Of a DNA stretch of 64,000 nucleotides, positions 1-64,000 are shown piece by piece. The notes beneath the pieces are model-generated. The model worked only from the letters and a program-made list of their open reading frames with translations, searched no databases and was not told the DNA's origin. Each line of letters begins with the position of its first letter. The first letter of the stretch is position 1. Both the position numbers and the translations under genes were made by a program. Source of the stretch: Nitrospina sp. LS_NOB (GTDB taxonomy: Bacteria; Nitrospinota; Nitrospinia; Nitrospinales; VA-1); NCBI GenBank assembly GCA_001542995.1, contig LFLA01000013.1:1-64000 (forward strand). The letters are read 5' to 3'.

Positions 1-350
1 GGGGCACGAAAGCTTAGGTGAAACATCACGTCTTCACGGAGCCTGTGCTGAGCGAAGTCGAAGTATTCAGAATGACAGACAACGAGATTCTTCGCTATCG
101 CTCAGAATGACAAGAAACGCCGGTTTGTCATTCCGAGGAATAAGGCTATTTTGTCATCCTTGAGGAGCCGAAGGTGACGAAGGATCTCGCCTTGCACTAA
201 CCTGGGGATTCTTCACGGAGCCTGTGCTGAGCTTGCCGAAGCATCAGAATGACGATACAAGGCTGTTTTGTCATTCTGAGGAACAAGGGTGACGAAGACG
301 TGATATCCTCTTCATTAAACTTCATGCCCCGTAGGGGTAATCCCGGCTTT
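1..350. repeat. Dispersed repeat cluster (families B and C)
   Basis: No gene is seen before the methyltransferase at 393. The stretch is made of alternating copies, in both orientations, of units containing TTCAGAATGAC, GAGCCTGTGCTGAGC and CCTTGAGGAGCCGAAGG, and it ends with a family B palindrome (CCCC-GTA-GGGG, 327-337). The same units recur near 2.1, 11.9, 15.9, 21.0, 54.2 and 58.0 kb. Short ORFs read across them are artefacts. Confidence 0.85.
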
Positions 351-392
351 AACGCTTGAGCTGGTTTATGCCAACCAGTATGATCCCGTCCA

Positions 393-1331
393 ATGACCTC
401 CGAAATAAAATCGGCTTATCTTGCGGCGAAAGGATTCACCGAGCCCCTATTGAAAGAACTTAATGGAGCAGTTGCGGTGCACGGCCAACTGGTGCTTTCC
501 TCGCAACCTGCCAGGAAGGCGCACTGGGCGCAGAATATCTGGGAAAATCCTGTCGTCCTTGAAATCGACTCGATCAACGACGCCGCCAACAAACTAAAAT
601 CCCTGCAACGCAACTGGTGCCTCTATTCGCACACCCTGCACCGCCGCGCCAAACTGATTCTGGAAAAACTCCCGCCGGTGAACTCTAAACCTCTGAGTTT
701 TCCTCCTTCTTTGCCGCAAGTCCCGCCAGGGACCTTCACGCTTCTGGATGAAAACACCCTGCTCGCGTCGACGAAGTGTTCGAGTCCATTCCCGAACGGC
801 GAAGCGCATTTTGTCGAAGACAAAAAGGGTCCACCCAACCGCGCTTATTTAAAACTTTATGAAGCTCTCACTCTCACCGGCATGATGCCGCAAGCGGGTG
901 AATTTTGTATAGACGTTGGGGGCAGTCCTGGGGGCTGGGCCTGGGTGATTCAGCAATGCGGCGCAGAGGTTTTGAGCATCGACCGGTCACCCTTATCTCA
1001 ATCGGTTGCCGAATTAAAAGGCATCTCGTTTCAGAAACGCGATGCCTTCACGCTTCTGCCGGAGGAGTTTGAGGAACGGCCCATCGACTGGCTGTTCTCG
1101 GATGTGGTCTGTTACCCGGACAAACTTTATGAATGGATTCTAAAATGGGTGGAATCGGGTATCTGCAAAAACTTCGTCTGCACGATCAAGTTCAAAGGCG
1201 AACCTGACCTTGCCATCGCAGACAAATTTGCCGCCATTCCTGATAGCCGGGTTCTGCACCTGTTCCACAATAAAAACGAATTGACCTGGCTTAAACCGGG
1301 CGGCCCAGGCAGTAAGGGCAACGAAAAATAA
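393..1331 (+). CDS. RlmM/FtsJ-type 23S rRNA 2'-O-ribose methyltransferase
   Basis: A 312-residue SAM-dependent methyltransferase of the RrmJ/RlmM fold, expected to methylate a ribose 2'-OH in 23S rRNA. The N-terminal ~110 residues begin with the YLAAKGF element typical of RlmM-like proteins. The catalytic part has motif I DVGGSPGGWAWV (residues 174-185) and SIDRSPL after it. The K-D-K-E tetrad of 2'-O-methyltransferases can be placed at K154 (in NRAYLKL), D237 (FSDVV), K266 (CTIKFKGE) and E296 (KNELTWL). It is somewhat shorter than E. coli RlmM (366 residues), so the exact target nucleotide is not certain. It is transcribed alone, convergent with the TPR gene that follows. The ATG at 393 was kept because the N-terminal motif starts within ten residues of it. 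Confidence 0.8.
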   Translation: MTSEIKSAYLAAKGFTEPLLKELNGAVAVHGQLVLSSQPARKAHWAQNIWENPVVLEIDSINDAANKLKSLQRNWCLYSHTLHRRAKLILEKLPPVNSKPLSFPPSLPQVPPGTFTLLDENTLLASTKCSSPFPNGEAHFVEDKKGPPNRAYLKLYEALTLTGMMPQAGEFCIDVGGSPGGWAWVIQQCGAEVLSIDRSPLSQSVAELKGISFQKRDAFTLLPEEFEERPIDWLFSDVVCYPDKLYEWILKWVESGICKNFVCTIKFKGEPDLAIADKFAAIPDSRVLHLFHNKNELTWLKPGGPGSKGNEK

Positions 1332-1363
1332 TTTCTCCAGCGCGAAAATTTTTTCTTAAGACA

Positions 1364-2056
1364 CTATGGGCCTTGACTTGCTGGCCCTGCGCCGAGCAGC
1401 CGGATAATCCGGGCGGCATCGAGAATGTCGGTTTTATTTAACGATTCCGCCAAAGTCACCGCTTCATCCAGACAAAGTTCAAACTGCTCGCGGTTTCCCA
1501 ACACTCGATACAAAACGCAACCAGAAAACAACGGCTGTAAAATTTTCAAAGGGTCTTGAAGCTCGCGCCCCATGCGCACCCGGTTCTGCAAAGTAGCAAC
1601 GCCTCTCTCCAACGCTCCTTGCACTGACATGAACCTGTCATCAACGATCAGTTTATCCGCCCCGCAAAAAACATCGGCCAGGATTTCCAGTGCTCTTTGC
1701 CATTCGCATTTGCGCCAGAAAGTAATGCCCGCCATCGCCAGAATGACTCGTTCCCCCGTCTTGTCACCGGACTGTTTAAACAGGTCCAGAGCCGGACTGA
1801 ACTGGTCCAAGGCTTTTTGCAGTTGCGCCTTTTCCCAGAAAGCGGTGCCGAGCGCAGCCAAAACCACCGCCTCCTGACCGGCCTCTCCCTTTTCCCGAAT
1901 TACGGATAACGCTTCCTGCAAGCAACGCACTGCCGAATCATACTTTCGAACCTGCTGGTAAGCATCGGCCAATGGAATGACCGCCGCCGCCATCTCAACC
2001 GGAGAAGCATTTTCTTTGGCACTATTAAAAGATTTTTCCAGTTCAGAAAGTGGCAT
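1364..2056 (-). CDS. TPR-repeat protein
   Basis: A 230-residue, almost all-helical protein with tetratricopeptide-like repeats. Units such as LADAYQQVRKYDSAVRCLQEAL, LGTAFWEKAQLQKALDQF and ITFWRKCEWQRALEIL occur every ~40 residues across the first 130 residues. No signal peptide or catalytic motif is visible, so it is probably a cytoplasmic scaffold or interaction protein of unknown partner. Its last residues (LLGAGPASQGP) are encoded by a family A hairpin repeat at 1387-1399, so the native C-terminus may have been altered by repeat acquisition. The upstream side (2057-2417) is repeat DNA. The first ten codons (MPLSELEKSF) lie close to that repeat edge, and the start is not strongly supported. 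Confidence 0.65.
   Translation of the reverse strand: MPLSELEKSFNSAKENASPVEMAAAVIPLADAYQQVRKYDSAVRCLQEALSVIREKGEAGQEAVVLAALGTAFWEKAQLQKALDQFSPALDLFKQSGDKTGERVILAMAGITFWRKCEWQRALEILADVFCGADKLIVDDRFMSVQGALERGVATLQNRVRMGRELQDPLKILQPLFSGCVLYRVLGNREQFELCLDEAVTLAESLNKTDILDAARIIRLLGAGPASQGP
1387..1399 (-). repeat. Family A gene-end hairpin, CTGC/GCAG variant
   Basis: On the minus strand this reads CTGC-TCGGC-GCAG followed by GGCCA. Loop and flank match the common CCAC-TCGGC-GTGG-GGCCA form, but two bases in each arm have changed together, keeping the stem. It encodes the LGAG part of the TPR protein's C-terminal tail. Confidence 0.6.
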
Positions 2057-2059
2057 TTA

Positions 2060-2335
2060 CATAACCCGGATCCTTCGTCGCCTTCGGCTCCTCGAGGATG
2101 ACAAAATACGTTGTTCCTCAGGATGACAAAATACATTGTTCCTTGAGGATGACAAACTGGCGTTTCTTGTCATTCTAAACGGTTTGCGCTGTCATTCTGA
2201 ATACTTCGACTTCGCTCAGCACAGGCTCCGTGAAGAATCCCGCTGTTGTCATTCTGATGCTTCGGCAAGCTCAGCACAGGCTCCGTGAAGAATCTCGCTT
2301 TTCTGTTTTTTCGACTTACGCAAAGCTCTCGTTCA
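2060..2335. repeat. Dispersed repeat cluster (family C)
   Basis: Between the TPR gene and the glpE remnant lies a tandem array of GGATGACAAA, CAGCACAGGCTCCGTGAAGAATC and related units, partly in inverted orientation. A stretch resembling the TPR gene's 5' end (GTTCAGAAAGTGGCATTTA) appears at both 2040-2060 and 2331-2350, so the repeat array is bracketed by a short direct repeat of flanking sequence. No gene is seen. Confidence 0.75.
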
Positions 2336-2417
2336 GAAAGTGGCATTTAATTGGAACTTTTTTTCGGGTTGGTCATCTTATATACAGATGTCCGCACCTT
2401 GTAAAGGATTGCAAACC

Positions 2418-2715
2418 ATGTTTAAAGAACTGAATCCTCACAAAGCACAGGCAATGGTTGAAGAAGATTCTGCGAATGTGGTCGATATCCGCGATCCGGG
2501 GTCCGGGGTCTTACTCCGCCGGCCACATCCCCAACGCCTTCTCCCTGAACGATGGAAATGTTAAAGAGTACATCGAATCGGCCGACAAGGAAAAACCTCT
2601 GATTGTTTGTTGCTACCACGGCATCTCCAGCCGCGGTGCCGCCGAGCACCTCTCACAAAATGGATTCAAAGAGGTCTATAGCATGACCGGCGGATTCGAA
2701 GCCTGGCCCGACTAG
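2418..2715 (+). pseudogene. glpE: GlpE-like rhodanese, frameshifted by a 7-bp duplication
   Basis: A single-domain rhodanese (thiosulfate sulfurtransferase) split over two frames. Frame 1 starts at ATG 2418, with AAGGA nine bases upstream, and gives an N-terminus ending VVDIRDPGS. Frame 2 continues YSAGHIPNAFSL and carries the active-site loop CYHGISSRGA and the C-terminal GGFEAW typical of GlpE. The break coincides with a perfect tandem duplication of CCGGGGT at 2496-2502 and 2503-2509. Removing one copy restores one frame of about 96 residues reading VDIRDPGSYSAGH, which aligns with the GlpE family. As written, only truncated products can be made. It may be a true inactivation, a slippage-variable gene or an assembly error. 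Confidence 0.8.
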
Positions 2716-2730
2716 CCCACCAGGCGTGGG
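2716..2730 (+). repeat. Family A gene-end hairpin after glpE
   Basis: CCCAC-CAGGC-GTGGG, a 5-bp stem with a 5-nt loop, begins on the base after the glpE TAG stop (2713-2715) and is followed by GCCAG. Same element family as at 4481, 10469, 15698, 51580, 54768 and 57542. Confidence 0.7.
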
Positions 2731-2872
2731 GCCAGTAGCCGTGATATTTTTCCTTATGCTTTGTGCCCGGAAGGGGAAATGGCTCTATCCGCTGGCAAAG
2801 AGTTATCCCGGCCTAATCAAGCCTTGCTATATTTCCTCCTGCGGGAGTGAGTGGCGAACAAACGTTTTTTCA

Positions 2873-3766
2873 TCAGCTTTTCGGGTCTTGGCCCATTGGC
2901 CCTGCGCCAAGCAGGCCTTTGTCTTTGTAGCGGCGCATAGCTTCCGGGCAATCGCAGGTACGCGGGACGCCATCCAAACTTTCAAAGACCGCACTGATCA
3001 GTTGAGGAAATTTTTGTATTGCTGCATCGACCTGCTTTCGTTCTTCTTCGGTCTGCATGCCTTCAAACAATTCCCCCTTTTTAAATTCTCCAGGCCCTAC
3101 CCCCTCGGCATAATTGGTCAGGTAGCAGAACGGCGTGTAGCACATTTCCATTTCCCGAGCCAGGAAGGCTTCCGGGGCAAGGGTCATGCCCACCAGGTCG
3201 GCACCCAACAGGCGCAGTTTGCGGATCTCCGCCGGGGTTTCCAAACGTGGCCCTTCGGTGCAGGCATAGACCGCCTGTTCATGATGGGGCAGTCCGCTCA
3301 AGTGCAGAGTGTCATGCAGGGCGCTGGCGATCTGCGGACAGAAGGGTTGGTTCATGCGGATGAACCCGATTCCCGTATCCTTAAAAAACGTGGTCTCGCG
3401 GTTGCGCGTTTCATCGATAATATCGTGCGGCACCACAAAATCTCCCGGCTTGAAGGTGGTGTTGATGATTCCCGGACCGGACCAGGAAATGACCCTCTCG
3501 ACCCCGCATTTTTTCAGGGCGTGAATGTTGGCGCGGTAATTGACAAAAGGAGCGGTGATGGAATAATCGGTTTCACCGTGGCGGGATAAAAATAAAAAGT
3601 CCCGGCTTTTAGAACTGAAGTGATGAATCGGTGCGCTTTCGCCATAAGGGGTTTGAAGAACTTGACGGTCTTTTTCCTGACCAAGGACCTGCCCGGTGAG
3701 AAGATGATAGGCCCCACTACCGCCCAGCACCGCAATGGAAACCTTGAACGGGGCAGATTCAGTCAT
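2873..3766 (-). CDS. mtnP: MTA/purine nucleoside phosphorylase family protein
   Basis: 297 residues of the PNP/MTAP family-2 phosphorylases, which split 5'-methylthioadenosine, methylthioinosine or purine nucleosides with phosphate in purine and methionine salvage. Visible family elements are GGSGAYHL near the start, SRHGETDYSI, VNYRANIHALK, the base-binding segment SGPGIINT and the signature LVGMTLAPEAFLARE, where most members read M(S/N)xPEA. The substrate cannot be fixed from these motifs; methylthio-nucleoside phosphorylase is the likeliest. The C-terminal tail (LLGAGPMGQDPKS) runs through a family A hairpin. It ends the mtnP/gamma-CA pair: the downstream start codon is only 5 bp from the stop of the upstream gene, suggesting co-transcription. 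Confidence 0.8.
   Translation of the reverse strand: MTESAPFKVSIAVLGGSGAYHLLTGQVLGQEKDRQVLQTPYGESAPIHHFSSKSRDFLFLSRHGETDYSITAPFVNYRANIHALKKCGVERVISWSGPGIINTTFKPGDFVVPHDIIDETRNRETTFFKDTGIGFIRMNQPFCPQIASALHDTLHLSGLPHHEQAVYACTEGPRLETPAEIRKLRLLGADLVGMTLAPEAFLAREMEMCYTPFCYLTNYAEGVGPGEFKKGELFEGMQTEEERKQVDAAIQKFPQLISAVFESLDGVPRTCDCPEAMRRYKDKGLLGAGPMGQDPKS
2901..2915 (-). repeat. Family A gene-end hairpin, CCTGC/GCAGG variant
   Basis: Minus strand CCTGC-TTGGC-GCAGG then GCCAATGGGCC. It lies inside the last codons of the phosphorylase gene and encodes LLGAG, the same peptide as in the TPR protein's tail. Confidence 0.6.
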
Positions 3767-3771
3767 CCGTC

Positions 3772-4278
3772 TTAATCGAGGTAAGTTTCAATATCGCCGA
3801 CATAATTGGCGGCCGATTCGCGGATACCGCGAATTTCTTCTTCAGTCAGTTCCCGTTTTACTTTCGCCGGCGAACCCAGCACCAGGCTCTTCGGCGGAAT
3901 CTTCGTGTTCGGAGTCACCAGGGAACCGGCACCAACGATGGACTGTCCCCCTACTTCCGCGCCATCCATAACAATCGCTCCCATGCCGATTAGACATTGC
4001 GATCCAATGGTGCAGGCGTGCAGGGTGACGTTATGGCCCACCGTCACTTCATCGCCGACAATCAGCGGCAGGGTTTTGCGCGCCACATGCAGGACACAAC
4101 CATCCTGAATATTAGTGCGCTTGCCGATGCGGATATGATTGACATCGCCGCGAATCACCGCGTTGAACCACACACTACTCTCTTCGCCAATCTTCACATC
4201 ACCGATGATCTGCGCGCTTTCTACCACCAGAGAAGAATCGTCAATCTCCGGTTCCCGGCCTTTAAAAGGATGAATCAT
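3772..4278 (-). CDS. Gamma-carbonic-anhydrase-like hexapeptide protein
   Basis: A 168-residue left-handed beta-helix protein of the YrdA/PaaY gamma-class carbonic anhydrase group. Hexapeptide repeats run through the centre (IIGDVKIGEESSVWFNAVIRG, NIQDGCVLH, VTVGHNVTLHACTIG, LIGMGAIVMDGAEV). The three metal-ligand histidines are seen in CVLHVA, VGHNVTLHAC, and the RGDVNHIRIG and N-IQDGC elements of the family are present. The C-terminal helix holds the usual GSPAKVKRELTEEE sequence. It trims at ~168 residues as expected. The likely activity is bicarbonate/CO2 interconversion, though many members have no proven substrate. It sits directly upstream of the nucleoside phosphorylase gene and likely shares its transcript. 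Confidence 0.85.
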   Translation of the reverse strand: MIHPFKGREPEIDDSSLVVESAQIIGDVKIGEESSVWFNAVIRGDVNHIRIGKRTNIQDGCVLHVARKTLPLIVGDEVTVGHNVTLHACTIGSQCLIGMGAIVMDGAEVGGQSIVGAGSLVTPNTKIPPKSLVLGSPAKVKRELTEEEIRGIRESAANYVGDIETYLD

Positions 4279-4498
4279 GTTGAATCCTTCACAAATAATA
4301 TAATGCGAATTCCTGAAAATTGTATTGCATAAGTTAACGTCATTTTGATTTTAAAGTCCATCATAAAAATAATGCGGATCACGACAAAGAACCTCCACCC
4401 TCAAGCCGTAGAGGCAGATAGCAATCGCCCATTAAGCCGAGAGAGCATTTGCCCGCCATATAAAGCGATTGCTCATTGGCCCCACGCCGAGTGGGCGG
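4279..4498. repeat. Intergenic repeat region with family A element
   Basis: No gene. From 4405 to 4500 it contains a near-complete copy of the longer element associated with family A: GATAGCAATCGC, TTAAGCCGAGAG, GCGATTGCTCATTGGCC and the hairpin CCCAC-GCCGA-GTGGG at 4481-4495, directly beyond the plsC stop codon. The part from 4279 to 4400 is AT-rich and would hold the promoter of the gamma-CA gene. Confidence 0.65.
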
Positions 4499-5239
4499 CT
4501 AGTGGTGGATGTGTTTATCGCGAATGGCCCGATAACTTTTTGCCGCCAGGGTTTGCCGATCCGCACCCGCTGAAATTTCCGGCAGCACCGTTACCGTCAC
4601 TGAAAGCCTGAGCGTTTTCAGCAATGCCATAATATGGCTGATGAAACTATCTCCATAAAAGGCAATCGTCGGCTGATGGCCGTCATGATAGTGAATCTCT
4701 ACAGGCACAACAGGCCGGTCAGCAAGAACCGCTGCCTCGAAGACCGCCGACTTGAAGGGCACCACATCGGTTCCATCGGTCGCACGGGCTTCGGGAAACA
4801 GGATCACGGAATGCCCACTTTTTAATCGTGCCTCAATTTCCCCGATGACAGCTTTCACCTGATGGCGTTTGCTCCGGTCTGCAAAAATGGTCATCCCCAA
4901 CCGGGCCAGCCCGTTGAACAGGGGCCAATCGGCGATCTCGGCTTTGGAAACAAAGAACCCTTTAAAGCATGCGCTCAAAACAAAAATATCCGGAGAGCCG
5001 ACATGGTTGGCGACAATCAGCGATCCCGGTTTTATCTTTGTGTTTCCTTCAATCCGCACATGAATATTGAAGACCCTGCAAGTCACGCGGGCCCACCATT
5101 GCTCAAAGAAAACGATCCATCTTAAAAGCCGTGGTGGTGACATGAAAAACAAAACATGCCCGAACACACCGATCATCACGAACACAACAAACACAACGAT
5201 GTACGCCCCTATCCGGATAATGGCAAGATAATGTCCCAT
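4499..5239 (-). CDS. 1-acyl-glycerol-3-phosphate acyltransferase (PlsC family)
   Basis: A 246-residue membrane-bound acyltransferase of phospholipid synthesis. A hydrophobic anchor occupies residues ~5-35. The acyltransferase HX4D block reads NHVGSPD, and the substrate-binding block LFPEARATDG corresponds to the usual FPEGTRS, with A replacing G and T. A proline-bearing PVVPVEIHY block follows. It would add the second acyl chain to lysophosphatidate at the inner membrane, or act in a related lipid modification. The protein ends with HIHH followed by TAG, where a family A hairpin starts. It is separated from the SGNH gene upstream by about 40 bp, so a shared transcript is likely. Confidence 0.85.
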   Translation of the reverse strand: MGHYLAIIRIGAYIVVFVVFVMIGVFGHVLFFMSPPRLLRWIVFFEQWWARVTCRVFNIHVRIEGNTKIKPGSLIVANHVGSPDIFVLSACFKGFFVSKAEIADWPLFNGLARLGMTIFADRSKRHQVKAVIGEIEARLKSGHSVILFPEARATDGTDVVPFKSAVFEAAVLADRPVVPVEIHYHDGHQPTIAFYGDSFISHIMALLKTLRLSVTVTVLPEISAGADRQTLAAKSYRAIRDKHIHH

Positions 5240-5277
5240 AAAAGATCCCCGGCATCCTGAAATGCCAATAAAAATTT

Positions 5278-6054
5278 CTAGAAAAACCCTTTTGGCTTTT
5301 TTCTGATCCTCAGCATATCAGAAGCTATCAGGTGGTTCAGGCCCTGGAAAAGGGAAACTATCACGGAACCCGGACCAATATTCCCGGCGGAGGCCACACC
5401 CAGTGCCGAAAGCATTGCATCGGCAATACGCGACCAAGCAAGATGACTTTTTTGCAGACTGTAGTGGATTTTATCCATGCCGCAGAATGCGCCCAGTCCA
5501 CTCACTAAATGAACCCGCTCGTTCTGCCGTGATTTTTCTTCAAGGTAATGATTTACCTTTTTTACCGCCACATCGGCCTGCTCAAAAGTCACCGGACTTT
5601 TTGGATAAAAGATGGCCTTCAATAATTTGAAGGAGGCCTTTCCCATATCTTTGGACACATCCACATGAATGGAGGTCACAAAGACCTCGGCGTTCCATTG
5701 CAGGGATTTTTCGATCAGGCTGTCCAGGCATTTAATGAGAGAAGGGTCAGGCACTCCATACATGATGTCATTGCCGATATCAGTCAATAGTACCGCCATT
5801 CGAGAACCACGTTCCGCATAAGCTCTGGCAGATTCCATAACCCGGCATTCACCAATGGGGGGAAAATAGGTGAAATTGAACAATCCTCCTCGGGCGCAAT
5901 AACCTCGGCCTGGTCCCATCGCGTTGACAAACTCGACTTGTGAAATATTTTGGGAAATTTTTCGGGTCAGGGCAGAGTAGCCCCGCGCCAGGTTGCTGGC
6001 CCCTAACAGGATAAAGAGAAAATCGTCTTGGCTGGCGGCAGTGGAGCCTTGCAT
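5278..6054 (-). CDS. SGNH/GDSL-hydrolase-like protein, unknown substrate
   Basis: 258 residues with scattered blocks of the SGNH hydrolase fold. Block I is GASNLARG near residue 18, where GDS has become GAS with the nucleophile serine kept. Block III is TDIGNDIMYG with the expected N, and DKIHYSLQKSHLAWSRIA near the C-terminus has D and H in a block-V-like spacing. A glycine-rich GPGRGYCARGG segment sits in between. No signal peptide is visible, so it is probably cytoplasmic. The family could act as esterase, lipase or acyltransferase. The assignment rests on motif spacing only and is moderate. It lies between a PlsC acyltransferase and a DUF4124 gene in a minus-strand run. Confidence 0.5.
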   Translation of the reverse strand: MQGSTAASQDDFLFILLGASNLARGYSALTRKISQNISQVEFVNAMGPGRGYCARGGLFNFTYFPPIGECRVMESARAYAERGSRMAVLLTDIGNDIMYGVPDPSLIKCLDSLIEKSLQWNAEVFVTSIHVDVSKDMGKASFKLLKAIFYPKSPVTFEQADVAVKKVNHYLEEKSRQNERVHLVSGLGAFCGMDKIHYSLQKSHLAWSRIADAMLSALGVASAGNIGPGSVIVSLFQGLNHLIASDMLRIRKKPKGFF

Positions 6055-6064
6055 GGCTCACCAA

Positions 6065-6289
6065 TTATGACGACGGCCGAAAACGGTTTGGCAGGCCGGA
6101 AGTGGAAGCCCCGAATATGGGAATCGTGGAGAGGCTATCGACAAAATGGGTTTTGCCCTTGTCATCCCGGTAGGAGTAAATCCCCGCAAAGCTGACCTGC
6201 GTTGCGCAAAAAGTAACCAAAAGAAACAGCACCAACAGGACAACCAAATTCTTTCCGAAAACCCTATTCAATTTCGATCGGGCTGACAT
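6065..6289 (-). CDS. Small DUF4124-domain secreted protein
   Basis: A 74-residue protein with a signal peptide (LVVLLVLFLLVTFCATQVSFA) followed by one short DUF4124-like segment, IYSYRDDKGKTHFVDSLSTIP. DUF4124 proteins are small envelope proteins of unknown role. Two paralogues lie near 21-22 kb. The ATG at 6289 was chosen since it gives a basic n-region (SARSKLNR). An upstream ATG at 6313 adds eight residues and deepens the overlap with ftsK. The gene overlaps the 3' end of ftsK by 26 bp, so translation is probably coupled. Confidence 0.6.
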   Translation of the reverse strand: MSARSKLNRVFGKNLVVLLVLFLLVTFCATQVSFAGIYSYRDDKGKTHFVDSLSTIPIFGASTSGLPNRFRPSS

Positions 6290-8600
6290 AGACTTCGCGG
6301 GGTTTGGCTCCATCAGATGGGCCTACCACCCCTTCTCTCTCCATGGTTTCAATAATTCGAGCTGCCCGATTATAGCCTATTCTTAACTGCCGTTGTATGT
6401 AAGAAATGGAAGCCTGCCGGTCTTTCGCGACAATGGCAAGGGCTTCATCATATTTTTCGTCAAACGGTTCTTCCTCTTCTCTTCCGCCCTTCTCTTCCTG
6501 AACCACCGACTCGAAAATATCTTCCTGATAGTGCGGTTTCGCCTGCTTCTTGATAAAGTCCACAATGCGTTGAATTTCCGCATCACTGACCATTACCCCA
6601 TGCAGTCGATGAAGCTTGGAAGTTCCAGGGGGCAGAAACAACATATCGCCTTTACCGAGAAGTTTGTCGGCACCCATGGCATCCAGAATAGTTCTGGAGT
6701 CCACCCGGGAGGTGACTTTATAAGACATGCGTGCGGGAAAATTAGCCTTGATGATTCCCGTCAAGACATCCACTGAAGGCCGTTGGGTGGCAACGATCAG
6801 ATGAATGCCGGCGGCCCGTGCCATCTGCGCCAGCCGGGTCAACGAGTCCTCCACCCCTTTGGACGCAACCATCATGAGGTCGGCCAACTCATCAATCAGC
6901 ACAACAATGTAGGGGAGTTTTGCGGGCGGTTCCGGCATTATCTCCTCGCCTTCCTCGTCCTCGTCATTTGTGGGCTTGACCCCTTTATTGGCTTTTTCTC
7001 GGTTTTTCAGTTCCAGTTCATATTCCTTTTGCAGTTTCTCCGTAAGCTCGTTGAAGCCGCCAATATTGCGCACTCCGTACTCGGCCATCATTTTGTAACG
7101 CGATTCCATTTCGTTGACCGCCCACTGTAGTGCGGCGGCAGCTTTTTTAGGATTGGTGACCACTGGGGAAATAAGATGCGGAATACCATCATAGATAGAC
7201 AACTCCAGCATCTTCGGATCAATCATGATCATTTTGACCTCATCTGGCGTGGCATTCAAAAGGATGCTGCAGATCATTGCGTTGAGCCCGACACTTTTAC
7301 CCGACCCGGTCGAACCCGCCATGAGTAAATGCGGCGTGGTCGCCAGATCCTGCACCGCCGGTTCTCCGGTAACATCTTTGCCAATCGCCAGAGTGAGGTT
7401 GGACTCCGACTCCTGAAACACATCTGATGTCATGACATCTTTAAAATAAATGGTCTCGCGCCGCATGTTGGGAATCTCAATGCCCACCACCGGTTTGCCC
7501 GGTACAGGAGCTAGAATGCGGAGCCCTACACAACGCATAGCCAACGACAGGTCGTCCGCCAGAGATACAATGCGGCTGACCTTGACCCCCGGTGCCGGCT
7601 CATACTCAAACAAGGTGATGACCGGACCCGGCAGAACCTGAACCACCCGCCCCTCAATGCCAAAGTCGGACAACTTCTTTTCCAGAATGGCACTGCTGGC
7701 AAGAATCTCGTCGCGGGTTTTCTCTGACCGAACTTCTTTATCCGGCGGAGAGTCTTCCAGCAAAGAAAGTGGGGGAACCTGATATTTGCCAGACGGGCTC
7801 ATGAAAGCAAAATGATCCTGAACAACAAACTCGGCTTTCTCTTCCTTGGCTTTCTTTGTCTTCTCTTCAATCTTCACCCCCGGTTCAGGCCGGGTACGGG
7901 TGACGATCACCGGTTCCACCGCCGCTTTATTTATTTCCTGCATCTCCTCTCGCGCCGTTTGGAATTTTTCGATCAAGGTCCGGGTGGCCAACAGGCCTTT
8001 CAAAGTCATATTTTTTATTGCACTCACCCCCAATATTGACAATGCAGCCAGGGCTTTGAATATTTTTCCGGTCCCCTCCACCAGAGCGTTGACCGGAATG
8101 CGCGTCATCACCAGAAAGGCCACGAACAATAAAGTGATCAGGGTCAGCACGGCTCCTGAAGCATTCAACCATGTCACCAGAAATCCGCTAAGGCCATGGC
8201 CGACCAAACCGCCGACCGGAACCGCTGAACCAAAAAACGGATCGACCTCAAACTGGATCGCGAGCAGAGAGCATAGTCCGACCAAAAACAAAATCCCCGA
8301 ACTTAAAATCAACGGCCAGTTGTGAAAATCTTTTCCCCGAATCAAAGCCCAACCTAAAAGCGCCGTGATCACCGGAAAGAAAAATGAACCACTGCCAAAA
8401 ACGCGGGCCAGTCCATCGGAAAAATAAGCTCCGACCATGCCGGCAGAATTTGCCACGTTCGCCCCGGTAATACTTTTATTGAAGGACGGGTCATCGGGGG
8501 AAAAAGTCGTCAACGCCATCAAACCAAATACAGTGAAGGCGAGCGCAACCACACCAAAAAAATCTCGGATTAATATATGTACTGTTTTTTCTTCACTCAT
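6264..8600 (-). CDS. ftsK: DNA translocase FtsK
   Basis: 778 residues with the full FtsK/SpoIIIE layout. Four or five membrane helices occupy residues ~12-195 and anchor it at the septum. A charged linker is followed by the motor domain with Walker A GSTGSGKS (429-436) and Walker B YIVVLIDELADLM (564-576). A long acidic insertion (NDEDEEGEEIMPEPP) precedes Walker B. The C-terminal winged-helix gamma domain (from ~712, IQRQLRIGYNRAARIIETME) reads orienting KOPS-like sequences. The protein pumps chromosome ends through the closing septum and activates XerCD at dif. It overlaps nadB by 8 bp upstream and DUF4124 downstream, a tight minus-strand operon. Confidence 0.97.
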   Translation of the reverse strand: MSEEKTVHILIRDFFGVVALAFTVFGLMALTTFSPDDPSFNKSITGANVANSAGMVGAYFSDGLARVFGSGSFFFPVITALLGWALIRGKDFHNWPLILSSGILFLVGLCSLLAIQFEVDPFFGSAVPVGGLVGHGLSGFLVTWLNASGAVLTLITLLFVAFLVMTRIPVNALVEGTGKIFKALAALSILGVSAIKNMTLKGLLATRTLIEKFQTAREEMQEINKAAVEPVIVTRTRPEPGVKIEEKTKKAKEEKAEFVVQDHFAFMSPSGKYQVPPLSLLEDSPPDKEVRSEKTRDEILASSAILEKKLSDFGIEGRVVQVLPGPVITLFEYEPAPGVKVSRIVSLADDLSLAMRCVGLRILAPVPGKPVVGIEIPNMRRETIYFKDVMTSDVFQESESNLTLAIGKDVTGEPAVQDLATTPHLLMAGSTGSGKSVGLNAMICSILLNATPDEVKMIMIDPKMLELSIYDGIPHLISPVVTNPKKAAAALQWAVNEMESRYKMMAEYGVRNIGGFNELTEKLQKEYELELKNREKANKGVKPTNDEDEEGEEIMPEPPAKLPYIVVLIDELADLMMVASKGVEDSLTRLAQMARAAGIHLIVATQRPSVDVLTGIIKANFPARMSYKVTSRVDSRTILDAMGADKLLGKGDMLFLPPGTSKLHRLHGVMVSDAEIQRIVDFIKKQAKPHYQEDIFESVVQEEKGGREEEEPFDEKYDEALAIVAKDRQASISYIQRQLRIGYNRAARIIETMEREGVVGPSDGAKPREVYVSPIEIE

Positions 8601-10254
8601 GGGTCACAATTCTCGGGTTGGTTTTGGTTATCAATCGATGAACAGTGCTCTGGAAAACCGTGTCCTGTTTCCAGTTCGCGTCATCGGGTTCCGGGTAGTC
8701 GAGGTTATAGTGCAAACCCCGGCTTTCTTTTCGGGTCATGGCTCCCTGAATGATCAACCGCGCCGTGATGGCGATGTTTCTCAACTCCAAGGTGTCCTTG
8801 GTAATTTTAAAGTTCCAGTAATATTCCTGAATCTCTTCCAGCAGAAGCTGAATGCGGCGCTCGGCCCGCTTCAGACGCTTGTCGGAACGAACAATGCCGA
8901 CATAGTTCCACATTAACCGGCGAATTTCGTCCCAGTTGTGTGATACGACGACCGACTCGTCACTGTCCACCGCGCTTCCGGGGTCCCATTCAGGAATCCG
9001 CTCCAACGGGCTTTTAGAATTTTTGGTTTCCTTAAACAATTTCACCGCCTTCTCCACCGCACGGTGCGAGAGCACTAGTCCTTCCAGCAGGGAGTTGGAA
9101 GCCAGCCGATTGGCACCATGCAAACCGGAGAAACATACCTCTCCACTGGCAAAAAGCCTTTTAATATTGGTCTGACCGTTGACATCCACCACCAGTCCGC
9201 CGCACATATAGTGCGCTGCCGGCACAACAGGAACAGGCTCCTGCGTCATGTCGAATCCGAATTCCAGACAGGTTTTATAAATATTGGGGAAGCGCTCGCG
9301 AATACGGTAACCCTCAAGATGCGTCGCATCGAGAAGGACGTAGTCATCGCCGCTCAGTTTCATTTCGTAGTCGATGGCCCGCGCCACCACATCACGGGGA
9401 GCCAGACAGCCTAAAGAATGGTAGTTCTCCATGAACGTGTCGCCGTTTTGCAAACGCAGGATTCCGCCCTCGCCCCGCACTGTCTCCGAAATGAGAAACG
9501 ATTTCGCTTTCGGGTGAAACAGGCAGGTGGGATGGAACTGGAAAAACTCCATATTGGCGATTTGCGCTCCGGCCCGATAGGCCACCGCAATACCATCGCC
9601 GGTAGCCGTGTCCGGGTTCGATGTATAAAGATAAACCTTGCCCGCGCCGCCGGTGGCCATGAGAATGACCCGGCCCACCATCGTCTCGACCTTTTGCGTC
9701 GGGTGGTTCAGGACATATAATCCCAACACCTCGTCCTGGTCGCTACCCGGATGAACCTTCTCCTCAAGCCTGGCCCGAGTGATGAGGTCAATAGCCATAT
9801 GATGTTCAAATATTTCGATATTGTCATGAGCGTGAACCGCTTCGATGAGGGTGCGTTCAATCTCCCAGCCCGTCAGGTCATTCGCATGCAGAATGCGACG
9901 TTTGGAGTGTCCGCCCTCTTTTCCCAGATCAAACTCGGCACCGCCCACGCGGTCGAACTGGGCACCGAGGTCGATCAACTCACGAATTCGTGCAGGACCC
10001 TCGCGGCAAGCGATGCGCACGAAGTCTTCATGGCAGAGTCCGCGCCCGGTTTCCATCGTGTCCTGAACATGCAGCTCGAACGAATCGTCCTCGGCCATCA
10101 CCGAGGCGATACCGCCCTGGGCATATTTGGTCGCCGACTCCTCCAAAGCGTCCTTGGTAATGATTCCCACCGAGCCGAACTTGCAGACCTTGAGCGCGAA
10201 GGTCAACCCCGCCACACCGGAACCAATTACAATGAAATCTTTTTCGATACCCAT
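8593..10254 (-). CDS. nadB: L-aspartate oxidase
   Basis: A 553-residue flavoenzyme that oxidises L-aspartate to iminoaspartate, the first step of de novo NAD synthesis; NadA then uses the product. The N-terminal FAD site reads VIGSGVAGLTFALK. Further family blocks are TKYAQGGIA, GGHSKRRILHANDLTG, MATGGAGKVY, FHPTCLF, PRDVVARAID, AAHYMCGGLVVD and the C-terminal GANRLASNSLLEGLV segment, with the helical tail RKESRGLHYNLDYPE shared with fumarate reductase flavoproteins. Length and domain order are normal. It shares an operon with ftsK through an 8-bp overlap. nadD of the same pathway is at 13 kb. Confidence 0.97.
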   Translation of the reverse strand: MGIEKDFIVIGSGVAGLTFALKVCKFGSVGIITKDALEESATKYAQGGIASVMAEDDSFELHVQDTMETGRGLCHEDFVRIACREGPARIRELIDLGAQFDRVGGAEFDLGKEGGHSKRRILHANDLTGWEIERTLIEAVHAHDNIEIFEHHMAIDLITRARLEEKVHPGSDQDEVLGLYVLNHPTQKVETMVGRVILMATGGAGKVYLYTSNPDTATGDGIAVAYRAGAQIANMEFFQFHPTCLFHPKAKSFLISETVRGEGGILRLQNGDTFMENYHSLGCLAPRDVVARAIDYEMKLSGDDYVLLDATHLEGYRIRERFPNIYKTCLEFGFDMTQEPVPVVPAAHYMCGGLVVDVNGQTNIKRLFASGEVCFSGLHGANRLASNSLLEGLVLSHRAVEKAVKLFKETKNSKSPLERIPEWDPGSAVDSDESVVVSHNWDEIRRLMWNYVGIVRSDKRLKRAERRIQLLLEEIQEYYWNFKITKDTLELRNIAITARLIIQGAMTRKESRGLHYNLDYPEPDDANWKQDTVFQSTVHRLITKTNPRIVTHE

Positions 10255-10476
10255 GCCCGGATTATATCAAATTACCCTTTTAAAATCAATTAACTACCGG
10301 CCATGCGGCCGGGGCAGATTGCAATGGCTTTTTACCACTAATAACAGTTTTCTCGGCTTGTGATATCCCCTTCCACTGACTTCATGCCCCGCAGGGGTAT
10401 AATAGACCCCTCTTTGTCAAAGAAGGGCTGGGGTGATTTACATTCAGGTGGGTTTTATTACTCACCAGCCCCACGT
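10255..10476. repeat. Intergenic region with family B palindrome
   Basis: Downstream of 10340 the sequence is repeat-derived: TGTGATATCCCCTTCC, then TTCATG and the palindrome CCCC-GCA-GGGG (10387-10397), then GACCCCTCTTTGTCAAAGA, which also occurs near 15.78 kb. No gene is visible. Bases 10255-10340 would carry the nadB promoter. Confidence 0.6.
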
Positions 10477-10485
10477 CTAGTGGGG
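10469..10485 (-). repeat. Family A hairpin containing a stop codon
   Basis: CCCCAC-TAGAC-GTGGGG on the minus strand, a perfect 6-bp stem with a 5-nt loop. The TAG in the loop (10477-10479) is the stop codon of the cobalamin-binding protein gene, whose last codon CAC lies in the left arm. Confidence 0.75.
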
Positions 10486-11406
10486 AAGTTGTAGGCCGGG
10501 CTGAAGGGGGATTATTCCCGCAGAGTAGGTTTCGCCAAACTCTGGGAACAGGTCGGGGTGGGTGCAATGGGCGAGAATTTCCAAGGAGTCCAGAATGCGC
10601 GGGCCGGGGCGGTTGAAATAAGAATTCCCATCCACCAGATAAAACCGGGGAGTTTGCCAGTCCTGCCAGGGAATTTGATTTTTCAGCAATTCCATTTCCT
10701 TCAAGGTCTGGTCCAACTTATAACCACAAGGTTTCACCACCACAACGTCAGGATTAATTTGAGTTAAAGCTTCACGATCTACAACGGGTGCGGGTTGGCC
10801 AATCTCGGCGATGCACACCTGGCCTCCGGCAATGTCGATCATTTCGGGAAGCCACATGCCGCCGACATAAATGGGTTCAATCCATTCTATCGTCAAAACA
10901 TTCGGCTTCTCATTTCCGCAGTCAGCGAGGCGGTCGCGCACGAACTTGACCCGCTCATCGACTTCTTCCAGAAACTGTTGTCCTTTTTGTTTCACCCCCA
11001 GCGTCTCGGCAGTACTCAGGACATCGTTCCAGATATCTCCCAGTTTTTTTGGCTTGAGAGAAATGATTTTTGCACCCAGCAGTTCCCGGCAAGCTTGTTC
11101 CACCTGCGAAAACGAAACAGCGCAGACATCGCACAGGTCCTGCGTCACGATGAAGTCAGGTTTAAGGGATTTCAACAACTCCACATCGAGATCATAAACA
11201 GATACAGCGTTTCTCATCACCTCAAGAACTGATTTATGAATGGCCGAGCTATCGAGCGACGGATTGACACGGGTGGAAGTGAGACGAGGCAGGGACTGGA
11301 CGGTCTCGGGATAATCGCATTCATGCGACACACCGACGAGGTTTTCCTCCAACCCGATTTTCACCAGAATTTCTGTTGCCGACGGAAGCAAACTAACCAG
11401 CTTCAT
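10477..11406 (-). CDS. Cobalamin-binding (BtuF-like) periplasmic-fold protein
   Basis: 309 residues of the type III solute-binding fold used by BtuF and other B12 or iron-complex receptors. Visible blocks are LVSLLPSATEILVKIGL, VSHECDYP, DLDVELLKSLKPDFIVTQDLCDVCAV and the C-terminal lobe ALTQINPDVVVVKPCGY. It has no signal peptide, a feature of the cytosolic 'cobalamin-binding protein' group found without an attached ABC permease. No btuC or btuD is nearby. Several cysteines (CDVC) are conserved in that group. The role in corrinoid handling is inferred from the family. The stop codon lies inside a family A hairpin, giving an end of LQLPH. Confidence 0.7.
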   Translation of the reverse strand: MKLVSLLPSATEILVKIGLEENLVGVSHECDYPETVQSLPRLTSTRVNPSLDSSAIHKSVLEVMRNAVSVYDLDVELLKSLKPDFIVTQDLCDVCAVSFSQVEQACRELLGAKIISLKPKKLGDIWNDVLSTAETLGVKQKGQQFLEEVDERVKFVRDRLADCGNEKPNVLTIEWIEPIYVGGMWLPEMIDIAGGQVCIAEIGQPAPVVDREALTQINPDVVVVKPCGYKLDQTLKEMELLKNQIPWQDWQTPRFYLVDGNSYFNRPGPRILDSLEILAHCTHPDLFPEFGETYSAGIIPLQPGLQLPH

Positions 11407-11453
11407 CTTATTTTCCTTGCAGGTTTAAAAACAAACTCTATTCAACGAATTCA

Positions 11454-11873
11454 TTAAGCCGCGCTAACCCTTTGCCTTCCATTCCTGCTACGGTACGTTG
11501 CCCCTACGGCTAGTAGTAACAGCATTAATGTCACACCACTGACGGTGAGACCCATTCTTGGCCCTGCGGGTTCATAAGAAAATTTGATGTGATGACTGCC
11601 CGGCCCTAACCGGACGGCCCGGTAAAAATAATTGGCACGGTGGATATGTTGCGGTTTACCGTCCACCTCCACCTTCCAGCCGGGAAAATAAGTGCCGAGC
11701 AAAACAAGAAAACCTTCTTCGTTCCGGCTGGTTTCAATATGCACCCGATTCGGGCCATATTCGATCTTTTCAACCTGGCCGGAAAAGTTTTTTGTTTGTT
11801 TCATCTCAACCGGTTCTGTCAACAAAACCTGTCGAAGCGGATTGAACCTGCCCAAAGCAAAAAACACTCCCAT
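11454..11873 (-). pseudogene. C-terminal remnant of a YfhO-type membrane glycosyltransferase
   Basis: 139 residues matching only the C-terminal end of large YfhO-family membrane proteins (normally over 700 residues). It has the beta-rich extracytoplasmic segment VHIETSRNEEGFLVLLGTYF, then PGWKVEVDGKPQ, NYFYRAVRLGPGSHHIKFSYEP and one final membrane helix (MGLTVSGVTLMLLLLAVGA) with a basic tail. The homology begins at about FNPLRQVLLTEP, and immediately upstream, near 11880, the DNA becomes repeat family C (GAGACCTTTGCATAACCC). All upstream membrane helices are missing. The gene therefore looks decapitated by repeat insertion or deletion and is probably not functional. Confidence 0.75.
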
Positions 11874-11884
11874 GCCGAAGGAGA

Positions 11885-12225
11885 CCTTTGCATAACCCGA
11901 GATTACCCCTGCGGGGCATGAGGGCTTTGGAACAATATCACGTCTTCATCGCGTACGCTCTTCAGGATGACAAAATAGCTCTTTATTGTCATGCTGATGC
12001 TTCGACAAGCTCAGCACAGGCTCCGTGAAGAATCCCCAGATTAGTGCAAGGCGAGATCCTTCGTCGCCTTCGGCTCCTCGAGGATGACAAACTGGCGTTT
12101 CTTGTCATTCTGAACGCAGTGAAGACGTGATATTTTTCCTTAACTTCGTGCCCCGCAGGGGTAATCTCGCTTTTCTGTTTTATCAACTTATGCAAAGGTC
12201 TCTCATTCTAAGGCCCCTTTAAAAT
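11885..12225. repeat. Dispersed repeat cluster (families B and C)
   Basis: No gene. Begins with GAGACCTTTGCATAACCC, the same junction sequence as at 54172. It holds two family B palindromes (CCCC-TGC-GGGG at 11906-11916 and another near 12150) and several TTCAGAATGAC-type units in both orientations. It separates the yfhO remnant from pilA. Confidence 0.8.
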
Positions 12226-12241
12226 TTTGAGGTGAAAATGT

Positions 12242-12284
12242 CAAAAAAAAATTCCCCTCCCCCCGTCAAACAAACAACGGGGAG
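12242..12284 (-). terminator. Rho-independent terminator of pilA
   Basis: On the minus strand a GC-rich stem formed by CTCCCCGT (12277-12284) and the complementary ACGGGGGGAG (12257-12266, with two extra G) encloses a 10-nt loop. It is followed by GGAA and a run of nine T. It lies 24 bp beyond the pilA stop codon. Confidence 0.85.
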
Positions 12285-12307
12285 CGAGGAATTTCCGTCA
12301 CAAAAAT

Positions 12308-12694
12308 CTATGGGGTGATAACCCCATTTTTATCAATGGTATATGTTACCGAAGTCGAGTCCGCACCGTGAAGCGCAGTTGCCGCGAAGTCAGCTGCTGT
12401 TTTCATGGTGACGGCAACGGTAACATCGTCCGATTTAGTAAAGCCATATTCTTCCGCTTTGACTTCACTCACCTCGCAATTCGTCATGGGGGTTTTATCT
12501 GCCCAGTAAGCTTTGCAAGCCATGAATAGATTCTGCAGAGCGGCTTTTGAGTCAGATTGGTAAGCCCTGTTCTTGTAAGCACTGAATTGAGGAATTGCGA
12601 TGGCGGCCAAAATACCGATGATGGCGATAACGATCAAGAACTCAATCAGAGTGAAACCCTTTTCTCCTCGAACCCGTCTAAATTTGGATAGCAT
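12308..12694 (-). CDS. pilA: Type IV major pilin PilA
   Basis: 128-residue prepilin. The leader MLSKFRRVRGEKG (13 residues) ends at the prepilin-peptidase site G|F, followed by FTLIEFLIVIAIIGILAAIA, the N-methylated hydrophobic helix with Glu5. The mature protein is ~115 residues. Two cysteines, in FMACKAYW and PMTNCEV, are close enough to form a small disulphide loop, and C-terminal beta strands (VTYTIDKNGVITP) end the fold. It is the shaft subunit for the pilus machine encoded at 22-29 kb. It is monocistronic, with a strong terminator and a sigma-54-like promoter. Position +6 onwards reads FLIVIAIIG rather than LMIVVAIIG, an ordinary variation. Confidence 0.95.
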   Translation of the reverse strand: MLSKFRRVRGEKGFTLIEFLIVIAIIGILAAIAIPQFSAYKNRAYQSDSKAALQNLFMACKAYWADKTPMTNCEVSEVKAEEYGFTKSDDVTVAVTMKTAADFAATALHGADSTSVTYTIDKNGVITP

Positions 12695-12779
12695 TTTTAC
12701 TCCTCCATGGTTAGCAAAATAAACTTTATAGTTAACAAAAGAAACTTTGGATAAGCAATATTTACAGTTACCTATTATT

Positions 12780-12796
12780 TAGCAAAACCCATGCCT
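12780..12796 (-). promoter_or_regulatory. Sigma-54-type promoter upstream of pilA
   Basis: Minus-strand AGGCATGGGTTTTGCTA matches the -24/-12 consensus (TGGCAC-N5-TTGC) in GG and GC with the required 10-nt spacing between them. The start site would be near 12768, giving a leader of about 70 nt before the pilA start codon. PilS/PilR-controlled pilA genes in many Gram-negatives use sigma-54. No regulator gene is in this window. Confidence 0.55.
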
Positions 12797-12846
12797 TCTA
12801 TATAGCCACCGGATATATATATTATAACCTGTTAATTTTAAATATG

Positions 12847-12881
12847 TTATAAATTTTTCCTTCTGCAGGAAAAATTTATAA
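12847..12881. promoter_or_regulatory. Perfect AT-rich inverted repeat between pilA and nadD
   Basis: TTATAAATTTTTCC (12847-12860) is followed by loop TTCTGCA and its exact complement GGAAAAATTTATAA (12868-12881), a 14-bp stem. It lies between divergent pilA and nadD. No gene reads into it from either side that would need a terminator, so it may be an operator or a leader structure. Confidence 0.5.
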
Positions 12882-13027
12882 ATGTCGGAATCCATAGCTA
12901 AACCGACAAAAATTGTCAGTCCAAACTGCCAAGTTTTGTCAGCTGATGAAAATGTTTGTAGAGAATGGGCTCCATAAACTCATTATCTCTTGCCATATTT
13001 AGAGGTTTATGAAACGATTTATTGCAT

Positions 13028-13714
13028 ATGAATAGCGAATTAAAGCGAATGGGTTTGCTGGGAGGAACATTTGACCCTGTCCATAACGGGCATCTGGACC
13101 TTGCCACACAGACGATGCAACTATTTGATTTACAAAAAGTTTTGTTCATTCCTGTGAGCCAGTCTCCGCACAAGCTGCAAGACCGGCCTTCCTCTTCGCC
13201 ACACCGGGTCGCCATGCTTGAGTTGGCCCTTGATCAGGAAACCGCGTTTTCCATAGATTTGCTGGAAATTGAAAAAGGGGGCGTTTCCTATACTATCGAG
13301 ACATTATCCCGGTTAAAGGAAAGCCATCCCGACTGGGAGCTTTTTCTGATTCTTGGGGCCGATGCCTTCATGTTGATGGATACCTGGAAAAGCTTTGCCG
13401 ATATATTAAAACTTTGCCACGTGCTGGTAGGCACACGGCCAGGCATCCAGCTAGTGCTTCCGGCTAAATTGAGCCAGGCACTGGGAATCAAAAAAAATCC
13501 GCTGGAAAATAATAATCTGCCGATAACTTTGAATCCGGTCGCCGGGAAAACCATACAGCTATATCAAATTCCAACACAAGATATTTCATCCAGAGAAATC
13601 CGGCTTAAGGTGCAAGCAGGAAAAGAAATCAAAAATTTGTTGCCCCCTGCGATTGATCATTATATTATGAAACATCAATTATATCGGACAGAGTCCCCTC
13701 CAATTATGGTTTGA
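13028..13714 (+). CDS. nadD: Nicotinate-nucleotide adenylyltransferase
   Basis: About 228 residues. It adenylates nicotinate mononucleotide to deamido-NAD, the common step of de novo and salvage NAD synthesis. The nucleotidyltransferase signature GGTFDPVHNGHLDLA is near the N-terminus; the ISSREIRLKVQAGK segment near the C-terminus matches the family's second ATP-binding site; and ELFLILGADAFMLMDTW is the substrate loop. An ATG at 13028 gives MNSELKRMGLLGG. A second ATG at 13049 (MGLLGGTFDP) is equally possible, and no strong ribosome-binding site decides between them. The stop codon TGA touches the start of rsfS, a common gene pair. Confidence 0.93.
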   Translation: MNSELKRMGLLGGTFDPVHNGHLDLATQTMQLFDLQKVLFIPVSQSPHKLQDRPSSSPHRVAMLELALDQETAFSIDLLEIEKGGVSYTIETLSRLKESHPDWELFLILGADAFMLMDTWKSFADILKLCHVLVGTRPGIQLVLPAKLSQALGIKKNPLENNNLPITLNPVAGKTIQLYQIPTQDISSREIRLKVQAGKEIKNLLPPAIDHYIMKHQLYRTESPPIMV

Positions 13715-14068
13715 ATGAGAGAAAAATTAAGCGCTCTTCAACAGCTAGCCGTTGATTCTGCCGCAGAAAAAAAGGCTTTTGACATTCTCATTCTGGACTT
13801 GCGGAACCGCTCGGACCTGACAGATGCTTTCATGATCTGCAGTGGAAACTCCAAGGTTCACGTTCAATCTATTGTTGATGCCATCCTCGACAAGTATTAC
13901 CAGACCCGCAATAAACCCTTTGCCGTAGAAGGTTATTCGGGAGGCACTTGGGTGGTGGTCGATCTTGGAGATTTAATAGTGCATGTTTTCCATAAAAAAG
14001 CCCGCCTTCACTACGACCTCGAACGTCTATGGGGTGATGTTCCTGTTATCAAGGCAGTAGGCCAATAA
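13715..14068 (+). CDS. rsfS: Ribosome silencing factor RsfS (Iojap)
   Basis: 117 residues, the normal RsfS length. It binds uL14 on the 50S subunit and blocks subunit joining when nutrients are short. Characteristic blocks are DILILDLRNRSDLTDAFMICSG, HVQSIVDAI, VEGYSGGTWVVVDLGDLIVHVFH and RLHYDLERLWGD. It starts directly after the nadD stop codon, matching the widely conserved nadD-rsfS order, so the two are co-transcribed. The dksA-type gene follows after 30 bp. Confidence 0.96.
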   Translation: MREKLSALQQLAVDSAAEKKAFDILILDLRNRSDLTDAFMICSGNSKVHVQSIVDAILDKYYQTRNKPFAVEGYSGGTWVVVDLGDLIVHVFHKKARLHYDLERLWGDVPVIKAVGQ

Positions 14069-14098
14069 AGATTCCCCTTTCACCTTTAAACCACACCT

Positions 14099-14491
14099 AT
14101 GAACAAAAAAAAATTAGCGCAATTTCGTTCCCAATTAGAATCCATCCGGTCCAAGCTACTGGGGGGTGTTGAAAAGTCAAACCAGAATGTGAAAGAAAGC
14201 GAAATCGGGCAAATGGCTGACATCAGCGACGACGCTGCATGCGCCTACAACCGGCAGTTGGAAGGGGAACTGGGCGAACAGGGGTGGCAAAAACTCAAAC
14301 AAGTTGACACGGCCATCGAAAAAATCAGCGAAGAGGAATATGGAATATGCGCCCAATGCGGAAATACTATTCCCGAAGCCCGGCTGAAAGTGGTCCCCTA
14401 CACGGAATTCTGCACCCAGTGCCTGAGCGAAATGGAAAAAAATCTCAAGGCCATAAGCATCAATGACGAAAACCCGCTCGAGGAGAATTAA
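14099..14491 (+). CDS. DksA/TraR-type zinc-finger protein
   Basis: 130 residues. An N-terminal coiled coil leads to MADISDDAACAYNR, where DksA-type proteins carry the acidic tip, and to a C-terminal four-cysteine zinc finger, C84-x2-C87 (CAQC) and C105-x2-C108 (CTQC), with YGICAQCG and IPEARL matching the family. Members bind the RNA polymerase secondary channel, often with ppGpp, or act as small general regulators. It is shorter than E. coli DksA (151 residues). Its place between rsfS and a LapA/TPR gene suggests a growth-control transcript. Confidence is high for the family, moderate for DksA function. Confidence 0.85.
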   Translation: MNKKKLAQFRSQLESIRSKLLGGVEKSNQNVKESEIGQMADISDDAACAYNRQLEGELGEQGWQKLKQVDTAIEKISEEEYGICAQCGNTIPEARLKVVPYTEFCTQCLSEMEKNLKAISINDENPLEEN

Positions 14492-14493
14492 GC

Positions 14494-15720
14494 GTGACCT
14501 TGAAGCAAATCATCCTCTTTCTGATTTTTGCACTGCTCTCCATTTATACGGCGTTCCTGAATCCTCATGATTCGGTAGTTCACATCACCCAAAGCCAGTC
14601 GCTGAAGTTACCGACCGTTCTGCTTTTATTGGGTTCTATCCTTATCGGTGTGATGGTTACGGTTTTCCTGTTTTGGACTTTTAATTTAAAAAACGCACTG
14701 GCGCGCTGGAAAATCGGTTTTAAAAATAACCGGATCGAGAAAAGAAATCGCCGGATTGAAACCCTGTTCAAAAAAGGAGAACGTTTTTTTATCTGCGGCA
14801 AGACGGGCAAAGCGCAAAACCTTATCGAAAAGGTCATCGAGACATCTCCAGAACATGTCGACGCGCTCAACCTGATGGGGCGAATCCTGTCTGCCGCAGG
14901 CAAACCCGGGCAGGCAGAAATTTTTCACAAGAAAGCTCTTGCCCTCGAGCCGCGAAACATCCATGCGCTCTTTGATCTGGCAGATACCTATTCTAAAACC
15001 GACCGCCAAAGCGAAGAAATCGCTCTACTCCAGAAAATGCAAGAGATGAATCCAGGAACGGTCGTCCCCTTACTCCACCTTCGGGACATTTATTTAAAAG
15101 AGGAAGAATGGAAAAAAGTTTGCATCCTGCAGAAAAAAGTTTTGCCTCTTCTACGGGAAAACAATGAAGAATGGAAAAAGGAGCAAACCAATCTGGGCCA
15201 ATTCCTTTTTGAGCTCGGCAAGAAAAGTCTGCAAGCGGGAAACCGGGATAGCGCTATTTCCGAATTTAAACAGGCAATCCGCACTTCTGAACAATGCCTG
15301 CCGGCCTACTTATCATTGGGCGATGCCTATCTTGAATCCGGAAAACAAAAGCAGGCGTTAAAAATCTGGAAAACCGGATTTCAAAAAACCAGTGATAGAG
15401 CCTGCCTGGTCCGTTCGCAAATCGCGCTCAGGGAATCCGATGACTATCAGGAACTTTTGCGCACCTATGAAGAATCTCTAGAAGCCACAAACCCGAAAGA
15501 CCGATCCCTGCTGGTGCTTTTATTGTCTACCTTTTATTTGGAACATGGGTTGGAAGATAAAGCCCGAGACCTGCTGGAGAACAACCTACCCCAACACCCA
15601 CTGCTTCACTCTTTGTTGCTGGAAAATGCGCGGCATTCAGGAAACGGCAATAACACTAAAACCTTTGAACTAACCCGCGACGCCATCTTCGCCCTCTCCA
15701 CTCGGCGTGGGGCCAGCTAG
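14494..15720 (+). CDS. LapA-like membrane anchor fused to LapB-like TPR domain
   Basis: 408 residues. Residues 1-70 form two membrane helices with the LapA/DUF1049 pattern (a short NPHDSVVHI strand between TM1 and TM2). A basic stretch follows, then tetratricopeptide repeats from ~100 to the end (for example HVDALNLMGRILSAAGKPGQ, and CLPAYLSLGDAYLESGKQKQ). In E. coli LapA and LapB (YciM) are adjacent separate proteins that control LpxC turnover and LPS assembly. Here the two parts are one polypeptide. The C-terminal rubredoxin-like zinc domain of LapB is not seen. The final residues (STRRGAS) come from a family A hairpin. The GTG-like start follows the upstream stop by 2 bp. Confidence 0.65.
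   Translation: MTLKQIILFLIFALLSIYTAFLNPHDSVVHITQSQSLKLPTVLLLLGSILIGVMVTVFLFWTFNLKNALARWKIGFKNNRIEKRNRRIETLFKKGERFFICGKTGKAQNLIEKVIETSPEHVDALNLMGRILSAAGKPGQAEIFHKKALALEPRNIHALFDLADTYSKTDRQSEEIALLQKMQEMNPGTVVPLLHLRDIYLKEEEWKKVCILQKKVLPLLRENNEEWKKEQTNLGQFLFELGKKSLQAGNRDSAISEFKQAIRTSEQCLPAYLSLGDAYLESGKQKQALKIWKTGFQKTSDRACLVRSQIALRESDDYQELLRTYEESLEATNPKDRSLLVLLLSTFYLEHGLEDKARDLLENNLPQHPLLHSLLLENARHSGNGNNTKTFELTRDAIFALSTRRGAS
15698..15710 (+). repeat. Family A gene-end hairpin, canonical copy
   Basis: CCAC-TCGGC-GTGG followed by GGCCAGCTAG, where the TAG (15718-15720) is the stop codon of the LapA/TPR gene. The hairpin itself encodes STRRG in the protein's tail. Confidence 0.7.
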
Positions 15721-16078
15721 CAATAGCATTTCTGGCTGGTAATCTTTATCTCGGCTTAAGAAGGTGTGCTGGAAAACTCTAGGACCCCTCTTTGTCAAGG
15801 AGGTGGTTAAACCTGCCCAAGTCGCGGTACGTATTATGTCCCCTCATTTGCCTTTTTGCCCCGAAGGGGTGATCTCGTTGTCTGTCATTCTGAGCGATAG
15901 CGAAGAATCTCCAGGTTAGCGCAAGGCGAGATTACCCCTTCGGGGCACGAAGGTTAAGGAAAAATATCACGTCTTCGTCACGTTGTTCCTCAGAATGACA
16001 AAATGGCCTCAAGAAGCAACCGGGCAAGCCGAGAGTATTATTGCCAGCAGTCTTAGCTATTGCAAGTTGGCCGCGCGC
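15718..16078. repeat. Long repeat region (families A, B and C)
   Basis: No gene. It starts with the family A downstream part (GCAATAGC, TCTCGGCTTAAG), then GACCCCTCTTTGTCAAGGAGG, then two family B palindromes in opposite orientation (GCCCCGAAGGGG near 15860; CCCCTTCGGGG near 15935), family C units and, from 16025, an inverted family A downstream part (GCCGAGAGTATTATTGCC, AGCTATTGCA) running up to the stop codon of the next gene. Confidence 0.75.
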
Positions 16079-16702
16079 CTAGTGCTTTTTGTAGAGTTGA
16101 TGGCTGAGGAGCTTGCTGTTTTTGGCGAAGACATGCGCCGAAACCAGCACGTTTTCCTTGAGGGAAAAATACATTCCCCTTTCAGGGTATTTAGCCATGC
16201 TGTCATTCATCGACTGGGGCACCCCATACTTGTCAATCATGACCGCGACCTTTGCTCCCATTTTAACGCCTTCGGCAAAGCTTCCTGTAAACGTAGGCAT
16301 AATTTCCAAAGCCTCAGCCTGCCTTTTGCCATTCAGGGAATGAATAACGATTCCATGGTTGGCGTGCTCAATGGAAATGCTGTCGAGTTTGGATTCCGTT
16401 CCACGCTTGATCTTCATGGAGCCGGGGATGCCGAGCAATTTGATCGCCTCGCTCAGAGACATCCCTACTTTGAGGTTTTTGCCGATGACCATGCCTTCCG
16501 GTTTTTTCTTTTTGGCTGGCTCTGCCTTCACCGGAGTGACAGGTTTTGCAGTCTCTACCTTGGCCATCTTAGCGGGTTTTGCCGTTTCAGCTTTCACTGC
16601 AGGTTTCGCGATTTGCTTTTCAGTCGGCGGCGTATCCGCCAACACCCCTGTGGGGAGCACCAAACAAGAGATAAATAAAACTGTAACCTTCAAAATATTC
16701 AC
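16079..16702 (-). CDS. Secreted Lys/Pro/Ala-rich hypothetical protein
   Basis: 207 residues, not recognised. A clear signal peptide (MNILKVTVLFISCLVLPTGV, cleavage near VLADT) is followed by ~50 low-complexity residues rich in A, K, P, V and T (repeated KAETAKP/KVETAKP units), then a ~135-residue folded part. In the folded part two related segments can be seen, VGMSLSEAIKLLGIPGSM and VKMGAKVAVMIDKYGVPQSM, suggesting a duplicated small domain in which a helix ends at a GxP turn. It is probably a periplasmic or envelope protein with a flexible tether. The stop codon TAG sits in a degenerate family A element (CAC-TAGGC-GCGC). It stands alone between repeats and the DraG-like gene. Confidence 0.6.
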   Translation of the reverse strand: MNILKVTVLFISCLVLPTGVLADTPPTEKQIAKPAVKAETAKPAKMAKVETAKPVTPVKAEPAKKKKPEGMVIGKNLKVGMSLSEAIKLLGIPGSMKIKRGTESKLDSISIEHANHGIVIHSLNGKRQAEALEIMPTFTGSFAEGVKMGAKVAVMIDKYGVPQSMNDSMAKYPERGMYFSLKENVLVSAHVFAKNSKLLSHQLYKKH

Positions 16703-16871
16703 CGGGTTCTCCTTTCAAAATCAGAAGGCAACGATCTAATAGTCAGCCAGATTGGGATGCCCTTATTATACCCCAAACGAAAAATTAAACATTTATTTTC
16801 AATCATTTAATGGACTATGGCTCGGTCAGGGGGAGATTTGATTTTGCGCCAGTTTCGGGCTCAGAGAGGGG

Positions 16872-18179
16872 CTAAAAATCGTCCAATGGTGGGATATTTT
16901 TGCGGCGGTCCCGCTTTGATTTGGTTTTTTCCTTTTGAAATTTTCTCCACTCCGCCCTGTCCTCTTTCGAGGGGAGGGGAGCTTCTTCCTCATCCCAGAG
17001 ATCCTGCAATTTTATCTGAATCCCTTTCTTCGTTTCTTTCGGCAGGTTACGTTTGCCCTCTTCAAACTCCTTGGCGGTCAGACCCGCTTCCATATCGAAC
17101 AAGTCTTTTTGCTCTTTTTTCCTGCGCCGGGCCGATAAGGCCTCTGCCCGCAGTCGAATTTCCCTGGCATTGACCAATCCGCTTTTCCAGGAAGCCGGGA
17201 TGTTATCGAATCCATACAGTGCTCCGGCCCAAGCTCCCACCAAGGCCCCCAGCATTTCCGTCTCCCGCCCGTGACCCAGAGAATGCGTGAGAGTGGAGGC
17301 GAAACCCGGCTCCGGCGGTTGAAGCACGCAGTATAAAGCCAGCGGTAACAACGTCATCACAAACCCTTGCGAAGGGTGACGGATTTCCAATTTGGTGAAG
17401 GGGTTGGAATATTCCGAGAGCCATGGCAAAAGATCCGGTTCGTTAAATTTTTCCTCCATTCCCTTAAGAGCTCCGCTCAAAGCGTTGGAGTCCTTAAGCC
17501 CACCGTCTTCCGATTCCGGGAATCTCGACTGATAGTCGGCTTCCGCCTGACAACATATTTCTTCCGCCTCCCGCAAAATATCAGATAGGGAAATCTCTTC
17601 GGGACTTAAAGCCAGAAACCGGGTCACTAAAAATCCGGTTAACACGGTTCCCACAACTTCAAACCGGTTCCGACTCATCAACAGGCAGGCATCAAAACAT
17701 TGCCTCGCCAGAGTTTTGGACCATTTGCCCTGAAACAAAGCCAGGGGAACGGCCAGATTGACAAACAGGGAGGTCGAAGAGTTCTGTTCCGAGACTTGCC
17801 CCTCCTCCCGGCCATCCAGTAGATCCACCGCCCGCCACAGGCAAGCCGAGTGGTTACGGTAAACCCCGAAATAACCTTCCGGCCCCGTTTTCGCAAGCTC
17901 TTGAAAGTTTTTCGCCGATTCCAGCAGAAACTGTTTTTTGTTTTTAAGTAAGGCATCGCCCACCGCCAGAGCGCATTGGGTGGGGGCTCCATACAATCCT
18001 TGAATGCGGTAATTTTTAATCCCCTTTCCCATGACCGGGCGCACATCCTTGAAGTCGTCCATCGCCCCAAAAATCTGCCGGATAGCAGCGGGCTTCAATC
18101 CTTTCGCAGGTCGACCCATGGCATCGCCAACCGCCATACCAAACCAACTGCCAATTACTTTATCCCGAATATCATTCAT
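16872..18179 (-). CDS. ADP-ribosylglycohydrolase-family protein with altered metal site
   Basis: 435 residues with the overall DraG/ARH fold: GSWFGMAVGDAMGRPAKG at the N-terminus, a middle all-helical core and GALVGAWAGALYGFDNIPASW near residue 330. Active members use two Mg ions held by a (T/S)DDT motif and a C-terminal DxDT motif to remove ADP-ribose from arginine or other sites. Here the first motif reads YGAPTQCAL (G64-A-P-T67) and the second GHGRETEML, so most metal-binding aspartates are missing. The ~100-residue tail is highly charged and Lys/Glu-rich. It may be a pseudoenzyme or have another substrate. No partner ADP-ribosyltransferase is seen in the window. Confidence 0.75.
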   Translation of the reverse strand: MNDIRDKVIGSWFGMAVGDAMGRPAKGLKPAAIRQIFGAMDDFKDVRPVMGKGIKNYRIQGLYGAPTQCALAVGDALLKNKKQFLLESAKNFQELAKTGPEGYFGVYRNHSACLWRAVDLLDGREEGQVSEQNSSTSLFVNLAVPLALFQGKWSKTLARQCFDACLLMSRNRFEVVGTVLTGFLVTRFLALSPEEISLSDILREAEEICCQAEADYQSRFPESEDGGLKDSNALSGALKGMEEKFNEPDLLPWLSEYSNPFTKLEIRHPSQGFVMTLLPLALYCVLQPPEPGFASTLTHSLGHGRETEMLGALVGAWAGALYGFDNIPASWKSGLVNAREIRLRAEALSARRRKKEQKDLFDMEAGLTAKEFEEGKRNLPKETKKGIQIKLQDLWDEEEAPLPSKEDRAEWRKFQKEKTKSKRDRRKNIPPLDDF

Positions 18180-18215
18180 GAAAGTTTAACGAAAAAAGGG
18201 GCGACGCTAACTTAG

Positions 18216-19028
18216 TTATAACGCCATTAACGGGGTGGGATGATTTTGCTCGGCGATGATCATTTCCGGCGAGTCCTGCCCTAGAGCCTGGCGGGCGGTG
18301 ATCCGGGCCAGTTCCGGATAGTTGTTGGTCTCGCTCATATGCATCAACACGACGAGCCGCAATCCGGAATGCTTGACCGATGACAACAGTTCGCCACAGG
18401 CTTCGTTGGAAAGATGCCCGACATCACTTTTAATTCTTCTCTTTGTGACCCAGGGATAGGGCCCGGCATCCAGCATGTCTACATCGTGATTAGACTCGAT
18501 GAGCAAGGCATCCAGCTTTTGCAGTTTGCTTGTAACTTCTTGCGTTACTTTTCCAAGGTCGGTTGCAAGGCCCAGACGCAATCCACGATAATGGATGACA
18601 AAGGCCACCGATTCTTCCGCATCATGAGGGGTGGCATAAGGTTCCACCACCAACTCGCCGAACTCAACAGGCTGTCCAGCGCGGATCGGATTGAAACCGG
18701 GAAGCGTTCCCATAGAAGGGCCGGCTCGTTTAAAAGTCCCTTCGGTGGTGAAGAGCTGAAGTTGATGTTTCCTTAAAAGCGGGCCCATACCGCGGATGTG
18801 GTCGGAGTGCTCGTGCGTGGCGAACACTGCATCCAATCCATTTAAGGATCGATCGATATGAGCGATGCGTTGAGAGAGTTTTTTTTCGCTCAAGCCAGCG
18901 TCAATTAAAATACGCTTTCCGCCTGCCTCGATGTAAACCGAATTACCACCACTACCGCTGGATAATATAGAAAATTTCAAGCCACCTGGCAGGGGTGACA
19001 ATGAGTCTTTACCTTCATGATTCAACAA
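18216..19028 (-). CDS. WalJ/YycJ-like metallo-beta-lactamase-fold hydrolase
   Basis: 270 residues. The metallo-beta-lactamase fold is shown by FSILSSGSGGNSVYIEAGG near residue 20, the zinc motif THEHSDHIRG, PHDAEESVAFVI, ATDLGKVT and a distal HLSNEACGELL. These blocks match the WalJ/YycJ and RomA-like group, proposed as 5'-3' exonucleases or DNA-damage-linked hydrolases. The first ~16 residues before LKFSILSS are poorly conserved, so the real start may be internal. It precedes the DraG-like gene on the same strand with a 36-bp gap. Confidence 0.8.
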   Translation of the reverse strand: MLNHEGKDSLSPLPGGLKFSILSSGSGGNSVYIEAGGKRILIDAGLSEKKLSQRIAHIDRSLNGLDAVFATHEHSDHIRGMGPLLRKHQLQLFTTEGTFKRAGPSMGTLPGFNPIRAGQPVEFGELVVEPYATPHDAEESVAFVIHYRGLRLGLATDLGKVTQEVTSKLQKLDALLIESNHDVDMLDAGPYPWVTKRRIKSDVGHLSNEACGELLSSVKHSGLRLVVLMHMSETNNYPELARITARQALGQDSPEMIIAEQNHPTPLMAL

Positions 19029-19180
19029 GGATCGTTGCGCTTCCGGGTTGAGGTTTATAACTTTAATACTGCAGGCAGTAGCTACAAAAACCAGTAGCGG
19101 CTGGTAGTAGAAATTCTAACATAGAAACAGCCAATCGTTGAATCAGGAATCTATCGATTAGCACTTTCAAGTTTCATTCA

Positions 19181-20668
19181 TCAATCTTCTATTTGAGCTT
19201 TTTGCAGAGTGCCGCTGTAATCGACAAACACCGATTTCCATTCGGTGAAAATTTCCAGCGCAGTGGTCCCGGCCTCGCGGTGACCGTTGCCCGTTCCCTT
19301 GGTACCGCCGAACGGGAGTTGCACTTCCGCCCCTATGGTTGAAGAGTTGATATAGGTGAGTCCGGTGTCGAGTTTTTCAATAGCCTTGAAGGCCCGGTTC
19401 ACATCCCGGGTATAAATCGCCGATGACAATCCAAACCTGGAATCGTTGACGATTTCCACCGCGTTCTCCAGACTCTTGCATTCCAGTATGCTCAACACCG
19501 GGCCAAATATTTCTTCCTGCGCTATCCGCATTTTCGGAGACACCCCCGCAAACAACGTCGGCTCAAAGAAGAATCCGTCCCGGCACTTACCCTTCTTATA
19601 AACATTGCCACCTGTGAGCCGCTTGGCTCCTTCTTCCACACCGATCTTGCAGTAGCTCAAAACCTTCTGCTGTTGTGCTCCGTTGATCAACGGTCCAACA
19701 TCGGTAGTATTTTTGAGCCCATCTCCCAGGCGAAGTGTTTTCGTGCGTTTGAGGAGGCGGCTGGTAAATTTTTTAAGGACTTTTTTATGCACTATGACAC
19801 GGCTACAGGCGGTGCACCGCTGCCCGGTCGTTCCAAACGCTCCCCATACCACGCCTTCTACGGCAAGGTCGAGATCAGCATCGTCCATCACGATGATGGC
19901 GTTTTTGCCGCCCATTTCCAGAGAAAATTGTTTCATGCTCCAGGCGCATTTATGTGCCACCATCGCTCCGGTATCGGTCGAACCGGTGAAAGAAACCAGA
20001 TCGATGTTGTGATGCTCTGTGAGGGGTTCGCCTATTTCTGCTCCTGAACCGGTGACAAAGTTCAAGACTCCCGGTGGCAAGCCCGCCTCTTCAAAGAGTT
20101 TTACAAAACGGTATGCTGAAAGGGGAGTGTCGCTGGCAGGCTTGAACACGACAGTATTACCGCAAACCAGGGCAGGAATCAGTTTCCAGGATGGAATAGC
20201 GATGGGGAAATTCCAGGGCGTGATCGCCGCCACCACCCCTACCGGCATTCTAACGGTCATGCAAAACTTGTTATTCAATTCAGAGGGAACCGTTTCTCCC
20301 AGCAGTCGCCTGCCCTCCCCGGCTGTGTAATAGGTCAGGTCTATCGCCTCCTGAACATCGCCACGGGTTTCGTTGAGAACCTTCCCCATTTCACGGGTCA
20401 TGTCCCTGGCCAGGGATTCTTTATGTTTGGTCAGCAGTTCACCCACCCGGAAAAGAATTTCGCCACGTTTAGGGGCCGGCAGATTTCTCCACCCTTCCTG
20501 GGCCTTGACGGCGGACTTCACTGCTTTATTCAGATCATTCGTATTGGATTTCTGGAAACGTCCGAGAATTTCTTTGTGGTTGGCGGGGTTGATATTGTCG
20601 AAGGTTTCACCGCTGGAAGAAGCTGCCCATTTCCCATCTATAAAGTTTTTATAGCTTTTGATTGCCAT
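19181..20668 (-). CDS. NAD(P)-dependent aldehyde dehydrogenase
   Basis: 495 residues, standard ALDH length. The catalytic glutamate lies in [11 protein letters not shown] and the catalytic cysteine in [10 protein letters not shown]. The cofactor region [20 protein letters not shown] and [14 protein letters not shown] are present, and [10 protein letters not shown] and the C-terminal [17 protein letters not shown] complete the family. The end [20 protein letters not shown] resembles the alpha-ketoglutaric semialdehyde or related dicarboxylate semialdehyde dehydrogenases. Substrate cannot be settled from sequence alone. It is followed by an IS5 remnant and repeats upstream, so it is probably a single-gene unit. 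Confidence 0.9.
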
Positions 20669-20740
20669 GGCCGGAATCCTCGGAAGGTTGAAGGAACATT
20701 AAAAAGAGCAGGGCGATCCATACCATCTGCCTAGATTAAT

Positions 20741-20975
20741 TTAAACCCACAAATCAGGATTGGCAAGCCCTTTGGCAGGGAGACCTTGTTTGATCATAAA
20801 GCCTTGTGCTTCAAACCAGGTATTTAACGATGACAACAACCTTGCGTAACGATCTCCCAGTTGCCATCGAAACCGGCTGACCGTCAAATGATCGGGAACC
20901 GCATCCGACAGGCTCAAGCCCACAAAACGGCGAAAGCTGATCCGGTCCGACAACGCTTCTTCCATGCCAGGATGA
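20741..20975 (-). pseudogene. N-terminal remnant of an IS5-type transposase
   Basis: About 75 residues matching only the N-terminal DNA-binding part (DUF772-type) of IS5-family transposases: HPGMEEALSDRISFRRFVGL, VPDHLTVSRFRWQL and LNTWFEAQGFMIKQG. The DDE catalytic domain is absent, with a stop codon at 20741. Upstream of codon His (~20975) the reading frame enters family C repeat DNA, so both ends are broken. No terminal inverted repeats were found. It is a dead fragment and shows past IS activity at this spot. Confidence 0.7.
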
Positions 20976-21340
20976 GAGCTTTGCATAAGTCGATAAAGCA
21001 GAAAAGCGAGATTCTTCACTGCGTTCAGAATGACGATACAAGGCTATTTTGTCATTCTGAGGAACAAGGTGACGAAGAATCTCAGGTTATGCAAAGCTCT
21101 TTCTCAAAGAGGAACCTTTGCGCAAGTCGAAAAACCGGAAAAGCGAGATTCTTCACTACGTTCAGAATGACAATGCAATCTCATTCAGAATGACAACAGC
21201 GGGATTCTTCACTGCGTTCAGAATGACAATACTGGGCTATTTTGTCATTCTGAGGAACAAGGTGACGAAGACGTGATATTTTTCCTTAAACTTCGTGCCC
21301 CGCAGGGGTAATCTCGACTTATGCAAAGCTCTCATCTGTT
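20976..21340. repeat. Dispersed repeat cluster (families B and C)
   Basis: Contains repeated GAGCTTTGCATAAGTCG, GCGAGATTCTTCACTGCG and TTCAGAATGAC units, at least five copies in a row, and a family B palindrome near 21300 (GTGCCCCGCAGGGGTAATC). It replaces the 5' part of the IS5 transposase on the left and forms the C-terminal codons of a DUF4124 gene on the right. Confidence 0.8.
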
Positions 21341-21557
21341 TGGGGAAGGCTCTGCTTTTCAACAGGGGCAGGGGGGGAGGAGCTATAAATTCTTTAGAGG
21401 TTTCCACATCGATATTTTTTGTTTTGGGCACCTTGGTGGGGTCATTGGTAAAATGGGGTTTACCATTCTCATCTTTCCACTTGTAGATTGTGGCGTGGGC
21501 AGTCGTGCTGGCAAACACCCAACAAAATGCCAATCCAACTATTAGGAAAGCCCTCAT
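21237..21557 (-). CDS. DUF4124 protein with repeat-derived C-terminus
   Basis: A 106-residue version starting at ATG 21557, giving MRAFLIVGLAFCWVFASTTA as a signal peptide and then the DUF4124 core ATIYKWKDENGKPHFTND, PTKVPKTKNIDVET. A longer frame reaches 21635, but those residues precede the signal peptide. After PLPLLKSRAFPK the sequence changes to residues encoded by repeat families B and C (MRALHKSR... to the end), so the original C-terminus has been lost. Close relative of the gene just upstream (21670-22332), with which it shares YKWKDENGK and PTKVP. Probably a truncated envelope protein; function unknown. Confidence 0.55.
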   Translation of the reverse strand: MRAFLIVGLAFCWVFASTTAHATIYKWKDENGKPHFTNDPTKVPKTKNIDVETSKEFIAPPPLPLLKSRAFPKQMRALHKSRLPLRGTKFKEKYHVFVTLFLRMTK

Positions 21558-21669
21558 TGATCTGGCGACACCTGTTTCAGAAAAGATCATGAACACACTC
21601 ACCCCCTGCATAAACCTGATTATGGTTCCGCTCATCCTAATTTTATCAAAAGAAAAGACTTGGGAATTA

Positions 21670-22332
21670 TTATTTGGTGCCGAGAGCAGTGGTCAGTTTT
21701 TCCAGAAGCAGTTTTTCCGTCTCGGCTTCACCCTTCAACCGGCTTATCAGCGTCTGGGTTTGGCGAGTCGAAGTAATGGTGGTCGGCATGACTTTCTGGG
21801 ATTTTTCATCTGCAGCAATGCTCGGTTCCAGGAACCCGGCAATTGCCTTGAGTTCGGGAACATCGTGTTGGCTCACTTGTCCTAAAAGTCCCTGCTTTTC
21901 GGCAGTCGCACTGGCCATGGTCTGCTTTATCATACGAAACTTACTCCGGCTGGGCGGATAGGTATAAAGTTTCTCGTATCGGGGGATATCCGCTCTTAGA
22001 AAATTTATCGCGGCTACAACGGCAGAACGCTGTGCCTCCGTTAGACCTTCCTCCTCGCCTTCTTTTGCTTCATTTTCGACAGGGTCTTTTTTCTCGGAGG
22101 TCTCATCTCCCTCACCCTGACCCCCTTTTTCTTTAGACTTTGGAGTTTCTTTTCGGGATGTACTACCTTTTACAAAAGGGTTTTTACGAAATGCTTCCGG
22201 AACTTTGGTGGGGTCATCGGTAAAATGGGTTTTTCCGTTTTCATCTTTCCACTTGTAAATGGCGGCATCCGCATCGACAATCCATAGCAATGCAAAAAAA
22301 ACCAACACCGATATTGTTTGTCTGGCTGACAT
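21670..22332 (-). CDS. DUF4124-domain envelope protein
   Basis: 220 residues. A signal peptide (SVLVFFALLWIVDADA) is followed by the DUF4124 segment AIYKWKDENGKTHFTDD and PTKVPEAF, an acidic/basic low-complexity stretch (EKKDPVENEAKEGEEEG) and a helical C-terminal half (RSAVVAAINFLRADIPRYEK and RQTQTLISRLKGEAETEK). The function of DUF4124 is unknown; the domain is common on secreted or periplasmic proteins. The start codon lies 82 bp from the aroB stop codon, so it may be transcribed with the pil-aroB operon. The adjacent 21237 gene appears to be a truncated paralogue. Confidence 0.65.
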   Translation of the reverse strand: MSARQTISVLVFFALLWIVDADAAIYKWKDENGKTHFTDDPTKVPEAFRKNPFVKGSTSRKETPKSKEKGGQGEGDETSEKKDPVENEAKEGEEEGLTEAQRSAVVAAINFLRADIPRYEKLYTYPPSRSKFRMIKQTMASATAEKQGLLGQVSQHDVPELKAIAGFLEPSIAADEKSQKVMPTTITSTRQTQTLISRLKGEAETEKLLLEKLTTALGTK

Positions 22333-22414
22333 ATTTTAGTCCTTGATAGCCAACTCAAAGAACTTTTAAAGTTTTCACCGTTGGCATTTCACCGAAAGTG
22401 TTGACAGAACATTC

Positions 22415-23485
22415 TTAAAGCACTTTTAAAATTTCCTCTTCCGGCATCTGGTCCACGATTTCGATCGAGCCGATTTCAGTGACCAGAATGAACCTTATTT
22501 TATGGTCCATGGTTTTTTTATCATGATACAAAGATTCCATCACGGCTGAGGAATCCAGACTCGGCATATCTACCGGCAGACCCAGATTTTTCAGCAAGGC
22601 TTCCAGTCGCTTTGGGACTTCTTCGGAACATTTTCCTACTGAATGAGACAGCTGTGCCGCGCGTGCCATTCCCATCGCCACCGCTTCCCCATGAACAAAC
22701 CGGGCATATTCCGTCAACGATTCGATGGCGTGGCCAAAAGTATGACCAAAGTTGAGAATCATCCGATAATGGTTTTCCCGCTCATCTTTTTCAACCACTC
22801 CCGCCTTTATAGCGCAGGAGGTTTCAACGATATGGCTAAGAGGTTTATGATCAAGGTTGAGAATTTCCTTATAATGAGTTTCCAGAAATTCAAAAAGTCT
22901 GGCATCGGCAATGACCCCATATTTGACAACCTCTGCCAGCCCCGCCCGGTATTCTTTCTGGGGAAGCGTCCTGAGAGTTTCCAGATCCGCCACGACCAGA
23001 CGCGGTTGGTAAAACGCCCCAATCATATTTTTCCCTTTGGGATGATTGACGGCTGTTTTTCCTCCAACACTGCTGTCGACCTGTGAAAGTAAAGTGGTCG
23101 GCACTTGTATGAAAGGAATTCCTCTCTGATAAGTCGCCGCGACAAAACCCACCAGATCTCCAATCACTCCGCCACCCAAAGCCACCAAAACGGATTTTCG
23201 GTCACAATTCAATTCCAGCAGGTGGTCATATAATTTTTCCGCCTGGCTCAGGTTCTTGGAGAATTCGCCTTCGGGGACTTCGATGATGTCGGTGGTCCAT
23301 CCCTGTGCGATAAAACTCTCCGCCACCTCCTCGCCATAGAGATCATTGATAGAGGGGTGGGTGATGACCACAACACGACTGGGTTCAAAGACAGGCTTGA
23401 GGAACTCACCCGCCCGTTTTCTAAGACCAAGGCCAATAAGGATGTCATAACTTCTTTCACCCAGGTCAATGCCTAAACGTTGCAT
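22415..23485 (-). CDS. aroB: 3-dehydroquinate synthase
   Basis: 356 residues, normal for AroB, which cyclises DAHP to 3-dehydroquinate in the shikimate pathway using NAD and a metal ion. Key segments are the NAD-binding GGGVIGDLVGFVAATYQRG and QVPTTLLSQVDSSVGGKTAV, KNMIGAFYQP, and the metal ligands in AGLAEVVKYG (Glu), NFGHTFGHAIE (His) and VHGEAVAMGM (His). It follows pilQ with an 82-bp gap, the same pil-aroB linkage seen in many proteobacteria, and probably shares the pil transcript. Confidence 0.97.
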   Translation of the reverse strand: MQRLGIDLGERSYDILIGLGLRKRAGEFLKPVFEPSRVVVITHPSINDLYGEEVAESFIAQGWTTDIIEVPEGEFSKNLSQAEKLYDHLLELNCDRKSVLVALGGGVIGDLVGFVAATYQRGIPFIQVPTTLLSQVDSSVGGKTAVNHPKGKNMIGAFYQPRLVVADLETLRTLPQKEYRAGLAEVVKYGVIADARLFEFLETHYKEILNLDHKPLSHIVETSCAIKAGVVEKDERENHYRMILNFGHTFGHAIESLTEYARFVHGEAVAMGMARAAQLSHSVGKCSEEVPKRLEALLKNLGLPVDMPSLDSSAVMESLYHDKKTMDHKIRFILVTEIGSIEIVDQMPEEEILKVL

Positions 23486-23567
23486 ATTCCTATTATTTTC
23501 TTTAGATGAGAATTTCCGTGCGTGATGTTTTTCCCAACCTTAATTTAAACAGGCTTTAGCACAGAAC

Positions 23568-25520
23568 TCAATTTGTTTCAATTATGGTGGGAGTGATAAA
23601 CACCAGTAGCTCCGTAATCGTATCGGAATCAGCATAGCTTTGGAACAACAAGCCTAAAAGTGGTATTTTAGATAAAAACGGAACTGCCTTTTTGTTTTCA
23701 GTTGAAGCGCTTTCATAAATTCCGCCTAAAACGGTAGTCTCTCCATTCCCCACTAAAACTTCCGTATGCGTTTCCCTAGCGGTAATAGTCGGTACGCCAG
23801 CTCCAGCGGTCTGTGAAAAGTCTGCGGCATTTTTGGTCGCATCAATAATCATATAAACCTTATTGTCGGAGGTGACATGAGGCGTGACAGTCAAACTGAG
23901 ATTGGCATCAACAAACTGGATCGAGTTGCCCTCTGCCGAGGTAACCTGATAAGGAATTTGCTGTCCGCTACTTATTCTGGCTTCTTTATTGTCCGCAGTC
24001 GTGACTCTGGGACTGGAGAGAACCCGCCCTTTACCCTCGGTCTCCAGAGCTTCCAGCCGGATATCCAAATTCAATCCATGCCCTAAAATGCCTCCGAAGG
24101 TCAAGTCAACCCCGCCCACTCTTCCTGCTGCTATATTCGAAGTTTGTGTTAAATCCACCAGAAAGTTCTGACCACTGGTAGCAGTATTCGCAGTATTTGT
24201 ACCATTAATGACTGTGCTGCCACCACTCACAGTACCATTCACACCCCATTGAACTCCCAATTCCTGGATATATGATTTACTGATCTCCACAATCTTCGCC
24301 TCAATCAAAACCTGGGCTGTGGGAATATCCAAAACACTTATAGTCTCCAGCATGTCATCCACATGCTTTCGGAGATCATTTAAAATGAGTGTGTTGGTGC
24401 GGCTGTCCACGGTGATTTTAGCGTCCCCACGGGTGCTCTTTAAAGCGGTGAGACTTGCCGAAAGTTCGGAAATATCTGCATAGTCAATGCGAACCACCTC
24501 GGTGGCCAGATCCGCTCCAGCCAGTTCTGCGGCCTTCTCTGCTACCACGCGGGCTTTTTCAGCAACTCGGGCACTATCCTCAGCCGCAAGAATCTTTTTG
24601 CTTGCAACACGAACAATATTGCTTCCGAAACATTCCCGTCCCAAACTGCTGTTAGAAAGAATGATTTCCATCGCCTCGTTCCAGGGCACATCCATCATTC
24701 TAATACTTACGAAACTCTCCTCTTCTTTAACGGAACCCCCCACTTCAGGAGAAAGAATGACATTGAACCCACTGATCTCCGCAAAAATTCTAAAAAGGTG
24801 GCGGACATCGGCGTTTTGAAAGTCCAGAGAAATCTCTTCCTTCTTTCCGTAGAGCATAGGACGACACGTATCTTCAGCAGCATCCACCTTTTTATCCCTG
24901 GTGGACGCCGTCTCATTACCAGGCCTGTTAGCAGTCCCATTGGACGAAGACTGGGCCATTTGCTGACCCGATGCCTGCTCTGAGGATTGCAAGCGAACGA
25001 TTAATTTATTTTTCCCCGATTTTTTAATTTCATAGTCCGCCGATTGGTTGAGAACGATTTCCAGACGCAATACGCCTGCCTCTTTAAAATGAATGGGGCG
25101 GATGGAATTTACGATCCCCTTATCAACCTGAATACGACTGGTCAGGTTTCCTTGATCCATTTCCGGGAAATCCAAAATCAGCCGGAACGGATTCAAAAGT
25201 TTAAACGCAGTATATTGAACGGGGCGTGTGGACTCGATGGAAACAATAGCACTTCGCCCGTCTTCTTTTGTGTCGATAAAAACAATTTGCCCTAAAGGCC
25301 CATTCATTGAACTTCCGCTCTGGTTTTGAGCTAATACCATTAATGGCACCGCATTTTTTCCATCCTGGTCAATACCCGGCTCTTGAAGTAACGCGGACTC
25401 CAACTGATGGTCCCCAGGCAGCACTGCGGAATATGCGGGTACCACCGGCCAACCAACTAAAAATAGCAAAAGAAAAGTTATCTTTAAGTAACAAGGTTTT
25501 TTGAGCATTTGTTCTCTCAT
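23568..25520 (-). CDS. pilQ: Type IV pilus secretin PilQ
   Basis: 650 residues. After a signal peptide (ITFLLLFLVGWPVVPAYS) comes an AMIN domain at ~90-175 that binds peptidoglycan. An STN/N0-type domain follows (DVRHLFRIFAEISGFNVILS, then MMDVPWNEAMEIIL), then an N1 (NolW-like) domain (VVRIDYADISELSASLTALK). The secretin channel region carries LSSPRVTTADNKEARISSGQ and the C-terminal ITELLVFITPTII. It forms the outer-membrane pore for the pilus. Only one AMIN domain is seen; many PilQ have two or three. It lies downstream of pilMNOP in order. The start could also be the second Met, four codons in. Confidence 0.96.
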   Translation of the reverse strand: MREQMLKKPCYLKITFLLLFLVGWPVVPAYSAVLPGDHQLESALLQEPGIDQDGKNAVPLMVLAQNQSGSSMNGPLGQIVFIDTKEDGRSAIVSIESTRPVQYTAFKLLNPFRLILDFPEMDQGNLTSRIQVDKGIVNSIRPIHFKEAGVLRLEIVLNQSADYEIKKSGKNKLIVRLQSSEQASGQQMAQSSSNGTANRPGNETASTRDKKVDAAEDTCRPMLYGKKEEISLDFQNADVRHLFRIFAEISGFNVILSPEVGGSVKEEESFVSIRMMDVPWNEAMEIILSNSSLGRECFGSNIVRVASKKILAAEDSARVAEKARVVAEKAAELAGADLATEVVRIDYADISELSASLTALKSTRGDAKITVDSRTNTLILNDLRKHVDDMLETISVLDIPTAQVLIEAKIVEISKSYIQELGVQWGVNGTVSGGSTVINGTNTANTATSGQNFLVDLTQTSNIAAGRVGGVDLTFGGILGHGLNLDIRLEALETEGKGRVLSSPRVTTADNKEARISSGQQIPYQVTSAEGNSIQFVDANLSLTVTPHVTSDNKVYMIIDATKNAADFSQTAGAGVPTITARETHTEVLVGNGETTVLGGIYESASTENKKAVPFLSKIPLLGLLFQSYADSDTITELLVFITPTIIETN

Positions 25521-25539
25521 ATAGTTCTAATTACCCTCG

Positions 25540-27009
25540 TTAAGATGGGCCCTGGTTAAATTGGATAATTTTCTGGTTTGTCAGGATATTACCGAGATAA
25601 TCCCTGAACTCTTCGACCACAATTACCTGGCCATCCAGCACTTCTTCCACATATCCGAAAGAAGGACCAACCCGGTCTCCTTTTCTCACCGCATATCCGG
25701 TTGTGCCAATCTCAAACATAGCCACCGCTTCCAATTTTTTCAGGATAACTCCTGTCATTCGAAGGGAGTCATATTCAACCTGCAGGGGTGACAACTCCAT
25801 TTGGATATCAGCAGACCTCTCCAGAACATTGCGATAATCTTTTACGAAATCGGCATATTCCTCATCTCCAAGCTCTTCCAATTCTTCCCGGTTATTGAAC
25901 AAGTGCCCAAAATGCTTCAATTTCTTATAGAGTTCCGGATACTGATCTTCAATTTTCACAAATACCAACAAGGCAAGTGGCGGAATATCTCCAAGCTCAT
26001 CCCCGAACAAGCGAGCCATCTTTCGCTCTGATTCGGAGAAATCAACCAGTCCGCCCTTGTTGACCAGAGGTCGGAAAGGGTCGCGCCTTCCAATCAGCAG
26101 GTACCTTTGTCCCGGCGGGGCCAGGTCCATTAACAAAGGATAATCGGGTCCGCCAGAATCGATTTCCTTTAACAACTCAACCTGAATGAGGTCTGCCTGA
26201 TAGGCTGTTTCTTTAATTCCATTCTTTAAACCCTTCAACGTTGTCTGGCTGAACCATTGACCAGCTTGGGAGCCTAAAAATTTGGCGTATTTTCCAAGGT
26301 CTTTATTCTTAACACCCCGGTAACTGAAGAGCAGGCTGCGCAAAACAACTTCCCGTATGGGCTCGGTAATACTTTCCTCTAAAGCTCTCAACATTTTGCG
26401 GAGCCTTCTCGCATCAATTTTTTTATTAAAGGGATACATCAATTTGACATATCCCAGAAAGAGTGTTTTCCCAGCCTCCGTCCTGTAGGCCGAACTCTCA
26501 ATCCTCTCTACCAGGCTTATTCGCTCTTCACTGGGGGGCGCCTTCAATAACTTTTTCGTGAACAATTCCATCGCCAGCTTATTGTCGGGATGACCCGCTT
26601 CATTTTCAAGTCTCCGTATTTTTTCCCCCAATGTGCTTCGATGCCATTGAACCGCCGATCGAATATGTTGAGGTTTATAGTCTTCAATAAAGGGTCGCCT
26701 CAGAGCACGGTAAAACTTTCCTGGCAAATAGGCCTGGCGCATGATTCTTTTGGCAAATTCATCCTGACCCGGTGCCAAAGCATCCTCATCAATATTCCCT
26801 GACATTTCCACAACAGATTCGATGTTCCCCAAAACATCATTAAGCCCACTGAGTCTGAATAGGATATTAAGTTTGTAGTTCCGGGAACGCAGGTCTTCCT
26901 GAACAGAAGGAGTCGCCGTAGCAGCCAAAAGAGGCTGGACCCCTGTTAGGGCTATCCACAGGAAAAATAAAATTTTCATATAAGACTGGATTCTCATCTT
27001 AGACATCAT
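25540..27009 (-). CDS. pilP: PilP-domain protein with large N-terminal extension and insertion
   Basis: 489 residues, more than twice normal PilP (~180). A signal sequence (KILFFLWIALTGVQPLLA) replaces the usual lipobox, since no cysteine follows. Residues ~35-290 are an all-helical region with no clear family; segments such as GKFYRALRRPFIEDYKPQHI have a repeat-like character faintly resembling DUF2059. The PilP hallmark DPFRP is at 310-314, but the beta domain with MTGVILKKLEAVAMFEIGTT, VRKGDRVG and VEEVLDGQVIVVEEF does not begin until ~407, after an ~85-residue insertion. Position between pilO and pilQ confirms the PilP role: linking the inner-membrane PilNO ring to PilQ. Several Met codons (1, 2, 5, 11) are possible starts. 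Confidence 0.85.
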   Translation of the reverse strand: MMSKMRIQSYMKILFFLWIALTGVQPLLAATATPSVQEDLRSRNYKLNILFRLSGLNDVLGNIESVVEMSGNIDEDALAPGQDEFAKRIMRQAYLPGKFYRALRRPFIEDYKPQHIRSAVQWHRSTLGEKIRRLENEAGHPDNKLAMELFTKKLLKAPPSEERISLVERIESSAYRTEAGKTLFLGYVKLMYPFNKKIDARRLRKMLRALEESITEPIREVVLRSLLFSYRGVKNKDLGKYAKFLGSQAGQWFSQTTLKGLKNGIKETAYQADLIQVELLKEIDSGGPDYPLLMDLAPPGQRYLLIGRRDPFRPLVNKGGLVDFSESERKMARLFGDELGDIPPLALLVFVKIEDQYPELYKKLKHFGHLFNNREELEELGDEEYADFVKDYRNVLERSADIQMELSPLQVEYDSLRMTGVILKKLEAVAMFEIGTTGYAVRKGDRVGPSFGYVEEVLDGQVIVVEEFRDYLGNILTNQKIIQFNQGPS

Positions 27010-27020
27010 CCCCTAAAAAC

Positions 27021-27710
27021 TTAATGACCACCCTTCTTTTTCTTCTTCTTTGCCGGCTTAGAGTTAGCTGGTGCCTTTTTTTTCATTCCGCGATTTTCAG
27101 CGCCTTCTAGAAACGAGTAGGTCCTTGCCGTTAAAGTGGTATTCAGTGAGCCCGCGATAGCTCCGCCCCCATCCCCAACTTTAGAAGCGGGAGCCTTCTG
27201 GCCCTGCAATGTCAGGTTTTCAAAGCTCACCAGACGCAAAAGATTCTGCACATATTCAATGAAATCGAGCGTGACCCATAGTTCCCCGGTGAGCCGGATT
27301 TTAAAGGGAATCTCTTTATAAAAATCCCCAATTTCACCTTCCTCCATAGTGAACGCAGTCATTTTGATGTTCCTATGCTTGCCAAACGCCATTAATCTTT
27401 GCATCAAATTGGGAATTTCATCCTGGCTGGGCATTTGATTTTTAAACGCATCGAATTTGCCCTTAACACGGGCCATATTTTTTGCCACCAGGCCTTCCTT
27501 TGCCACGACAGCCTTATATTCCTTAAGGGTTCTCTCCGCTCCTGCTTTCTGCTTGGTCAACTGTTCAAATTCTTTATTGGTGGCACTGTACAAAGTGAAA
27601 TAATAGGCAAGGAACAACACCAAACCAACACCTATTGCTCCTGCCAGCAAATGGGTCGCCTTGATCCCCTCAAGATTATCGTAGGGTAATTTGTCGAAAA
27701 GTTTTTCCAT
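27021..27710 (-). CDS. pilO: Type IV pilus inner-membrane protein PilO
   Basis: 229 residues: one membrane helix (THLLAGAIGVGLVLFLAYYF, ~21-40), a periplasmic coiled coil (KEFEQLTKQKAGAERTLKEY) and a ferredoxin-like domain with MPSQDEIPNLMQRL, VTLDFIEYVQNLLRLVSFEN. The C-terminal tail is lysine-rich (KPAKKKKKKGGH). With PilN it forms the alignment complex between PilM in the cytoplasm and PilP/PilQ in the periplasm. It is 12 bp from pilN and 11 bp from pilP, consistent with a single operon. Confidence 0.93.
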   Translation of the reverse strand: MEKLFDKLPYDNLEGIKATHLLAGAIGVGLVLFLAYYFTLYSATNKEFEQLTKQKAGAERTLKEYKAVVAKEGLVAKNMARVKGKFDAFKNQMPSQDEIPNLMQRLMAFGKHRNIKMTAFTMEEGEIGDFYKEIPFKIRLTGELWVTLDFIEYVQNLLRLVSFENLTLQGQKAPASKVGDGGGAIAGSLNTTLTARTYSFLEGAENRGMKKKAPANSKPAKKKKKKGGH

Positions 27711-27722
27711 AGTCGTTATAAA

Positions 27723-28382
27723 TTAAGCCGCTTTCTTCTTTTCCGGCATATAGCAATAAATAGTAAATTTATAAATCGCCTGATCCCCAATAATTGACTG
27801 CACTGATTTATGAAGGAACGTTGTTTCATAATAAGAAATTTTCTGTAGGCTTTGCATGTATTGCACCACTTCCTTTTCAGTTAAGGCATAGCCCACAACC
27901 TCTACAAACTCTTTTTTGGGTTTTACTTTTTTCTTCCCTCTTCTCTTTCTCTTCTTCTTCTTAGCCGGGTCATCAAAAAAGATGACGGGAACACTCTTTG
28001 ATCGAAGTTCACCCGAATCCCTTTGTATGATGGAGGTCAACCAAAGGCCGTCAGGAATTGCCATATTCAAATCGCTGACAATGGTGCCCACAGGCATTTG
28101 CTTTTCTCTCAAACCTTCAATCCCCTTAATAATAGTCTCCATGCGATTTTGCTTGGCCTCCATGGCACGGACCTTTTTAACTTGATTTTGTAAAGCCGCG
28201 ACCTGAGATTTCACTTTGCTTGTCTCATTTCTCATCGAATCCAGGCGAACCTGCTCCATCAACCAACTCACGATGATTAAAAGAATCGCGGTTATGATAA
28301 TCGCGATACATTTGACCACCCGTTTTTGGATCTCAATCTTTCTCAGCTCATATCGATAATCATGGAGATTGATTCGAATCAT
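27723..28382 (-). CDS. pilN: Type IV pilus assembly protein PilN
   Basis: 219 residues. The short cytoplasmic N-terminus MIRINLHDYRYELRK is the conserved PilM-binding motif (family form INLLPYR). It is followed by a membrane helix (~25-43), a coiled coil (SKVKSQVAALQNQVKKVRAM) and a periplasmic domain with LNMAIPDGLWLTSI. A basic KKKRKRRGKKKVKPKK insertion in the periplasmic part is unusual. The start codon overlaps the pilM stop by 4 bp (ATGA-type overlap), indicating translational coupling. Confidence 0.93.
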   Translation of the reverse strand: MIRINLHDYRYELRKIEIQKRVVKCIAIIITAILLIIVSWLMEQVRLDSMRNETSKVKSQVAALQNQVKKVRAMEAKQNRMETIIKGIEGLREKQMPVGTIVSDLNMAIPDGLWLTSIIQRDSGELRSKSVPVIFFDDPAKKKKRKRRGKKKVKPKKEFVEVVGYALTEKEVVQYMQSLQKISYYETTFLHKSVQSIIGDQAIYKFTIYCYMPEKKKAA

Positions 28383-29533
28383 GTATAGTCAAACCTCCTT
28401 GTGGCCAAACCCAGGGCAACCGTGGACAACCCGCTCATTTCATCGACTAATGATTGGTCAAAGTCTTTGGGATTAATTTTGATCCCCTGCATGGGATCCA
28501 GAACCTCTACGGGCACCTTTAAATAGTCGGCAAAAAAGCCATCCAACCCTCGAATCATGCTTCCCCCTCCGCATAACAAAACTCTCTCAATCTGGTGATT
28601 GGACAGGGTGCCAAAATATTCGAAAGATTTTTGCACCTCATCTAAAACTTTCTTATAGGCTTGGACAATGGTTTTGATGACCTCCTCTTCCTCAACCTCC
28701 GAAGAAAACTTGCCTCGCTTTATGTCAAGAACCTGTTTAAAAGGAACCCGGAATTTTGACATGAGCATACTGGTCAAATACCCTCCTCCAATAGGAATAT
28801 CCCGGGTATAACCCATTGCTCCGTCCTGAATAATATTGATATGGGTGAAGGAATCCCCAAAATCAATCAGCGCGATAGTGCCCATTGAGGACAAATCATT
28901 GGTCAACCGTGCCGCGTTCATCAAGGCAAACACATCCAGATCAATGATGGCTGTTTTCAAACCCGCCTCCAGAAGAATATCCGTCCTCTCATCAATGACA
29001 TCTTTTTGAACCGCCACCAGAAGGGCTTCCATCATTTCCCCGCCCGCCTCCTCATTGGAGTCTTCTTTTTCCTCATCATTGTCCTGAGATTCCCCATTAA
29101 ATCCAGATTCTTCCGAACCTTCGTATTCCTCTTCCTTATCAACAGTTACTGTGCCCAATATCTGGAAGTCGAGTGCCACATCGTCAATATCGAATGGAAT
29201 ATATTGCTCCGCTTCCTGGGTTATTTTTGCGGAAAGCTCCTCTTCCGACATTACCGGAACTTTTATTTTCTTTATGAAAACCGCTTCTCCAGCAACCGCA
29301 GAAACGGCATAATGGCTTTGAATTTTTTCGGCTTTGATTAAATTTGTCAGGGCCTCTGCTACCAACTCGGGTTTTTTAACCGCCCCCTCAACAACACATT
29401 CCTCCGCCAATGGCATCATTCCAAAATGGGTCAACTCATACTGCCCTTCCTTGAACTCCGTCAACTGAACCAGCTTGATGGAAGAAGACCCAATGTCGAT
29501 GGCCACTAATGGACTTTTTTTCGATAAGAACAT
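28379..29533 (-). CDS. pilM: Type IV pilus actin-like protein PilM
   Basis: 384 residues of the FtsA/actin fold. Phosphate 1 motif VAIDIGSSSIKLVQL, SAVAGEAVFIKKIKVPVMSE, the second phosphate loop ALIDFGDSFTHINII and the adenosine-binding LLCGGGSMIRGLDGFF are all in place. The SHS2-like part carries an acidic, asparagine-rich insertion of ~40 residues (residues ~128-168, EEYEGSEESGFNGESQDNDE) that is not seen in typical PilM. The cytoplasmic PilM ring binds the PilN tail and the assembly ATPases. First gene of the pilM-N-O-P-Q-aroB operon. Confidence 0.95.
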   Translation of the reverse strand: MFLSKKSPLVAIDIGSSSIKLVQLTEFKEGQYELTHFGMMPLAEECVVEGAVKKPELVAEALTNLIKAEKIQSHYAVSAVAGEAVFIKKIKVPVMSEEELSAKITQEAEQYIPFDIDDVALDFQILGTVTVDKEEEYEGSEESGFNGESQDNDEEKEDSNEEAGGEMMEALLVAVQKDVIDERTDILLEAGLKTAIIDLDVFALMNAARLTNDLSSMGTIALIDFGDSFTHINIIQDGAMGYTRDIPIGGGYLTSMLMSKFRVPFKQVLDIKRGKFSSEVEEEEVIKTIVQAYKKVLDEVQKSFEYFGTLSNHQIERVLLCGGGSMIRGLDGFFADYLKVPVEVLDPMQGIKINPKDFDQSLVDEMSGLSTVALGLATRRFDYT

Positions 29534-29882
29534 AAAATCCCAACAAAAATTTCTTTATTATTCAACACTCATGGGTTTATCAATTCTTTGAATAGCAAAC
29601 CCTGTACCAAACCCGCCTTTTACCTACAAGCTCTTTAAAAATGAGGTGTTTAAAATTATTGTTCAACGGCCCCTCACCAATAAGTGAGTGATTTTTTTAT
29701 CACTTTTCATAAAAAATCACTCGAACCTCGAACCCATGTGTAAACTTTTTTTCAGCATGGCACTCAAGTCCTCCACTCTGGTTCCGATAAGCGTTAAGAG
29801 ACAACTCAATTTAAATTCCCGTATGCTCAACATATGTGAACCCACCCTGATCTTCACAATAGAAACCCCATTAAAAAAAAGT
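29534..29882. promoter_or_regulatory. Intergenic control region of the pil operon with inverted repeat
   Basis: No coding gene is credible here. A perfect 12-bp inverted repeat, GAGTGATTTTTT (29686-29697) with complement AAAAAATCACTC (29711-29722), has a 13-nt spacer that itself contains a further ATCACT half-site, so AGTGAT occurs three times in 37 bp. It lies between the small XRE regulator gene and pilM, in the place expected for a terminator of the first and/or an operator for the second. Confidence 0.55.
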
Positions 29883-30134
29883 TCAGATTTTTTTTGACTT
29901 TCCTTTTCTCGGTGCTGGAGCAGAGTTGTCATTTCCGGAATCAAAAATCCTTGTCCGGTCTGCGAGCTTATACCCGAGAGCCAAGATGATCTTTCGCTTT
30001 GTATCGAGCCGACAATCGTTTCCCTTTTCAATACGATCAATCGTTTGAACGGTCACGTTAGCCTTTCTAGCCAGCTCGGCCTTGCTTATCATCTTAGCTT
30101 CCCGAATTTCCCGGACGCTATTGGTTTTGGCCAC
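29883..30134 (-). CDS. Small XRE-family HTH regulator
   Basis: 83 residues. A Cro/CI-type helix-turn-helix is seen as IREAKMISKAELARKANVTV followed by the recognition end QTIDRIEKGN, then LDTKRKIILALGYKLADRTR and a short basic tail (APRKGKSKKI). It has no sensor domain. It is the gene immediately upstream of pilM in the same orientation, separated by a 349-bp region with a strong inverted repeat, so it may regulate the pil operon or itself. The target is inferred from position only. Confidence 0.8.
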   Translation of the reverse strand: MAKTNSVREIREAKMISKAELARKANVTVQTIDRIEKGNDCRLDTKRKIILALGYKLADRTRIFDSGNDNSAPAPRKGKSKKI

Positions 30135-30398
30135 AGTAAATCCCCTCCCTAAGAAAAAAATAGTTCTGGCGCTATTGGGTCTGACTGCTATCTAAAATAC
30201 TTTTTTATGGAATACAGCAATCTTATTTTAAATACACCAGCTTATCAACAAAATTCTGGTAATTTTATAGATTAACTATTAATTTATATAAATTTGTTTA
30301 AATTTAGTGTTTGGCTCTTTCCGGGTCTTTTGCCGCCTTTTCTGGCTTCGGCTAAATGGCAGTTGCAAAGGCCGAGCGATTCCCTTACATTCTCCCTT

Positions 30399-31763
30399 AT
30401 GAAACAAGTCTATTTGGATACTTTTGGCTGCCAGATGAATGTCGCCGATACCGACAGGATGGAACTCATCCTGTTCCATTCCGGCTACCGGCGCACCCTG
30501 GAAAAAGAGGATGCGGATCTGATTCTGGTCAATACCTGCTCGATCCGGGAAAAGGCGGAGCAAAAAATATTTTCCTTGTTTGGTGGGCTAAAGCCTTTAA
30601 AAATGGCGAATCCGGACCTGATTCTGGGCTTGACCGGGTGTTTGGGCCAACAGGACGGGGAAAAACTGTTGCAACGCATGCCCTATCTGGATTTCGTCAT
30701 GGGGCCGGATCAGGTAGATGGCATTGCCCAGGCCGTAGATCGGGTGCGCGATACGGGCAAATCTTTTGTCTGGACCGGGTTTGACCGGGAAAAAGCCTAT
30801 ACCATTCCCGAACTACCCATGCCCAAAGCCCCTGGACCCAGCACTTTTGTAAATATCATTAAAGGTTGCGATAAATTTTGCACCTTCTGCGTGGTTCCGT
30901 TCACAAGAGGCCGGGAAAAGTCGCGGGAACCGGATGAACTCTATAGAGAAATCCGCCAACTGGTCGATCACGGCGCCAAAGAAATCATTCTACTCGGACA
31001 AAACGTGAATTCTTACGGCAAGCGGGGCCTCCATAACCCCATACCGTTTCATGAACTTTTATACGGCGTCGCCGAAATCCCCGGAGTGGAAAGATTGCGC
31101 TTCACCACCAGCCATCCCAACGATTTCACCCGTGATACGATTCGAGCCTATCGGGACATCGGCATCCTGGTGAACCACCTGCACCTTCCCGTTCAAAGCG
31201 GCAATAATGAAGTGCTCAAAGCCATGCGCCGCGACCACACGATCGAGGAGTATCGCGATTTACTGATGGAACTGAAATCGGAAGTGCCGGACATCGCCCT
31301 CTCCACCGACATCATTGTCGGCTTTCCCGGCGAAACCGGGTCAGCCTTTGAGGACACGCTGAAAATTATGCAGGAGATCGGCTACAGCAGCAGCTTCATG
31401 TTTGCCTACAGCCCCAGACCCGGAACCCCGGCCAATGAATTGACCGACTCAGTGCCTGAAGAAACCAAAAAGCAAAGACTGCAGGAAACCATCGCCCTGC
31501 AAAACCGGTTGACCGCCGAACAGGGCCTATCTTATATAGGAAAGAATGTTGAAGTGCTGATCGAAGGCCGGTCCTCCAAACCCGGCTATACTTTCAAGGG
31601 AAGAACTCCACAATACTGGAACGTGAATATCGAAGGGAGGGAGGGCATGAAGCCCGGAGATACGGTAAGCGTAAAGGTCGAACAGGTGTCAGGCCACTCG
31701 CTGAACGGCCCTCTAGCGAGGGAGGCAAATAGCAAGAGTTCGTTGCACCCCTCCGGGGCATGA
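30399..31763 (+). CDS. miaB: tRNA-2-methylthio-N6-isopentenyladenosine synthase
   Basis: 454 residues from the ATG at 30399 (MKQVYLDTFGCQMNVADTD). An in-frame start at 30294 would add 35 residues with no family match. Three parts are visible: the N-terminal MTTase domain with Cys in FGCQMN, NTCSIRE and LTGCLGQ; the radical-SAM domain with KGCDKFCTFCVVPFTRGRE carrying the CxxxCxxC cluster; and a C-terminal TRAM domain (KNVEVLIEGRSSKPGYTFKG). MiaB adds the methylthio group to i6A37 of tRNAs. The last ~10 residues (REANSKSSLHPSG) are encoded by repeat DNA, beyond the normal TRAM end. Confidence 0.95.
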   Translation: MKQVYLDTFGCQMNVADTDRMELILFHSGYRRTLEKEDADLILVNTCSIREKAEQKIFSLFGGLKPLKMANPDLILGLTGCLGQQDGEKLLQRMPYLDFVMGPDQVDGIAQAVDRVRDTGKSFVWTGFDREKAYTIPELPMPKAPGPSTFVNIIKGCDKFCTFCVVPFTRGREKSREPDELYREIRQLVDHGAKEIILLGQNVNSYGKRGLHNPIPFHELLYGVAEIPGVERLRFTTSHPNDFTRDTIRAYRDIGILVNHLHLPVQSGNNEVLKAMRRDHTIEEYRDLLMELKSEVPDIALSTDIIVGFPGETGSAFEDTLKIMQEIGYSSSFMFAYSPRPGTPANELTDSVPEETKKQRLQETIALQNRLTAEQGLSYIGKNVEVLIEGRSSKPGYTFKGRTPQYWNVNIEGREGMKPGDTVSVKVEQVSGHSLNGPLAREANSKSSLHPSGA

Positions 31764-31858
31764 GAGCTGAGGAAGATCATCACAAGCCGAGACAACCCTT
31801 TGCTCGCCAGAAAGAGCTATTGCTCATTAGGGTCCAGCGTCACGCTGGCGCCGAGTGG
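31710..31858. repeat. Family A/B repeat between miaB and the next gene
   Basis: Carries GCACCCCTCCGGGGCATGAG (family B), then an inverted full-length family A unit: AAGCCGAGACAACCC, TTGCTCGCCAGAAAGAG, GCTATTGCTC, hairpin CCAGCG-TCA-CGCTGG (31834-31848) and GCCGAGTGG ending one base before the minus-strand TAA stop of the 481-residue gene. Confidence 0.7.
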
Positions 31859-33304
31859 TTAATAAATGGCCAGACGGGAATAGACTTCCTCTTCCACTAT
31901 TGACAGTTGCGGCAGCACCACTTTCAAAGCCACCCGCAAATCACGGATAAATTTCAGGTCCGGCGGACATTCCCTCTCGGCAAACCGGTGCAGGGTATCG
32001 GTACAAAAATGATCCAGCTCGATGATCTGGTTCAATAAGTCCGCAGGCAAATCTTCCAATCCAATTTCCCTGTCTTCGAGAAACCGCAATACACCGACCA
32101 GACTGAACTTGAGATCCACACATTGTTCCCGCAAATTCGCGATCAAATGCGACTCGCGGGTTTTAAGGTCTTCGCAAATTTTGAACAACAGTTCGCGCAG
32201 ATAACCGTAAAACGCCTCATGCTGTTTCTTAACGGTAAACAAATCTCCCTGACCCCCGAACAGCAGAAAAAAGACTGCCTCCAGTTTGTACTTGTCCGAA
32301 GCCATGACCGTATAAAGCATAGACTTGAATTCCAACGCATCAAAAGCCAACTGTAAATCCTTAAATATTTTGTTCAGCGACCCCAACTCGCCCTTCACGG
32401 CCCGGTTGGCATTCGCACGAATGAAAGGCCCGGGATCGGTTTGCCATGCAGGTACCATTTGCACCCCGCCAGCCTCACGCCCAACAACCGTCCACTCCTT
32501 GAGGGACTCCAAAAAGTCCGTTACAGAAAAGACATCCACCTCGCGAAACACTTTCGCGTCCATGGAAAAGAGAATTCGCAATAATTGTTTTTCCAGTCCG
32601 GTCGAACAAAATTTTTCATCCTGACAAAGCGGATCCATCTGGGTCGCCAAAGCGATATAGAGTGCCCGCATGCGCAACCGGTCCAACCGGTACTGCCGCG
32701 AAGAATAGGGGCGCACCCGATAGACTCCCTTTTCATAGTCGACCAGATCGATCAACAGAGCATCCCCCGGCCGGGATGAGAAGTTTTTATAAAAGGATTG
32801 CATGTCCCAGACTGTCACCGTCATGCAACTTTTTCCGGGAATCCATTCATTGATCTCGATTTCTTCCGGGAAACGCGAGCAGTACTGATAAAAAGGGACA
32901 ACATCCTGAATAAAATAAGATTTTTTCAGTTTTGGGATTTCATTCCCATCCGCATCCAGAAACGTCAACTCACTCTCTTCAAGGTTCGGCGGCATAAATG
33001 GAGTCAGGCGATGTCCGGGAATCAGGATGCCCTGCTTCAATTCCCAAGCACCCAATTGCACCGACAACGAAACATGGCCGATTTTTTCGACCACCGCGCG
33101 AAAGGGAATAAAGTTGCTGTCATGGATTCCGATCAGGGATGAATGGTTGAGTAAAACTTTCTTCAGCCGCTTCATGGCGGAATCAGAAACTTGCTTTTGC
33201 CATCGCCCTTCCAGGCTTTTGGCAAAATCTTCCGTGCTGAATGGGGTGTTCGATTCTTGAATGAGTGTTTCTGCTAAACGGTTAAGGGATATTCGATTTG
33301 TCAT
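31859..33304 (-). CDS. Hypothetical protein, 481 residues
   Basis: Not recognised. No signal peptide or membrane helix. The first ~75 residues (SLNRLAETLIQESNTPFSTE, and AMKRLKKVLLNHSSLIGIHD) look like a winged-helix module of the HARE/DnaD-like sort, inferred only from pattern. Residues ~80-240 are beta-rich and mixed, with PGHRLTPFMPP and WIPGKSCMTVTVWDMQSFYK. The C-terminal ~200 residues are helical, with many Leu and charged residues (for example KICEDLKTRESHLIANLREQ). It might be a regulatory or nucleic-acid-associated protein; nothing more can be supported. It is a stand-alone gene with a repeat at its 3' end. Confidence 0.6.
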   Translation of the reverse strand: MTNRISLNRLAETLIQESNTPFSTEDFAKSLEGRWQKQVSDSAMKRLKKVLLNHSSLIGIHDSNFIPFRAVVEKIGHVSLSVQLGAWELKQGILIPGHRLTPFMPPNLEESELTFLDADGNEIPKLKKSYFIQDVVPFYQYCSRFPEEIEINEWIPGKSCMTVTVWDMQSFYKNFSSRPGDALLIDLVDYEKGVYRVRPYSSRQYRLDRLRMRALYIALATQMDPLCQDEKFCSTGLEKQLLRILFSMDAKVFREVDVFSVTDFLESLKEWTVVGREAGGVQMVPAWQTDPGPFIRANANRAVKGELGSLNKIFKDLQLAFDALEFKSMLYTVMASDKYKLEAVFFLLFGGQGDLFTVKKQHEAFYGYLRELLFKICEDLKTRESHLIANLREQCVDLKFSLVGVLRFLEDREIGLEDLPADLLNQIIELDHFCTDTLHRFAERECPPDLKFIRDLRVALKVVLPQLSIVEEEVYSRLAIY

Positions 33305-33532
33305 GATGAAAAGAAATTAAAAGTGAGATAACCCAGAAAGGGCGGATGAGGCCGGGTAAAACGGCAGTTGAGGAATCATCCACCGTGTTACTGGGCATAG
33401 CCTAACATAAAATTTCCAAAGGGAAAACATTGATTTACTTGAAATGAGCCTAAATTGTTTGATTTTGGTTTGCCAGAAAGTTAAAATTCTAATACTCAAG
33501 AATTGATACAAATATTTAGCAGGAGACGTTTC

Positions 33533-33784
33533 ATGGCACTCAATCTGGAACCGGTATATCAGGAAACTTTTACCAAGTTTAAAACACGGAAAAAGTTCGT
33601 GATAAAGTCCGTAGAAAATAATATGTTAACCGTTGAACAAGATGAAGAAATTTGCGGGCAAAAAGAACCGAAAGTGTTCGAGTTCAAAAGTCCAAAGGAG
33701 TTTGAAGAATTCGTCCGGGTGGAAAACCAGTTCGAATCCGACATCGTCAAACAACTGCAAGGCAACAAAATGCCTTACCGGTGA
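33533..33784 (+). CDS. Small conserved-looking hypothetical protein
   Basis: 83 residues, not recognised. The ATG at 33533 is preceded by AGGAGA at 33521-33526, a good ribosome-binding site, so this start is preferred over the upstream one at 33503. The protein is alpha/beta, with FKTRKKFVIKSVENNMLTVE and FEFKSPKEFEEFVRVENQFE; it looks like a compact cytoplasmic fold with an acidic face and no membrane segment. Divergent from the 481-residue gene, with ~230 bp of promoter region between them. A hairpin CCAGCG-TGA-CGCTGG begins on the base after its stop codon. Confidence 0.6.
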   Translation: MALNLEPVYQETFTKFKTRKKFVIKSVENNMLTVEQDEEICGQKEPKVFEFKSPKEFEEFVRVENQFESDIVKQLQGNKMPYR

Positions 33785-33850
33785 CCAGCGTGACGCTGGA
33801 CCCGGTTAACCACCGATGCACCCCTTGCGGGGGGGGGGGGGGGGGGGGGG
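33785..33850 (+). repeat. Gene-end hairpin plus 22-nt poly-G tract in a family B repeat
   Basis: CCAGCG-TGA-CGCTGG (33785-33799) is followed by GACCCGGTTAACCACCGATG and CACCCCTTGC, then 22 consecutive G (33829-33850) and CATGAAG. Other family B copies have four G at this place. The run is the only long homopolymer of G seen in the window. Confidence 0.75.
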
Positions 33851-33866
33851 CATGAAGCTAATTAGG

Positions 33867-35117
33867 TTACCCAAATTTCTTTAAAACAATGGCGGAGTTT
33901 TTTGATCCGAACGAAATGCAATTGCTGATCGCTACATCCAGTTTGCCTTCTCTTCCCACATTCGAAACATAATCCATGTCACATTCCGGGTCCGGGTTCT
34001 CCATATTAATGGTGGGGGTCAGGATGCCGTTTTTTAACGACAGTGCCGAGACGGTCACGCCCAAAGCGCCCGACGCGCCTTGCGGGTGCCCGACCATAGA
34101 CTTGGTGGAACTGGACGGGATGTTCATGGCATGACTGTTGAAGGTGCGCTTTACTGCGAGAGTTTCGACCTTGTCGTTGAGCAACGTTGAAGTGCCGTGG
34201 AAATTGATATAGTCCACTTCATCTTTGTTCACCCTGGCGTCCTTCAAGGCAAGGTTCAAAGCTCTTGAGGACTGCTTGCCGTCGGGCATGATGGCAACTC
34301 GATGGTAGGCATCGCAGGTGGTGCCATAGCCCACAACCTCGGCGATGATTTCTGCCTCACGCGCTTTAGCATGTTCGAGTTCTTCCAGTATGACCATCCA
34401 GGCACCTTCGGCCAGAACAAATCCTTCTCGATCGCGGTTAAAAGGACGCGACCCGCGCGTGGGAGAATCGTTATAGTTCATCGGGTTGACTTTCATTCTT
34501 TCGAATCCCAGCATCATTGCCGGGGTAACGCAGGATTCTACTCCACCCGAAACAAACCAGTCTTCCTGCCCGAACCGGATGGTATTGAACGCGTAACCCA
34601 AAGCATCGGAAGAACTGGTGCATCCGTTGGAGATGACGTGGCTCCGGCCCTGGAAGCCAAAGTGCATGGAAATTTCGCTCGATAGCATGCCGACCAGTGA
34701 ATTGGAAATAGCGTAAGGACTGATCTTTTTTTTCTGGTTGGAAAAATAAATTTCAAACTGTTTTTCGGAGTAGTCGAATCCGGACCCGCCACTACCGACC
34801 AGCACCCCCAGCCCTTCAAAATCTTCTTCTGAGAAAGAGGCGAGATCAATCCCTGCATTGACCAGGGCTTCCTGGGTCGCCGCCACGGCCAGTGGGACGG
34901 AACGCGGTAGTTTTTTTAAATCTGATACAGAGAAATAAAGCGACGGGTCGAACAGGGTCACCTCACCGGCGATTTGACAGGTCAGGGCGGAAGCATCGAA
35001 GCTGGCGATACGGTCTATACCGCTGATGCCGTTGCAGGTATTTTCCCAAAAAGTTTTTAATCCAATGCCGTTCGGGCTGACTGCCCCAAGACCGGTAATG
35101 ACGACTCTGCGCAACAT
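33867..35117 (-). CDS. Beta-ketoacyl-ACP synthase (FabF/KAS II-like)
   Basis: 416 residues of the KAS I/II thiolase fold. The active-site triad is visible as Cys166 in SNGCTSSSDAL, His in NFHGTSTLLNDK and His in MVGHPQGASG. A lysine in STKSMVGH and the glycine-rich C-terminal SFGSKNSAIVL also fit. It would condense malonyl-ACP with acyl-ACP in fatty acid elongation. No acpP, fabG or fabD is adjacent, and the gene stands alone, so it may be an accessory KAS for a specialised lipid or polyketide rather than the housekeeping FabF. The active cysteine context NGCTSS differs from the usual TACAT(S/G), a further hint of a divergent subfamily. Confidence 0.88.
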   Translation of the reverse strand: MLRRVVITGLGAVSPNGIGLKTFWENTCNGISGIDRIASFDASALTCQIAGEVTLFDPSLYFSVSDLKKLPRSVPLAVAATQEALVNAGIDLASFSEEDFEGLGVLVGSGGSGFDYSEKQFEIYFSNQKKKISPYAISNSLVGMLSSEISMHFGFQGRSHVISNGCTSSSDALGYAFNTIRFGQEDWFVSGGVESCVTPAMMLGFERMKVNPMNYNDSPTRGSRPFNRDREGFVLAEGAWMVILEELEHAKAREAEIIAEVVGYGTTCDAYHRVAIMPDGKQSSRALNLALKDARVNKDEVDYINFHGTSTLLNDKVETLAVKRTFNSHAMNIPSSSTKSMVGHPQGASGALGVTVSALSLKNGILTPTINMENPDPECDMDYVSNVGREGKLDVAISNCISFGSKNSAIVLKKFG

Positions 35118-35251
35118 ACATTCCTTATTTATGACGAGTTATTAAGTTATGGTAACATACGGGTGCCGAACCGGGCAACGCTGCCCGCTCGCCGCAACGT
35201 TTTGGGCCAATCTGGCCTGTTCATCAACGCTTTCCTGACATAAGACTCCTT

Positions 35252-36331
35252 TTGCTTTCGCTGAGACAACAAACCGGCCAAATGATTGTATCAGGATTTG
35301 AGGGGACCTCCCTCAACGCCCGCACCGAAGAACTGATTGTTGAGCAGGGCATTGGCGGTTTGATCCTGTTTGAGCGCAATTATAAAAATCCCGACCAGCT
35401 ACGGCGATTGATCACCGACCTGCAATCTCTGATTGCAAATAATGCAACAATCCCCCCGCTTTTCATTTCGGTGGACCAGGAAGGCGGCAGGGTGGCCCGG
35501 CTTGGTGAACCTTTCACTCAATTCCCCCCCATGTCGTGCCTGGGGCAGGCCAACTCGGATGACCTCGCTTACCGGTTCGGACTGGCAATGGGAAGAGAAA
35601 TGCGCGCGGTCGGGGTTAATATGGATTACGCGCCGGTTCTTGATGTCCACTCCAATCCCGATAACCCTATTATTGGGCACAGGGCTCTGAATAGCGACCC
35701 GGGAAAGGTAGCGCGTTTAGGGGCTGAAGTGATTCGCGGATTTTATGACGCCGGGGTCATTCCTGTGGGCAAACATTTTCCCGGACATGGGGACACCTCG
35801 CAGGATTCGCATCTCACTCTGCCTAGAATAGAGCGAACACGGGAGTCATTAGAGCAAACCGAATTGATCCCCTTCGCCCATGCCATTGGGCATGGGCTGG
35901 AAGTTATCATGACGGCGCATGTGGTCTACCCGGCTTGGGATGCCGAACGCCCCGCTACGTTTTCCCGCTCCATAATTAATGATGTGCTGAGAAACTCTCT
36001 GCACTTTGACGGACTGATTATGTCAGACGATCTGGAGATGCAAGCCATCGAAGATAAGCTGGAATCCATCCCTGAACTGGGAACCCGGGCCGGCATCGAT
36101 GTGTTTCTCATTTGCCACGATCTGGAAAAAGTAAACGCCCTTCAAGACTCAATGATTCACGGAATTGAAAGCGGAAAAATCCCTCGCGCCAACATCGAAC
36201 AATCTCTGGCTCGAATTTTCAAGGTGAAAAAAAAACTGAAAGTCCCAAGAGACGATGGTCTGAATTTTGAAAATATTCTTGAGGAAAACCAGAATCTCGC
36301 CCGGGAGATGCGGGCATTTTTCAAAGAATAA
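35252..36331 (+). CDS. nagZ: Beta-N-acetylhexosaminidase NagZ (GH3)
   Basis: 359 residues of glycoside hydrolase family 3. The signature KHFPGHGDTSQDSH, with the catalytic His on the flexible loop, is present, as is the nucleophile aspartate in GLIMSDDLEMQAI. The N-terminal GQMIVSGFEGT and DQEGGRVARL segments also match. NagZ removes GlcNAc from anhydro-muropeptides in cell-wall recycling. The TTG at 35252 is used as start since the family match begins at LRQQTGQMIV; the next Met is ten codons in. Divergent from the KAS gene, 134 bp apart. Confidence 0.9.
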   Translation: MLSLRQQTGQMIVSGFEGTSLNARTEELIVEQGIGGLILFERNYKNPDQLRRLITDLQSLIANNATIPPLFISVDQEGGRVARLGEPFTQFPPMSCLGQANSDDLAYRFGLAMGREMRAVGVNMDYAPVLDVHSNPDNPIIGHRALNSDPGKVARLGAEVIRGFYDAGVIPVGKHFPGHGDTSQDSHLTLPRIERTRESLEQTELIPFAHAIGHGLEVIMTAHVVYPAWDAERPATFSRSIINDVLRNSLHFDGLIMSDDLEMQAIEDKLESIPELGTRAGIDVFLICHDLEKVNALQDSMIHGIESGKIPRANIEQSLARIFKVKKKLKVPRDDGLNFENILEENQNLAREMRAFFKE

Positions 36332-36333
36332 AA

Positions 36334-37021
36334 ATGAATAACACTTCCGAACAGACCTCCCTCCTTGTCAAACGATGGGGTCGGGTTTCCATGCTCTATC
36401 TAGCCCTGGCGGCCTATTTCTGGTCCTTTTCCAAATAGAGACAAGGTTCTTTCCTTTCGAAATCCCGATGGACAAGACGATGTTTTCACCCGGTTGCCCT
36501 TGAACCTTCTCACCGTTTTTCTGCCCTGCCTGTTTTATTTCGAGATGAACACTCATCACGGTTTTTATGCCGGAAGCATCGGCGCCCTGAAACTGGAGAC
36601 TGCCCGCCTCTCTCTGGAGAAAGTGGATGTTTATACCAATCCCGGAGAAGCCAAATGGATCAAGGAGGTCGTTGAAAAAATAAAACTGTATTCAAAAAAA
36701 GGAGATACCATTCTGGCTCTGCCGCTCAACCCTGTTTTTTATTTTCTTTCCGATCGGGTCAACCCGACTCCCTACGAATGGGTTTTGCCGGGCATGCTTG
36801 AAGAAGCAAAAGAAAAGAAGTTGGTGGAAATATTGAAAAACCGTCCACCCAAAATCGTGGTTTATGTAGACATCGCTATTGATGGGAAAGAAGAGAGAAG
36901 GCTCTCCCGATATGCTCCCCATCTTCACAGATTTCTGGTAGAAAATTATTTCTTTCAGGAAAAAGTGGGCTTTTTCCAAATCCTTCTACCTAAAAATTCT
37001 CCCTTACCTCTGGACTTTTAG
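36334..37021 (+). pseudogene. Deleted membrane glycosyltransferase (GT39/ArnT-like)
   Basis: Two pieces of what seems one gene lie 4 bp after nagZ. The first (36334-36438) encodes 34 residues with the start of a membrane helix (SMLYLALAAYFWSFSK) and then a stop. The second (36494-37021) encodes the C-terminal end, with a last membrane helix (LPLNLLTVFLPCLFYF) and a soluble domain with KKGDTILALPLNPVFYFLSD, NPTPYEWVLPG and PPKIVVYVDIAID. This pattern is typical of the C-terminal lumenal domain of dolichyl/undecaprenyl-type glycosyltransferases. Some 8-12 membrane helices and the catalytic loop are missing. It is an internal-deletion pseudogene; the second piece has no ribosome-binding site. 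Confidence 0.7.
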
Positions 37022-37369
37022 ATACACACATAAACACTTTCCTCCCAGCCATATTTTCCTTTACACCCATGTAAAAATTTTAAAACAGCAAAAACCAGAA
37101 AAAAGATTGACGGTTGCAATAATTTGGGGAATTATAGAAGTATAAACGATTGCAGGGTTGGATAATCCTTCCAATGTTTTGATCTTATGCTTTCCCGCTC
37201 GAACCTGGTTTTACGCTAAAGAATGGGGAAATCAGGTTCTTTAGTTTTCCTATAGGACTAAAAAAGAGAGCGGTGCCGGTGCATAATACGGTAGTGCTTG
37301 GAACTTAATTGTAGGGCTTTGGAGCCTTAAATTTCCCAAGGACGCAATTAGGTATTTTCAATCATAATT
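37022..37369. other. AT-rich intergenic region before an XRE gene
   Basis: 348 bp without a credible ORF. A weak -35/-10-like pair (TTGACG at 37107, ATTATA at 37131, 18-nt spacer) reads toward the XRE gene. An imperfect stem pairs AACCTG near 37204 with CAGGTT near 37235. No family A, B or C repeat is present, unlike most gaps in the window. Confidence 0.4.
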
Positions 37370-37379
37370 TGGTATACCA
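37370..37379. promoter_or_regulatory. Perfect palindrome TGGTATACCA at XRE gene start
   Basis: A 10-bp perfect palindrome four bases before the preferred ATG (37384) of the XRE gene. Its position over the ribosome-binding region fits an autoregulatory operator. No second copy was found nearby. Confidence 0.45.
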
Positions 37380-37383
37380 TATA

Positions 37384-37797
37384 ATGCAAGAGAAAAAATC
37401 AGGAACAGCTAAATTTTTAGGATCTCGGCTCCGCCAGTGGAGAAAATCTTTGCCTCTTAAATCCTTCGAGTTGGCAAAATTGATCAAAATCTCCCAAGGT
37501 TCTTTATCAGATATCGAAAATAACAAGTCTTTGCCTTCGGCAGACACGATTGCAAAACTTTATCAGCACACGGATCTTAATATTATCTGGCTGTTAACGG
37601 GGAAGGGGCCAATCAAGAAAACCCAACACGCTCCCGGCGGTGAAGAGCCCTGTGTCAACGAGGCCATGGAAACTTATGGGGAAGACCCGACATTGAATGA
37701 ACTGATTCAAAGACTGGTGCGCACTTATTATCGTGGTGACACAGAGAAAAAAGCTCACTTGATCGGATTTTTAATTGGCGCCGATCCGGGAGAATAA
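37384..37797 (+). CDS. XRE-family HTH regulator with short C-terminal domain
   Basis: 137 residues from ATG 37384; a TTG at 37369 would add five residues and overlap the palindrome. The HTH is seen as LGSRLRQWRKSLPLKSFELA, KLIKISQGSLSDIENNKSLP and ADTIAKLYQHTDLNIIWLLT, ending in a GKGP motif common in phage-type and stress XRE repressors. The C-terminal ~60 residues are acidic and helical (NELIQRLVRTYYRGDTEKKA) and may serve oligomerisation. Nearest genes are an ABC exporter (convergent) and the deleted GT gene. Target unknown. Confidence 0.8.
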   Translation: MQEKKSGTAKFLGSRLRQWRKSLPLKSFELAKLIKISQGSLSDIENNKSLPSADTIAKLYQHTDLNIIWLLTGKGPIKKTQHAPGGEEPCVNEAMETYGEDPTLNELIQRLVRTYYRGDTEKKAHLIGFLIGADPGE

Positions 37798-37845
37798 CCC
37801 CCCTCCACCATTAATTCAAAACTCAATACTATTTAGCAAGTGGAA

Positions 37846-39594
37846 TTATAAATCCACTCCTTCATGCGCAGCAGGATCGAGTATTTTCAAAGTATAAAGG
37901 TTGTGGTACAGGCCCTTCTGATTCATTAAGTCTTCGTGTTGACCTACTTCAACAATGCTCCCCTTATCCAGGACAATAATCTGATCCGCTTTATGGATGG
38001 TGCTCAGCCGATGCGCGACAATAAAAGTCGTGCGGTGGGCCATTAAAGTTTCCAACGCATCCTGAATGAGGGATTCAGACCGGTTATCCAAAGAAGAGGT
38101 TGCTTCATCCAGAACCAGAATTTTTGGGTCTTTCAAAATGGCCCGGGCAATGGCTATCCTCTGCCTTTCTCCCCCGGAAAGTTTCGTTCCCTTCTCACCA
38201 ACAACCGTATCGTAACCTTTTTCCATATTCATGGTGAACTCATGCGCGTTGGCTTTTTGCGCGGCCTCTTTAAGTTCTGCCTCAGTCGCATCGAGCTTGC
38301 CATAAAGAATATTTTCCTTCACCGTTCCCCCGAACAGCAGCGTTTCCTGGGGAACCAGAGCAACCTGGCTGAGAAAACTTTGCCGGTCCAGAGTGCGGAT
38401 ATCGTGTTCGTCCAGACGAATGGCCCCGGAAGAGGGATCAAAGAAACGAAACAGCAGTTTGATGAGAGTGGACTTGCCGGCCCCACTAGGCCCAACCAGA
38501 GCAACGGTCTGCCCTGGGAGCACATCAAGGCTGACATCATGAATCACCTCCGCATTGTCCCGATAACCGAAAGAAACATTTTCGAATTGAATGCGTCCCA
38601 TTAAATTCCCAATCGCGACCGGGTTCTCCGGGTTTTGAATTATCGGCTGGGTATCGAGAATCTCGTAGACCCTGCGGATGGAACCCGAGGCTTCCTGAAT
38701 CTGCGTATACAGCCGAACAAACGTTCCGATCGGTCCTGCAATGATCAAGGCATACAGGAAAAAAGCCGCCAGTTCGCCAGGGGTCGTCGTCCCTTGCATC
38801 ACCTGATATCCGCCATACCAGATCAATAATGCGGAAACCAAAAAAGTGAGCCCGAGTATGAACGGACCAAAAAACGCAGACACTTTGAGTTTGTCCACCG
38901 CTCTTTCAAAGGCCGTTTCAATTTTGTCCTGAAAACGGTTGCGCTCATAAGGCTCGCGGGTGAAAGACTTGACAATCTTGATGGACGATATCACTTCTTC
39001 AAGAACCACCACCGCCTGCGCCACTTGATCCTGCAGTTTTTCCGAAAATATTTTTAACCGTCGCCCAAACACCCGCGCAAAAATCATCAGGGGAGGCAGA
39101 ATAAGTAAAATGAGTCCGGTCAATTTCCAGTTCAGATACAGAATGATCGTCATGGCCCCGAGCAAGGTGATGCTTTGGCGCAGCAGAGCAACGGGAATAG
39201 TCACCAGGGCATTCTCGATCACGGATATATCGTTACTCATGCGGGATAAAATTTCTCCCACCCGGCGTTCCTGAAAAAAGCGCAATGAAAGGGATTGAAT
39301 ATGGGAAAAAAATTCGATGCGAAAATCCGTGGTCATCCTGTGACCCACGAAACCAAAAATATAATTATGCGTGACCGCAAACGCAGCCTGCAGACCAATG
39401 ATGATGATTAAATCCCATGCCAGGCCATCCAGCACCTCGCTGTTTTTTAATACGATCACAGCGTTGATCATATTGCGGACAATCAAAGGCAATACCAGGT
39501 TGATCAGCGAGGTCAAAGCCAGGCAAAGAAACGCAAAAATAAGACTTTTGGTATACGGCCTGGCGTATTTCAGGATTTTTCGAAACTCTTTCAT
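37846..39594 (-). CDS. MsbA-type ABC exporter
   Basis: 582 residues, a half-transporter with N-terminal permease (six membrane helices, residues ~15-300) and C-terminal ATPase. Walker A GPSGAGKSTLIKLLFRF, Q-loop VPQETLLFGG, ABC signature KLSGGERQRIAIARAIL, Walker B ILVLDEATSSLD and H-loop FIVAHRLS are all intact. The type is that of MsbA and related lipid A or multidrug exporters. In a diderm with LapA- and PlsC-type genes a lipid flippase role is plausible but not proved. No lpxK neighbour is present to strengthen an msbA call. Monocistronic. Confidence 0.9.
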   Translation of the reverse strand: MKEFRKILKYARPYTKSLIFAFLCLALTSLINLVLPLIVRNMINAVIVLKNSEVLDGLAWDLIIIIGLQAAFAVTHNYIFGFVGHRMTTDFRIEFFSHIQSLSLRFFQERRVGEILSRMSNDISVIENALVTIPVALLRQSITLLGAMTIILYLNWKLTGLILLILPPLMIFARVFGRRLKIFSEKLQDQVAQAVVVLEEVISSIKIVKSFTREPYERNRFQDKIETAFERAVDKLKVSAFFGPFILGLTFLVSALLIWYGGYQVMQGTTTPGELAAFFLYALIIAGPIGTFVRLYTQIQEASGSIRRVYEILDTQPIIQNPENPVAIGNLMGRIQFENVSFGYRDNAEVIHDVSLDVLPGQTVALVGPSGAGKSTLIKLLFRFFDPSSGAIRLDEHDIRTLDRQSFLSQVALVPQETLLFGGTVKENILYGKLDATEAELKEAAQKANAHEFTMNMEKGYDTVVGEKGTKLSGGERQRIAIARAILKDPKILVLDEATSSLDNRSESLIQDALETLMAHRTTFIVAHRLSTIHKADQIIVLDKGSIVEVGQHEDLMNQKGLYHNLYTLKILDPAAHEGVDL

Positions 39595-39919
39595 TCCACA
39601 ATAAACGGCGTTTTAAAACCTTTTAAATTCAGAGAAAACTCCCTGAACCACTTTGTTTTCAATAATTTTTCAAGCCGGTATCATAGCGGTTAAAGAAGCT
39701 CAATTCAAACCTTATCGAGCCCGCAAAGACCTTATCCAAAAATAGGGCAAGGTTTCACTGTATTTCTTTAATGTTTTTCTAAAGTTAATCCTCAAGTTGC
39801 CGTTAAGAAGAATGCGTGTACTGGGTAAAAAGTGAATGACGCAAAGTGGCGATGAAATTAGCCATTATTTTTCAATCATTTAGTAAGATTTTTATTAATA
39901 AAGAGTAGAGGAAAAGCAC
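39595..39919. other. Intergenic region upstream of the flaG-like gene
   Basis: 325 bp with no gene. A possible sigma-54-like element TGGCGATGAAATTAG at 39847-39861 keeps the GG but only partly matches the -12 half. AGAGTAGAGGAAAAG before the ATG is the ribosome-binding site. No family repeats are seen. Confidence 0.35.
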
Positions 39920-40246
39920 ATGGATAGCCAAGCCGTTAATTCAGCGGGAAATCCGAAACCTCCTACTGCACCGAAACCGCAGCCTGCTTCATCAAGCTCT
40001 GGATCTAAAGCCGTTGCGGCTCCTGACCCCAAACCGTCAGGAGACTCCGTTGAAGTGTCTGTTCAAGCCAAGGTTTTGGCAGAGACCAGCAGCACACAAA
40101 GAAAATTTTCAGTAACGGAGAACAATGATGTGGTTCTTCAGGTCATCGACCCGAAGACCCAAAAGGTGGTTAAGTCCATTCCTTCTGAAGCAGAAATGCA
40201 ATTGAGAAACGCTATTCGGGACAGTGTTAGCGATATCACGGAATAG
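39920..40246 (+). CDS. flaG: FlaG-family flagellar protein
   Basis: 108 residues. The first ~55 are disordered and rich in Pro, Ala, Ser and Lys. The last ~50 match FlaG: NDVVLQVIDPKTQKVVKSIP, then SEAEMQLRNAI. FlaG proteins affect flagellar filament length and are usually beside fliD/fliS or fliC. None of those is in this window, so the gene is detached from a flagellar cluster or acts alone. It has a clear AGAGGAAAA ribosome-binding site. Confidence 0.75.
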   Translation: MDSQAVNSAGNPKPPTAPKPQPASSSSGSKAVAAPDPKPSGDSVEVSVQAKVLAETSSTQRKFSVTENNDVVLQVIDPKTQKVVKSIPSEAEMQLRNAIRDSVSDITE

Positions 40247-40295
40247 GTTTGCGCCGAAAAGCTAAACAGATTTTCTAATATAGAGGAGATGCGTA

Positions 40296-40532
40296 ATGGA
40301 AGTTTCAAGCCTGGGAAATTTTGCTGCAGCTCAAAAACAGACCACAGAAACAAGCGAAGGAAGTAAAGACACTCGTCCGGCAGCATCGGCCGGGTCTCAA
40401 AACACCACCACAGAGGAAGCTCAGACCAGTCCTATTCCTCCCGTCAACCAAGCTGCTGAACTGAGTGGCCAAGAGGGCAATACGGTGGCCCCGGAATCAT
40501 CGTCGGGCGCTGAAGTCGATCTCCTAGCCTAA
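40296..40532 (+). CDS. Small disordered hypothetical protein next to flaG
   Basis: 78 residues, almost entirely low-complexity (Ser, Thr, Glu, Gln, Ala, Pro). The ATG at 40296 has TAGAGGAGAT just upstream, a strong ribosome-binding site. Only the start, MEVSSLGNFAAA, looks structured and is faintly like the N-termini of small putative motility proteins (YjfB type, MDVSSL...), an inference from pattern. It follows flaG by 49 bp on the same strand, so it probably belongs to the same transcript. Not otherwise recognised. Confidence 0.55.
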   Translation: MEVSSLGNFAAAQKQTTETSEGSKDTRPAASAGSQNTTTEEAQTSPIPPVNQAAELSGQEGNTVAPESSSGAEVDLLA

Positions 40533-40811
40533 CCCGGCCGCACAGCCGGTGGCAGATAGCAATAGCCCATAAAGCCGAGAGCCCGATTGACAGCCAAATC
40601 AAGATATTGCTGATTACCAACGGAGGTTCTCCGCCCACTGGGCGTGGGGCTGTGGTACCCCCTTCCATAAATTTCATGAGCCTGTGATATTTCTTCACTG
40701 ACTTCATGCCCGGAACGGGTAGAAGGGGTACAGCGTGCAATAGCTTTTAGTTTGCTGGCGAACTTTGTCTCGGCCTTATAAACCAGTACCAGTTGCCCCT
40801 CCGGCTAGGAG
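40533..40811. repeat. Family A and B repeat region between flaG unit and decarboxylase
   Basis: Contains CCGGC-CGCACA-GCCGG, GATAGCAATAGCCC and AAAGCCGAGAGCCC (family A downstream part), hairpin CCCAC-TGGGC-GTGGG (40634-40648), family B (CATGCCCGGAACGGGTAG near 40707), GTGCAATAGC, GTCTCGGCCTTATAA and finally hairpin CTCC-GGCTA-GGAG (40799-40811) whose minus-strand loop TAG is the stop codon of the decarboxylase beta gene. Confidence 0.7.
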
Positions 40812-41368
40812 CCGGTCACTGACCGCATGAAGCGCTCGGTAATTTCTTCCGGCGTGTGTGTCACGCGTCCTGTTTTCGGATCGAAACAGGGATCCACCTT
40901 GATCAACAGAAAACCCGGCCCTTCAGAATTCATCAACTTTTCAAACGCCGGTTTGATTTCCTCTCTGTTATCGACTCGCATGGCTTGTCGGTAACCTGAG
41001 CTTTTGGCGACTTTCTCAAGAGCCACCGCATTAGAAATAGAGCGCTGCCTTCCCGTTGACTCATACACTTCATTGTCGATCACCACGTGCACCAGGTTTT
41101 TCGGGGCTTCCGCCGCGATCATGGCAAGCGTACCCATAGCCATCAACACGTTGCCATCTCCATCCAGCACGATCACCTTCTGTTCCGGCTTGCATAAAGC
41201 CACACCCAGTCCAATGGAAGATGCCAATCCCATAGAACCAATCATATAAAAATTGGCTTCCCGATCTTTTAAGGAAAACGATTCCCGGCAAATGTATCCA
41301 TTGGCATGTATCACGGGTTCGTCTCCCAACAAGGGCAGTAACTCCTGAAATGCTTCAGTGCCTTTCAT
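40805..41368 (-). CDS. ThDP-dependent decarboxylase, PP-domain (beta) subunit
   Basis: 187 residues from ATG 41368 (MKGTEAFQELLPLLGD). A longer frame to 41416 would enlarge the overlap with the alpha gene. The thiamine-diphosphate motif is GDGNVLMAMGTLAMIAAEAP ending with the conserved VIDN, and the MGLASSIGLGVALC segment precedes it. It matches the C-terminal half of phosphonopyruvate/sulfopyruvate decarboxylases (ComE side). It forms an enzyme with the alpha gene, whose stop lies 14 bp inside this gene's start. The reaction would be decarboxylation of a 3-phosphono- or 3-sulfo-pyruvate-like acid; the substrate is not fixed by sequence. Confidence 0.8.
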   Translation of the reverse strand: MKGTEAFQELLPLLGDEPVIHANGYICRESFSLKDREANFYMIGSMGLASSIGLGVALCKPEQKVIVLDGDGNVLMAMGTLAMIAAEAPKNLVHVVIDNEVYESTGRQRSISNAVALEKVAKSSGYRQAMRVDNREEIKPAFEKLMNSEGPGFLLIKVDPCFDPKTGRVTHTPEEITERFMRSVTGS

Positions 41369-41861
41369 CAAACAACCCTTTCTCAACAAGAAGCGTATAA
41401 GGAAGTTTTTCCTCATTTATTTTTCGCATGGCGGTTGCGAGAACTTGATCGCAGTTGTCCGGCTTTAAAATCGCGTAGTCCATGCCTGCGGTTTCGAGAA
41501 GCTTCTGATTGATGTCTCCCATGATGATATGTTCGGGGGCATCTTTTCCCCCCTGACCGCGCCAGCTCATAATAACCAAAACAGGAATTCGATAAATCAG
41601 GTTGAGCGAGGTGAAGGCGTTGAGGCAATAACCCAGTCCCGAGTTCTGCATCAGCAGGACGGGCAGGGAGCCGGAAAGATAAGCACCCGCGCACAGACCC
41701 ACCGCAGCATCCTCTCGCACTGATGGAATGTATTTAGCTTCTTCAACTTCTTCCAGATATGAAATCAGACCCGATAACAACGAGCAGGGGACACCAGTAA
41801 AAAATTTAAAGTTTTCCCGGATCAACCGGTCAATGAATACCTGGGATGTGAGTGACGACAC
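41355..41861 (-). CDS. ThDP-dependent decarboxylase, Pyr-domain (alpha) subunit
   Basis: 168 residues matching the N-terminal half of phosphonopyruvate and sulfopyruvate decarboxylases (ComD side). It has FFTGVPCSLLSGLI, IPSVREDAAVGLCAGAY with the ThDP-activating Glu, MQNSGLGYCLNAFTSLN and VLVIMSWRGQGGKDAPEHII. In most bacteria the phosphonopyruvate decarboxylase is a single ~380-residue chain. Here it is split into overlapping genes, as in archaeal ComD/ComE. No phosphoenolpyruvate mutase is present in the window, so a phosphonate pathway is not established. Directly downstream of the epimerase gene by 11 bp. Confidence 0.8.
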   Translation of the reverse strand: MSSLTSQVFIDRLIRENFKFFTGVPCSLLSGLISYLEEVEEAKYIPSVREDAAVGLCAGAYLSGSLPVLLMQNSGLGYCLNAFTSLNLIYRIPVLVIMSWRGQGGKDAPEHIIMGDINQKLLETAGMDYAILKPDNCDQVLATAMRKINEEKLPYTLLVEKGLFDERH

Positions 41862-41872
41862 GTTTGGTTCCC

Positions 41873-42811
41873 CTACCAGTTTTGAATGTTTCGTTCGCCA
41901 CCATATTCGCCCTGAAGCTTATGAATGAGTTTAATATATTCGACAATGCGCTCTTGGCCGGGAAACTCGACCCCAAGGTCTTTAGCCGCCTGGCTGGACA
42001 TCGGCACGCCATCTTCCCCCATGACGCCTTCAACTTCGCCGAATGAATCGATGGTATCCACAATCAGGTTTCCAAGATCCATGTTATGAATATGCCCATC
42101 GATCAGATGGTAGGTTTTGCCGGATGCCTCCGCGTTTCCCATGACCTTCTGTATCGCCTGCACCACCGAGCCTACCGCAACATATTTGGTACTGCCCTTA
42201 ACGTCCACGTTGTAATTTGTGGCGAGGAAATCAATAGTTTGAAACCATTCGGACTTGTCAAGCTGGGGCCGCACTCCATAAATGGTTACCGGCCGCAGGA
42301 TAGTTAAGTCAAACGCCCGGCTTTTGTAGTAATAGTGGCAAAACCCTTCGATCGAGGATTTGATGGAGCCATAGAGACTACTGGGCCAAACCGGGTGGTT
42401 TTCATCGAGTGGGTGTTCCTTATCAACCGTGGGGAGAATTTGTCCAAACACCGTGCACGAACTCATGAAGATCACCTGCTTGACTTTTGCCTTTTTGGCT
42501 TCTTCCAACAAATCAAAGGAACCTTGGACATTGACCTTGACCAATTCATCATAAGCTTGAACCGGACCAGGGAAATGGGCCAGATGCAGCAGCACATCCA
42601 CATCCTGCACGAGCTTTGCAAGGGATTCCCGATCCTCTAAACCTCCGATAATATAATCCACATCCTCAAAGGTTTTTAAATGTTCTACTACACTACCTTC
42701 GCGGATAAGAGCCCTGATGTTATAGGAGGAACCTTCCAGGTTATCTTCAACAAGTTTTTTAATAAGATGGGAACCCACCATTCCGGTGATACCGGTGAGC
42801 GCTATTTTCAT
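41873..42811 (-). CDS. NAD-dependent epimerase/dehydratase (extended SDR)
   Basis: 312 residues. The Rossmann motif TGITGMVGSH (G-x-x-G-x-x-G) is at the N-terminus. The catalytic set is visible as the Ser in FMSSCTVFGQ and YGSIK (Y-x-x-x-K) near residue ~150. This is the extended short-chain dehydrogenase type acting on nucleotide sugars or related hydroxy-acids. Substrate unknown. It is 11 bp upstream of the split decarboxylase genes, suggesting one small biosynthetic operon. The upstream gap to ppdK is 164 bp. Confidence 0.85.
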   Translation of the reverse strand: MKIALTGITGMVGSHLIKKLVEDNLEGSSYNIRALIREGSVVEHLKTFEDVDYIIGGLEDRESLAKLVQDVDVLLHLAHFPGPVQAYDELVKVNVQGSFDLLEEAKKAKVKQVIFMSSCTVFGQILPTVDKEHPLDENHPVWPSSLYGSIKSSIEGFCHYYYKSRAFDLTILRPVTIYGVRPQLDKSEWFQTIDFLATNYNVDVKGSTKYVAVGSVVQAIQKVMGNAEASGKTYHLIDGHIHNMDLGNLIVDTIDSFGEVEGVMGEDGVPMSSQAAKDLGVEFPGQERIVEYIKLIHKLQGEYGGERNIQNW

Positions 42812-42975
42812 TCCTAACCTCCAGACGGAGTAACTGGTTATTTAAAATGGCACTGGCCCCTCAATGGAGCAAGCGGCCAGTCTTTCAAATTAAAGAATTT
42901 TTCATTATGGTGACCGGCAAAAACGAAGTCAACCTTTTTCCCGGCTTTTCACTCGTCCCACATAAAACCCAGCGT

Positions 42976-45606
42976 TTAACTGTCTTCCTGAATAACGGCC
43001 TGGGCAGCGGCAAGTATGGCAGTGGGAACCCGATAAGGGGAACAACTGACGTAGTCCAAACCTAATTTATTAAAAAAGTTAATTGATGCGGGGTCTCCTC
43101 CATGCTCTCCGCACACCCCCAAGTGGATATTGGGTTTGACCTTTTTGCCTTTTTCAACCGCGATACCGATCAATTGACCCACCCCCTCCTGGTCCACCGT
43201 CACAAACGGGTCATGGGTCAGCAGACCTTTATCGAGATATTCGTTCAGGAAACTTCCGGAATCATCCCGGCTGAGTCCGAAGGCGGTCTGTGTCAGGTCG
43301 TTGGTTCCGAAGGAAAAGAAATCCGCATCCACCGCAATTTCATCTGCCGTCATGGCAGCCCGGGGAAGCTCGATCATGGTACCGATTTTATAATTCAGGT
43401 CCACACCGGCTTTTTCAATCGCATCCTCAGCCACTTCAACAATGAGTTCACGAACAATTTTGAATTCATTAACATGCGCTACAAGTGGCACCATAATTTC
43501 CGGAAAAACTTTAATGCCCTTTTTGGCCTGCCTGCATGCCGCTTCAACAATCGCCCGAACCTGCATCCGGTAAATATCCGGGAAGGTGATCCCAAGCCGA
43601 CAACCGCGATGCCCAAGCATGGGGTTGACTTCCTTCATCGTTTCAATTTTCTTACCCAAAGCCGCTGGCGACACTTTCATCTCCTTGGCCAGGTTTTTAA
43701 TGTCCGCCCGGGAATTGGGCAGAAATTCGTGTAAAGGAGGATCCAGCAACCGCACCGTGACCGGAAGCCCCTCCATCACCTTAAAAATTTCGGTAAAATC
43801 CCCGCGTTGGATGGGAAGCAGTTTCTTCAAGGCCTCATCGCGAACTTTGCTGCCCTCGGCAACAATCATTTTGCGTACCAGGAAAATACGCTCTTCATCA
43901 AAGAACATATGCTCCGTGCGGCACAACCCGATCCCCTGCGCTCCAAAATCCCGCGCCATCAAGGCATCGTGCGGAGTGTCAGCATTGGCCCGAATTTGTA
44001 GAGATCGGACTTCCCCCGCCCAAGTCATCATGCGCGTAAAGTTACTGGTCAGCCGGGACTGGATCAAAGGCACCGCCCCTTGGATCACCCTGCCTGTCGT
44101 TCCATCCAGAGTGATCGAATCCATCTCCTTAAGCTGGACGTCCCCAAGCGTACATTTTTTTCTCTTCACGTTAACATCCAGAGCACTGACTCCGGAAACA
44201 CAAGGCTTGCCCATGGCCCGGGCCACCACTGCGGCATGTGAAGTCATGCCTCCCTTGGCGGTCAGTATTCCCTGCGACACACTCATTCCATGAATATCTT
44301 CCGGCGATGTCTCCATGCGGACAAGAATAACTTTTTCTTTTTTCTCAGCCATTTCCTGGGCACGCTCGGGAGTGAATACAATCTTCCCTGCGGCCGCACC
44401 AGGGGAGGCACCCAAACCCTTGCCCAGTAATTTTAATTTCGCCTTGGGGGAAATCATCGGATGAAAGATTTGATCCAATTGGTTTGCTGGAACCCGCATC
44501 AGGGCTTCCCGTTTACTGATCAACCCCTCATTCACCATATCAATCGCTACTTTGATAGCCGAGGCAGCCGTGCGCTTGCCAGACCGGGTCTGCAATAAAA
44601 ACAATTTCTGGTTTTCAATGGTGAACTCCAGATCCTGCATATCCTTGTAATGGTTTTCCAGTTTCTGGTAAACCTTCACCAGATCCTGATACACCTCCGG
44701 CATGTCCTGCTCCAGCATTTCAATCGAGTTGGGTGTCCGAACTCCTGCGACAACATCCTCACCCTGAGCATTGATCATGTATTCGCCATAGAATTTCTTT
44801 TCCCCCGTGGCCGGGTTGCGGGTGAATGCAACACCGGTGGCGGAAGTCTCTCCCATGTTGCCAAACACCATGGACTGGACAGTGACCGCCGTGCCCCATT
44901 CGTGCGGAATTCCATGCAGTCTTCTATACGTTCGCGCACGATCCGTGTTCCAGGAATTGAACACTGCCTCAATCGCCATGTGCAGCTGTTGCATAGGGTC
45001 TTCTAAAAACTCTTCCCCCATCACGCGAACCACCAAAGCTTTGAATTGCCGGATGAGCGCTTTCAACTCCTGAATGGTAAATTCCGTATCAAATTCGATT
45101 TTACGTTTTAATTTTTTCTTGGTGAGGATGGCCTCGAATCGCTCTCCGGGAATCCCCAGCACCACATCCCCGAACATGGAAATGAAACGGCGATACGAGT
45201 CGAGGGCAAACCACTCGTTCTTGGTGCTCTTGGCCAAACCTTTGGTGGCACTATCATTCAGCCCCAGGTTCAACACAGTATCCATCATCCCGGGCATGGA
45301 AACCCTTGCTCCCGATCGCACCGAAACAAGAAGAGGATTAACCGGATCGCCAAATTTTCTTCCCAGAGTCTTTTCCAGGTCTTTCAGACGGGTAAGAACT
45401 TCATCCCACAATTTAGAAGGGAAAGTATTTTTGTGTTTGAAATAGTAAACACAGGCTTCTGTACTTATGGTGAATCCGGGAGGGACTTGTATTCCCAGGG
45501 AGGCCATCTCAGCAAGGTTGGCACCTTTCCCTCCCAAGAGGTCTTTCATTCCTGCTCTGCCTTCGGAGTTTTCATCGCCGAAGGCATAAACATATTTCTG
45601 TGTCAT
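42976..45606 (-). CDS. ppdK: Pyruvate, phosphate dikinase
   Basis: 876 residues from ATG 45606 (MTQKYVYAFGDENSEG). A TTG eight codons earlier is less likely. The enzyme interconverts pyruvate, ATP and Pi with PEP, AMP and PPi. Visible parts are the N-terminal nucleotide-binding domain (LLGGKGANLAEMASLGIQVP, and SVRSGARVSMPGMMDTVLNL), the phosphohistidine domain (GGMTSHAAVVARAMGKPCVS, catalytic His) and the C-terminal PEP-binding barrel (LCRTEHMFFDEERI and LGVCGEHGGDP, catalytic Cys). All key residues are intact. It gives PEP for gluconeogenesis or carbon fixation and is alone in its unit. Confidence 0.97.
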   Translation of the reverse strand: MTQKYVYAFGDENSEGRAGMKDLLGGKGANLAEMASLGIQVPPGFTISTEACVYYFKHKNTFPSKLWDEVLTRLKDLEKTLGRKFGDPVNPLLVSVRSGARVSMPGMMDTVLNLGLNDSATKGLAKSTKNEWFALDSYRRFISMFGDVVLGIPGERFEAILTKKKLKRKIEFDTEFTIQELKALIRQFKALVVRVMGEEFLEDPMQQLHMAIEAVFNSWNTDRARTYRRLHGIPHEWGTAVTVQSMVFGNMGETSATGVAFTRNPATGEKKFYGEYMINAQGEDVVAGVRTPNSIEMLEQDMPEVYQDLVKVYQKLENHYKDMQDLEFTIENQKLFLLQTRSGKRTAASAIKVAIDMVNEGLISKREALMRVPANQLDQIFHPMISPKAKLKLLGKGLGASPGAAAGKIVFTPERAQEMAEKKEKVILVRMETSPEDIHGMSVSQGILTAKGGMTSHAAVVARAMGKPCVSGVSALDVNVKRKKCTLGDVQLKEMDSITLDGTTGRVIQGAVPLIQSRLTSNFTRMMTWAGEVRSLQIRANADTPHDALMARDFGAQGIGLCRTEHMFFDEERIFLVRKMIVAEGSKVRDEALKKLLPIQRGDFTEIFKVMEGLPVTVRLLDPPLHEFLPNSRADIKNLAKEMKVSPAALGKKIETMKEVNPMLGHRGCRLGITFPDIYRMQVRAIVEAACRQAKKGIKVFPEIMVPLVAHVNEFKIVRELIVEVAEDAIEKAGVDLNYKIGTMIELPRAAMTADEIAVDADFFSFGTNDLTQTAFGLSRDDSGSFLNEYLDKGLLTHDPFVTVDQEGVGQLIGIAVEKGKKVKPNIHLGVCGEHGGDPASINFFNKLGLDYVSCSPYRVPTAILAAAQAVIQEDS

Positions 45607-45696
45607 AAAAAAACCTGGCCTCTCAACCAACTGAAAATAGGGACTAAACAGCCTAAAAGTGGAGTGACGGTAGACTATCCGATGGCAAAAGGGTTT

Positions 45697-47763
45697 TCAA
45701 CCTTTTTTCAAAATGATCCGGGAAAAATCGGCAAGCCCCGAAAAAAGACCGGAAATCTGATACAGAAGGTGGAGTCGATTATTGCGCAATGAAACATCTT
45801 CCACCATAACCATGACCTCATCAAAAAACCCGTCCACCGCAGGTTTTATTTCTACAATTTTTTCCAGAGCCTGATCAAATTCCTTGTTTTGAATGTGCCG
45901 AAGCACCGGGTCCCGAACCTTCAAATACGCTTCGAACAACTTTTTTTCGGCAGGTTCATTTAACAATCCAGGGTCCACTTCGCCCTCAGCCTCATCATTG
46001 AGGATGCTGACAACTCTACGAAAAGCAATAGCCAAAGGTTCAAAATAAGGTTGTTTCTTCAAATCGGAAAAAGCAGAAACCTTTTTCCTGATATCGACAA
46101 TGGAATCCAGACCCGTGGACAGTACACAATCAATCGCGTCATAAGGAAACCCCTCGGCGTTCAAATGGGTTTTGTACCTCTGAGAAAATAAATCCATCAC
46201 ATGATTTTTGATGGCTTTGGGTTCCAGTTTGAGTTTCGAACTCATCAAGCGCAGACCTTCTTCCACCAGACTGTCCAACGATATCTGCCAACCCCGGTTA
46301 AGAAAAATCTGGATGATGCCCAGTGCATTTCGTCTCAAAGCATACGGGTCTTCAGAACCGGTGGGAATCAAACCCACCCCAATACAGCCTAAAATAGTAT
46401 CGAGCTTGTCCGCGACCGCGATGACCGCTCCCAACTCACTTTCAGGAGGAGCATCTCCGGCAAAAGAAGGACGGTAATGTTCCTTAACCGCCTGCGAGAC
46501 TTCGGGCGCCTCTCCAGAATGGGACGCATAATATCCGCCCATGATGCCCTGCAATTCCGGAAACTCATAAACCATCAGGGTCACCAGATCAGCTTTGCAC
46601 AAACGCCCGGCTCTCAATGCCTGCGATTTTTTATCCGGACAGACATGAGCGGACAAAACTCCAGCAAGGCCGCAAATCCTTTCCATTTTTTCATACAGCG
46701 TTCCCAGTTTTTTTTGGAACACAACGCCTTTCAATGCGTCCACAAAATCATCCAGCTTTTTCTTTTTATCTTCATTATAAAAAAACCTAGCGTCCTCTAA
46801 ACGGGCACGCAAAACCCGCTCGTTGCCATTTTTTATTTTATCGGTTTCAGGCATATTGCTGATGGTGATAAAGCAGGGCAATAAATTTCCTTTGCCATCA
46901 GAAACAGAAAAGTACTTCTGGTGTTGTTTCATCGTCACCACCAAAAGCTCTTTCGGCAGTTCCAGAAAACCGGCATCAAAATCTCCCCGTATGGCTATCG
47001 GATACTCCACCAGATAATTGACGATGTTCAACAAGTCCGGGTCATCTTCCACCAACCCGCCAGCTTCTTGGGCGAGGTTTTGTACTTGCTCAAGAATTTT
47101 CTGTTTCCTCAACTCTGGATCGACCATTAAAAAATGGTTGGCACTCTCCTCGATATAAGAAGCCAGGTTTTTCACCTGGAATTTATCGGGTTTTAAAAAC
47201 CGATGTCCCAACGAAAAGTCACCACACCCAATACCGTCAAAACTAAACTGCAGAGGCTTGCCATCAAATATTGCGGTGATCCAATGCAAAGGCCGTGCGA
47301 AGGGACGAGTCTTGTTTTGCCAGCGCATTTTTTTGGGGAAGGGGATATTGCCCACGAACTGCGGCAGAAATTCATTAAGATGGTCGGGAGTAGGGCGACC
47401 CTTTTTCTCTACACGGGCACAGACCACTTCCCCCTTTGGGGTGTTCTCCCGGGTTAAGGCGGAAACCTCCAAACCCTTGCCCCGGGCAAACCCAATCGCC
47501 GCCTTGGTGGGCTTTCCCTGATGGTCATAAGCCACAGAGACACTGGGGCCATGAAAAAGATCCACGCAATCTTCCTGCAAGGCCTGCACTCCTTTGACCG
47601 ACACCACCAACCTTCTGGGCGTACCTAGAATTTCCGGGGTCTCGGCCTGAATCCGGTTGCGAGCAAAAAATGCCGCCAACTCCTCACGCATATATTCGAG
47701 GGCAGGCTGAACATATCCCGAAGGGATTTCCTCGGAACCAATTTCTAGAAAAAATTCGGGCAT
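45697..47763 (-). CDS. glyS: Glycine-tRNA ligase beta subunit
   Basis: 688 residues, normal for the beta subunit of the bacterial alpha2beta2 glycyl-tRNA synthetase. Typical blocks are FFLEIGSEEIPSGYVQPAL at the N-terminus, FPKKMRWQNKTRPFARPLHW, VVTMKQHQKYFSVSD, VADKLDTILGCIGVGLIPTG and DPYALRRNALGIIQIFLNRG, followed by the DALR-like anticodon-binding C-terminal domain. It works with GlyQ, encoded 2.5 kb away on the same strand. In most bacteria the two genes are adjacent; here a STAND-type gene in the opposite orientation lies between them. Confidence 0.97.
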   Translation of the reverse strand: MPEFFLEIGSEEIPSGYVQPALEYMREELAAFFARNRIQAETPEILGTPRRLVVSVKGVQALQEDCVDLFHGPSVSVAYDHQGKPTKAAIGFARGKGLEVSALTRENTPKGEVVCARVEKKGRPTPDHLNEFLPQFVGNIPFPKKMRWQNKTRPFARPLHWITAIFDGKPLQFSFDGIGCGDFSLGHRFLKPDKFQVKNLASYIEESANHFLMVDPELRKQKILEQVQNLAQEAGGLVEDDPDLLNIVNYLVEYPIAIRGDFDAGFLELPKELLVVTMKQHQKYFSVSDGKGNLLPCFITISNMPETDKIKNGNERVLRARLEDARFFYNEDKKKKLDDFVDALKGVVFQKKLGTLYEKMERICGLAGVLSAHVCPDKKSQALRAGRLCKADLVTLMVYEFPELQGIMGGYYASHSGEAPEVSQAVKEHYRPSFAGDAPPESELGAVIAVADKLDTILGCIGVGLIPTGSEDPYALRRNALGIIQIFLNRGWQISLDSLVEEGLRLMSSKLKLEPKAIKNHVMDLFSQRYKTHLNAEGFPYDAIDCVLSTGLDSIVDIRKKVSAFSDLKKQPYFEPLAIAFRRVVSILNDEAEGEVDPGLLNEPAEKKLFEAYLKVRDPVLRHIQNKEFDQALEKIVEIKPAVDGFFDEVMVMVEDVSLRNNRLHLLYQISGLFSGLADFSRIILKKG

Positions 47764-47884
47764 ATCGTTCCGTTCAGTTTAAAGCGGTGACAATAGGTGA
47801 CAAACTTAAGCAAAAACAAGTATTATCGAATAAATACTCATAAAGTCAACCATCAGCAAGGGCAGTTTCCTTTGAATCCCTGGT

Positions 47885-47938
47885 CATCGCATATATTGAA
47901 AAATATTCAAGGTTATGCGATGTTGATTGAATAACCTT
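47885..47938 (+). promoter_or_regulatory. Competing hairpins upstream of the STAND gene
   Basis: CATCGCATA (47885-47893) pairs with TATGCGATG (47914-47922), enclosing TTGAA-AAATA-TTCAA. AAGGTTAT (47909-47916) also pairs perfectly with ATAACCTT (47931-47938). The two stems share bases and exclude each other, like an attenuator or other leader switch. The coding region starts at 47971. Confidence 0.4.
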
Positions 47939-47970
47939 CAACAATCTACGTCACCCATTCAGGTTGCTTC

Positions 47971-50290
47971 ATGACCACAATCATTACCATCATCGTAGCG
48001 ATTGCCCTTCTGGCCGCACTGGGGAAAATATTTTCAAAAAGTTCTTCCGGTCTTCAAGGCCAGCAGGAGGCGCCTCTTGATACAGGCGAGCCTGCCTCAT
48101 CCCCCGAAAAAAGTAAGAAGAACTCCCCAGCGGTTAAAAAGGAAAGGAAAATGTTTTCCAATAAGGCTATCAAGGGAGAGAGCTTGTTCCATGCCCCACC
48201 CGAACCACCCCTGTTCACCGGCCGTAAAGAGACGCAACAATTAATCCTCGCCCGGGACTACACACCGTCCCATTTTAATAGGAGTCAGTGGGTACCCGGG
48301 AGTCGGGAAAACCTGCTTGGCCATCACCTTGATCAACAAATTCGCCCCACAATTTCCCGGTAATTGCCTGTTTATAGATATGCAGGGGGAACACCCGGAC
48401 CCCCCTTCGGCAGAAGACATCATGCGGCGAATCATTTTAAGGTTTCACCCTTCCCAGTATCTCCCGGCTGACAATAAAAAGCTGGCCAAGCTTTATCGGG
48501 CCGCCTTAAAACCACATAAAGGCATTTTGATTCTGGACAACGCCTCAAGCACCAAGCAGGTCAAACCCCTTGCCCCGCCCTCATCATGGCTCTTGATTAT
48601 GACTTCCGTAAAACCAATTTCAATACCCAGCATGGTTGCCATTGTGCTGGAGCCCATGGACAATTTAGAGGCACAAACCCTGTTGACCCGGTGGGCGGCT
48701 GGAATCAGCCCTGCTATCACAGAAATAACCCGGATCTGCAAGGGCATTCCTTTGGCTCTGGAAATCATTGGAAAACTTTTTACCATCAACTCCACCATGG
48801 CTCCTGATTACTTCGCCAAAAAACTTACAGAAGTCCGTTAAAGTTTCGGAGCAGACGACAAAGGTAATTTTTCTGACGGCGTTCGGGCCGCGATAAGCTT
48901 CAGTTACAACATGCTGCCTGACAAAGCCGCCGCAGTTCTAAAAAAGCTTTCGGTTTTTCCAGGGTCTTTCACCGCAAGCGCTGTATCCTTCATTTGTGAA
49001 GACACCAAAAACCTTTCGTTAACCGGCCTGGAAAAGTTTGGCCTGGTGCAATACAACATCAACCCCGACCGTTATTTCCTGCACGAACAAGTTAAAAAAT
49101 TTATCAAACCCCTGCTGAGTCCCGGCGATCGGAGCATGACGGAAAGACGTCTCGCCACCGAATTCATGAATGTGCTGGAAAGCGTCCATGACCAGGTAGA
49201 AAAAGGCGCCAATGAAGCGATCAAAGGATTCCGACTGCTTGACTTGGAAATGGAAAATATTAAAGCAGGTATGGAATGGGGCCGGAAACATTTCGCCAAT
49301 AATAAAGACGCGGCACAAATTTGTAATGCCTACATCGAAAATGGGGTCACGATGATCTGCCAGCGTTTGTCGCCCTCGGAAAGCATTCAATGGTTGGAAA
49401 CGGCCCTCACCGCCGCCCGGCAACTGCAAGACAAAAATGCCGAAGGCCAGCATCTCTTGAATCTTGGATGTCAATATGTGGTGTTGAGCAAATTTCAAGA
49501 AGCCACAAACACCTTGCAAAGTGCGCTTTCGTTTTGCAAAAAAGAAGGGAATGTAGAAGGACAAAGAACTGCCCTAGGCAAATTGATCCAGATCTACATA
49601 AGAAATAATGATTGTCCTAGCGCCATCAAATTTATAGAGGAGGCACTTGAGCTGGCCCGAACCAATGGCGACAAAGAAGAAGAGTTTAATCTTTTAGCGC
49701 AATTAACAATTTCCTGCACACAAAACAAGGAATACAACAAAGCCATCGATGTTGGGGACCAGGCCATGGATCTGGTCGATGAAAACGAGGACATGCCTTT
49801 ACTGATCAACTTGCTTTACAATATGGGAAAGGTACATTTAGAAAAAGGTCTGGCGTTTTCCCTGAAATCCTCTTATACCCCGCTTCAAGGAAAACTATAC
49901 TTATCACTGGGTGAAACCATTTTCCAAACCGGTGACATTCCTGGTGCCCTGAAGTGCCTTAAAAAAGCATTGGACACTGTGAGCAATGCTAAAGACCTAT
50001 CAAGTAAAGGGCCTATTATGATCCTGTTGGCTGAAATCCATATGCAAAGCCAAGGGGAAGATCAAGCTATTCATTATTTTGAAGATGTCCTGAACTTATC
50101 CAAAAAAAACAAAGACCATTTATTAGAAGGACAAGCACAATGGAAGTGGAGCCAGGCTTTGGGTAAAAATGGTAGTGCGGAAGAAGCAATAACCCGGGCG
50201 CAGAAAGCCCTAAAAATTTTTGAAGCACTCAAAAATCCTGAAGCCAGTGATATCAGGACCCAAATAGATAAATGGTCCGGAGGGGATTGA
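47971..50290 (+). pseudogene. STAND (NB-ARC-type) NTPase with TPR repeats, broken by frameshift and stop
   Basis: One gene in three pieces. 47971-48363 encodes a membrane helix (MTTIITIIVAIALLAALGKI), a linker and PPLFTGRKETQQL. A +1 shift between ~48242 and ~48271 moves to the frame with the P-loop SGYPGVGKTCLAITLINKF (about 48287-48340), GILILDNAS (Walker B) and a helical NB-ARC-like segment with IPLALEII. This ends at TAA 48839-48841. The same frame then resumes (SFGADDKGNFSDGV, SYNMLPDKAAAVLKKLSVFP) into a winged-helix and TPR region to 50290. STAND proteins act as signal-triggered switches in regulation and phage defence. Two lesions make the gene non-functional as written, unless recoded. 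It splits glyQ from glyS, and ends 5 bp from the glyQ stop, tail to tail. Confidence 0.75.
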
Positions 50291-50295
50291 TTGTT

Positions 50296-51183
50296 TCAGA
50301 CTTGCAGGTTGCCTTGCTTTTTCAGCAAGGGAAACTCCATCGCCTCCCTCTGCTGCACATAGCTTTCAGCACATAACCGGGCCAGGTTTCTCACCCGGCC
50401 AATGAACCCGGTTCGCTCCGTGACACTGATCGCTCCGCGGGCATCCAACTGATTGAAAGCATGCGAGCATTTTAAAGTGTAGTCATATGCAGGCAGGACC
50501 AGTTCCTGCTTCAGCAAATCTTTCGCTTCCGCTTCATACATATCGAACCATTGAAATAATCGTTCCTTACCCGACGCTTCAAAATTGTAACGCGAGAACT
50601 GTTTTTCTGTTTCAAGATGGACATCGCCATATAAAATATTTTCATTCCATTTAAGATCATAGACATTGTCCACATCCTGCAGATACATGGCGATGCGTTC
50701 CAGCCCATACGTCAACTCGGCCGTGATCGGTTTCAGGTCTATGCCCCCCACCTGCTGGAAATAAGTAAACTGGGTAATCTCCATGCCGTTCAGCCAGACC
50801 TCCCACCCCAAACCCCAGGCCCCGAGAGTGGGTGACTCCCAATCGTCCTCCACAAAACGGATATCGTGTTGAAGCGGGTCCACCCCCAGTGAAATCAGGC
50901 TGTCGAGATAAAGGTTCTGCACATCTTCGGGCGATGGCTTTAAGATGACCTGAAACTGGTAATAATGCTGGAGACGGTTGGGGTTTTCCCCATACCTGCC
51001 ATCGGTGGGCCTGCGTGAAGGCTCGACATAGGCGGCACTATAAGGCTCCGGACCCAATACCCGGAAAAATGTGCAGGGATTAAACGTCCCCGCGCCCACT
51101 TCAATGTCATAGGGCTGGTGCAGGGCGCATCCCCTGGATGACCAGTAGTTTTGCAGATTGAGAATAATGTCTTGAAAATGCAT
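50296..51183 (-). CDS. glyQ: Glycine-tRNA ligase alpha subunit
   Basis: 295 residues, the normal size. It carries the class II catalytic core: [80 protein letters not shown] and [20 protein letters not shown] are near-identical to the family. The alpha subunit activates glycine and charges tRNA-Gly together with GlyS. Its 3' end is 5 bp from the STAND remnant that interrupts the usual glyQ-glyS pairing, so glyS must have its own promoter or be read through ~2.5 kb. Confidence 0.97.
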
Positions 51184-51266
51184 AGCCGTCTGGGTGTATC
51201 AAAGTTTGGCGGATAAAGTCAACCTAATCTGATAAAATCCATACATCAACCGAAAATAGGAGATGA

Positions 51267-51623
51267 TTGTTGCACACCGTTTATAAGGCGCTTGCTCCCG
51301 AAGATGTCGAACGAATTATCGCATACTGCCAGGAACACACGATCCAGAAGGGCGGGTTGTTCGAGGTTTACCTTGATCCGGACACCCAAGTAACAACGGT
51401 TGTCGTCAACTCCCGCCTGGAAGATGAACCGATGGAAAAGTTCTGCCCACTGGGAACGTTTTACTGCAACTACCTCGGCCCCGGCATCATCTCACTGGAA
51501 GAGGAAGACCCGCACCACGATGGCATGCCCTCCGCAAAAAACCATATCAAAGCTATCAAACAAACCATCGACACTCTCACCACTCGGCGTGGCCAGCGTG
51601 ACGCTGGACCCAACGAGCAATAG
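51267..51623 (+). CDS. Hypothetical protein with repeat-encoded tail
   Basis: 118 residues, not recognised. GGAG at 51259-51262 sits just before two consecutive TTG codons, so a TTG start at 51267 or 51270 is likely. The sequence has VYKALAPEDVERIIAYCQEH, an alternating beta region (LFEVYLDPDTQVTTVVVNSR) and two cysteines (FCPLGTFYCNYLGPG), and looks like a compact cytoplasmic protein. The last ~14 residues (TTRRGQRDAGPNE) are encoded by a family A hairpin pair at 51580-51607. Divergent from glyQ. Confidence 0.5.
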   Translation: MLHTVYKALAPEDVERIIAYCQEHTIQKGGLFEVYLDPDTQVTTVVVNSRLEDEPMEKFCPLGTFYCNYLGPGIISLEEEDPHHDGMPSAKNHIKAIKQTIDTLTTRRGQRDAGPNEQ

Positions 51624-51665
51624 CTGATTAAGCCGAGACAACTCCTTGCTCGCCAGAAAAATTAT
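51580..51665 (+). repeat. Complete family A element (reference copy)
   Basis: The fullest copy: hairpin 1 CCAC-TCGGC-GTGG (51580-51592), hairpin 2 CCAGCG-TGA-CGCTGG (51593-51607), ACCCAACGAGCAATAGCTGA, TTAAGCCGAGACAACTCC and TTGCTCGCCAGAAA. The same parts appear in order, sometimes inverted, at 4405, 15698, 31783, 40545 and 57445. The stop codon of the upstream gene falls inside it. Confidence 0.75.
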
Positions 51666-51667
51666 GG

Positions 51668-51991
51668 CTAGTTACCACTGGGCGTTGCCCGGTTATTCGT
51701 CGGCCCGGACCCTTTCTTGTTGATAGATGCCGGTTTTTGTGCCGATGGTACCTGAGTGAAATGGTTCTCTTCAGTCATAGAAGGAGACCGGCCTCCAAAA
51801 ATCAGGGCAACAACGATGGCACCCGCGAGGACCAAACCTGCCATCATAAAATTTTTATAGGGAATATCTAAATTTTTTCGGGCCGGTGGTCTTTGATCCT
51901 CTTGCAGGACAAGTTCCTTGAGGTTCAGGTCTTTTTCCAGCAACCTTTTATCTTCTTCCAGTTTTTTGAGCGTCTTTAATATCGTGCTCAT
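51668..51991 (-). CDS. GspB-like inner-membrane anchored protein
   Basis: 107 residues. The N-terminus MSTILKTLKKLEEDKRLLEK has the pattern of GspB/ExeB-type proteins (MSxILKALKKxE) and forms a coiled coil. A single membrane helix lies at ~50-66 (FMMAGLVLAGAIVVALIF), followed by a short polar periplasmic tail. It is 32 bp from the ExeA-like gene upstream on the same strand, a pairing typical of GspA/GspB, which help insert the secretin through peptidoglycan. The end RATPSGN is derived from a family A-like sequence. The partner relation is inferred from synteny. Confidence 0.6.
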   Translation of the reverse strand: MSTILKTLKKLEEDKRLLEKDLNLKELVLQEDQRPPARKNLDIPYKNFMMAGLVLAGAIVVALIFGGRSPSMTEENHFTQVPSAQKPASINKKGSGPTNNRATPSGN

Positions 51992-52023
51992 TGTGTCGCG
52001 CTTTCAATAAAGAAGAAGAAGGT

Positions 52024-54120
52024 TTATTGGGAAACCAGTTTCGGTGTGGGGTAGATCTGCAACAGGTTATACAAAAGCAATTTGCTGTCAGTATTAAAGA
52101 CTCCGTCATCTTTGATGCTGTTGCTACGCTGAAGCTTCATCATCGCCTGAACAGTTTTCGGACCATATAACAGGGCCTCCCTTCCGTGGAAATAACCCAG
52201 GAGTCGGAGATTTTTTTGCAGCCATATCGCTTCCTTACCCCTGAAACCCGCTCTAAGAGATTCCGGCAAATTTTCAAAATCTTTCCAAAGGATAATGGCT
52301 TTGCGGGTCCAGAGAGAATCAATGATCGAAAGCGGCATTTCAATTTTATCCACCGAACCAAACATCCCGGTATCGCCTCGAATCGAAACCAGCGCCAGAT
52401 ATTTTGTTCCCTGGGCGTTGGGCAGGGCGATTTCAAGAAATGCGGGATAGTTCAGGCTTTTCAACCGTTCAAGAGTGCCATTCACTTCGAGCGAAGACAA
52501 CCGGTGATCCTCTTCAATCATTTCCAAGTCTGTTTCGTTCAAACCCTGCATGTCTTCGGGGTCCACATTCCAGGCTTCCAGAATCCATTTCACCGCTTCC
52601 AGTTTACTTTCCACCAAGGTCAGACTGGAAAGGTAGGTCACCAGTTTTTCAGGATCAAAAATGCTCAACGGCCCGTTGCTGGGAATCCTCCTTTGCGGAG
52701 CGTTATTGATAGTTTCAGTTTTTGGCGCAACTGGATACACCACTGGCGCGGGATAAATGACCGCCGCTGAAGTGGCACGGGGTACCAGCTCCCCCGGAGT
52801 GGACAGGTCCAGCGGATTTTCCTGGATCAGTGCGGGGATATCTTTTCCTCCGGGAGCACTTTCTTTATGGTCTGGCAAAGCGAAAAAATTAAGAGCAAAA
52901 AATGCCAGGCCAGCGGCTAACGCAGAAGGAAGCACCAGTTTCCAAAACTTGTCTGCCCAAGATTCAAGAGGAACCAACCCACCAATATCACTCACCGCCA
53001 ACTTAACGATCTTGGGTGTGATTTTCTTGGTGCTTTGGGTAAAGGCGATCAAGAGGGTGCGGTCGGTCACCACATTAATCATTCGGGGAATGCCCCGGGA
53101 ATAACGGAAAATCGTTTCTACTGCCTGGCGGGAGAAGCGTACCTTTCCTTTACCCAGCACGACGTTGAGGCGATGCTGGATATAGCCCCGGGTCTCTTCA
53201 AGGTTTAAAGGTAAAAGTTCCCATTTGATGGTGATGCGCTGGCGCAATTGGCGGAGCCCATCTTTAGCCAGAACTTTGTCCAGTTCGGGCTGACCGATCA
53301 GGGCAATCTGAATCAGTTTTTCGGTATCGGTTTCAAGATTAGAAAGCAAGCGAAGTTGTTCCAGCACTTTGGGCTGAAGATCCTGAGCTTCGTCAATGAT
53401 GACCACCACCCGATGTCCCTTAGCTCTTTCTTCCAACAAGAAGACGTTAAGAACATCGACCAGTTTCTTTCTGCTCTTGCTCTTGCCCGGAATTCCCAAT
53501 TCCGTATTGATCGTTTGCAGCAGTTCTAATTCATTGATGCAAGGGTTAAATATATAGGCGATATTAAAATCGGCGCGAAGCTCCCTAAGAAAACTTCGGC
53601 AGATCATCGTTTTACCCGTTCCCACTTCTCCAACAATTTTCAAAAATCCGTTATTCTCCTGCAAACCATAAACCAGATGCGCAAGCACTTCCTTATGCTT
53701 GGGACTCAGGTACAGGTATTTAGGATCTGGAGTCAGGTCAAAAGGTTTCTCGGAGAATCCGAAAAAATCCTGATACACATTCTGATGCCTGGGTTTTCTG
53801 CCGTTCTCTTTTACCCCGAGAAATTTAAGCGGTCCAGACCTGGAGTTCTTGGCTTGGTCAGAAACTACATGGCCTTTTTTAACTTCAATGACCGCGTCAT
53901 AGGCTTCGCGTTTCCCTTTGTGGGAAAGCGTGTCATAAGCCTCTTGCGCCACCTCTATCCGTTCCTTGAGCGTGGGCTCGTCTGCGGAAGAAGCTTTTTT
54001 TCCCGAAGAATCAAACTTGCTGATCAACTTTTGATAAGCCTGGTCGATTTTTTTCTGGGTCGCTCCGGGCTGAACACCGAGCAACTGGTAATAATCCGGT
54101 AATTGAACTTCAGTAATCAT
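52024..54120 (-). CDS. J-like domain + ExeA/GspA-type ATPase + peptidoglycan-binding protein
   Basis: 698 residues in four parts. Residues 8-80 resemble a DnaJ J-domain (PDYYQLLGVQPGATQKKIDQ, ending DTLSHKGKREAYDAV), but the HPD tripeptide is replaced by SKFDSSG. Residues ~118-380 are an ExeA/GspA AAA ATPase with Walker A GEVGTGKT (164-171) and Walker B VVVIIDEAQDL. A membrane helix lies near residue 405. The periplasmic part ends in a peptidoglycan-binding domain (AIWLQKNLRLLGYFHGREAL, and YGPKTVQAMMKLQRSNSI). GspA/GspB complexes assemble secretins, so a link with PilQ is plausible. The J-like fusion is unusual. Confidence 0.8.
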   Translation of the reverse strand: MITEVQLPDYYQLLGVQPGATQKKIDQAYQKLISKFDSSGKKASSADEPTLKERIEVAQEAYDTLSHKGKREAYDAVIEVKKGHVVSDQAKNSRSGPLKFLGVKENGRKPRHQNVYQDFFGFSEKPFDLTPDPKYLYLSPKHKEVLAHLVYGLQENNGFLKIVGEVGTGKTMICRSFLRELRADFNIAYIFNPCINELELLQTINTELGIPGKSKSRKKLVDVLNVFLLEERAKGHRVVVIIDEAQDLQPKVLEQLRLLSNLETDTEKLIQIALIGQPELDKVLAKDGLRQLRQRITIKWELLPLNLEETRGYIQHRLNVVLGKGKVRFSRQAVETIFRYSRGIPRMINVVTDRTLLIAFTQSTKKITPKIVKLAVSDIGGLVPLESWADKFWKLVLPSALAAGLAFFALNFFALPDHKESAPGGKDIPALIQENPLDLSTPGELVPRATSAAVIYPAPVVYPVAPKTETINNAPQRRIPSNGPLSIFDPEKLVTYLSSLTLVESKLEAVKWILEAWNVDPEDMQGLNETDLEMIEEDHRLSSLEVNGTLERLKSLNYPAFLEIALPNAQGTKYLALVSIRGDTGMFGSVDKIEMPLSIIDSLWTRKAIILWKDFENLPESLRAGFRGKEAIWLQKNLRLLGYFHGREALLYGPKTVQAMMKLQRSNSIKDDGVFNTDSKLLLYNLLQIYPTPKLVSQ

Positions 54121-54545
54121 AAGCGTTTCACCCCATCGGGTTGGTTACCAATTTTGATCCGCCTTTAACGGAGACCTTTGCATAACCCCTGATCCTTCGT
54201 CGCCTTCGGCTCCTCGAGGATGACAAACCGGCGTTTCGTGTCATTCTGAACGCAGTGAAGAATCCCGCTTTTCTGTTTTTTTCGACTTACGCAAAGGTCT
54301 CCCTTTAACGAGACTTTTTAACCAAACTCTAATAACCCATTGTTTTTTAAACTATAATTTATCCTGCTGAAATACATTCACCAAAAATAATTAAATACAA
54401 TAAAAATAATAGGTTAAAAGTCAGTCTTCAAAACATAAGATAACTCCCGGCTTAAACCGGTTCCTATAATGCTTTAATATACAAATAGTTGTGTTAAATG
54501 TAAACAAAAATTACGCACCGGGGTGAAAGGGTGTAAAAACTCCGC
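54121..54545. repeat. Repeat cluster and AT-rich gap
   Basis: 54172-54305 is a family C cluster (GAGACCTTTGCATAACCCCT, CGAGGATGACAAAC, TTCTGAACGCAGTGAAGAATC), starting with the same junction sequence as at the yfhO remnant. 54306-54545 is AT-rich and without ORFs and probably holds the promoter for the J/ExeA gene. No RNA gene could be recognised. Confidence 0.65.
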
Positions 54546-54586
54546 TTGTGCTACGATTAAAAGCAGCAAGAATTGAGGCTGAAACG

Positions 54587-54793
54587 GTGAACGGATTCCC
54601 TGAAAAACTCCTGAAATGTCCGATCTGTAAGAAGCCTTCGGAGAGGGACAAAACAGAAAATCCGTTTTTGCCCTTTTGTTCCGACCGGTGCCGGATCATC
54701 GATCTGGGAAAATGGCTGGATGGGGGAAATACGTTATCGAGGGAGACGAGTCCTTTCACGACCCGGACCACTAGGCGTGGGGCCAGAACGTAA
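54587..54793 (+). CDS. yacG: DNA gyrase inhibitor YacG
   Basis: 68 residues from GTG 54587, with GAGG 9-12 bases upstream; starts further left read into low-quality sequence. The zinc site is CPICKK and [19 protein letters not shown], which matches YacG closely (C-x2-C then C-x3-C). YacG binds GyrB and inhibits gyrase. The tail ([15 protein letters not shown]) is not YacG-like: its last eight residues come from a family A hairpin (CCAC-TAGGC-GTGG, 54768-54780), so the native end may have been replaced. Confidence 0.85.
54768..54780 (+). repeat. Family A gene-end hairpin in yacG
   Basis: CCAC-TAGGC-GTGG then GGCCAG. The in-loop TAG is out of frame with yacG here, so the gene continues to TAA at 54791 and gains the residues TTRRGART. 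Confidence 0.7.
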
Positions 54794-54852
54794 GACAAAC
54801 AAAATTCAGCATGACATGGAAATAACCCCTTCGCAAAACAGGAAGCAAACAC

Positions 54853-56001
54853 TTACACGTCGTTCAGCGGGGCATTGGCCTTCCTTAAAAAAACTTCGAG
54901 GATTTGTTTCTGGTAAAGCACGACGGCAATATCCATCATGCCATCGCGGTTGAAGTCTGCGCCGGTGATGGAACGAGGCTGGGAACCCACGACATAATTA
55001 AAATGCGGATAAATAAATGTTCCGTCACCCCTCCCTGGAATCACAGATATGGTCCCCCCTCTGCGGTTACACACCACAATATCGGGAACCTTGTCGCCGG
55101 TGAAGTCCCCCGCCACAATATTATGTGGCCCTTTTTCTCCGGCAAAGTCTTCCAGTTTGAAGAACGTGCCTTTTCTATCTCCTATATAAATAGAGAGGCT
55201 GTCCCTCATCGGGCTGGATGCGATCAGGTCTGTCTTTCCATCCAGGTTCATATCGTGGTGAATGATGAACGAGGACTGGTTACCACCGGTAATTTTTTTG
55301 GGTGGCAGGAAGGTGCCGTCTCCATTGCCTAAAAACATTTTAATATGCCTCACCTTGACTGCGTTGAGCGCCATAGCAATATCCTGATTGCCATCGCTAT
55401 TGAAATCGTCAATGGTAATGTATGCGGGAGTGGGGCCAGCCTGATAGGCCTCGGCGACTTTAAAAGTGCCATCTCCCACTCCAAGAAGGATGATCAGTTT
55501 ATTGAAGCGCAGAGTCACGGCGAGGTCGGTTTTCTCATCGTTATTAAAATCGCCCGCTTTAATCGCGATGGGAAGCCGCCCAACTTTCACATCGGTCTTC
55601 AGCTTGAACAGCCCGTCTTTCTGTCCGAGAATGATGGAAACATTTCCATCACCATAATTGCATAAAGCAATATCGGGAATGCGATCGCCATTGAAGTCCG
55701 CCACATCCAGGGCAAAAGGTTCGCGCCCGGTTTCAATAGTTTGTGGGTCTTTGAAAGTGCCGTCCCCGAGGCCTTCCAGGAAATTCAGGGAATTGCTCCC
55801 CGAGTTGACCACCAGAAGATCGGGGAACTCATCGTTGTTCATGTCATGAGCTAACACCACTTCAGGTTTTTTCCCGACCATATAGGAAACCGGCAGGGCG
55901 AACAAATCCGGAGGGGGCTGGCTTTGTCCACAACCGGATAGCAAAAGGGCTCCTAATATGGAAAGCAGAATTTTTATATCTAACCGTGCCGACTTTTTCA
56001 T
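54853..56001 (-). CDS. FG-GAP/VCBS-repeat lipoprotein
   Basis: 382 residues. A lipoprotein signal (IKILLSILGALLLSGC, lipobox LLSGC) is followed by seven FG-GAP-type repeats of ~48 residues, each with a DxNxDxxxD calcium-binding-like loop: DMNNDEFPDL, DFNGDRIPDI, DFNNDEKTDL, DFNSDGNQDI, DMNLDGKTDL, DFTGDKVPDI and DFNRDGMMDI. They should fold as a seven-bladed beta-propeller on the outer membrane or cell surface. Such proteins take part in adhesion or surface assembly; the ligand here is unknown. Calcium dependence is inferred from the loops. Confidence 0.88.
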   Translation of the reverse strand: MKKSARLDIKILLSILGALLLSGCGQSQPPPDLFALPVSYMVGKKPEVVLAHDMNNDEFPDLLVVNSGSNSLNFLEGLGDGTFKDPQTIETGREPFALDVADFNGDRIPDIALCNYGDGNVSIILGQKDGLFKLKTDVKVGRLPIAIKAGDFNNDEKTDLAVTLRFNKLIILLGVGDGTFKVAEAYQAGPTPAYITIDDFNSDGNQDIAMALNAVKVRHIKMFLGNGDGTFLPPKKITGGNQSSFIIHHDMNLDGKTDLIASSPMRDSLSIYIGDRKGTFFKLEDFAGEKGPHNIVAGDFTGDKVPDIVVCNRRGGTISVIPGRGDGTFIYPHFNYVVGSQPRSITGADFNRDGMMDIAVVLYQKQILEVFLRKANAPLNDV

Positions 56002-56127
56002 CTTAGTTTTTCCCGATTCTAAATTAAAACGATTTTTCGGTTATACAGGATGCTTCGAAACTTGTAAACGAATTTGAAAAAATGCTACAATTTTCAATAA
56101 GTTATAGCATATTCAAGCCTCTATAAA

Positions 56128-56841
56128 ATGCCCTGCCATCATTATTGCAAATCAGTTTTTTTCATTACCATTTTATTCCTTACGGGATGCCAGAGTTTCC
56201 AGTTCGATCCCTGGCCCGAAAATGGGGAAGGGGTGTACCACACGGTACAAAAAGGCCAGACCCTGTACCGGATTGCTAAAACCTATGAACTGGACGTGGA
56301 AGTTCTACGGCGCGCCAACCATCTAAGAGATCCCGCAAAACTCCGGGAAGGAATCCGGTTATGGATACCAGGGGCCCGCCGGGTTTTAAAAGTACCGGCC
56401 ACCGACAAATCTGTATCCCGTTCTGCAAAAAAGAAATCATCGCCCACCGTCAAACCCCGCAAAGGGTTTCTCGTCTGGCCGACGAAGGGAACTCTGACGT
56501 CCCGATTCGGGATGCGAAACGGGCACAAGCATGAAGGAATCGATATTGCCGCACCCAAAGGAACCGCTATTCATGCCGCTGCCGCAGGTGAAGTGGTATT
56601 TAGTGGCTGGGGGCCTACCGGCTATGGGAAAATGGTCATCATCAAACACAAGCATCACCTAACCACCCTTTATGCACATAACTCAAAACTCATTGCTAAA
56701 AAAGGAAGCCGGGTCAAGCAAGGACAAAAAATATCTCTGATGGGAAGCACCGGTCGATCCACCGGACCCCATCTCCATTTTGAAGTGCGGAACGACACGC
56801 ATCCCAAAGACCCTATAAAATATCTGCCTCTTAAAAGATAA
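56128..56841 (+). CDS. NlpD-like LysM/M23 lipoprotein
   Basis: 237 residues. Lipobox LFLTGC near residue 20, a LysM domain (VYHTVQKGQTLYRIAKTYEL, then LRRANHLRDPAKLREGIRLW), a basic linker and a C-terminal M23 (LytM) domain with HKHEGIDIAAPKG (H-x3-D), YAHNSKL and GPHLHFEVRN (H-x-H). All four zinc ligands are kept, so it may be an active endopeptidase, unlike E. coli NlpD, which is a degenerate amidase activator. It probably acts in septal or envelope peptidoglycan turnover. Monocistronic, upstream of apt by 81 bp. Confidence 0.9.
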   Translation: MPCHHYCKSVFFITILFLTGCQSFQFDPWPENGEGVYHTVQKGQTLYRIAKTYELDVEVLRRANHLRDPAKLREGIRLWIPGARRVLKVPATDKSVSRSAKKKSSPTVKPRKGFLVWPTKGTLTSRFGMRNGHKHEGIDIAAPKGTAIHAAAAGEVVFSGWGPTGYGKMVIIKHKHHLTTLYAHNSKLIAKKGSRVKQGQKISLMGSTGRSTGPHLHFEVRNDTHPKDPIKYLPLKR

Positions 56842-56922
56842 GATTTTCTTTTTATCCAAATCTTTGATAAAAAACCAACATTACCACTCAGGCCAAATGT
56901 GAATTTTAAGAAAGGTGAAACT

Positions 56923-57444
56923 ATGGAAGCTGTGAAACAAATCATCCGCGATGTTCCAGATTTCCCCAAAGAGGGAATCATCTTTAAAGATATCACACCG
57001 CTTCTGGCTGACCCGGTCGCGTTCCAGAAATCCATTAATACCCTGAAGGATCGTTACACAGATAAGCGGGTAGACGTGGTGGTCGGCGTGGAAGCACGCG
57101 GGTTTATCTTTGCCTCAGCCTTGGCCTATGCGCTGGGTACCGGGGTGGTCATGGTTCGAAAACCGGGCAAACTGCCTTACAAAACTTTTCAGGAAACCTA
57201 CTCCCTGGAATACGGAACCGACACCGCCGAAGTTCATCAGGATGCATTCCGGTCAGGACAAAATATCCTCGTCATTGATGATGTGCTGGCTACCGGAGGA
57301 ACCTTGGCCGCTACCCTCGATTTGATCCAGAAAAATTTTAAAGATGTAAAAGTTGTGGAAACCGCCTTCCTGATCGAACTGGACTTCCTGAAAGGCCGGG
57401 AAAAACTCAAGAACACCCCTGTCTACTCCATGATCCATTATTGA
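56923..57444 (+). CDS. apt: Adenine phosphoribosyltransferase
   Basis: 173 residues from ATG 56923, which has AAAGGTGA upstream; an ORF start 24 bases earlier lacks one. It converts adenine and PRPP to AMP. The PRPP motif ILVIDDVLATGGTLAATLDL is present, as are the N-terminal DFPKEGIIFKDITPLLADP, GVEARGFIFASALAYALG and RKPGKLPYKTF loops. Length and order are standard. It could recycle adenine freed by a methylthioadenosine phosphorylase (the mtnP-like gene at 2.9 kb). Followed by a family A repeat and the convergent DUF4911 gene. Confidence 0.96.
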   Translation: MEAVKQIIRDVPDFPKEGIIFKDITPLLADPVAFQKSINTLKDRYTDKRVDVVVGVEARGFIFASALAYALGTGVVMVRKPGKLPYKTFQETYSLEYGTDTAEVHQDAFRSGQNILVIDDVLATGGTLAATLDLIQKNFKDVKVVETAFLIELDFLKGREKLKNTPVYSMIHY

Positions 57445-57554
57445 CCAGCGTAACGCCCCTTGGCAGGGGAGGCGCAGATAGTAACGACTCATCAAGCCGA
57501 GCTAACCGATTGCTTGCGCACTCACTTTATTGCAGTCGGCCCCACGCCTAGTGG
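57445..57554. repeat. Family A element shared by apt and DUF4911 3' ends
   Basis: GACCAGCGTAACGCC beyond the apt stop, GATAGTAACGACTCATCAAG, GCCGAGCTAACC, TTGCTTGCGCACTCAC and the hairpin CCAC-GCCTA-GTGG (57542-57554). On the minus strand the loop TAG (57548-57550) is the stop codon of the DUF4911 gene. Confidence 0.7.
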
Positions 57555-57784
57555 AGAGGGCGGAAAGGGATTTCTTTAGAGAGCGCCTCCACCAGATGGC
57601 GGGTGTCTTCCAGATAGTCGGGAGAGATTATCAGCTCAATGAGTCCACGGGAAGCATCCAGCGTTCGCACCACCGCCAGATTGTCATATCCGTCAAAAAT
57701 GCTGACAATGTATGCAATGTCTTTTTTATCGACTTCGATCTGCCATTGAATAGAATCCGTATGCATGCTTGCCTTCCGGGTCAT
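57548..57784 (-). CDS. DUF4911-domain protein
   Basis: 78 residues. The family pattern is IQWQIEVDKKDIAYIVSIFD, GYDNLAVVRTLDASRGLIEL and SPDYLEDTRHLVEALSKEI. DUF4911 is a small alpha/beta protein of unknown function, found in Deltaproteobacteria, Nitrospirota and neighbours. It often lies near mnmG or other tRNA-modification and housekeeping genes; here it is next to mnmG in the same direction. Alternative start at the seventh codon (MHTDSI). Stop codon within a family A hairpin gives the end RPLH. Confidence 0.7.
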   Translation of the reverse strand: MTRKASMHTDSIQWQIEVDKKDIAYIVSIFDGYDNLAVVRTLDASRGLIELIISPDYLEDTRHLVEALSKEIPFRPLH

Positions 57785-57832
57785 GCCTTTGGCGGTCGCG
57801 CCAGCGTCACGACCCCATTATCACCGGTTGCG

Positions 57833-57883
57833 GGCCGGGGAGTGGAGTTTCTCTAGAAGTATCATGATCAGGCTGATGGCTGA
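57833..57883 (-). repeat. Duplicate of the mnmG 3' end
   Basis: 51 bp that match 58522-58572, inside mnmG, at 48 of 51 positions. Read in the mnmG frame it gives [17 protein letters not shown] and a TGA stop at 57821-57823, which looks like the original mnmG terminus. Confidence 0.75.
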
Positions 57884-58521
57884 CGGTTTTTCGTTTCACA
57901 AACCGGGAAGATGTTAATCACCCCGACCCCTCGTGATATTGTTCCAAAGCCCTCGTGCCCGGCACGGGTACTTTGAGTGCAGCCCTTTGCGTAAGTCGAG
58001 ATTCTTTGTCACGTTGTTCCTCAGAATGACAGCGCAAACCGTTCAGAATGACAAGAAATGCCAGTTTGTCATCCTCAAGGAGCCGAAGGCGACGAAGGAT
58101 CTCTCCCGGAATGACAGAAAAGCGAGATTCTTCACTGCGTTCAGAATGACAATGCAATCTCGTTCAGAATGACAACAGCGCAGCGATCCAGGGTTTGATT
58201 TAGTAATACTTCCTCTCTCTTCATAGGGAGAGGATTGAGGTGAGGGTTTGATTTCCGCCTACAGCCTTCTCCAGAGCTTTTCCTCAAACCAGAACCGGTA
58301 GAAAAAGCCAACCCTCCCTCAGTCCCTCCCTGTGAAGGGAGGGATGGATATTAATATTTTTTTCCTTTCGGCCATCATCCCCATGGCAAGGAGAGCTTTG
58401 CGTAAGTCGAAAAAACAGAAAAGCGAGATTCTTCACTGCGTTCAGAATGACAAGAAACGCCAGTTTGTCATTCTGAGGAACAAGGTGACGAACTACAGGA
58501 GTTTTTCAGCTCCCTGCCACC
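57884..58521. repeat. Repeat cluster inserted at the 3' end of mnmG
   Basis: Contains family B (GTGATATTGTTCC, GTGCCCGGCACGGGTAC), several family C units, a stretch typical of widely dispersed repeats (TCATAGGGAGAGGATTGAGG with hairpin CCTCCC-TGTGAA-GGGAGG near 58325) and further family C units that run into mnmG. It is flanked by the two copies of the mnmG end. No gene is seen. Confidence 0.75.
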
Positions 58522-60390
58522 GGCCGGGGAGTGGAGTTTCTCCAGCAGGATCATGATCAGGCTGATGGCTGAGGGAGTGATTCCGGAAATACGCCCTGCC
58601 TGCCCCAACGTAACCGGACGAATTTCTTCAAGTTTCTGCACCACTTCGCGGGAAAGTCCGGAAACCCCCTGATACTCAAACTCATCGGGTATGCGGTAGT
58701 GCTCCAGTTTCTTTTGCCGGGCTACCATCTGGTTCTGCCGGTTGATGAATCCTTCATACTTCACGCGAATCTCTACCTGCTCGCCGACCAGTTGCGGGAC
58801 CTCACAGCCATCAAAAGCTCTTAGCAAACTATCATGCGATACTTCGGGACGACGGAGCAGACCCCCCAGTGTGGTGGGATTCCTCAACTCCTGAATACCC
58901 AGCTTAGACAAGCGGACAAGCGTTTCCGGATTGGGCGCAACTGTTGTCTCTTCCAGTCTTTTTATCTCTCTGTCCACCGCGCGGTATTTATTCATACATT
59001 TTTCAAGCAGGTCTTTATTCACCAAACCCAGCTCATGACCCTTTTCCATCAGTCGCTCGTCTGCGTTATCCTGCCTTAAAATCAATCGATATTCAGCGCG
59101 TGAGGTGAACATGCGGTAGGGCTCCAACGTACCCTTGGTCACCAGATCATCAATGAGCACACCAATATAACTATCCATGCGGGTGAGCAGAAATGGCTTG
59201 CGTTTTTGCGCCTTGAGGGCGGCGTTGATCCCTGCCATGATGCCCTGGCCCGCCGCTTCTTCATAGCCGGAGGTGCCGTTAATCTGACCTGCGTGGAACA
59301 ACCCGCTCACCCGTTTAGTCTCCAGAGCAGGGGTGAGTTGCGTGGGCGGAACATAATCGTATTCCACGGCATAGCCCGGCAAAACAATCTCGGCCTGTTC
59401 CAGACCCGGGATCGTGCGCACAAACTGTAACTGCACCTCTTCAGCGAGACTGGTAGAAATACCGTTCGGATAAATCCAATCCGACTCCAAACCTTCCGGC
59501 TCGAGAAAAATATTATGCGAATTCTTATCAGGAAACTTAACAACTTTATCTTCTATGGAAGGACAATAACGCGGACCGACTCCATCTATCACACCGCTGT
59601 ATAATGGGGACAAATGCATATTGTCGAGGATGACCTGTGCGGTTCGTTCATTGGTGGCGGTGAGGTAGCAGGGCACCTGCTTCTGATCAATACTGGGGGT
59701 CGAAAACGAAAAAGGCCGCGGCACCTCATCCCCGGGCTGCGGGGTACAGCGACTGAAGTCGATACTTCCGCGTTTCAAACGCGGCGGGGTTCCCGTTTTC
59801 AAACGACCCAGTTCAAAGCCCACAGCCAGAAACGATTGCGACAATTTGGTAGAAGGTTTTTCTCCCACCCGGCCAGCTGGTCTGCTTTTCAGCCCAAGAT
59901 GGATGAGCCCGTTTAAAAAAGTTCCTGTAGTGATGACCACAGACACGGCCTTAATTTCGGTCCCCGATGCCGTCTGCACCCCTTTAATGGCAGAGTTCTC
60001 AATAATCAGCTCATCGACTTCTTCAAAGAGCAGGTCGAGGTTGTCGGTATTTTCCAGAACCCGGCGCATGGCATTTTTGTAACGGTCCTTGTCGGCCTGA
60101 GCCCGGTAACCATGTACCGCTGGCCCTTTGGAAGAGTTCAAAACCCGGAACTGGATTCCTGTCTCGTCGATGATTTTGGCCATCTCACCCCCGAGCGCGT
60201 CTATTTCACGCACGATGTGGCCTTTGCCCACTCCGCCAATAGCGGGGTTGCACGGCATCAGGGCGATTTTGTCCGCTTCCAGGGTGATCATCACAGTGGA
60301 GCACCCCATACGCGCCGAGGCCAGAGCCGCTTCGCAGCCTGCGTGCCCACCGCCAATAACAATTACGTCAACCATTTTCATCGAATTCAA
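58468..60390 (-). CDS. mnmG: tRNA uridine-5-carboxymethylaminomethyl synthase MnmG (GidA)
   Basis: 640 residues. The FAD-binding motif [21 protein letters not shown] starts the protein. Further blocks are [46 protein letters not shown]-type (here [20 protein letters not shown]), [31 protein letters not shown] and [16 protein letters not shown]. With MnmE it modifies the wobble uridine of several tRNAs. The C-terminal ~18 residues after KLHSPA ([17 protein letters not shown]) are repeat-encoded; the duplicate at 57821-57883 keeps what seems the native end. Confidence 0.96.
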
Positions 60391-60653
60391 ACCGGACTGG
60401 TGAATGAACTAACTGCAAAAATCTCTATTTATTCGGTAATTTTCTCTAAGGCAACTCGCAGACCCTTATTTCATAATGGCTGCTCATGGCCAAAAACAAT
60501 ATCTTAAGATACCCTATATTACAACAAATCAGAAGGTCCGTAACGAGACATTCATAACCTGGACCATCAGGCCGGGGACAATTCTCCAGTTCATCGTCAA
60601 ACTTTTATCTGAATGATCACTTTGATGACACAACAGTAAAATTAATTAAAAAA

Positions 60654-60715
60654 TGGTGCCGAAGAGAAGACTCGAACTTCCACACCCTTTCGGGCACATG
60701 AGTTGGGATCATGTG
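60654..60715 (-). tRNA. Partial, tRNA-Leu-like 3' portion (probable att remnant)
   Basis: Minus strand. From 60681 down to 60654 the sequence gives a good T-arm (GGAAG-TTCGAGT-CTTCT), acceptor strand CTTCGGC, discriminator A and encoded CCA, as in tRNA-Leu. The long variable arm TGCCCGAAAGGGTGT precedes it. An anticodon-arm-like stem CACATGA-TCCCAAC-TCATGTG (60695-60715) comes before that, but position 33 is not U and no Leu anticodon is in place. The D-arm and 5' acceptor strand GCCGAAG are missing. It is therefore a fragment or chimera, not a working tRNA. It marks the border of AT-rich DNA to the right. Confidence 0.6.
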
Positions 60716-60746
60716 CGGGAGGGATTACTTTGGCAAAGAAAGGCAG

Positions 60747-60827
60747 CTATCGGCCAATTTTTTTTGAGACAGTCATAACACCCCTCTTCAACGCCAACTC
60801 ATAAAACACGCCAGCCTCTTGTATCAA
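60747..60827 (-). CDS. Tiny overlapping ORF 3, 26 residues
   Basis: Starts with TTG overlapping the TGA stop of the previous tiny ORF and has GGAGG directly upstream. The peptide includes GVFYELALKRGVMTVSKKIG. No homology is claimed. Support is the ribosome-binding site, the stop/start overlap and the position in a run of three such ORFs. Confidence 0.3.
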   Translation of the reverse strand: MIQEAGVFYELALKRGVMTVSKKIGR

Positions 60828-60904
60828 CCTCCCATAATTTTATAAAGAAGATAAATGCCAAGCGCGACTATTAGAAGAATTTTTTTATTTTTGTCTATAT
60901 TCAT
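60824..60904 (-). CDS. Tiny hydrophobic ORF 2, 26-residue membrane peptide
   Basis: A 26-residue peptide: a basic N-terminus MNIDKNKK followed by one membrane segment ILLIVALGIYLLYKIMGG. AGAGGA lies ten bases before the ATG. The ORF overlaps tiny ORF 1 by 20 bp in another frame. Size and layout (a short leader ORF overlapping a single-helix peptide) resemble type I toxin genes such as hok with its mok leader, or small phage membrane proteins. This is inference; no antisense RNA was identified. Confidence 0.4.
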   Translation of the reverse strand: MNIDKNKKILLIVALGIYLLYKIMGG

Positions 60905-60935
60905 TATTCAATGTTCCTCTAGTTTTTTTATCCAT
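60885..60935 (-). CDS. Tiny ORF 1, 16-residue leader peptide
   Basis: MDKKTRGTLNNEYRQK with a perfect GGAGG seven bases before the ATG. Strongly basic and polar. Its stop codon lies inside tiny ORF 2, so its translation could open or couple to that ORF. Confidence 0.35.
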   Translation of the reverse strand: MDKKTRGTLNNEYRQK

Positions 60936-60949
60936 GTTTTCCTCCCTCG

Positions 60950-60978
60950 ATGATACCGAATGGTCATACCTGCCTCAA
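60950..60978 (-). promoter_or_regulatory. Sigma-70-like promoter before the tiny ORFs
   Basis: TTGAGG (-35) and TATCAT (-10) with a 17-nt spacer on the minus strand. The expected start site falls at about the GGAGG of tiny ORF 1, which is closer than usual, so either the leader is very short or the match is fortuitous. Confidence 0.35.
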
Positions 60979-60983
60979 TCATC

Positions 60984-61019
60984 AAATAAAAAACCGGGAG
61001 CCCCGTAAAGAGCCCCGGT
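60984..61019 (-). terminator. Rho-independent terminator (minus strand)
   Basis: ACCGGG (61014-61019 region) pairs with CCCGGT (60993-60998) around a GC-rich loop GCTCTTTACGGGGCT, followed by TTTTTTATTT. It would stop transcripts coming from the right and insulates the tiny ORFs. No convincing gene was found that it serves. Confidence 0.7.
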
Positions 61020-61464
61020 CATTATAACCCACCCCAAAAACTGGTTTACACAGATGGGACCAATATCCGCTTTGGGTCGATACCGCACACATGAGTTGGG
61101 ATCATGTAACGACACGATTGTTAATTTCTAAGGAGTTCACTGGTCGGTAATAATGGGCTTCGTGATATTACCAACATTAAACTTCGTGCCCCGAAGGGGT
61201 AGAACTCGCGGCCGTTGGAGTTGGGATCCAGTGGTTGCTACAGCTGGGATGCAACAAATAGCCGATCATTGTTTCTTTTGAAGTTAGAACAACTATCTTT
61301 TACCCAAAAGCCCTTCCCTAATAGCTGCGTGGAAATCCATTTTACACCAATATTTATATGATTTGGATTTCGGATAATTTTTTTATTTTTTAAGTGCATA
61401 TGTTATAACCAACCTTAATGGCTGGTAAATCAACCTAATTTATTAAGTTTTTTGATTTAAAATT
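61020..61464. other. Island-edge intergenic region
   Basis: 445 bp with no firm gene. It holds a second copy of the anticodon-arm-like sequence (CACATGAGTTGGGATCATGT, 61089-61108), a shorter one (GAGTTGGGATCCA near 61218), and a family B palindrome (CCCCGAAGGGG near 61190). The part after 61260 is AT-rich and leads to the methyltransferase gene. A 36-codon minus-strand ORF ending inside the terminator is not credible. Confidence 0.5.
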
Positions 61465-63615
61465 ATGCTAGCAAAAACTAAGCGAACAAAATTTCCTTCC
61501 AAATCCCCCATTCCCAAAAAAACGGCCATTGAATTAGATATGCCTGTGGAATTTATGCATGGTTTGGCTATTAGAGAAGGAAATAGCAAGAAACCGGTTT
61601 ACGAATTGCATAAATGGTGGGCAAGAAGACTTGGTACCTGTTTTCGAATGCTCTTACTTGGAGCGACTACGAGTTCAAGAAAAAGACACATTTTATTTAA
61701 CGGGGCATTTTTTAAAGCACACAGTCTTGAGAATTTAGTAGTTTTAGACCCATTTATGGGAGGGGGAACTTCTGTAGTTGAATCTACTAAGTTTGGAGCA
61801 AAAGTAATTGGGGTAGATATTGATCCTGTTGCATGCTTAATTGCAAAAAAAGAAATTGAAGCAATTAATGAAAGTGACCTTTTAATAGCATTTGAGAAAA
61901 TTGAAGATAAGTGTGCCAAGAAAATTAAGGATCGGTATACCACACGTTTGCCAAATGGTACTAGTGCAATAATAGTTAATGCATTTTGGGTTGATATTTT
62001 AACTTGCTTGGAATGCAAATCAATTGTTGATGGTCACCCTCATTTTCGGCTTTCTTCTGACAAAAACAATTTCCACCAAACAGTTTTTTGTGAGTCCTGT
62101 GGTCAAATTACAAATACCCACTTAAATTATAAATCATTTACTTGTAAAAATTGCAATTTCAGAACCAATATTGATAAGGGTCCTACTTCTTTGGGTATTT
62201 TAAATTGCAGTGTTTGTAAAACTACTACTCCAATTCTTAAAATGGTCAAAAAAGGGAAACCCTTGTCGCGCAAACTTTTTGCAATGGAAGTACTTATTGA
62301 TGGACAACGTAGGACTACTTTTATAAAAGCAAGAAAAGCTGATATTACTCTATATAAAAAGTCTCAAGGAGAATTTAAAAAAAACAGGGCAAAACTTATT
62401 TTTCCAAAAGTAAAAATCCCCTTAGAAGGAAGAAGTGATAGCCGTCCAATTAATCATGGATTTGAAACGTATGCAAGTTTATTCAATGATCGCCAATTGC
62501 TCTGTTTAAGCGAGATAGGCAAGGAAATTGCTAAAATAAAAAATAAAAAAATAAAAGAATTTATTGCTATCGCCTTTTCTGATTGTTTGGCTTCAAATAA
62601 TATGCTTTGTGCTTACGCTTTTGGTTATAAAAAGCTTACACCTTTATTTGGATTACACGGATTTAGAAAAATTGTACGACCTGTTGAAAACAATGTATGG
62701 GGAACTGAATTTGGAAGAGGTTCTTTTATTAAATGTTTTCGGAAATTGTTGAGAGCGAAAAAATATTCAAAGCGTCCATATGAATTTAATTATTCCAATG
62801 GAATGCCTAAGCCTATATATACTGGAGAGACTGCTGAATCAAGAATTGCCACACGGTTTCCGCTACTGTTTTCTAAGCCAGGTCCTTCTACGTTTATTTT
62901 AAACTCTTCATCTGAAAATTTGAGAAAGATTCCAAATAAATCTGTGGACTTAATTTTAACAGATCCTCCTTATTTCGATAACATTCATTACTCAGAAATG
63001 TCCGATTTTTACCATGTATGGCTCAGAAAAATTTTAGGACCATCTTACGTTGGTTTCAAAAATAATCACACACCTTTTGTTGATTCACTTTTTCCCACTA
63101 AATATTTAGATAGTAGTGTTGTAAGTAGTGCACAGGGTTTTCGGAAAAAGATTTTTCAAATTTTTGGTGAGTGCCGTAGAGTAATAAAGCCAAATGGACT
63201 GTTAATTTTTACTCATCACCATAGAAGTTTAATTGCATGGCAAAATCTTGCTGTCGCCGTATTGCTTAATCGATTTTCTGTGAAAAATGTATTTCCTGTC
63301 CGGTCAGAGGGGCGAGGCGGATTTCATAATTCAGAAGGGAATTTACGGTGGGATGCGGTGGTTGTTGCTAGGCCAATAAAGAAACTCGAAAATAAAAATC
63401 CTAGCCTGAAGATTATAGGAAAGCGTGTTTTAAATCAGTTGGAATATTGGAAAAAACGTCTTGAATTATCGAATATCTCGTTGTCGGATTCGGATTCAAT
63501 TAGTATGAGAAGAGCTTTTCTTCTTAAAGAATTTAGTGACTTTAAAGTAAATGAATCTGATTTAATGAAAATGATGGCCGATGTAGATCTTGTTCATACA
63601 TTGCCTAATAAGTAA
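61465..63615 (+). CDS. DUF1156-type DNA methyltransferase with zinc knuckles
   Basis: 716 residues. The N-terminus holds YELHKWWARRLG (47-58), the hallmark of DUF1156 methylases. SAM motif I is LDPFMGGGTSVVE (94-106) and the catalytic motif DPPYFDNIHYSEM (500-512), so amino-methylation of adenine (or cytosine N4) is expected. Between them, residues ~178-260, lie four C-x2-C pairs (CLEC, CESC, CKNC, CSVC), likely two zinc ribbons. Base composition is markedly AT-rich with AAA, ATT and TTA codons, unlike the rest of the window. DUF1156 methylases occur in defence islands with helicases and DUF499 ATPases. No ribosome-binding site is evident at the ATG. Confidence 0.85.
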   Translation: MLAKTKRTKFPSKSPIPKKTAIELDMPVEFMHGLAIREGNSKKPVYELHKWWARRLGTCFRMLLLGATTSSRKRHILFNGAFFKAHSLENLVVLDPFMGGGTSVVESTKFGAKVIGVDIDPVACLIAKKEIEAINESDLLIAFEKIEDKCAKKIKDRYTTRLPNGTSAIIVNAFWVDILTCLECKSIVDGHPHFRLSSDKNNFHQTVFCESCGQITNTHLNYKSFTCKNCNFRTNIDKGPTSLGILNCSVCKTTTPILKMVKKGKPLSRKLFAMEVLIDGQRRTTFIKARKADITLYKKSQGEFKKNRAKLIFPKVKIPLEGRSDSRPINHGFETYASLFNDRQLLCLSEIGKEIAKIKNKKIKEFIAIAFSDCLASNNMLCAYAFGYKKLTPLFGLHGFRKIVRPVENNVWGTEFGRGSFIKCFRKLLRAKKYSKRPYEFNYSNGMPKPIYTGETAESRIATRFPLLFSKPGPSTFILNSSSENLRKIPNKSVDLILTDPPYFDNIHYSEMSDFYHVWLRKILGPSYVGFKNNHTPFVDSLFPTKYLDSSVVSSAQGFRKKIFQIFGECRRVIKPNGLLIFTHHHRSLIAWQNLAVAVLLNRFSVKNVFPVRSEGRGGFHNSEGNLRWDAVVVARPIKKLENKNPSLKIIGKRVLNQLEYWKKRLELSNISLSDSDSISMRRAFLLKEFSDFKVNESDLMKMMADVDLVHTLPNK

Positions 63616-63696
63616 TTTGTTTGCATTAGCTTGAATAAAATATGTTCCCAAATATTATCTCATTTTAGGAACCCATGTAGTTAGGAGAAAATCAAT

Positions 63697-64000
63697 ATGC
63701 CTTCTAACATTCCGTACGATAGAGCGCGATACAAAATTATTAAAAAGCTCCAGTCCGCCCAAAGGGAAGACAGTAACGAAACCCTGCCTACAGCAAAACT
63801 CATTTTAAAAGGAAAAGCGGAGATAATGGATATATACCGTTTTTCAACACAAGATCTGCTTTTTAATAAAGCAAATGGGCGTTTGGCATCTGAGGTTATA
63901 GCTTGGGAAAATGAAGAGGGCCATATACTTGATCCTCTTAATATTGATGATCAAGCAGTTCTTAGAGAACTATTGCTATCTCTTAGTCCAGACGTAAATA
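63697..64000 (+). CDS. Start of an unidentified island gene (cut by window end)
   Basis: ATG 63697 with AGGAGA eight bases upstream; open for 101 codons to the window edge. The peptide starts MPSNIPYDRARYKIIKKLQS and includes IYRFSTQDLLFNKANGRLAS and LDPLNIDDQAVLRELLLSLS. The element LxFNxxNGR is reminiscent of proteins with a ParB-like or DNA-modification-linked N-terminus, but no family can be named. It follows the methyltransferase by 81 bp on the same strand and shares its AT-rich style, so the two probably form one operon of the island. Confidence 0.75.
   Translation, partial: MPSNIPYDRARYKIIKKLQSAQREDSNETLPTAKLILKGKAEIMDIYRFSTQDLLFNKANGRLASEVIAWENEEGHILDPLNIDDQAVLRELLLSLSPDVN

Follow-up and report, generated by a model that had tools for sequence, protein, structure and literature searches.

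The Hma/BR systems (PMC12839542; the COG1743-DUF499-SWI2/SNF2 systems of PMC7641849) contain a COG1743/DUF1156 methylase with a zinc-finger insert, a DUF499 ATPase, an SNF2 helicase, and a PD-(D/E)XK or PLD nuclease, and their SNF2 helicase is known to occur with a fused DUF3883 domain (PMC3710099). The MORC/paraMORC restriction-modification operons (PMC2292703) are mobile and contain a methylase, mostly of the C5 type, an SNF2 helicase, a REase-fold or HKD nuclease, Vsr, and an extra NTPase gene. ParB-fold proteins are the subject of a 2025 survey (PMC12704722), which treats fusions and orphan ParBs, reports no NTP binding in 17 of the 28 ParB-fold proteins assayed, and states that the nucleotide choice of such proteins is not predictable from sequence or AlphaFold3.

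Here we analyzed an operon that begins near the right end of a 64,000-nucleotide stretch of DNA from Nitrospina sp. LS_NOB (the window, bases 1-64000 of the 107,224-base contig C23 in a 2.65-Mb genome). Its five genes encode a methylase (gene 1), a predicted ParB-fold protein (gene 2), an SNF2 helicase (gene 3), a predicted nuclease (gene 4), and a putative cargo protein (gene 5). With Hma/BR systems the operon shares the methylase class, the SNF2 helicase, and a PD-(D/E)XK-type nuclease, but it has a ParB-fold protein instead of the DUF499 ATPase, it encodes the helicase (about 640 aa) and the nuclease (about 320 aa) separately, and the methylase in its family is exchangeable with Dam, N6/N4, and C5 types. 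No match to the DUF499 AAA+ ATPase was found in any of the five island proteins, and gene 3 matches the HmaA-type helicase weakly, at 1.6e-4 over part of the profile. In layout, the operon most resembles the MORC/paraMORC operons, which have a GHKL ATPase where the window operon has the ParB-fold protein; ParB is not mentioned in the text of the MORC paper (PMC2292703).

Among named defence helicases, gene 3 is closest by profile to ZorD of type I Zorya (9e-35) and to DISARM DrmD / DpdE. However, gene 3 is a helicase core with no fused Mrr-like nuclease, and the operon has no ZorABC, DrmA/DrmB, or Dpd genes. The ZorA/ZorB membrane motor genes have no match in the island, where only the helicase resembles ZorD; DISARM DrmB (DUF1998) has no match either, and the similarity of gene 3 to DrmD/DrmA is generic to SNF2 proteins. 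The profiles of BREX PglZ and BrxC and of type I restriction-modification HsdR/M/S also gave no match in the five island genes. As for type II restriction-modification systems (DpnII, BanI, C5 methylases), genes for a C5 methylase and a DpnII- or BanI-like endonuclease are found in many loci related to the operon, but the operon itself has no such endonuclease, and the triad of genes 2 to 4 adds ATP- and possibly NTP-dependent parts. The first-pass annotation had proposed a variant defence or DNA-modification operon, a proposal to be given up if the downstream genes formed a standard system. Because they form no described system (no DUF499, BrxC/PglZ, DrmB, or HsdR/M/S), the proposal stands, and the conserved methylase-linked module described below supports it.

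A five-gene operon on a tRNA-Leu island

The first-pass annotation had also placed most of the operon beyond the window. Rightward extension bore this out and revealed ParB-like, SNF2, and DUF3883 genes downstream of the methylase frame, which is present as annotated. All five genes are co-directional on the + strand, and the operon starts at 61465 and runs past the window end (Table 1). Genes 2 and 3 overlap by 4 bp.

Table 1 Features of the operon and its island. Locus L002 is the rightward extension (window coordinate = L002 coordinate + 59999); positions above 64000 belong to contig C23, outside the window.
Feature	Position	Strand	Basis
Left island boundary: 50-51 bp exact copy of the tRNA-Leu(CAG) 3' end, attachment-site-like	60652..60702	+	Repeat search, ARAGORN, blastn
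Gene 1: COG1743/DUF1156-type N6/N4 DNA methyltransferase (predicted), 716 aa	61465-63615	+	ORF, profile matches, alignment
Gene 2: ParB-fold protein (predicted), 469 aa	C23:63697-65106 (L002:3698-5107); 63697..64000 inside the window	+	Homologue model and Foldseek
Gene 3: SNF2 helicase, 637 aa	C23:65103-67016 (L002:5104-7017)	+	Pfam
Gene 4: DUF3883/NOV_C nuclease (predicted), 319 aa	C23:67018-67977 (L002:7019-7978)	+	Pfam, D...ExK signature
Gene 5: LAPAL/PDC-S42 cargo, 296 aa	C23:68040-68930 (L002:8041-8931)	+	NCBIfam, PADLOC
Second repeat copy, within the tRNA-Leu gene (gene 69903-69989, - strand)	C23:69901-69950		Repeat search, ARAGORN, blastn

The operon sits on a tRNA-associated island at a variable site. 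The island between the two tRNA-Leu repeats is 9.25 kb long and has a GC content of 0.35, compared with 0.483 and 0.480 in its flanks (genome 48%) and 0.43 to 0.53 in 2-kb windows outside it. A search of 59 related genomes, 15 from the same genus, found no match to gene 2, and the island was called absent from these 59 relatives. In relatives, the interval from tRNA-Leu to mnmG holds other genes and spans about 10 kb. No integrase gene was seen in the island. Taken together, these features are best read as a horizontally acquired, mobile operon.

Other repeats were found around this type of site. In a genome of the same genus (G013), the 3' end of this tRNA-Leu is likewise repeated over 46 bp, at 1883-1928 and 5906-5951 of locus L119 (G013:C7), 4 kb from the tRNA. 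The tRNA-Leu site thus seems to be one where integration recurs, with cargo that differs. In the window, a 20-nt repeat, CACATGAGTTGGGATCATGT, is present at 60695-60714 and 61088-61107 (L002:696-715 and 1089-1108), both copies left of the operon. It resembles the anticodon arm of tRNA-Leu with an altered loop, and the copies are perhaps remnants of earlier insertions.

Gene 5 matches NCBIfam NF053583 'LAPAL' with 171.9 bits (cut-off 60) and is also the PADLOC candidate PDC-S42. Because the related loci do not carry it, it was treated as cargo. We note that NCBIfam names 'LAPAL' a putative phage structural protein, yet here it stands behind a predicted defence operon. Plasmid searches with genes 4 and 5 gave no matches.

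Proteins encoded by the operon

Gene 1 contains the motifs DPFMGGG at residue 95 and DPPY at residue 500. The four CxxC pairs that the first-pass annotation had read between the SAM and catalytic motifs are indeed located there, at residues 181, 209, 227, and 248. Its label of a DUF1156 methyltransferase holds for the protein as a whole but not for the Pfam domain, since gene 1 matches PADLOC HmaB at 2.6e-24 and the Pfam DUF1156 domain scores 14.3 bits (E 0.046), short of the required 24 bits. A match to NCBIfam DUF1156_antiphage (NF042963, 4.4e-21) is far below the equivalog cut-off, and tblastn found haloarchaeal 'DUF1156 domain-containing' proteins with about 30% identity over about 89%. 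By sequence similarity, gene 1 as a whole protein is thus clearly of the COG1743/DUF1156 (HmaB) kind.

None of the eight cysteines varies among the three homologues closest to gene 1 (L015-L017, 41-42% identical), so they are not a chance feature; these three methylase genes also adjoin ParB genes. The haloarchaeal plasmid homologues adjoin DUF499 genes and carry five CxxC pairs, and other bacterial homologues carry two. According to a 2026 survey (PMC12839542), BR methylases have 4C zinc fingers in the target-recognition insert, two of them in a subset. Because homologues have CxxC pairs too and the survey reports 4C fingers, the two predicted zinc ribbons of gene 1 are a trait of the methylase family and not peculiar to this protein, and they probably form part of target recognition. 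A structure model of gene 1, built from a four-sequence alignment, had a pLDDT of 47 and was set aside. On a Natronorubrum bangense plasmid (L132:6121-7878), a DUF1156 methylase is divergent from an SNF2 gene and two uncharacterised genes; no ParB match and no annotated DUF499 were found in the part of this stretch examined, which is possibly another variant.

The first-pass annotation had stated that the next gene, with an LxFNxxNGR motif, was not a recognizable helicase or DUF499 ATPase. Profile searches agree: gene 2 has no Pfam, PADLOC, or significant NCBIfam match, and the helicase is the following gene, outside the window. A sequence-profile search of the PDB returned no ParB match to gene 2, just chance coiled-coil and HTH matches, and its identity was resolved by a fold search. 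The AlphaFold model of the L013 homologue (48-50% identical to gene 2; 40-sequence alignment) had a pLDDT of 89.7 and a pTM of 0.84, and its top 15 Foldseek matches in the PDB were all Noc/KorB/ParB/Spo0J proteins, including CTP-dependent ParB, with probabilities of 0.96-1.00. In this model, the ParB N-domain appears to be present with its NTP pocket. Among 41 family members searched against Pfam, HTH_ParB (5/41) and ddrB-ParB (5/41) were the commonest matches. Based on the model, the Foldseek matches, and these Pfam matches, gene 2 is predicted to be a ParB-fold protein with NTP-pocket motifs and a following HTH.

The conserved blocks of gene 2 (LxxNxxNGR, GQ..PG.., DGIVINGNRR, and E...Q........Y) occur in the same order as the ParB motifs. 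Ten residues are invariant in the family (R62, Q113, G123, G128, N129, R131, E168, Q172, Y181, and R298; n=85), where the conservation of GNRR in L013-L092 is partly built in because the scan pattern contained GNRR, a bias that does not affect the sequences from plasmids and phages, which were identified with tblastn. Gene 2 would thus share the ParB/Srx fold and the NTP-binding GxxR motif with the ParB/Noc/KorB CTPases, DndB, GmrS/DUF262, and DpdB, and an HTH after the fold with ParB/Noc/KorB. Unlike these relatives, it has no ParA partner and no covering Pfam family, is not fused to an HNH domain or a methylase, and is tied to SNF2 and nuclease genes. A group linked to SNF2 was not found in the main text of the ParB-fold survey (PMC12704722), whose search may have missed the gene 2 family because most members have no Pfam match.

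Gene 3 matches the SNF2 helicases of Pfam at 9e-23, and its Walker A K155 and DEAH-like D253/E254 are invariant across relatives. Gene 4 contains a NOV_C/DUF3883 domain (Pfam, 3e-14), which has been described as a REase-fold domain (PMC3710099). Its residues D227, E245, and K247, none of which is replaced in any of the 68-69 sequences compared, form the full PD-(D/E)XK signature (D...ExK). This complete catalytic triad suggests that gene 4 is a nuclease.

A methylase-linked module with exchangeable parts

Scanning 84,980 species genomes with a sequence pattern gave 194 relatives of gene 2 in bacteria and archaea, and the 80 loci that were kept come from many bacterial phyla and several archaeal ones. 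Together with plasmid and phage loci, 85 loci were analyzed, 75 of which have more than 4 kb of downstream sequence. In 72 of these 75 the SNF2 gene directly follows the ParB gene, and both SNF2 and NOV_C are present in 62, with median gaps of +1 bp between ParB and SNF2 and -26 bp between SNF2 and NOV_C. A methylase lies within 7 kb of ParB in 82/85 loci; of the three loci without one, one is at a contig end. The triad is also found on plasmids and prophage-like contigs. A single-sequence scan of viral contigs found no relatives, and an alignment-based scan of viral contigs found 10 loci. ParB-SNF2-NOV_C is a conserved, mobile, methylase-linked module. No description of a system combining ParB, SNF2, DUF3883, and a methylase was found in open-licence papers. 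The operon family is widespread and, as a restriction-type defence family, apparently unnamed and undescribed.

The methylase varies among the loci: DUF1156/COG1743 in the window locus and L015-L017, Dam/D12 in L013, L014, and L076, N6/N4 in L008 and L023, and two C5 types, a long one with a GSPPC motif and a Dcm-like one, in other loci. Mapped on the ParB tree, a quick tree with some long branches, the methylases require at least 5 changes when sorted into four chemistry classes and 11 when sorted into five finer ones, and starred branches force at least 3 changes for DUF1156 alone. The nearest ParB relatives of gene 2, those of L013 and L014 (48-50% identical), form with it a fully supported group of three, and both have Dam-type (D12) methylases. 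Many C5 loci have the DpnII- or BanI-like endonuclease gene between the methylase and ParB, and Vsr-like genes are present in some related loci. The long C5 methylases (530-580 aa; loci L018-L027, L035, and L043-L091) have GSPPC in place of the usual PCQ motif, carry a C-terminal extension, and are strongly tied to the ParB-SNF2-NOV_C triad.

The last gene varies as well. In L052 and L077, a MutH-like endonuclease replaces NOV_C after ParB-SNF2, and in L043 (12169-13221) a TIR-domain protein (TIR_2, 1.3e-12) takes its place after C5 methylase-ParB-SNF2. L006 encodes a MutH-like protein and a helicase fused to a PLD-type domain, recognized from its HKD motif and not by profile; the same fusion is found in L012. 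In L079, L084, L090, and L092, and for the second ParB of L050 (assigned by resemblance only), a PGAP1/DUF676-like alpha/beta hydrolase directly follows ParB, with no SNF2 gene; in L084 a divergent MTase-ParB-SNF2 unit adjoins the ParB-hydrolase pair. Such pairs may represent a distinct version of the system that attacks membranes. The comparison of the loci points to ParB, with SNF2 in most loci, as the putative constant sensor and the last gene as the effector, with methylase class and effector exchangeable.

Possible function of the operon

The gene content fits restriction-modification in the broad sense, with a methylase and a predicted nuclease encoded together, and we consider it very probable that the operon is some restriction- or defence-type system. 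More specifically, we see about an even chance that it is a horizontally acquired, ATP-dependent restriction-modification system of unnamed architecture with a ParB-fold sensor or clamp. In such a system, the gene 1 methylase would mark and thereby protect a host site; the mark is probably N6-adenine, because of the DPPY motif and in keeping with the family. ParB, Noc, and KorB close into an NTP-dependent clamp on DNA. By analogy, the gene 2 protein, with its predicted NTP pocket and HTH, would read an unmarked site and close into a clamp of this kind. It would then load or license the SNF2 motor, a coupling that we infer because the two genes overlap and are constantly adjacent. The motor would move along the DNA and trigger the DUF3883 nuclease, which would cut foreign DNA. 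The adjacency of the triad, the methylase swaps, the ParB fold, the nuclease and SNF2 motifs, the restriction-modification setting, and the island are consistent with this scheme. Translocation may not always be needed, since some ParB relatives are paired with an alpha/beta hydrolase and no helicase, and in loci that also encode a dedicated type II endonuclease, the triad could play an auxiliary part and not be the main restriction enzyme. The 17 of 28 ParB-fold proteins that showed no NTP binding (PMC12704722) likewise speak against taking an NTP-dependent clamp for granted.

The main rival explanation, unlikely in our judgment, is that the SNF2-DUF3883 pair is a complete restriction enzyme and the ParB-fold protein is solely a transcriptional regulator that delays or tunes expression, like DndB or KorB. 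The position of the ParB gene between the methylase and effector genes, its HTH, and the presence of KorB among the best structural matches agree with a regulator, and DndB is a ParB-fold repressor according to PMC12704722. However, ParB and SNF2 genes are nearly always adjacent and often overlapping, though methylase, position, and effector change, and ParB remains with the effector where SNF2 is absent. Moreover, something must read the site, because the NOV_C nuclease has no evident site-recognition domain. It is less probable still that the ParB-fold protein acts as the effector, with DNase/NTPase activity of the type claimed for the ParB/Srx-family Osa and GmrS, and that SNF2 and DUF3883 are auxiliaries. 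Non-specific nicking and NTPase activity have been reported for ParB/Srx-family proteins (PMC5512222), and the family shows little or no variation at Y181 and at the conserved arginine pair, but most loci encode a separate nuclease with an invariant PD-(D/E)XK triad, and another effector replaces it when it is absent.

Two further readings were rejected. That the operon belongs to the DUF499-centred Hma/BREX-related (BR) systems, or is a degraded variant that lost the ATPase, is suggested by the homology of its methylase to HmaB and by the haloarchaeal homologues next to DUF499 genes. We consider this very improbable: the island has no DUF499 or BrxC-like gene, the helicase matches HmaA far less well than ZorD, and the closest ParB relatives use unrelated methylases, so that only the methylase is common to both. 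Most remote of all is the reading of the ParB gene as a plasmid-partition relic, with methylase, helicase, and nuclease as unrelated cargo. The ParB fold, the mobile island, and the ParA genes near ParB in L012 could be taken to suggest partition, but L012 is the only one of the 85 loci with a ParA-like motif within five genes of ParB, the window locus has no ParA in that range or next to ParB, and the ParB-SNF2-nuclease triad is conserved across phyla. This reading was therefore rejected for the family as a whole.

We return to the proposed restriction-modification system with a ParB-fold sensor. We regard it as a form of methylase-linked ATP-dependent restriction and not as categorically new; its novelty lies in the ParB-like gene 2 and in the helicase and nuclease that go with it, not in the methylase. 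A broader proposal, which we regard as tentative and lean against, is a new class of immune system that detects foreign DNA lacking methylation through a central sensor, a ParB-type clamp that slides on DNA and is gated by NTP. This sensor would serve as a universal front end, joined anew in different bacteria and archaea to any methylase (m6A, m4C, or m5C) and to various killing parts, namely a motor with its nuclease, a MutH-like endonuclease, a TIR domain, or a hydrolase resembling lipases.

If the proposed reading is right, the 194 relatives from one pattern scan would represent a widespread, unnamed, methylase-linked defence family that escapes annotation, since neither Pfam nor NCBIfam has a model for most of its central ParB-like proteins. 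A definite role would also be at hand for 'orphan' ParB-fold proteins, a question raised by the 2025 survey (PMC12704722). Loci that combine the same sensor and motor with differing methylases and effectors may serve as natural swap experiments.
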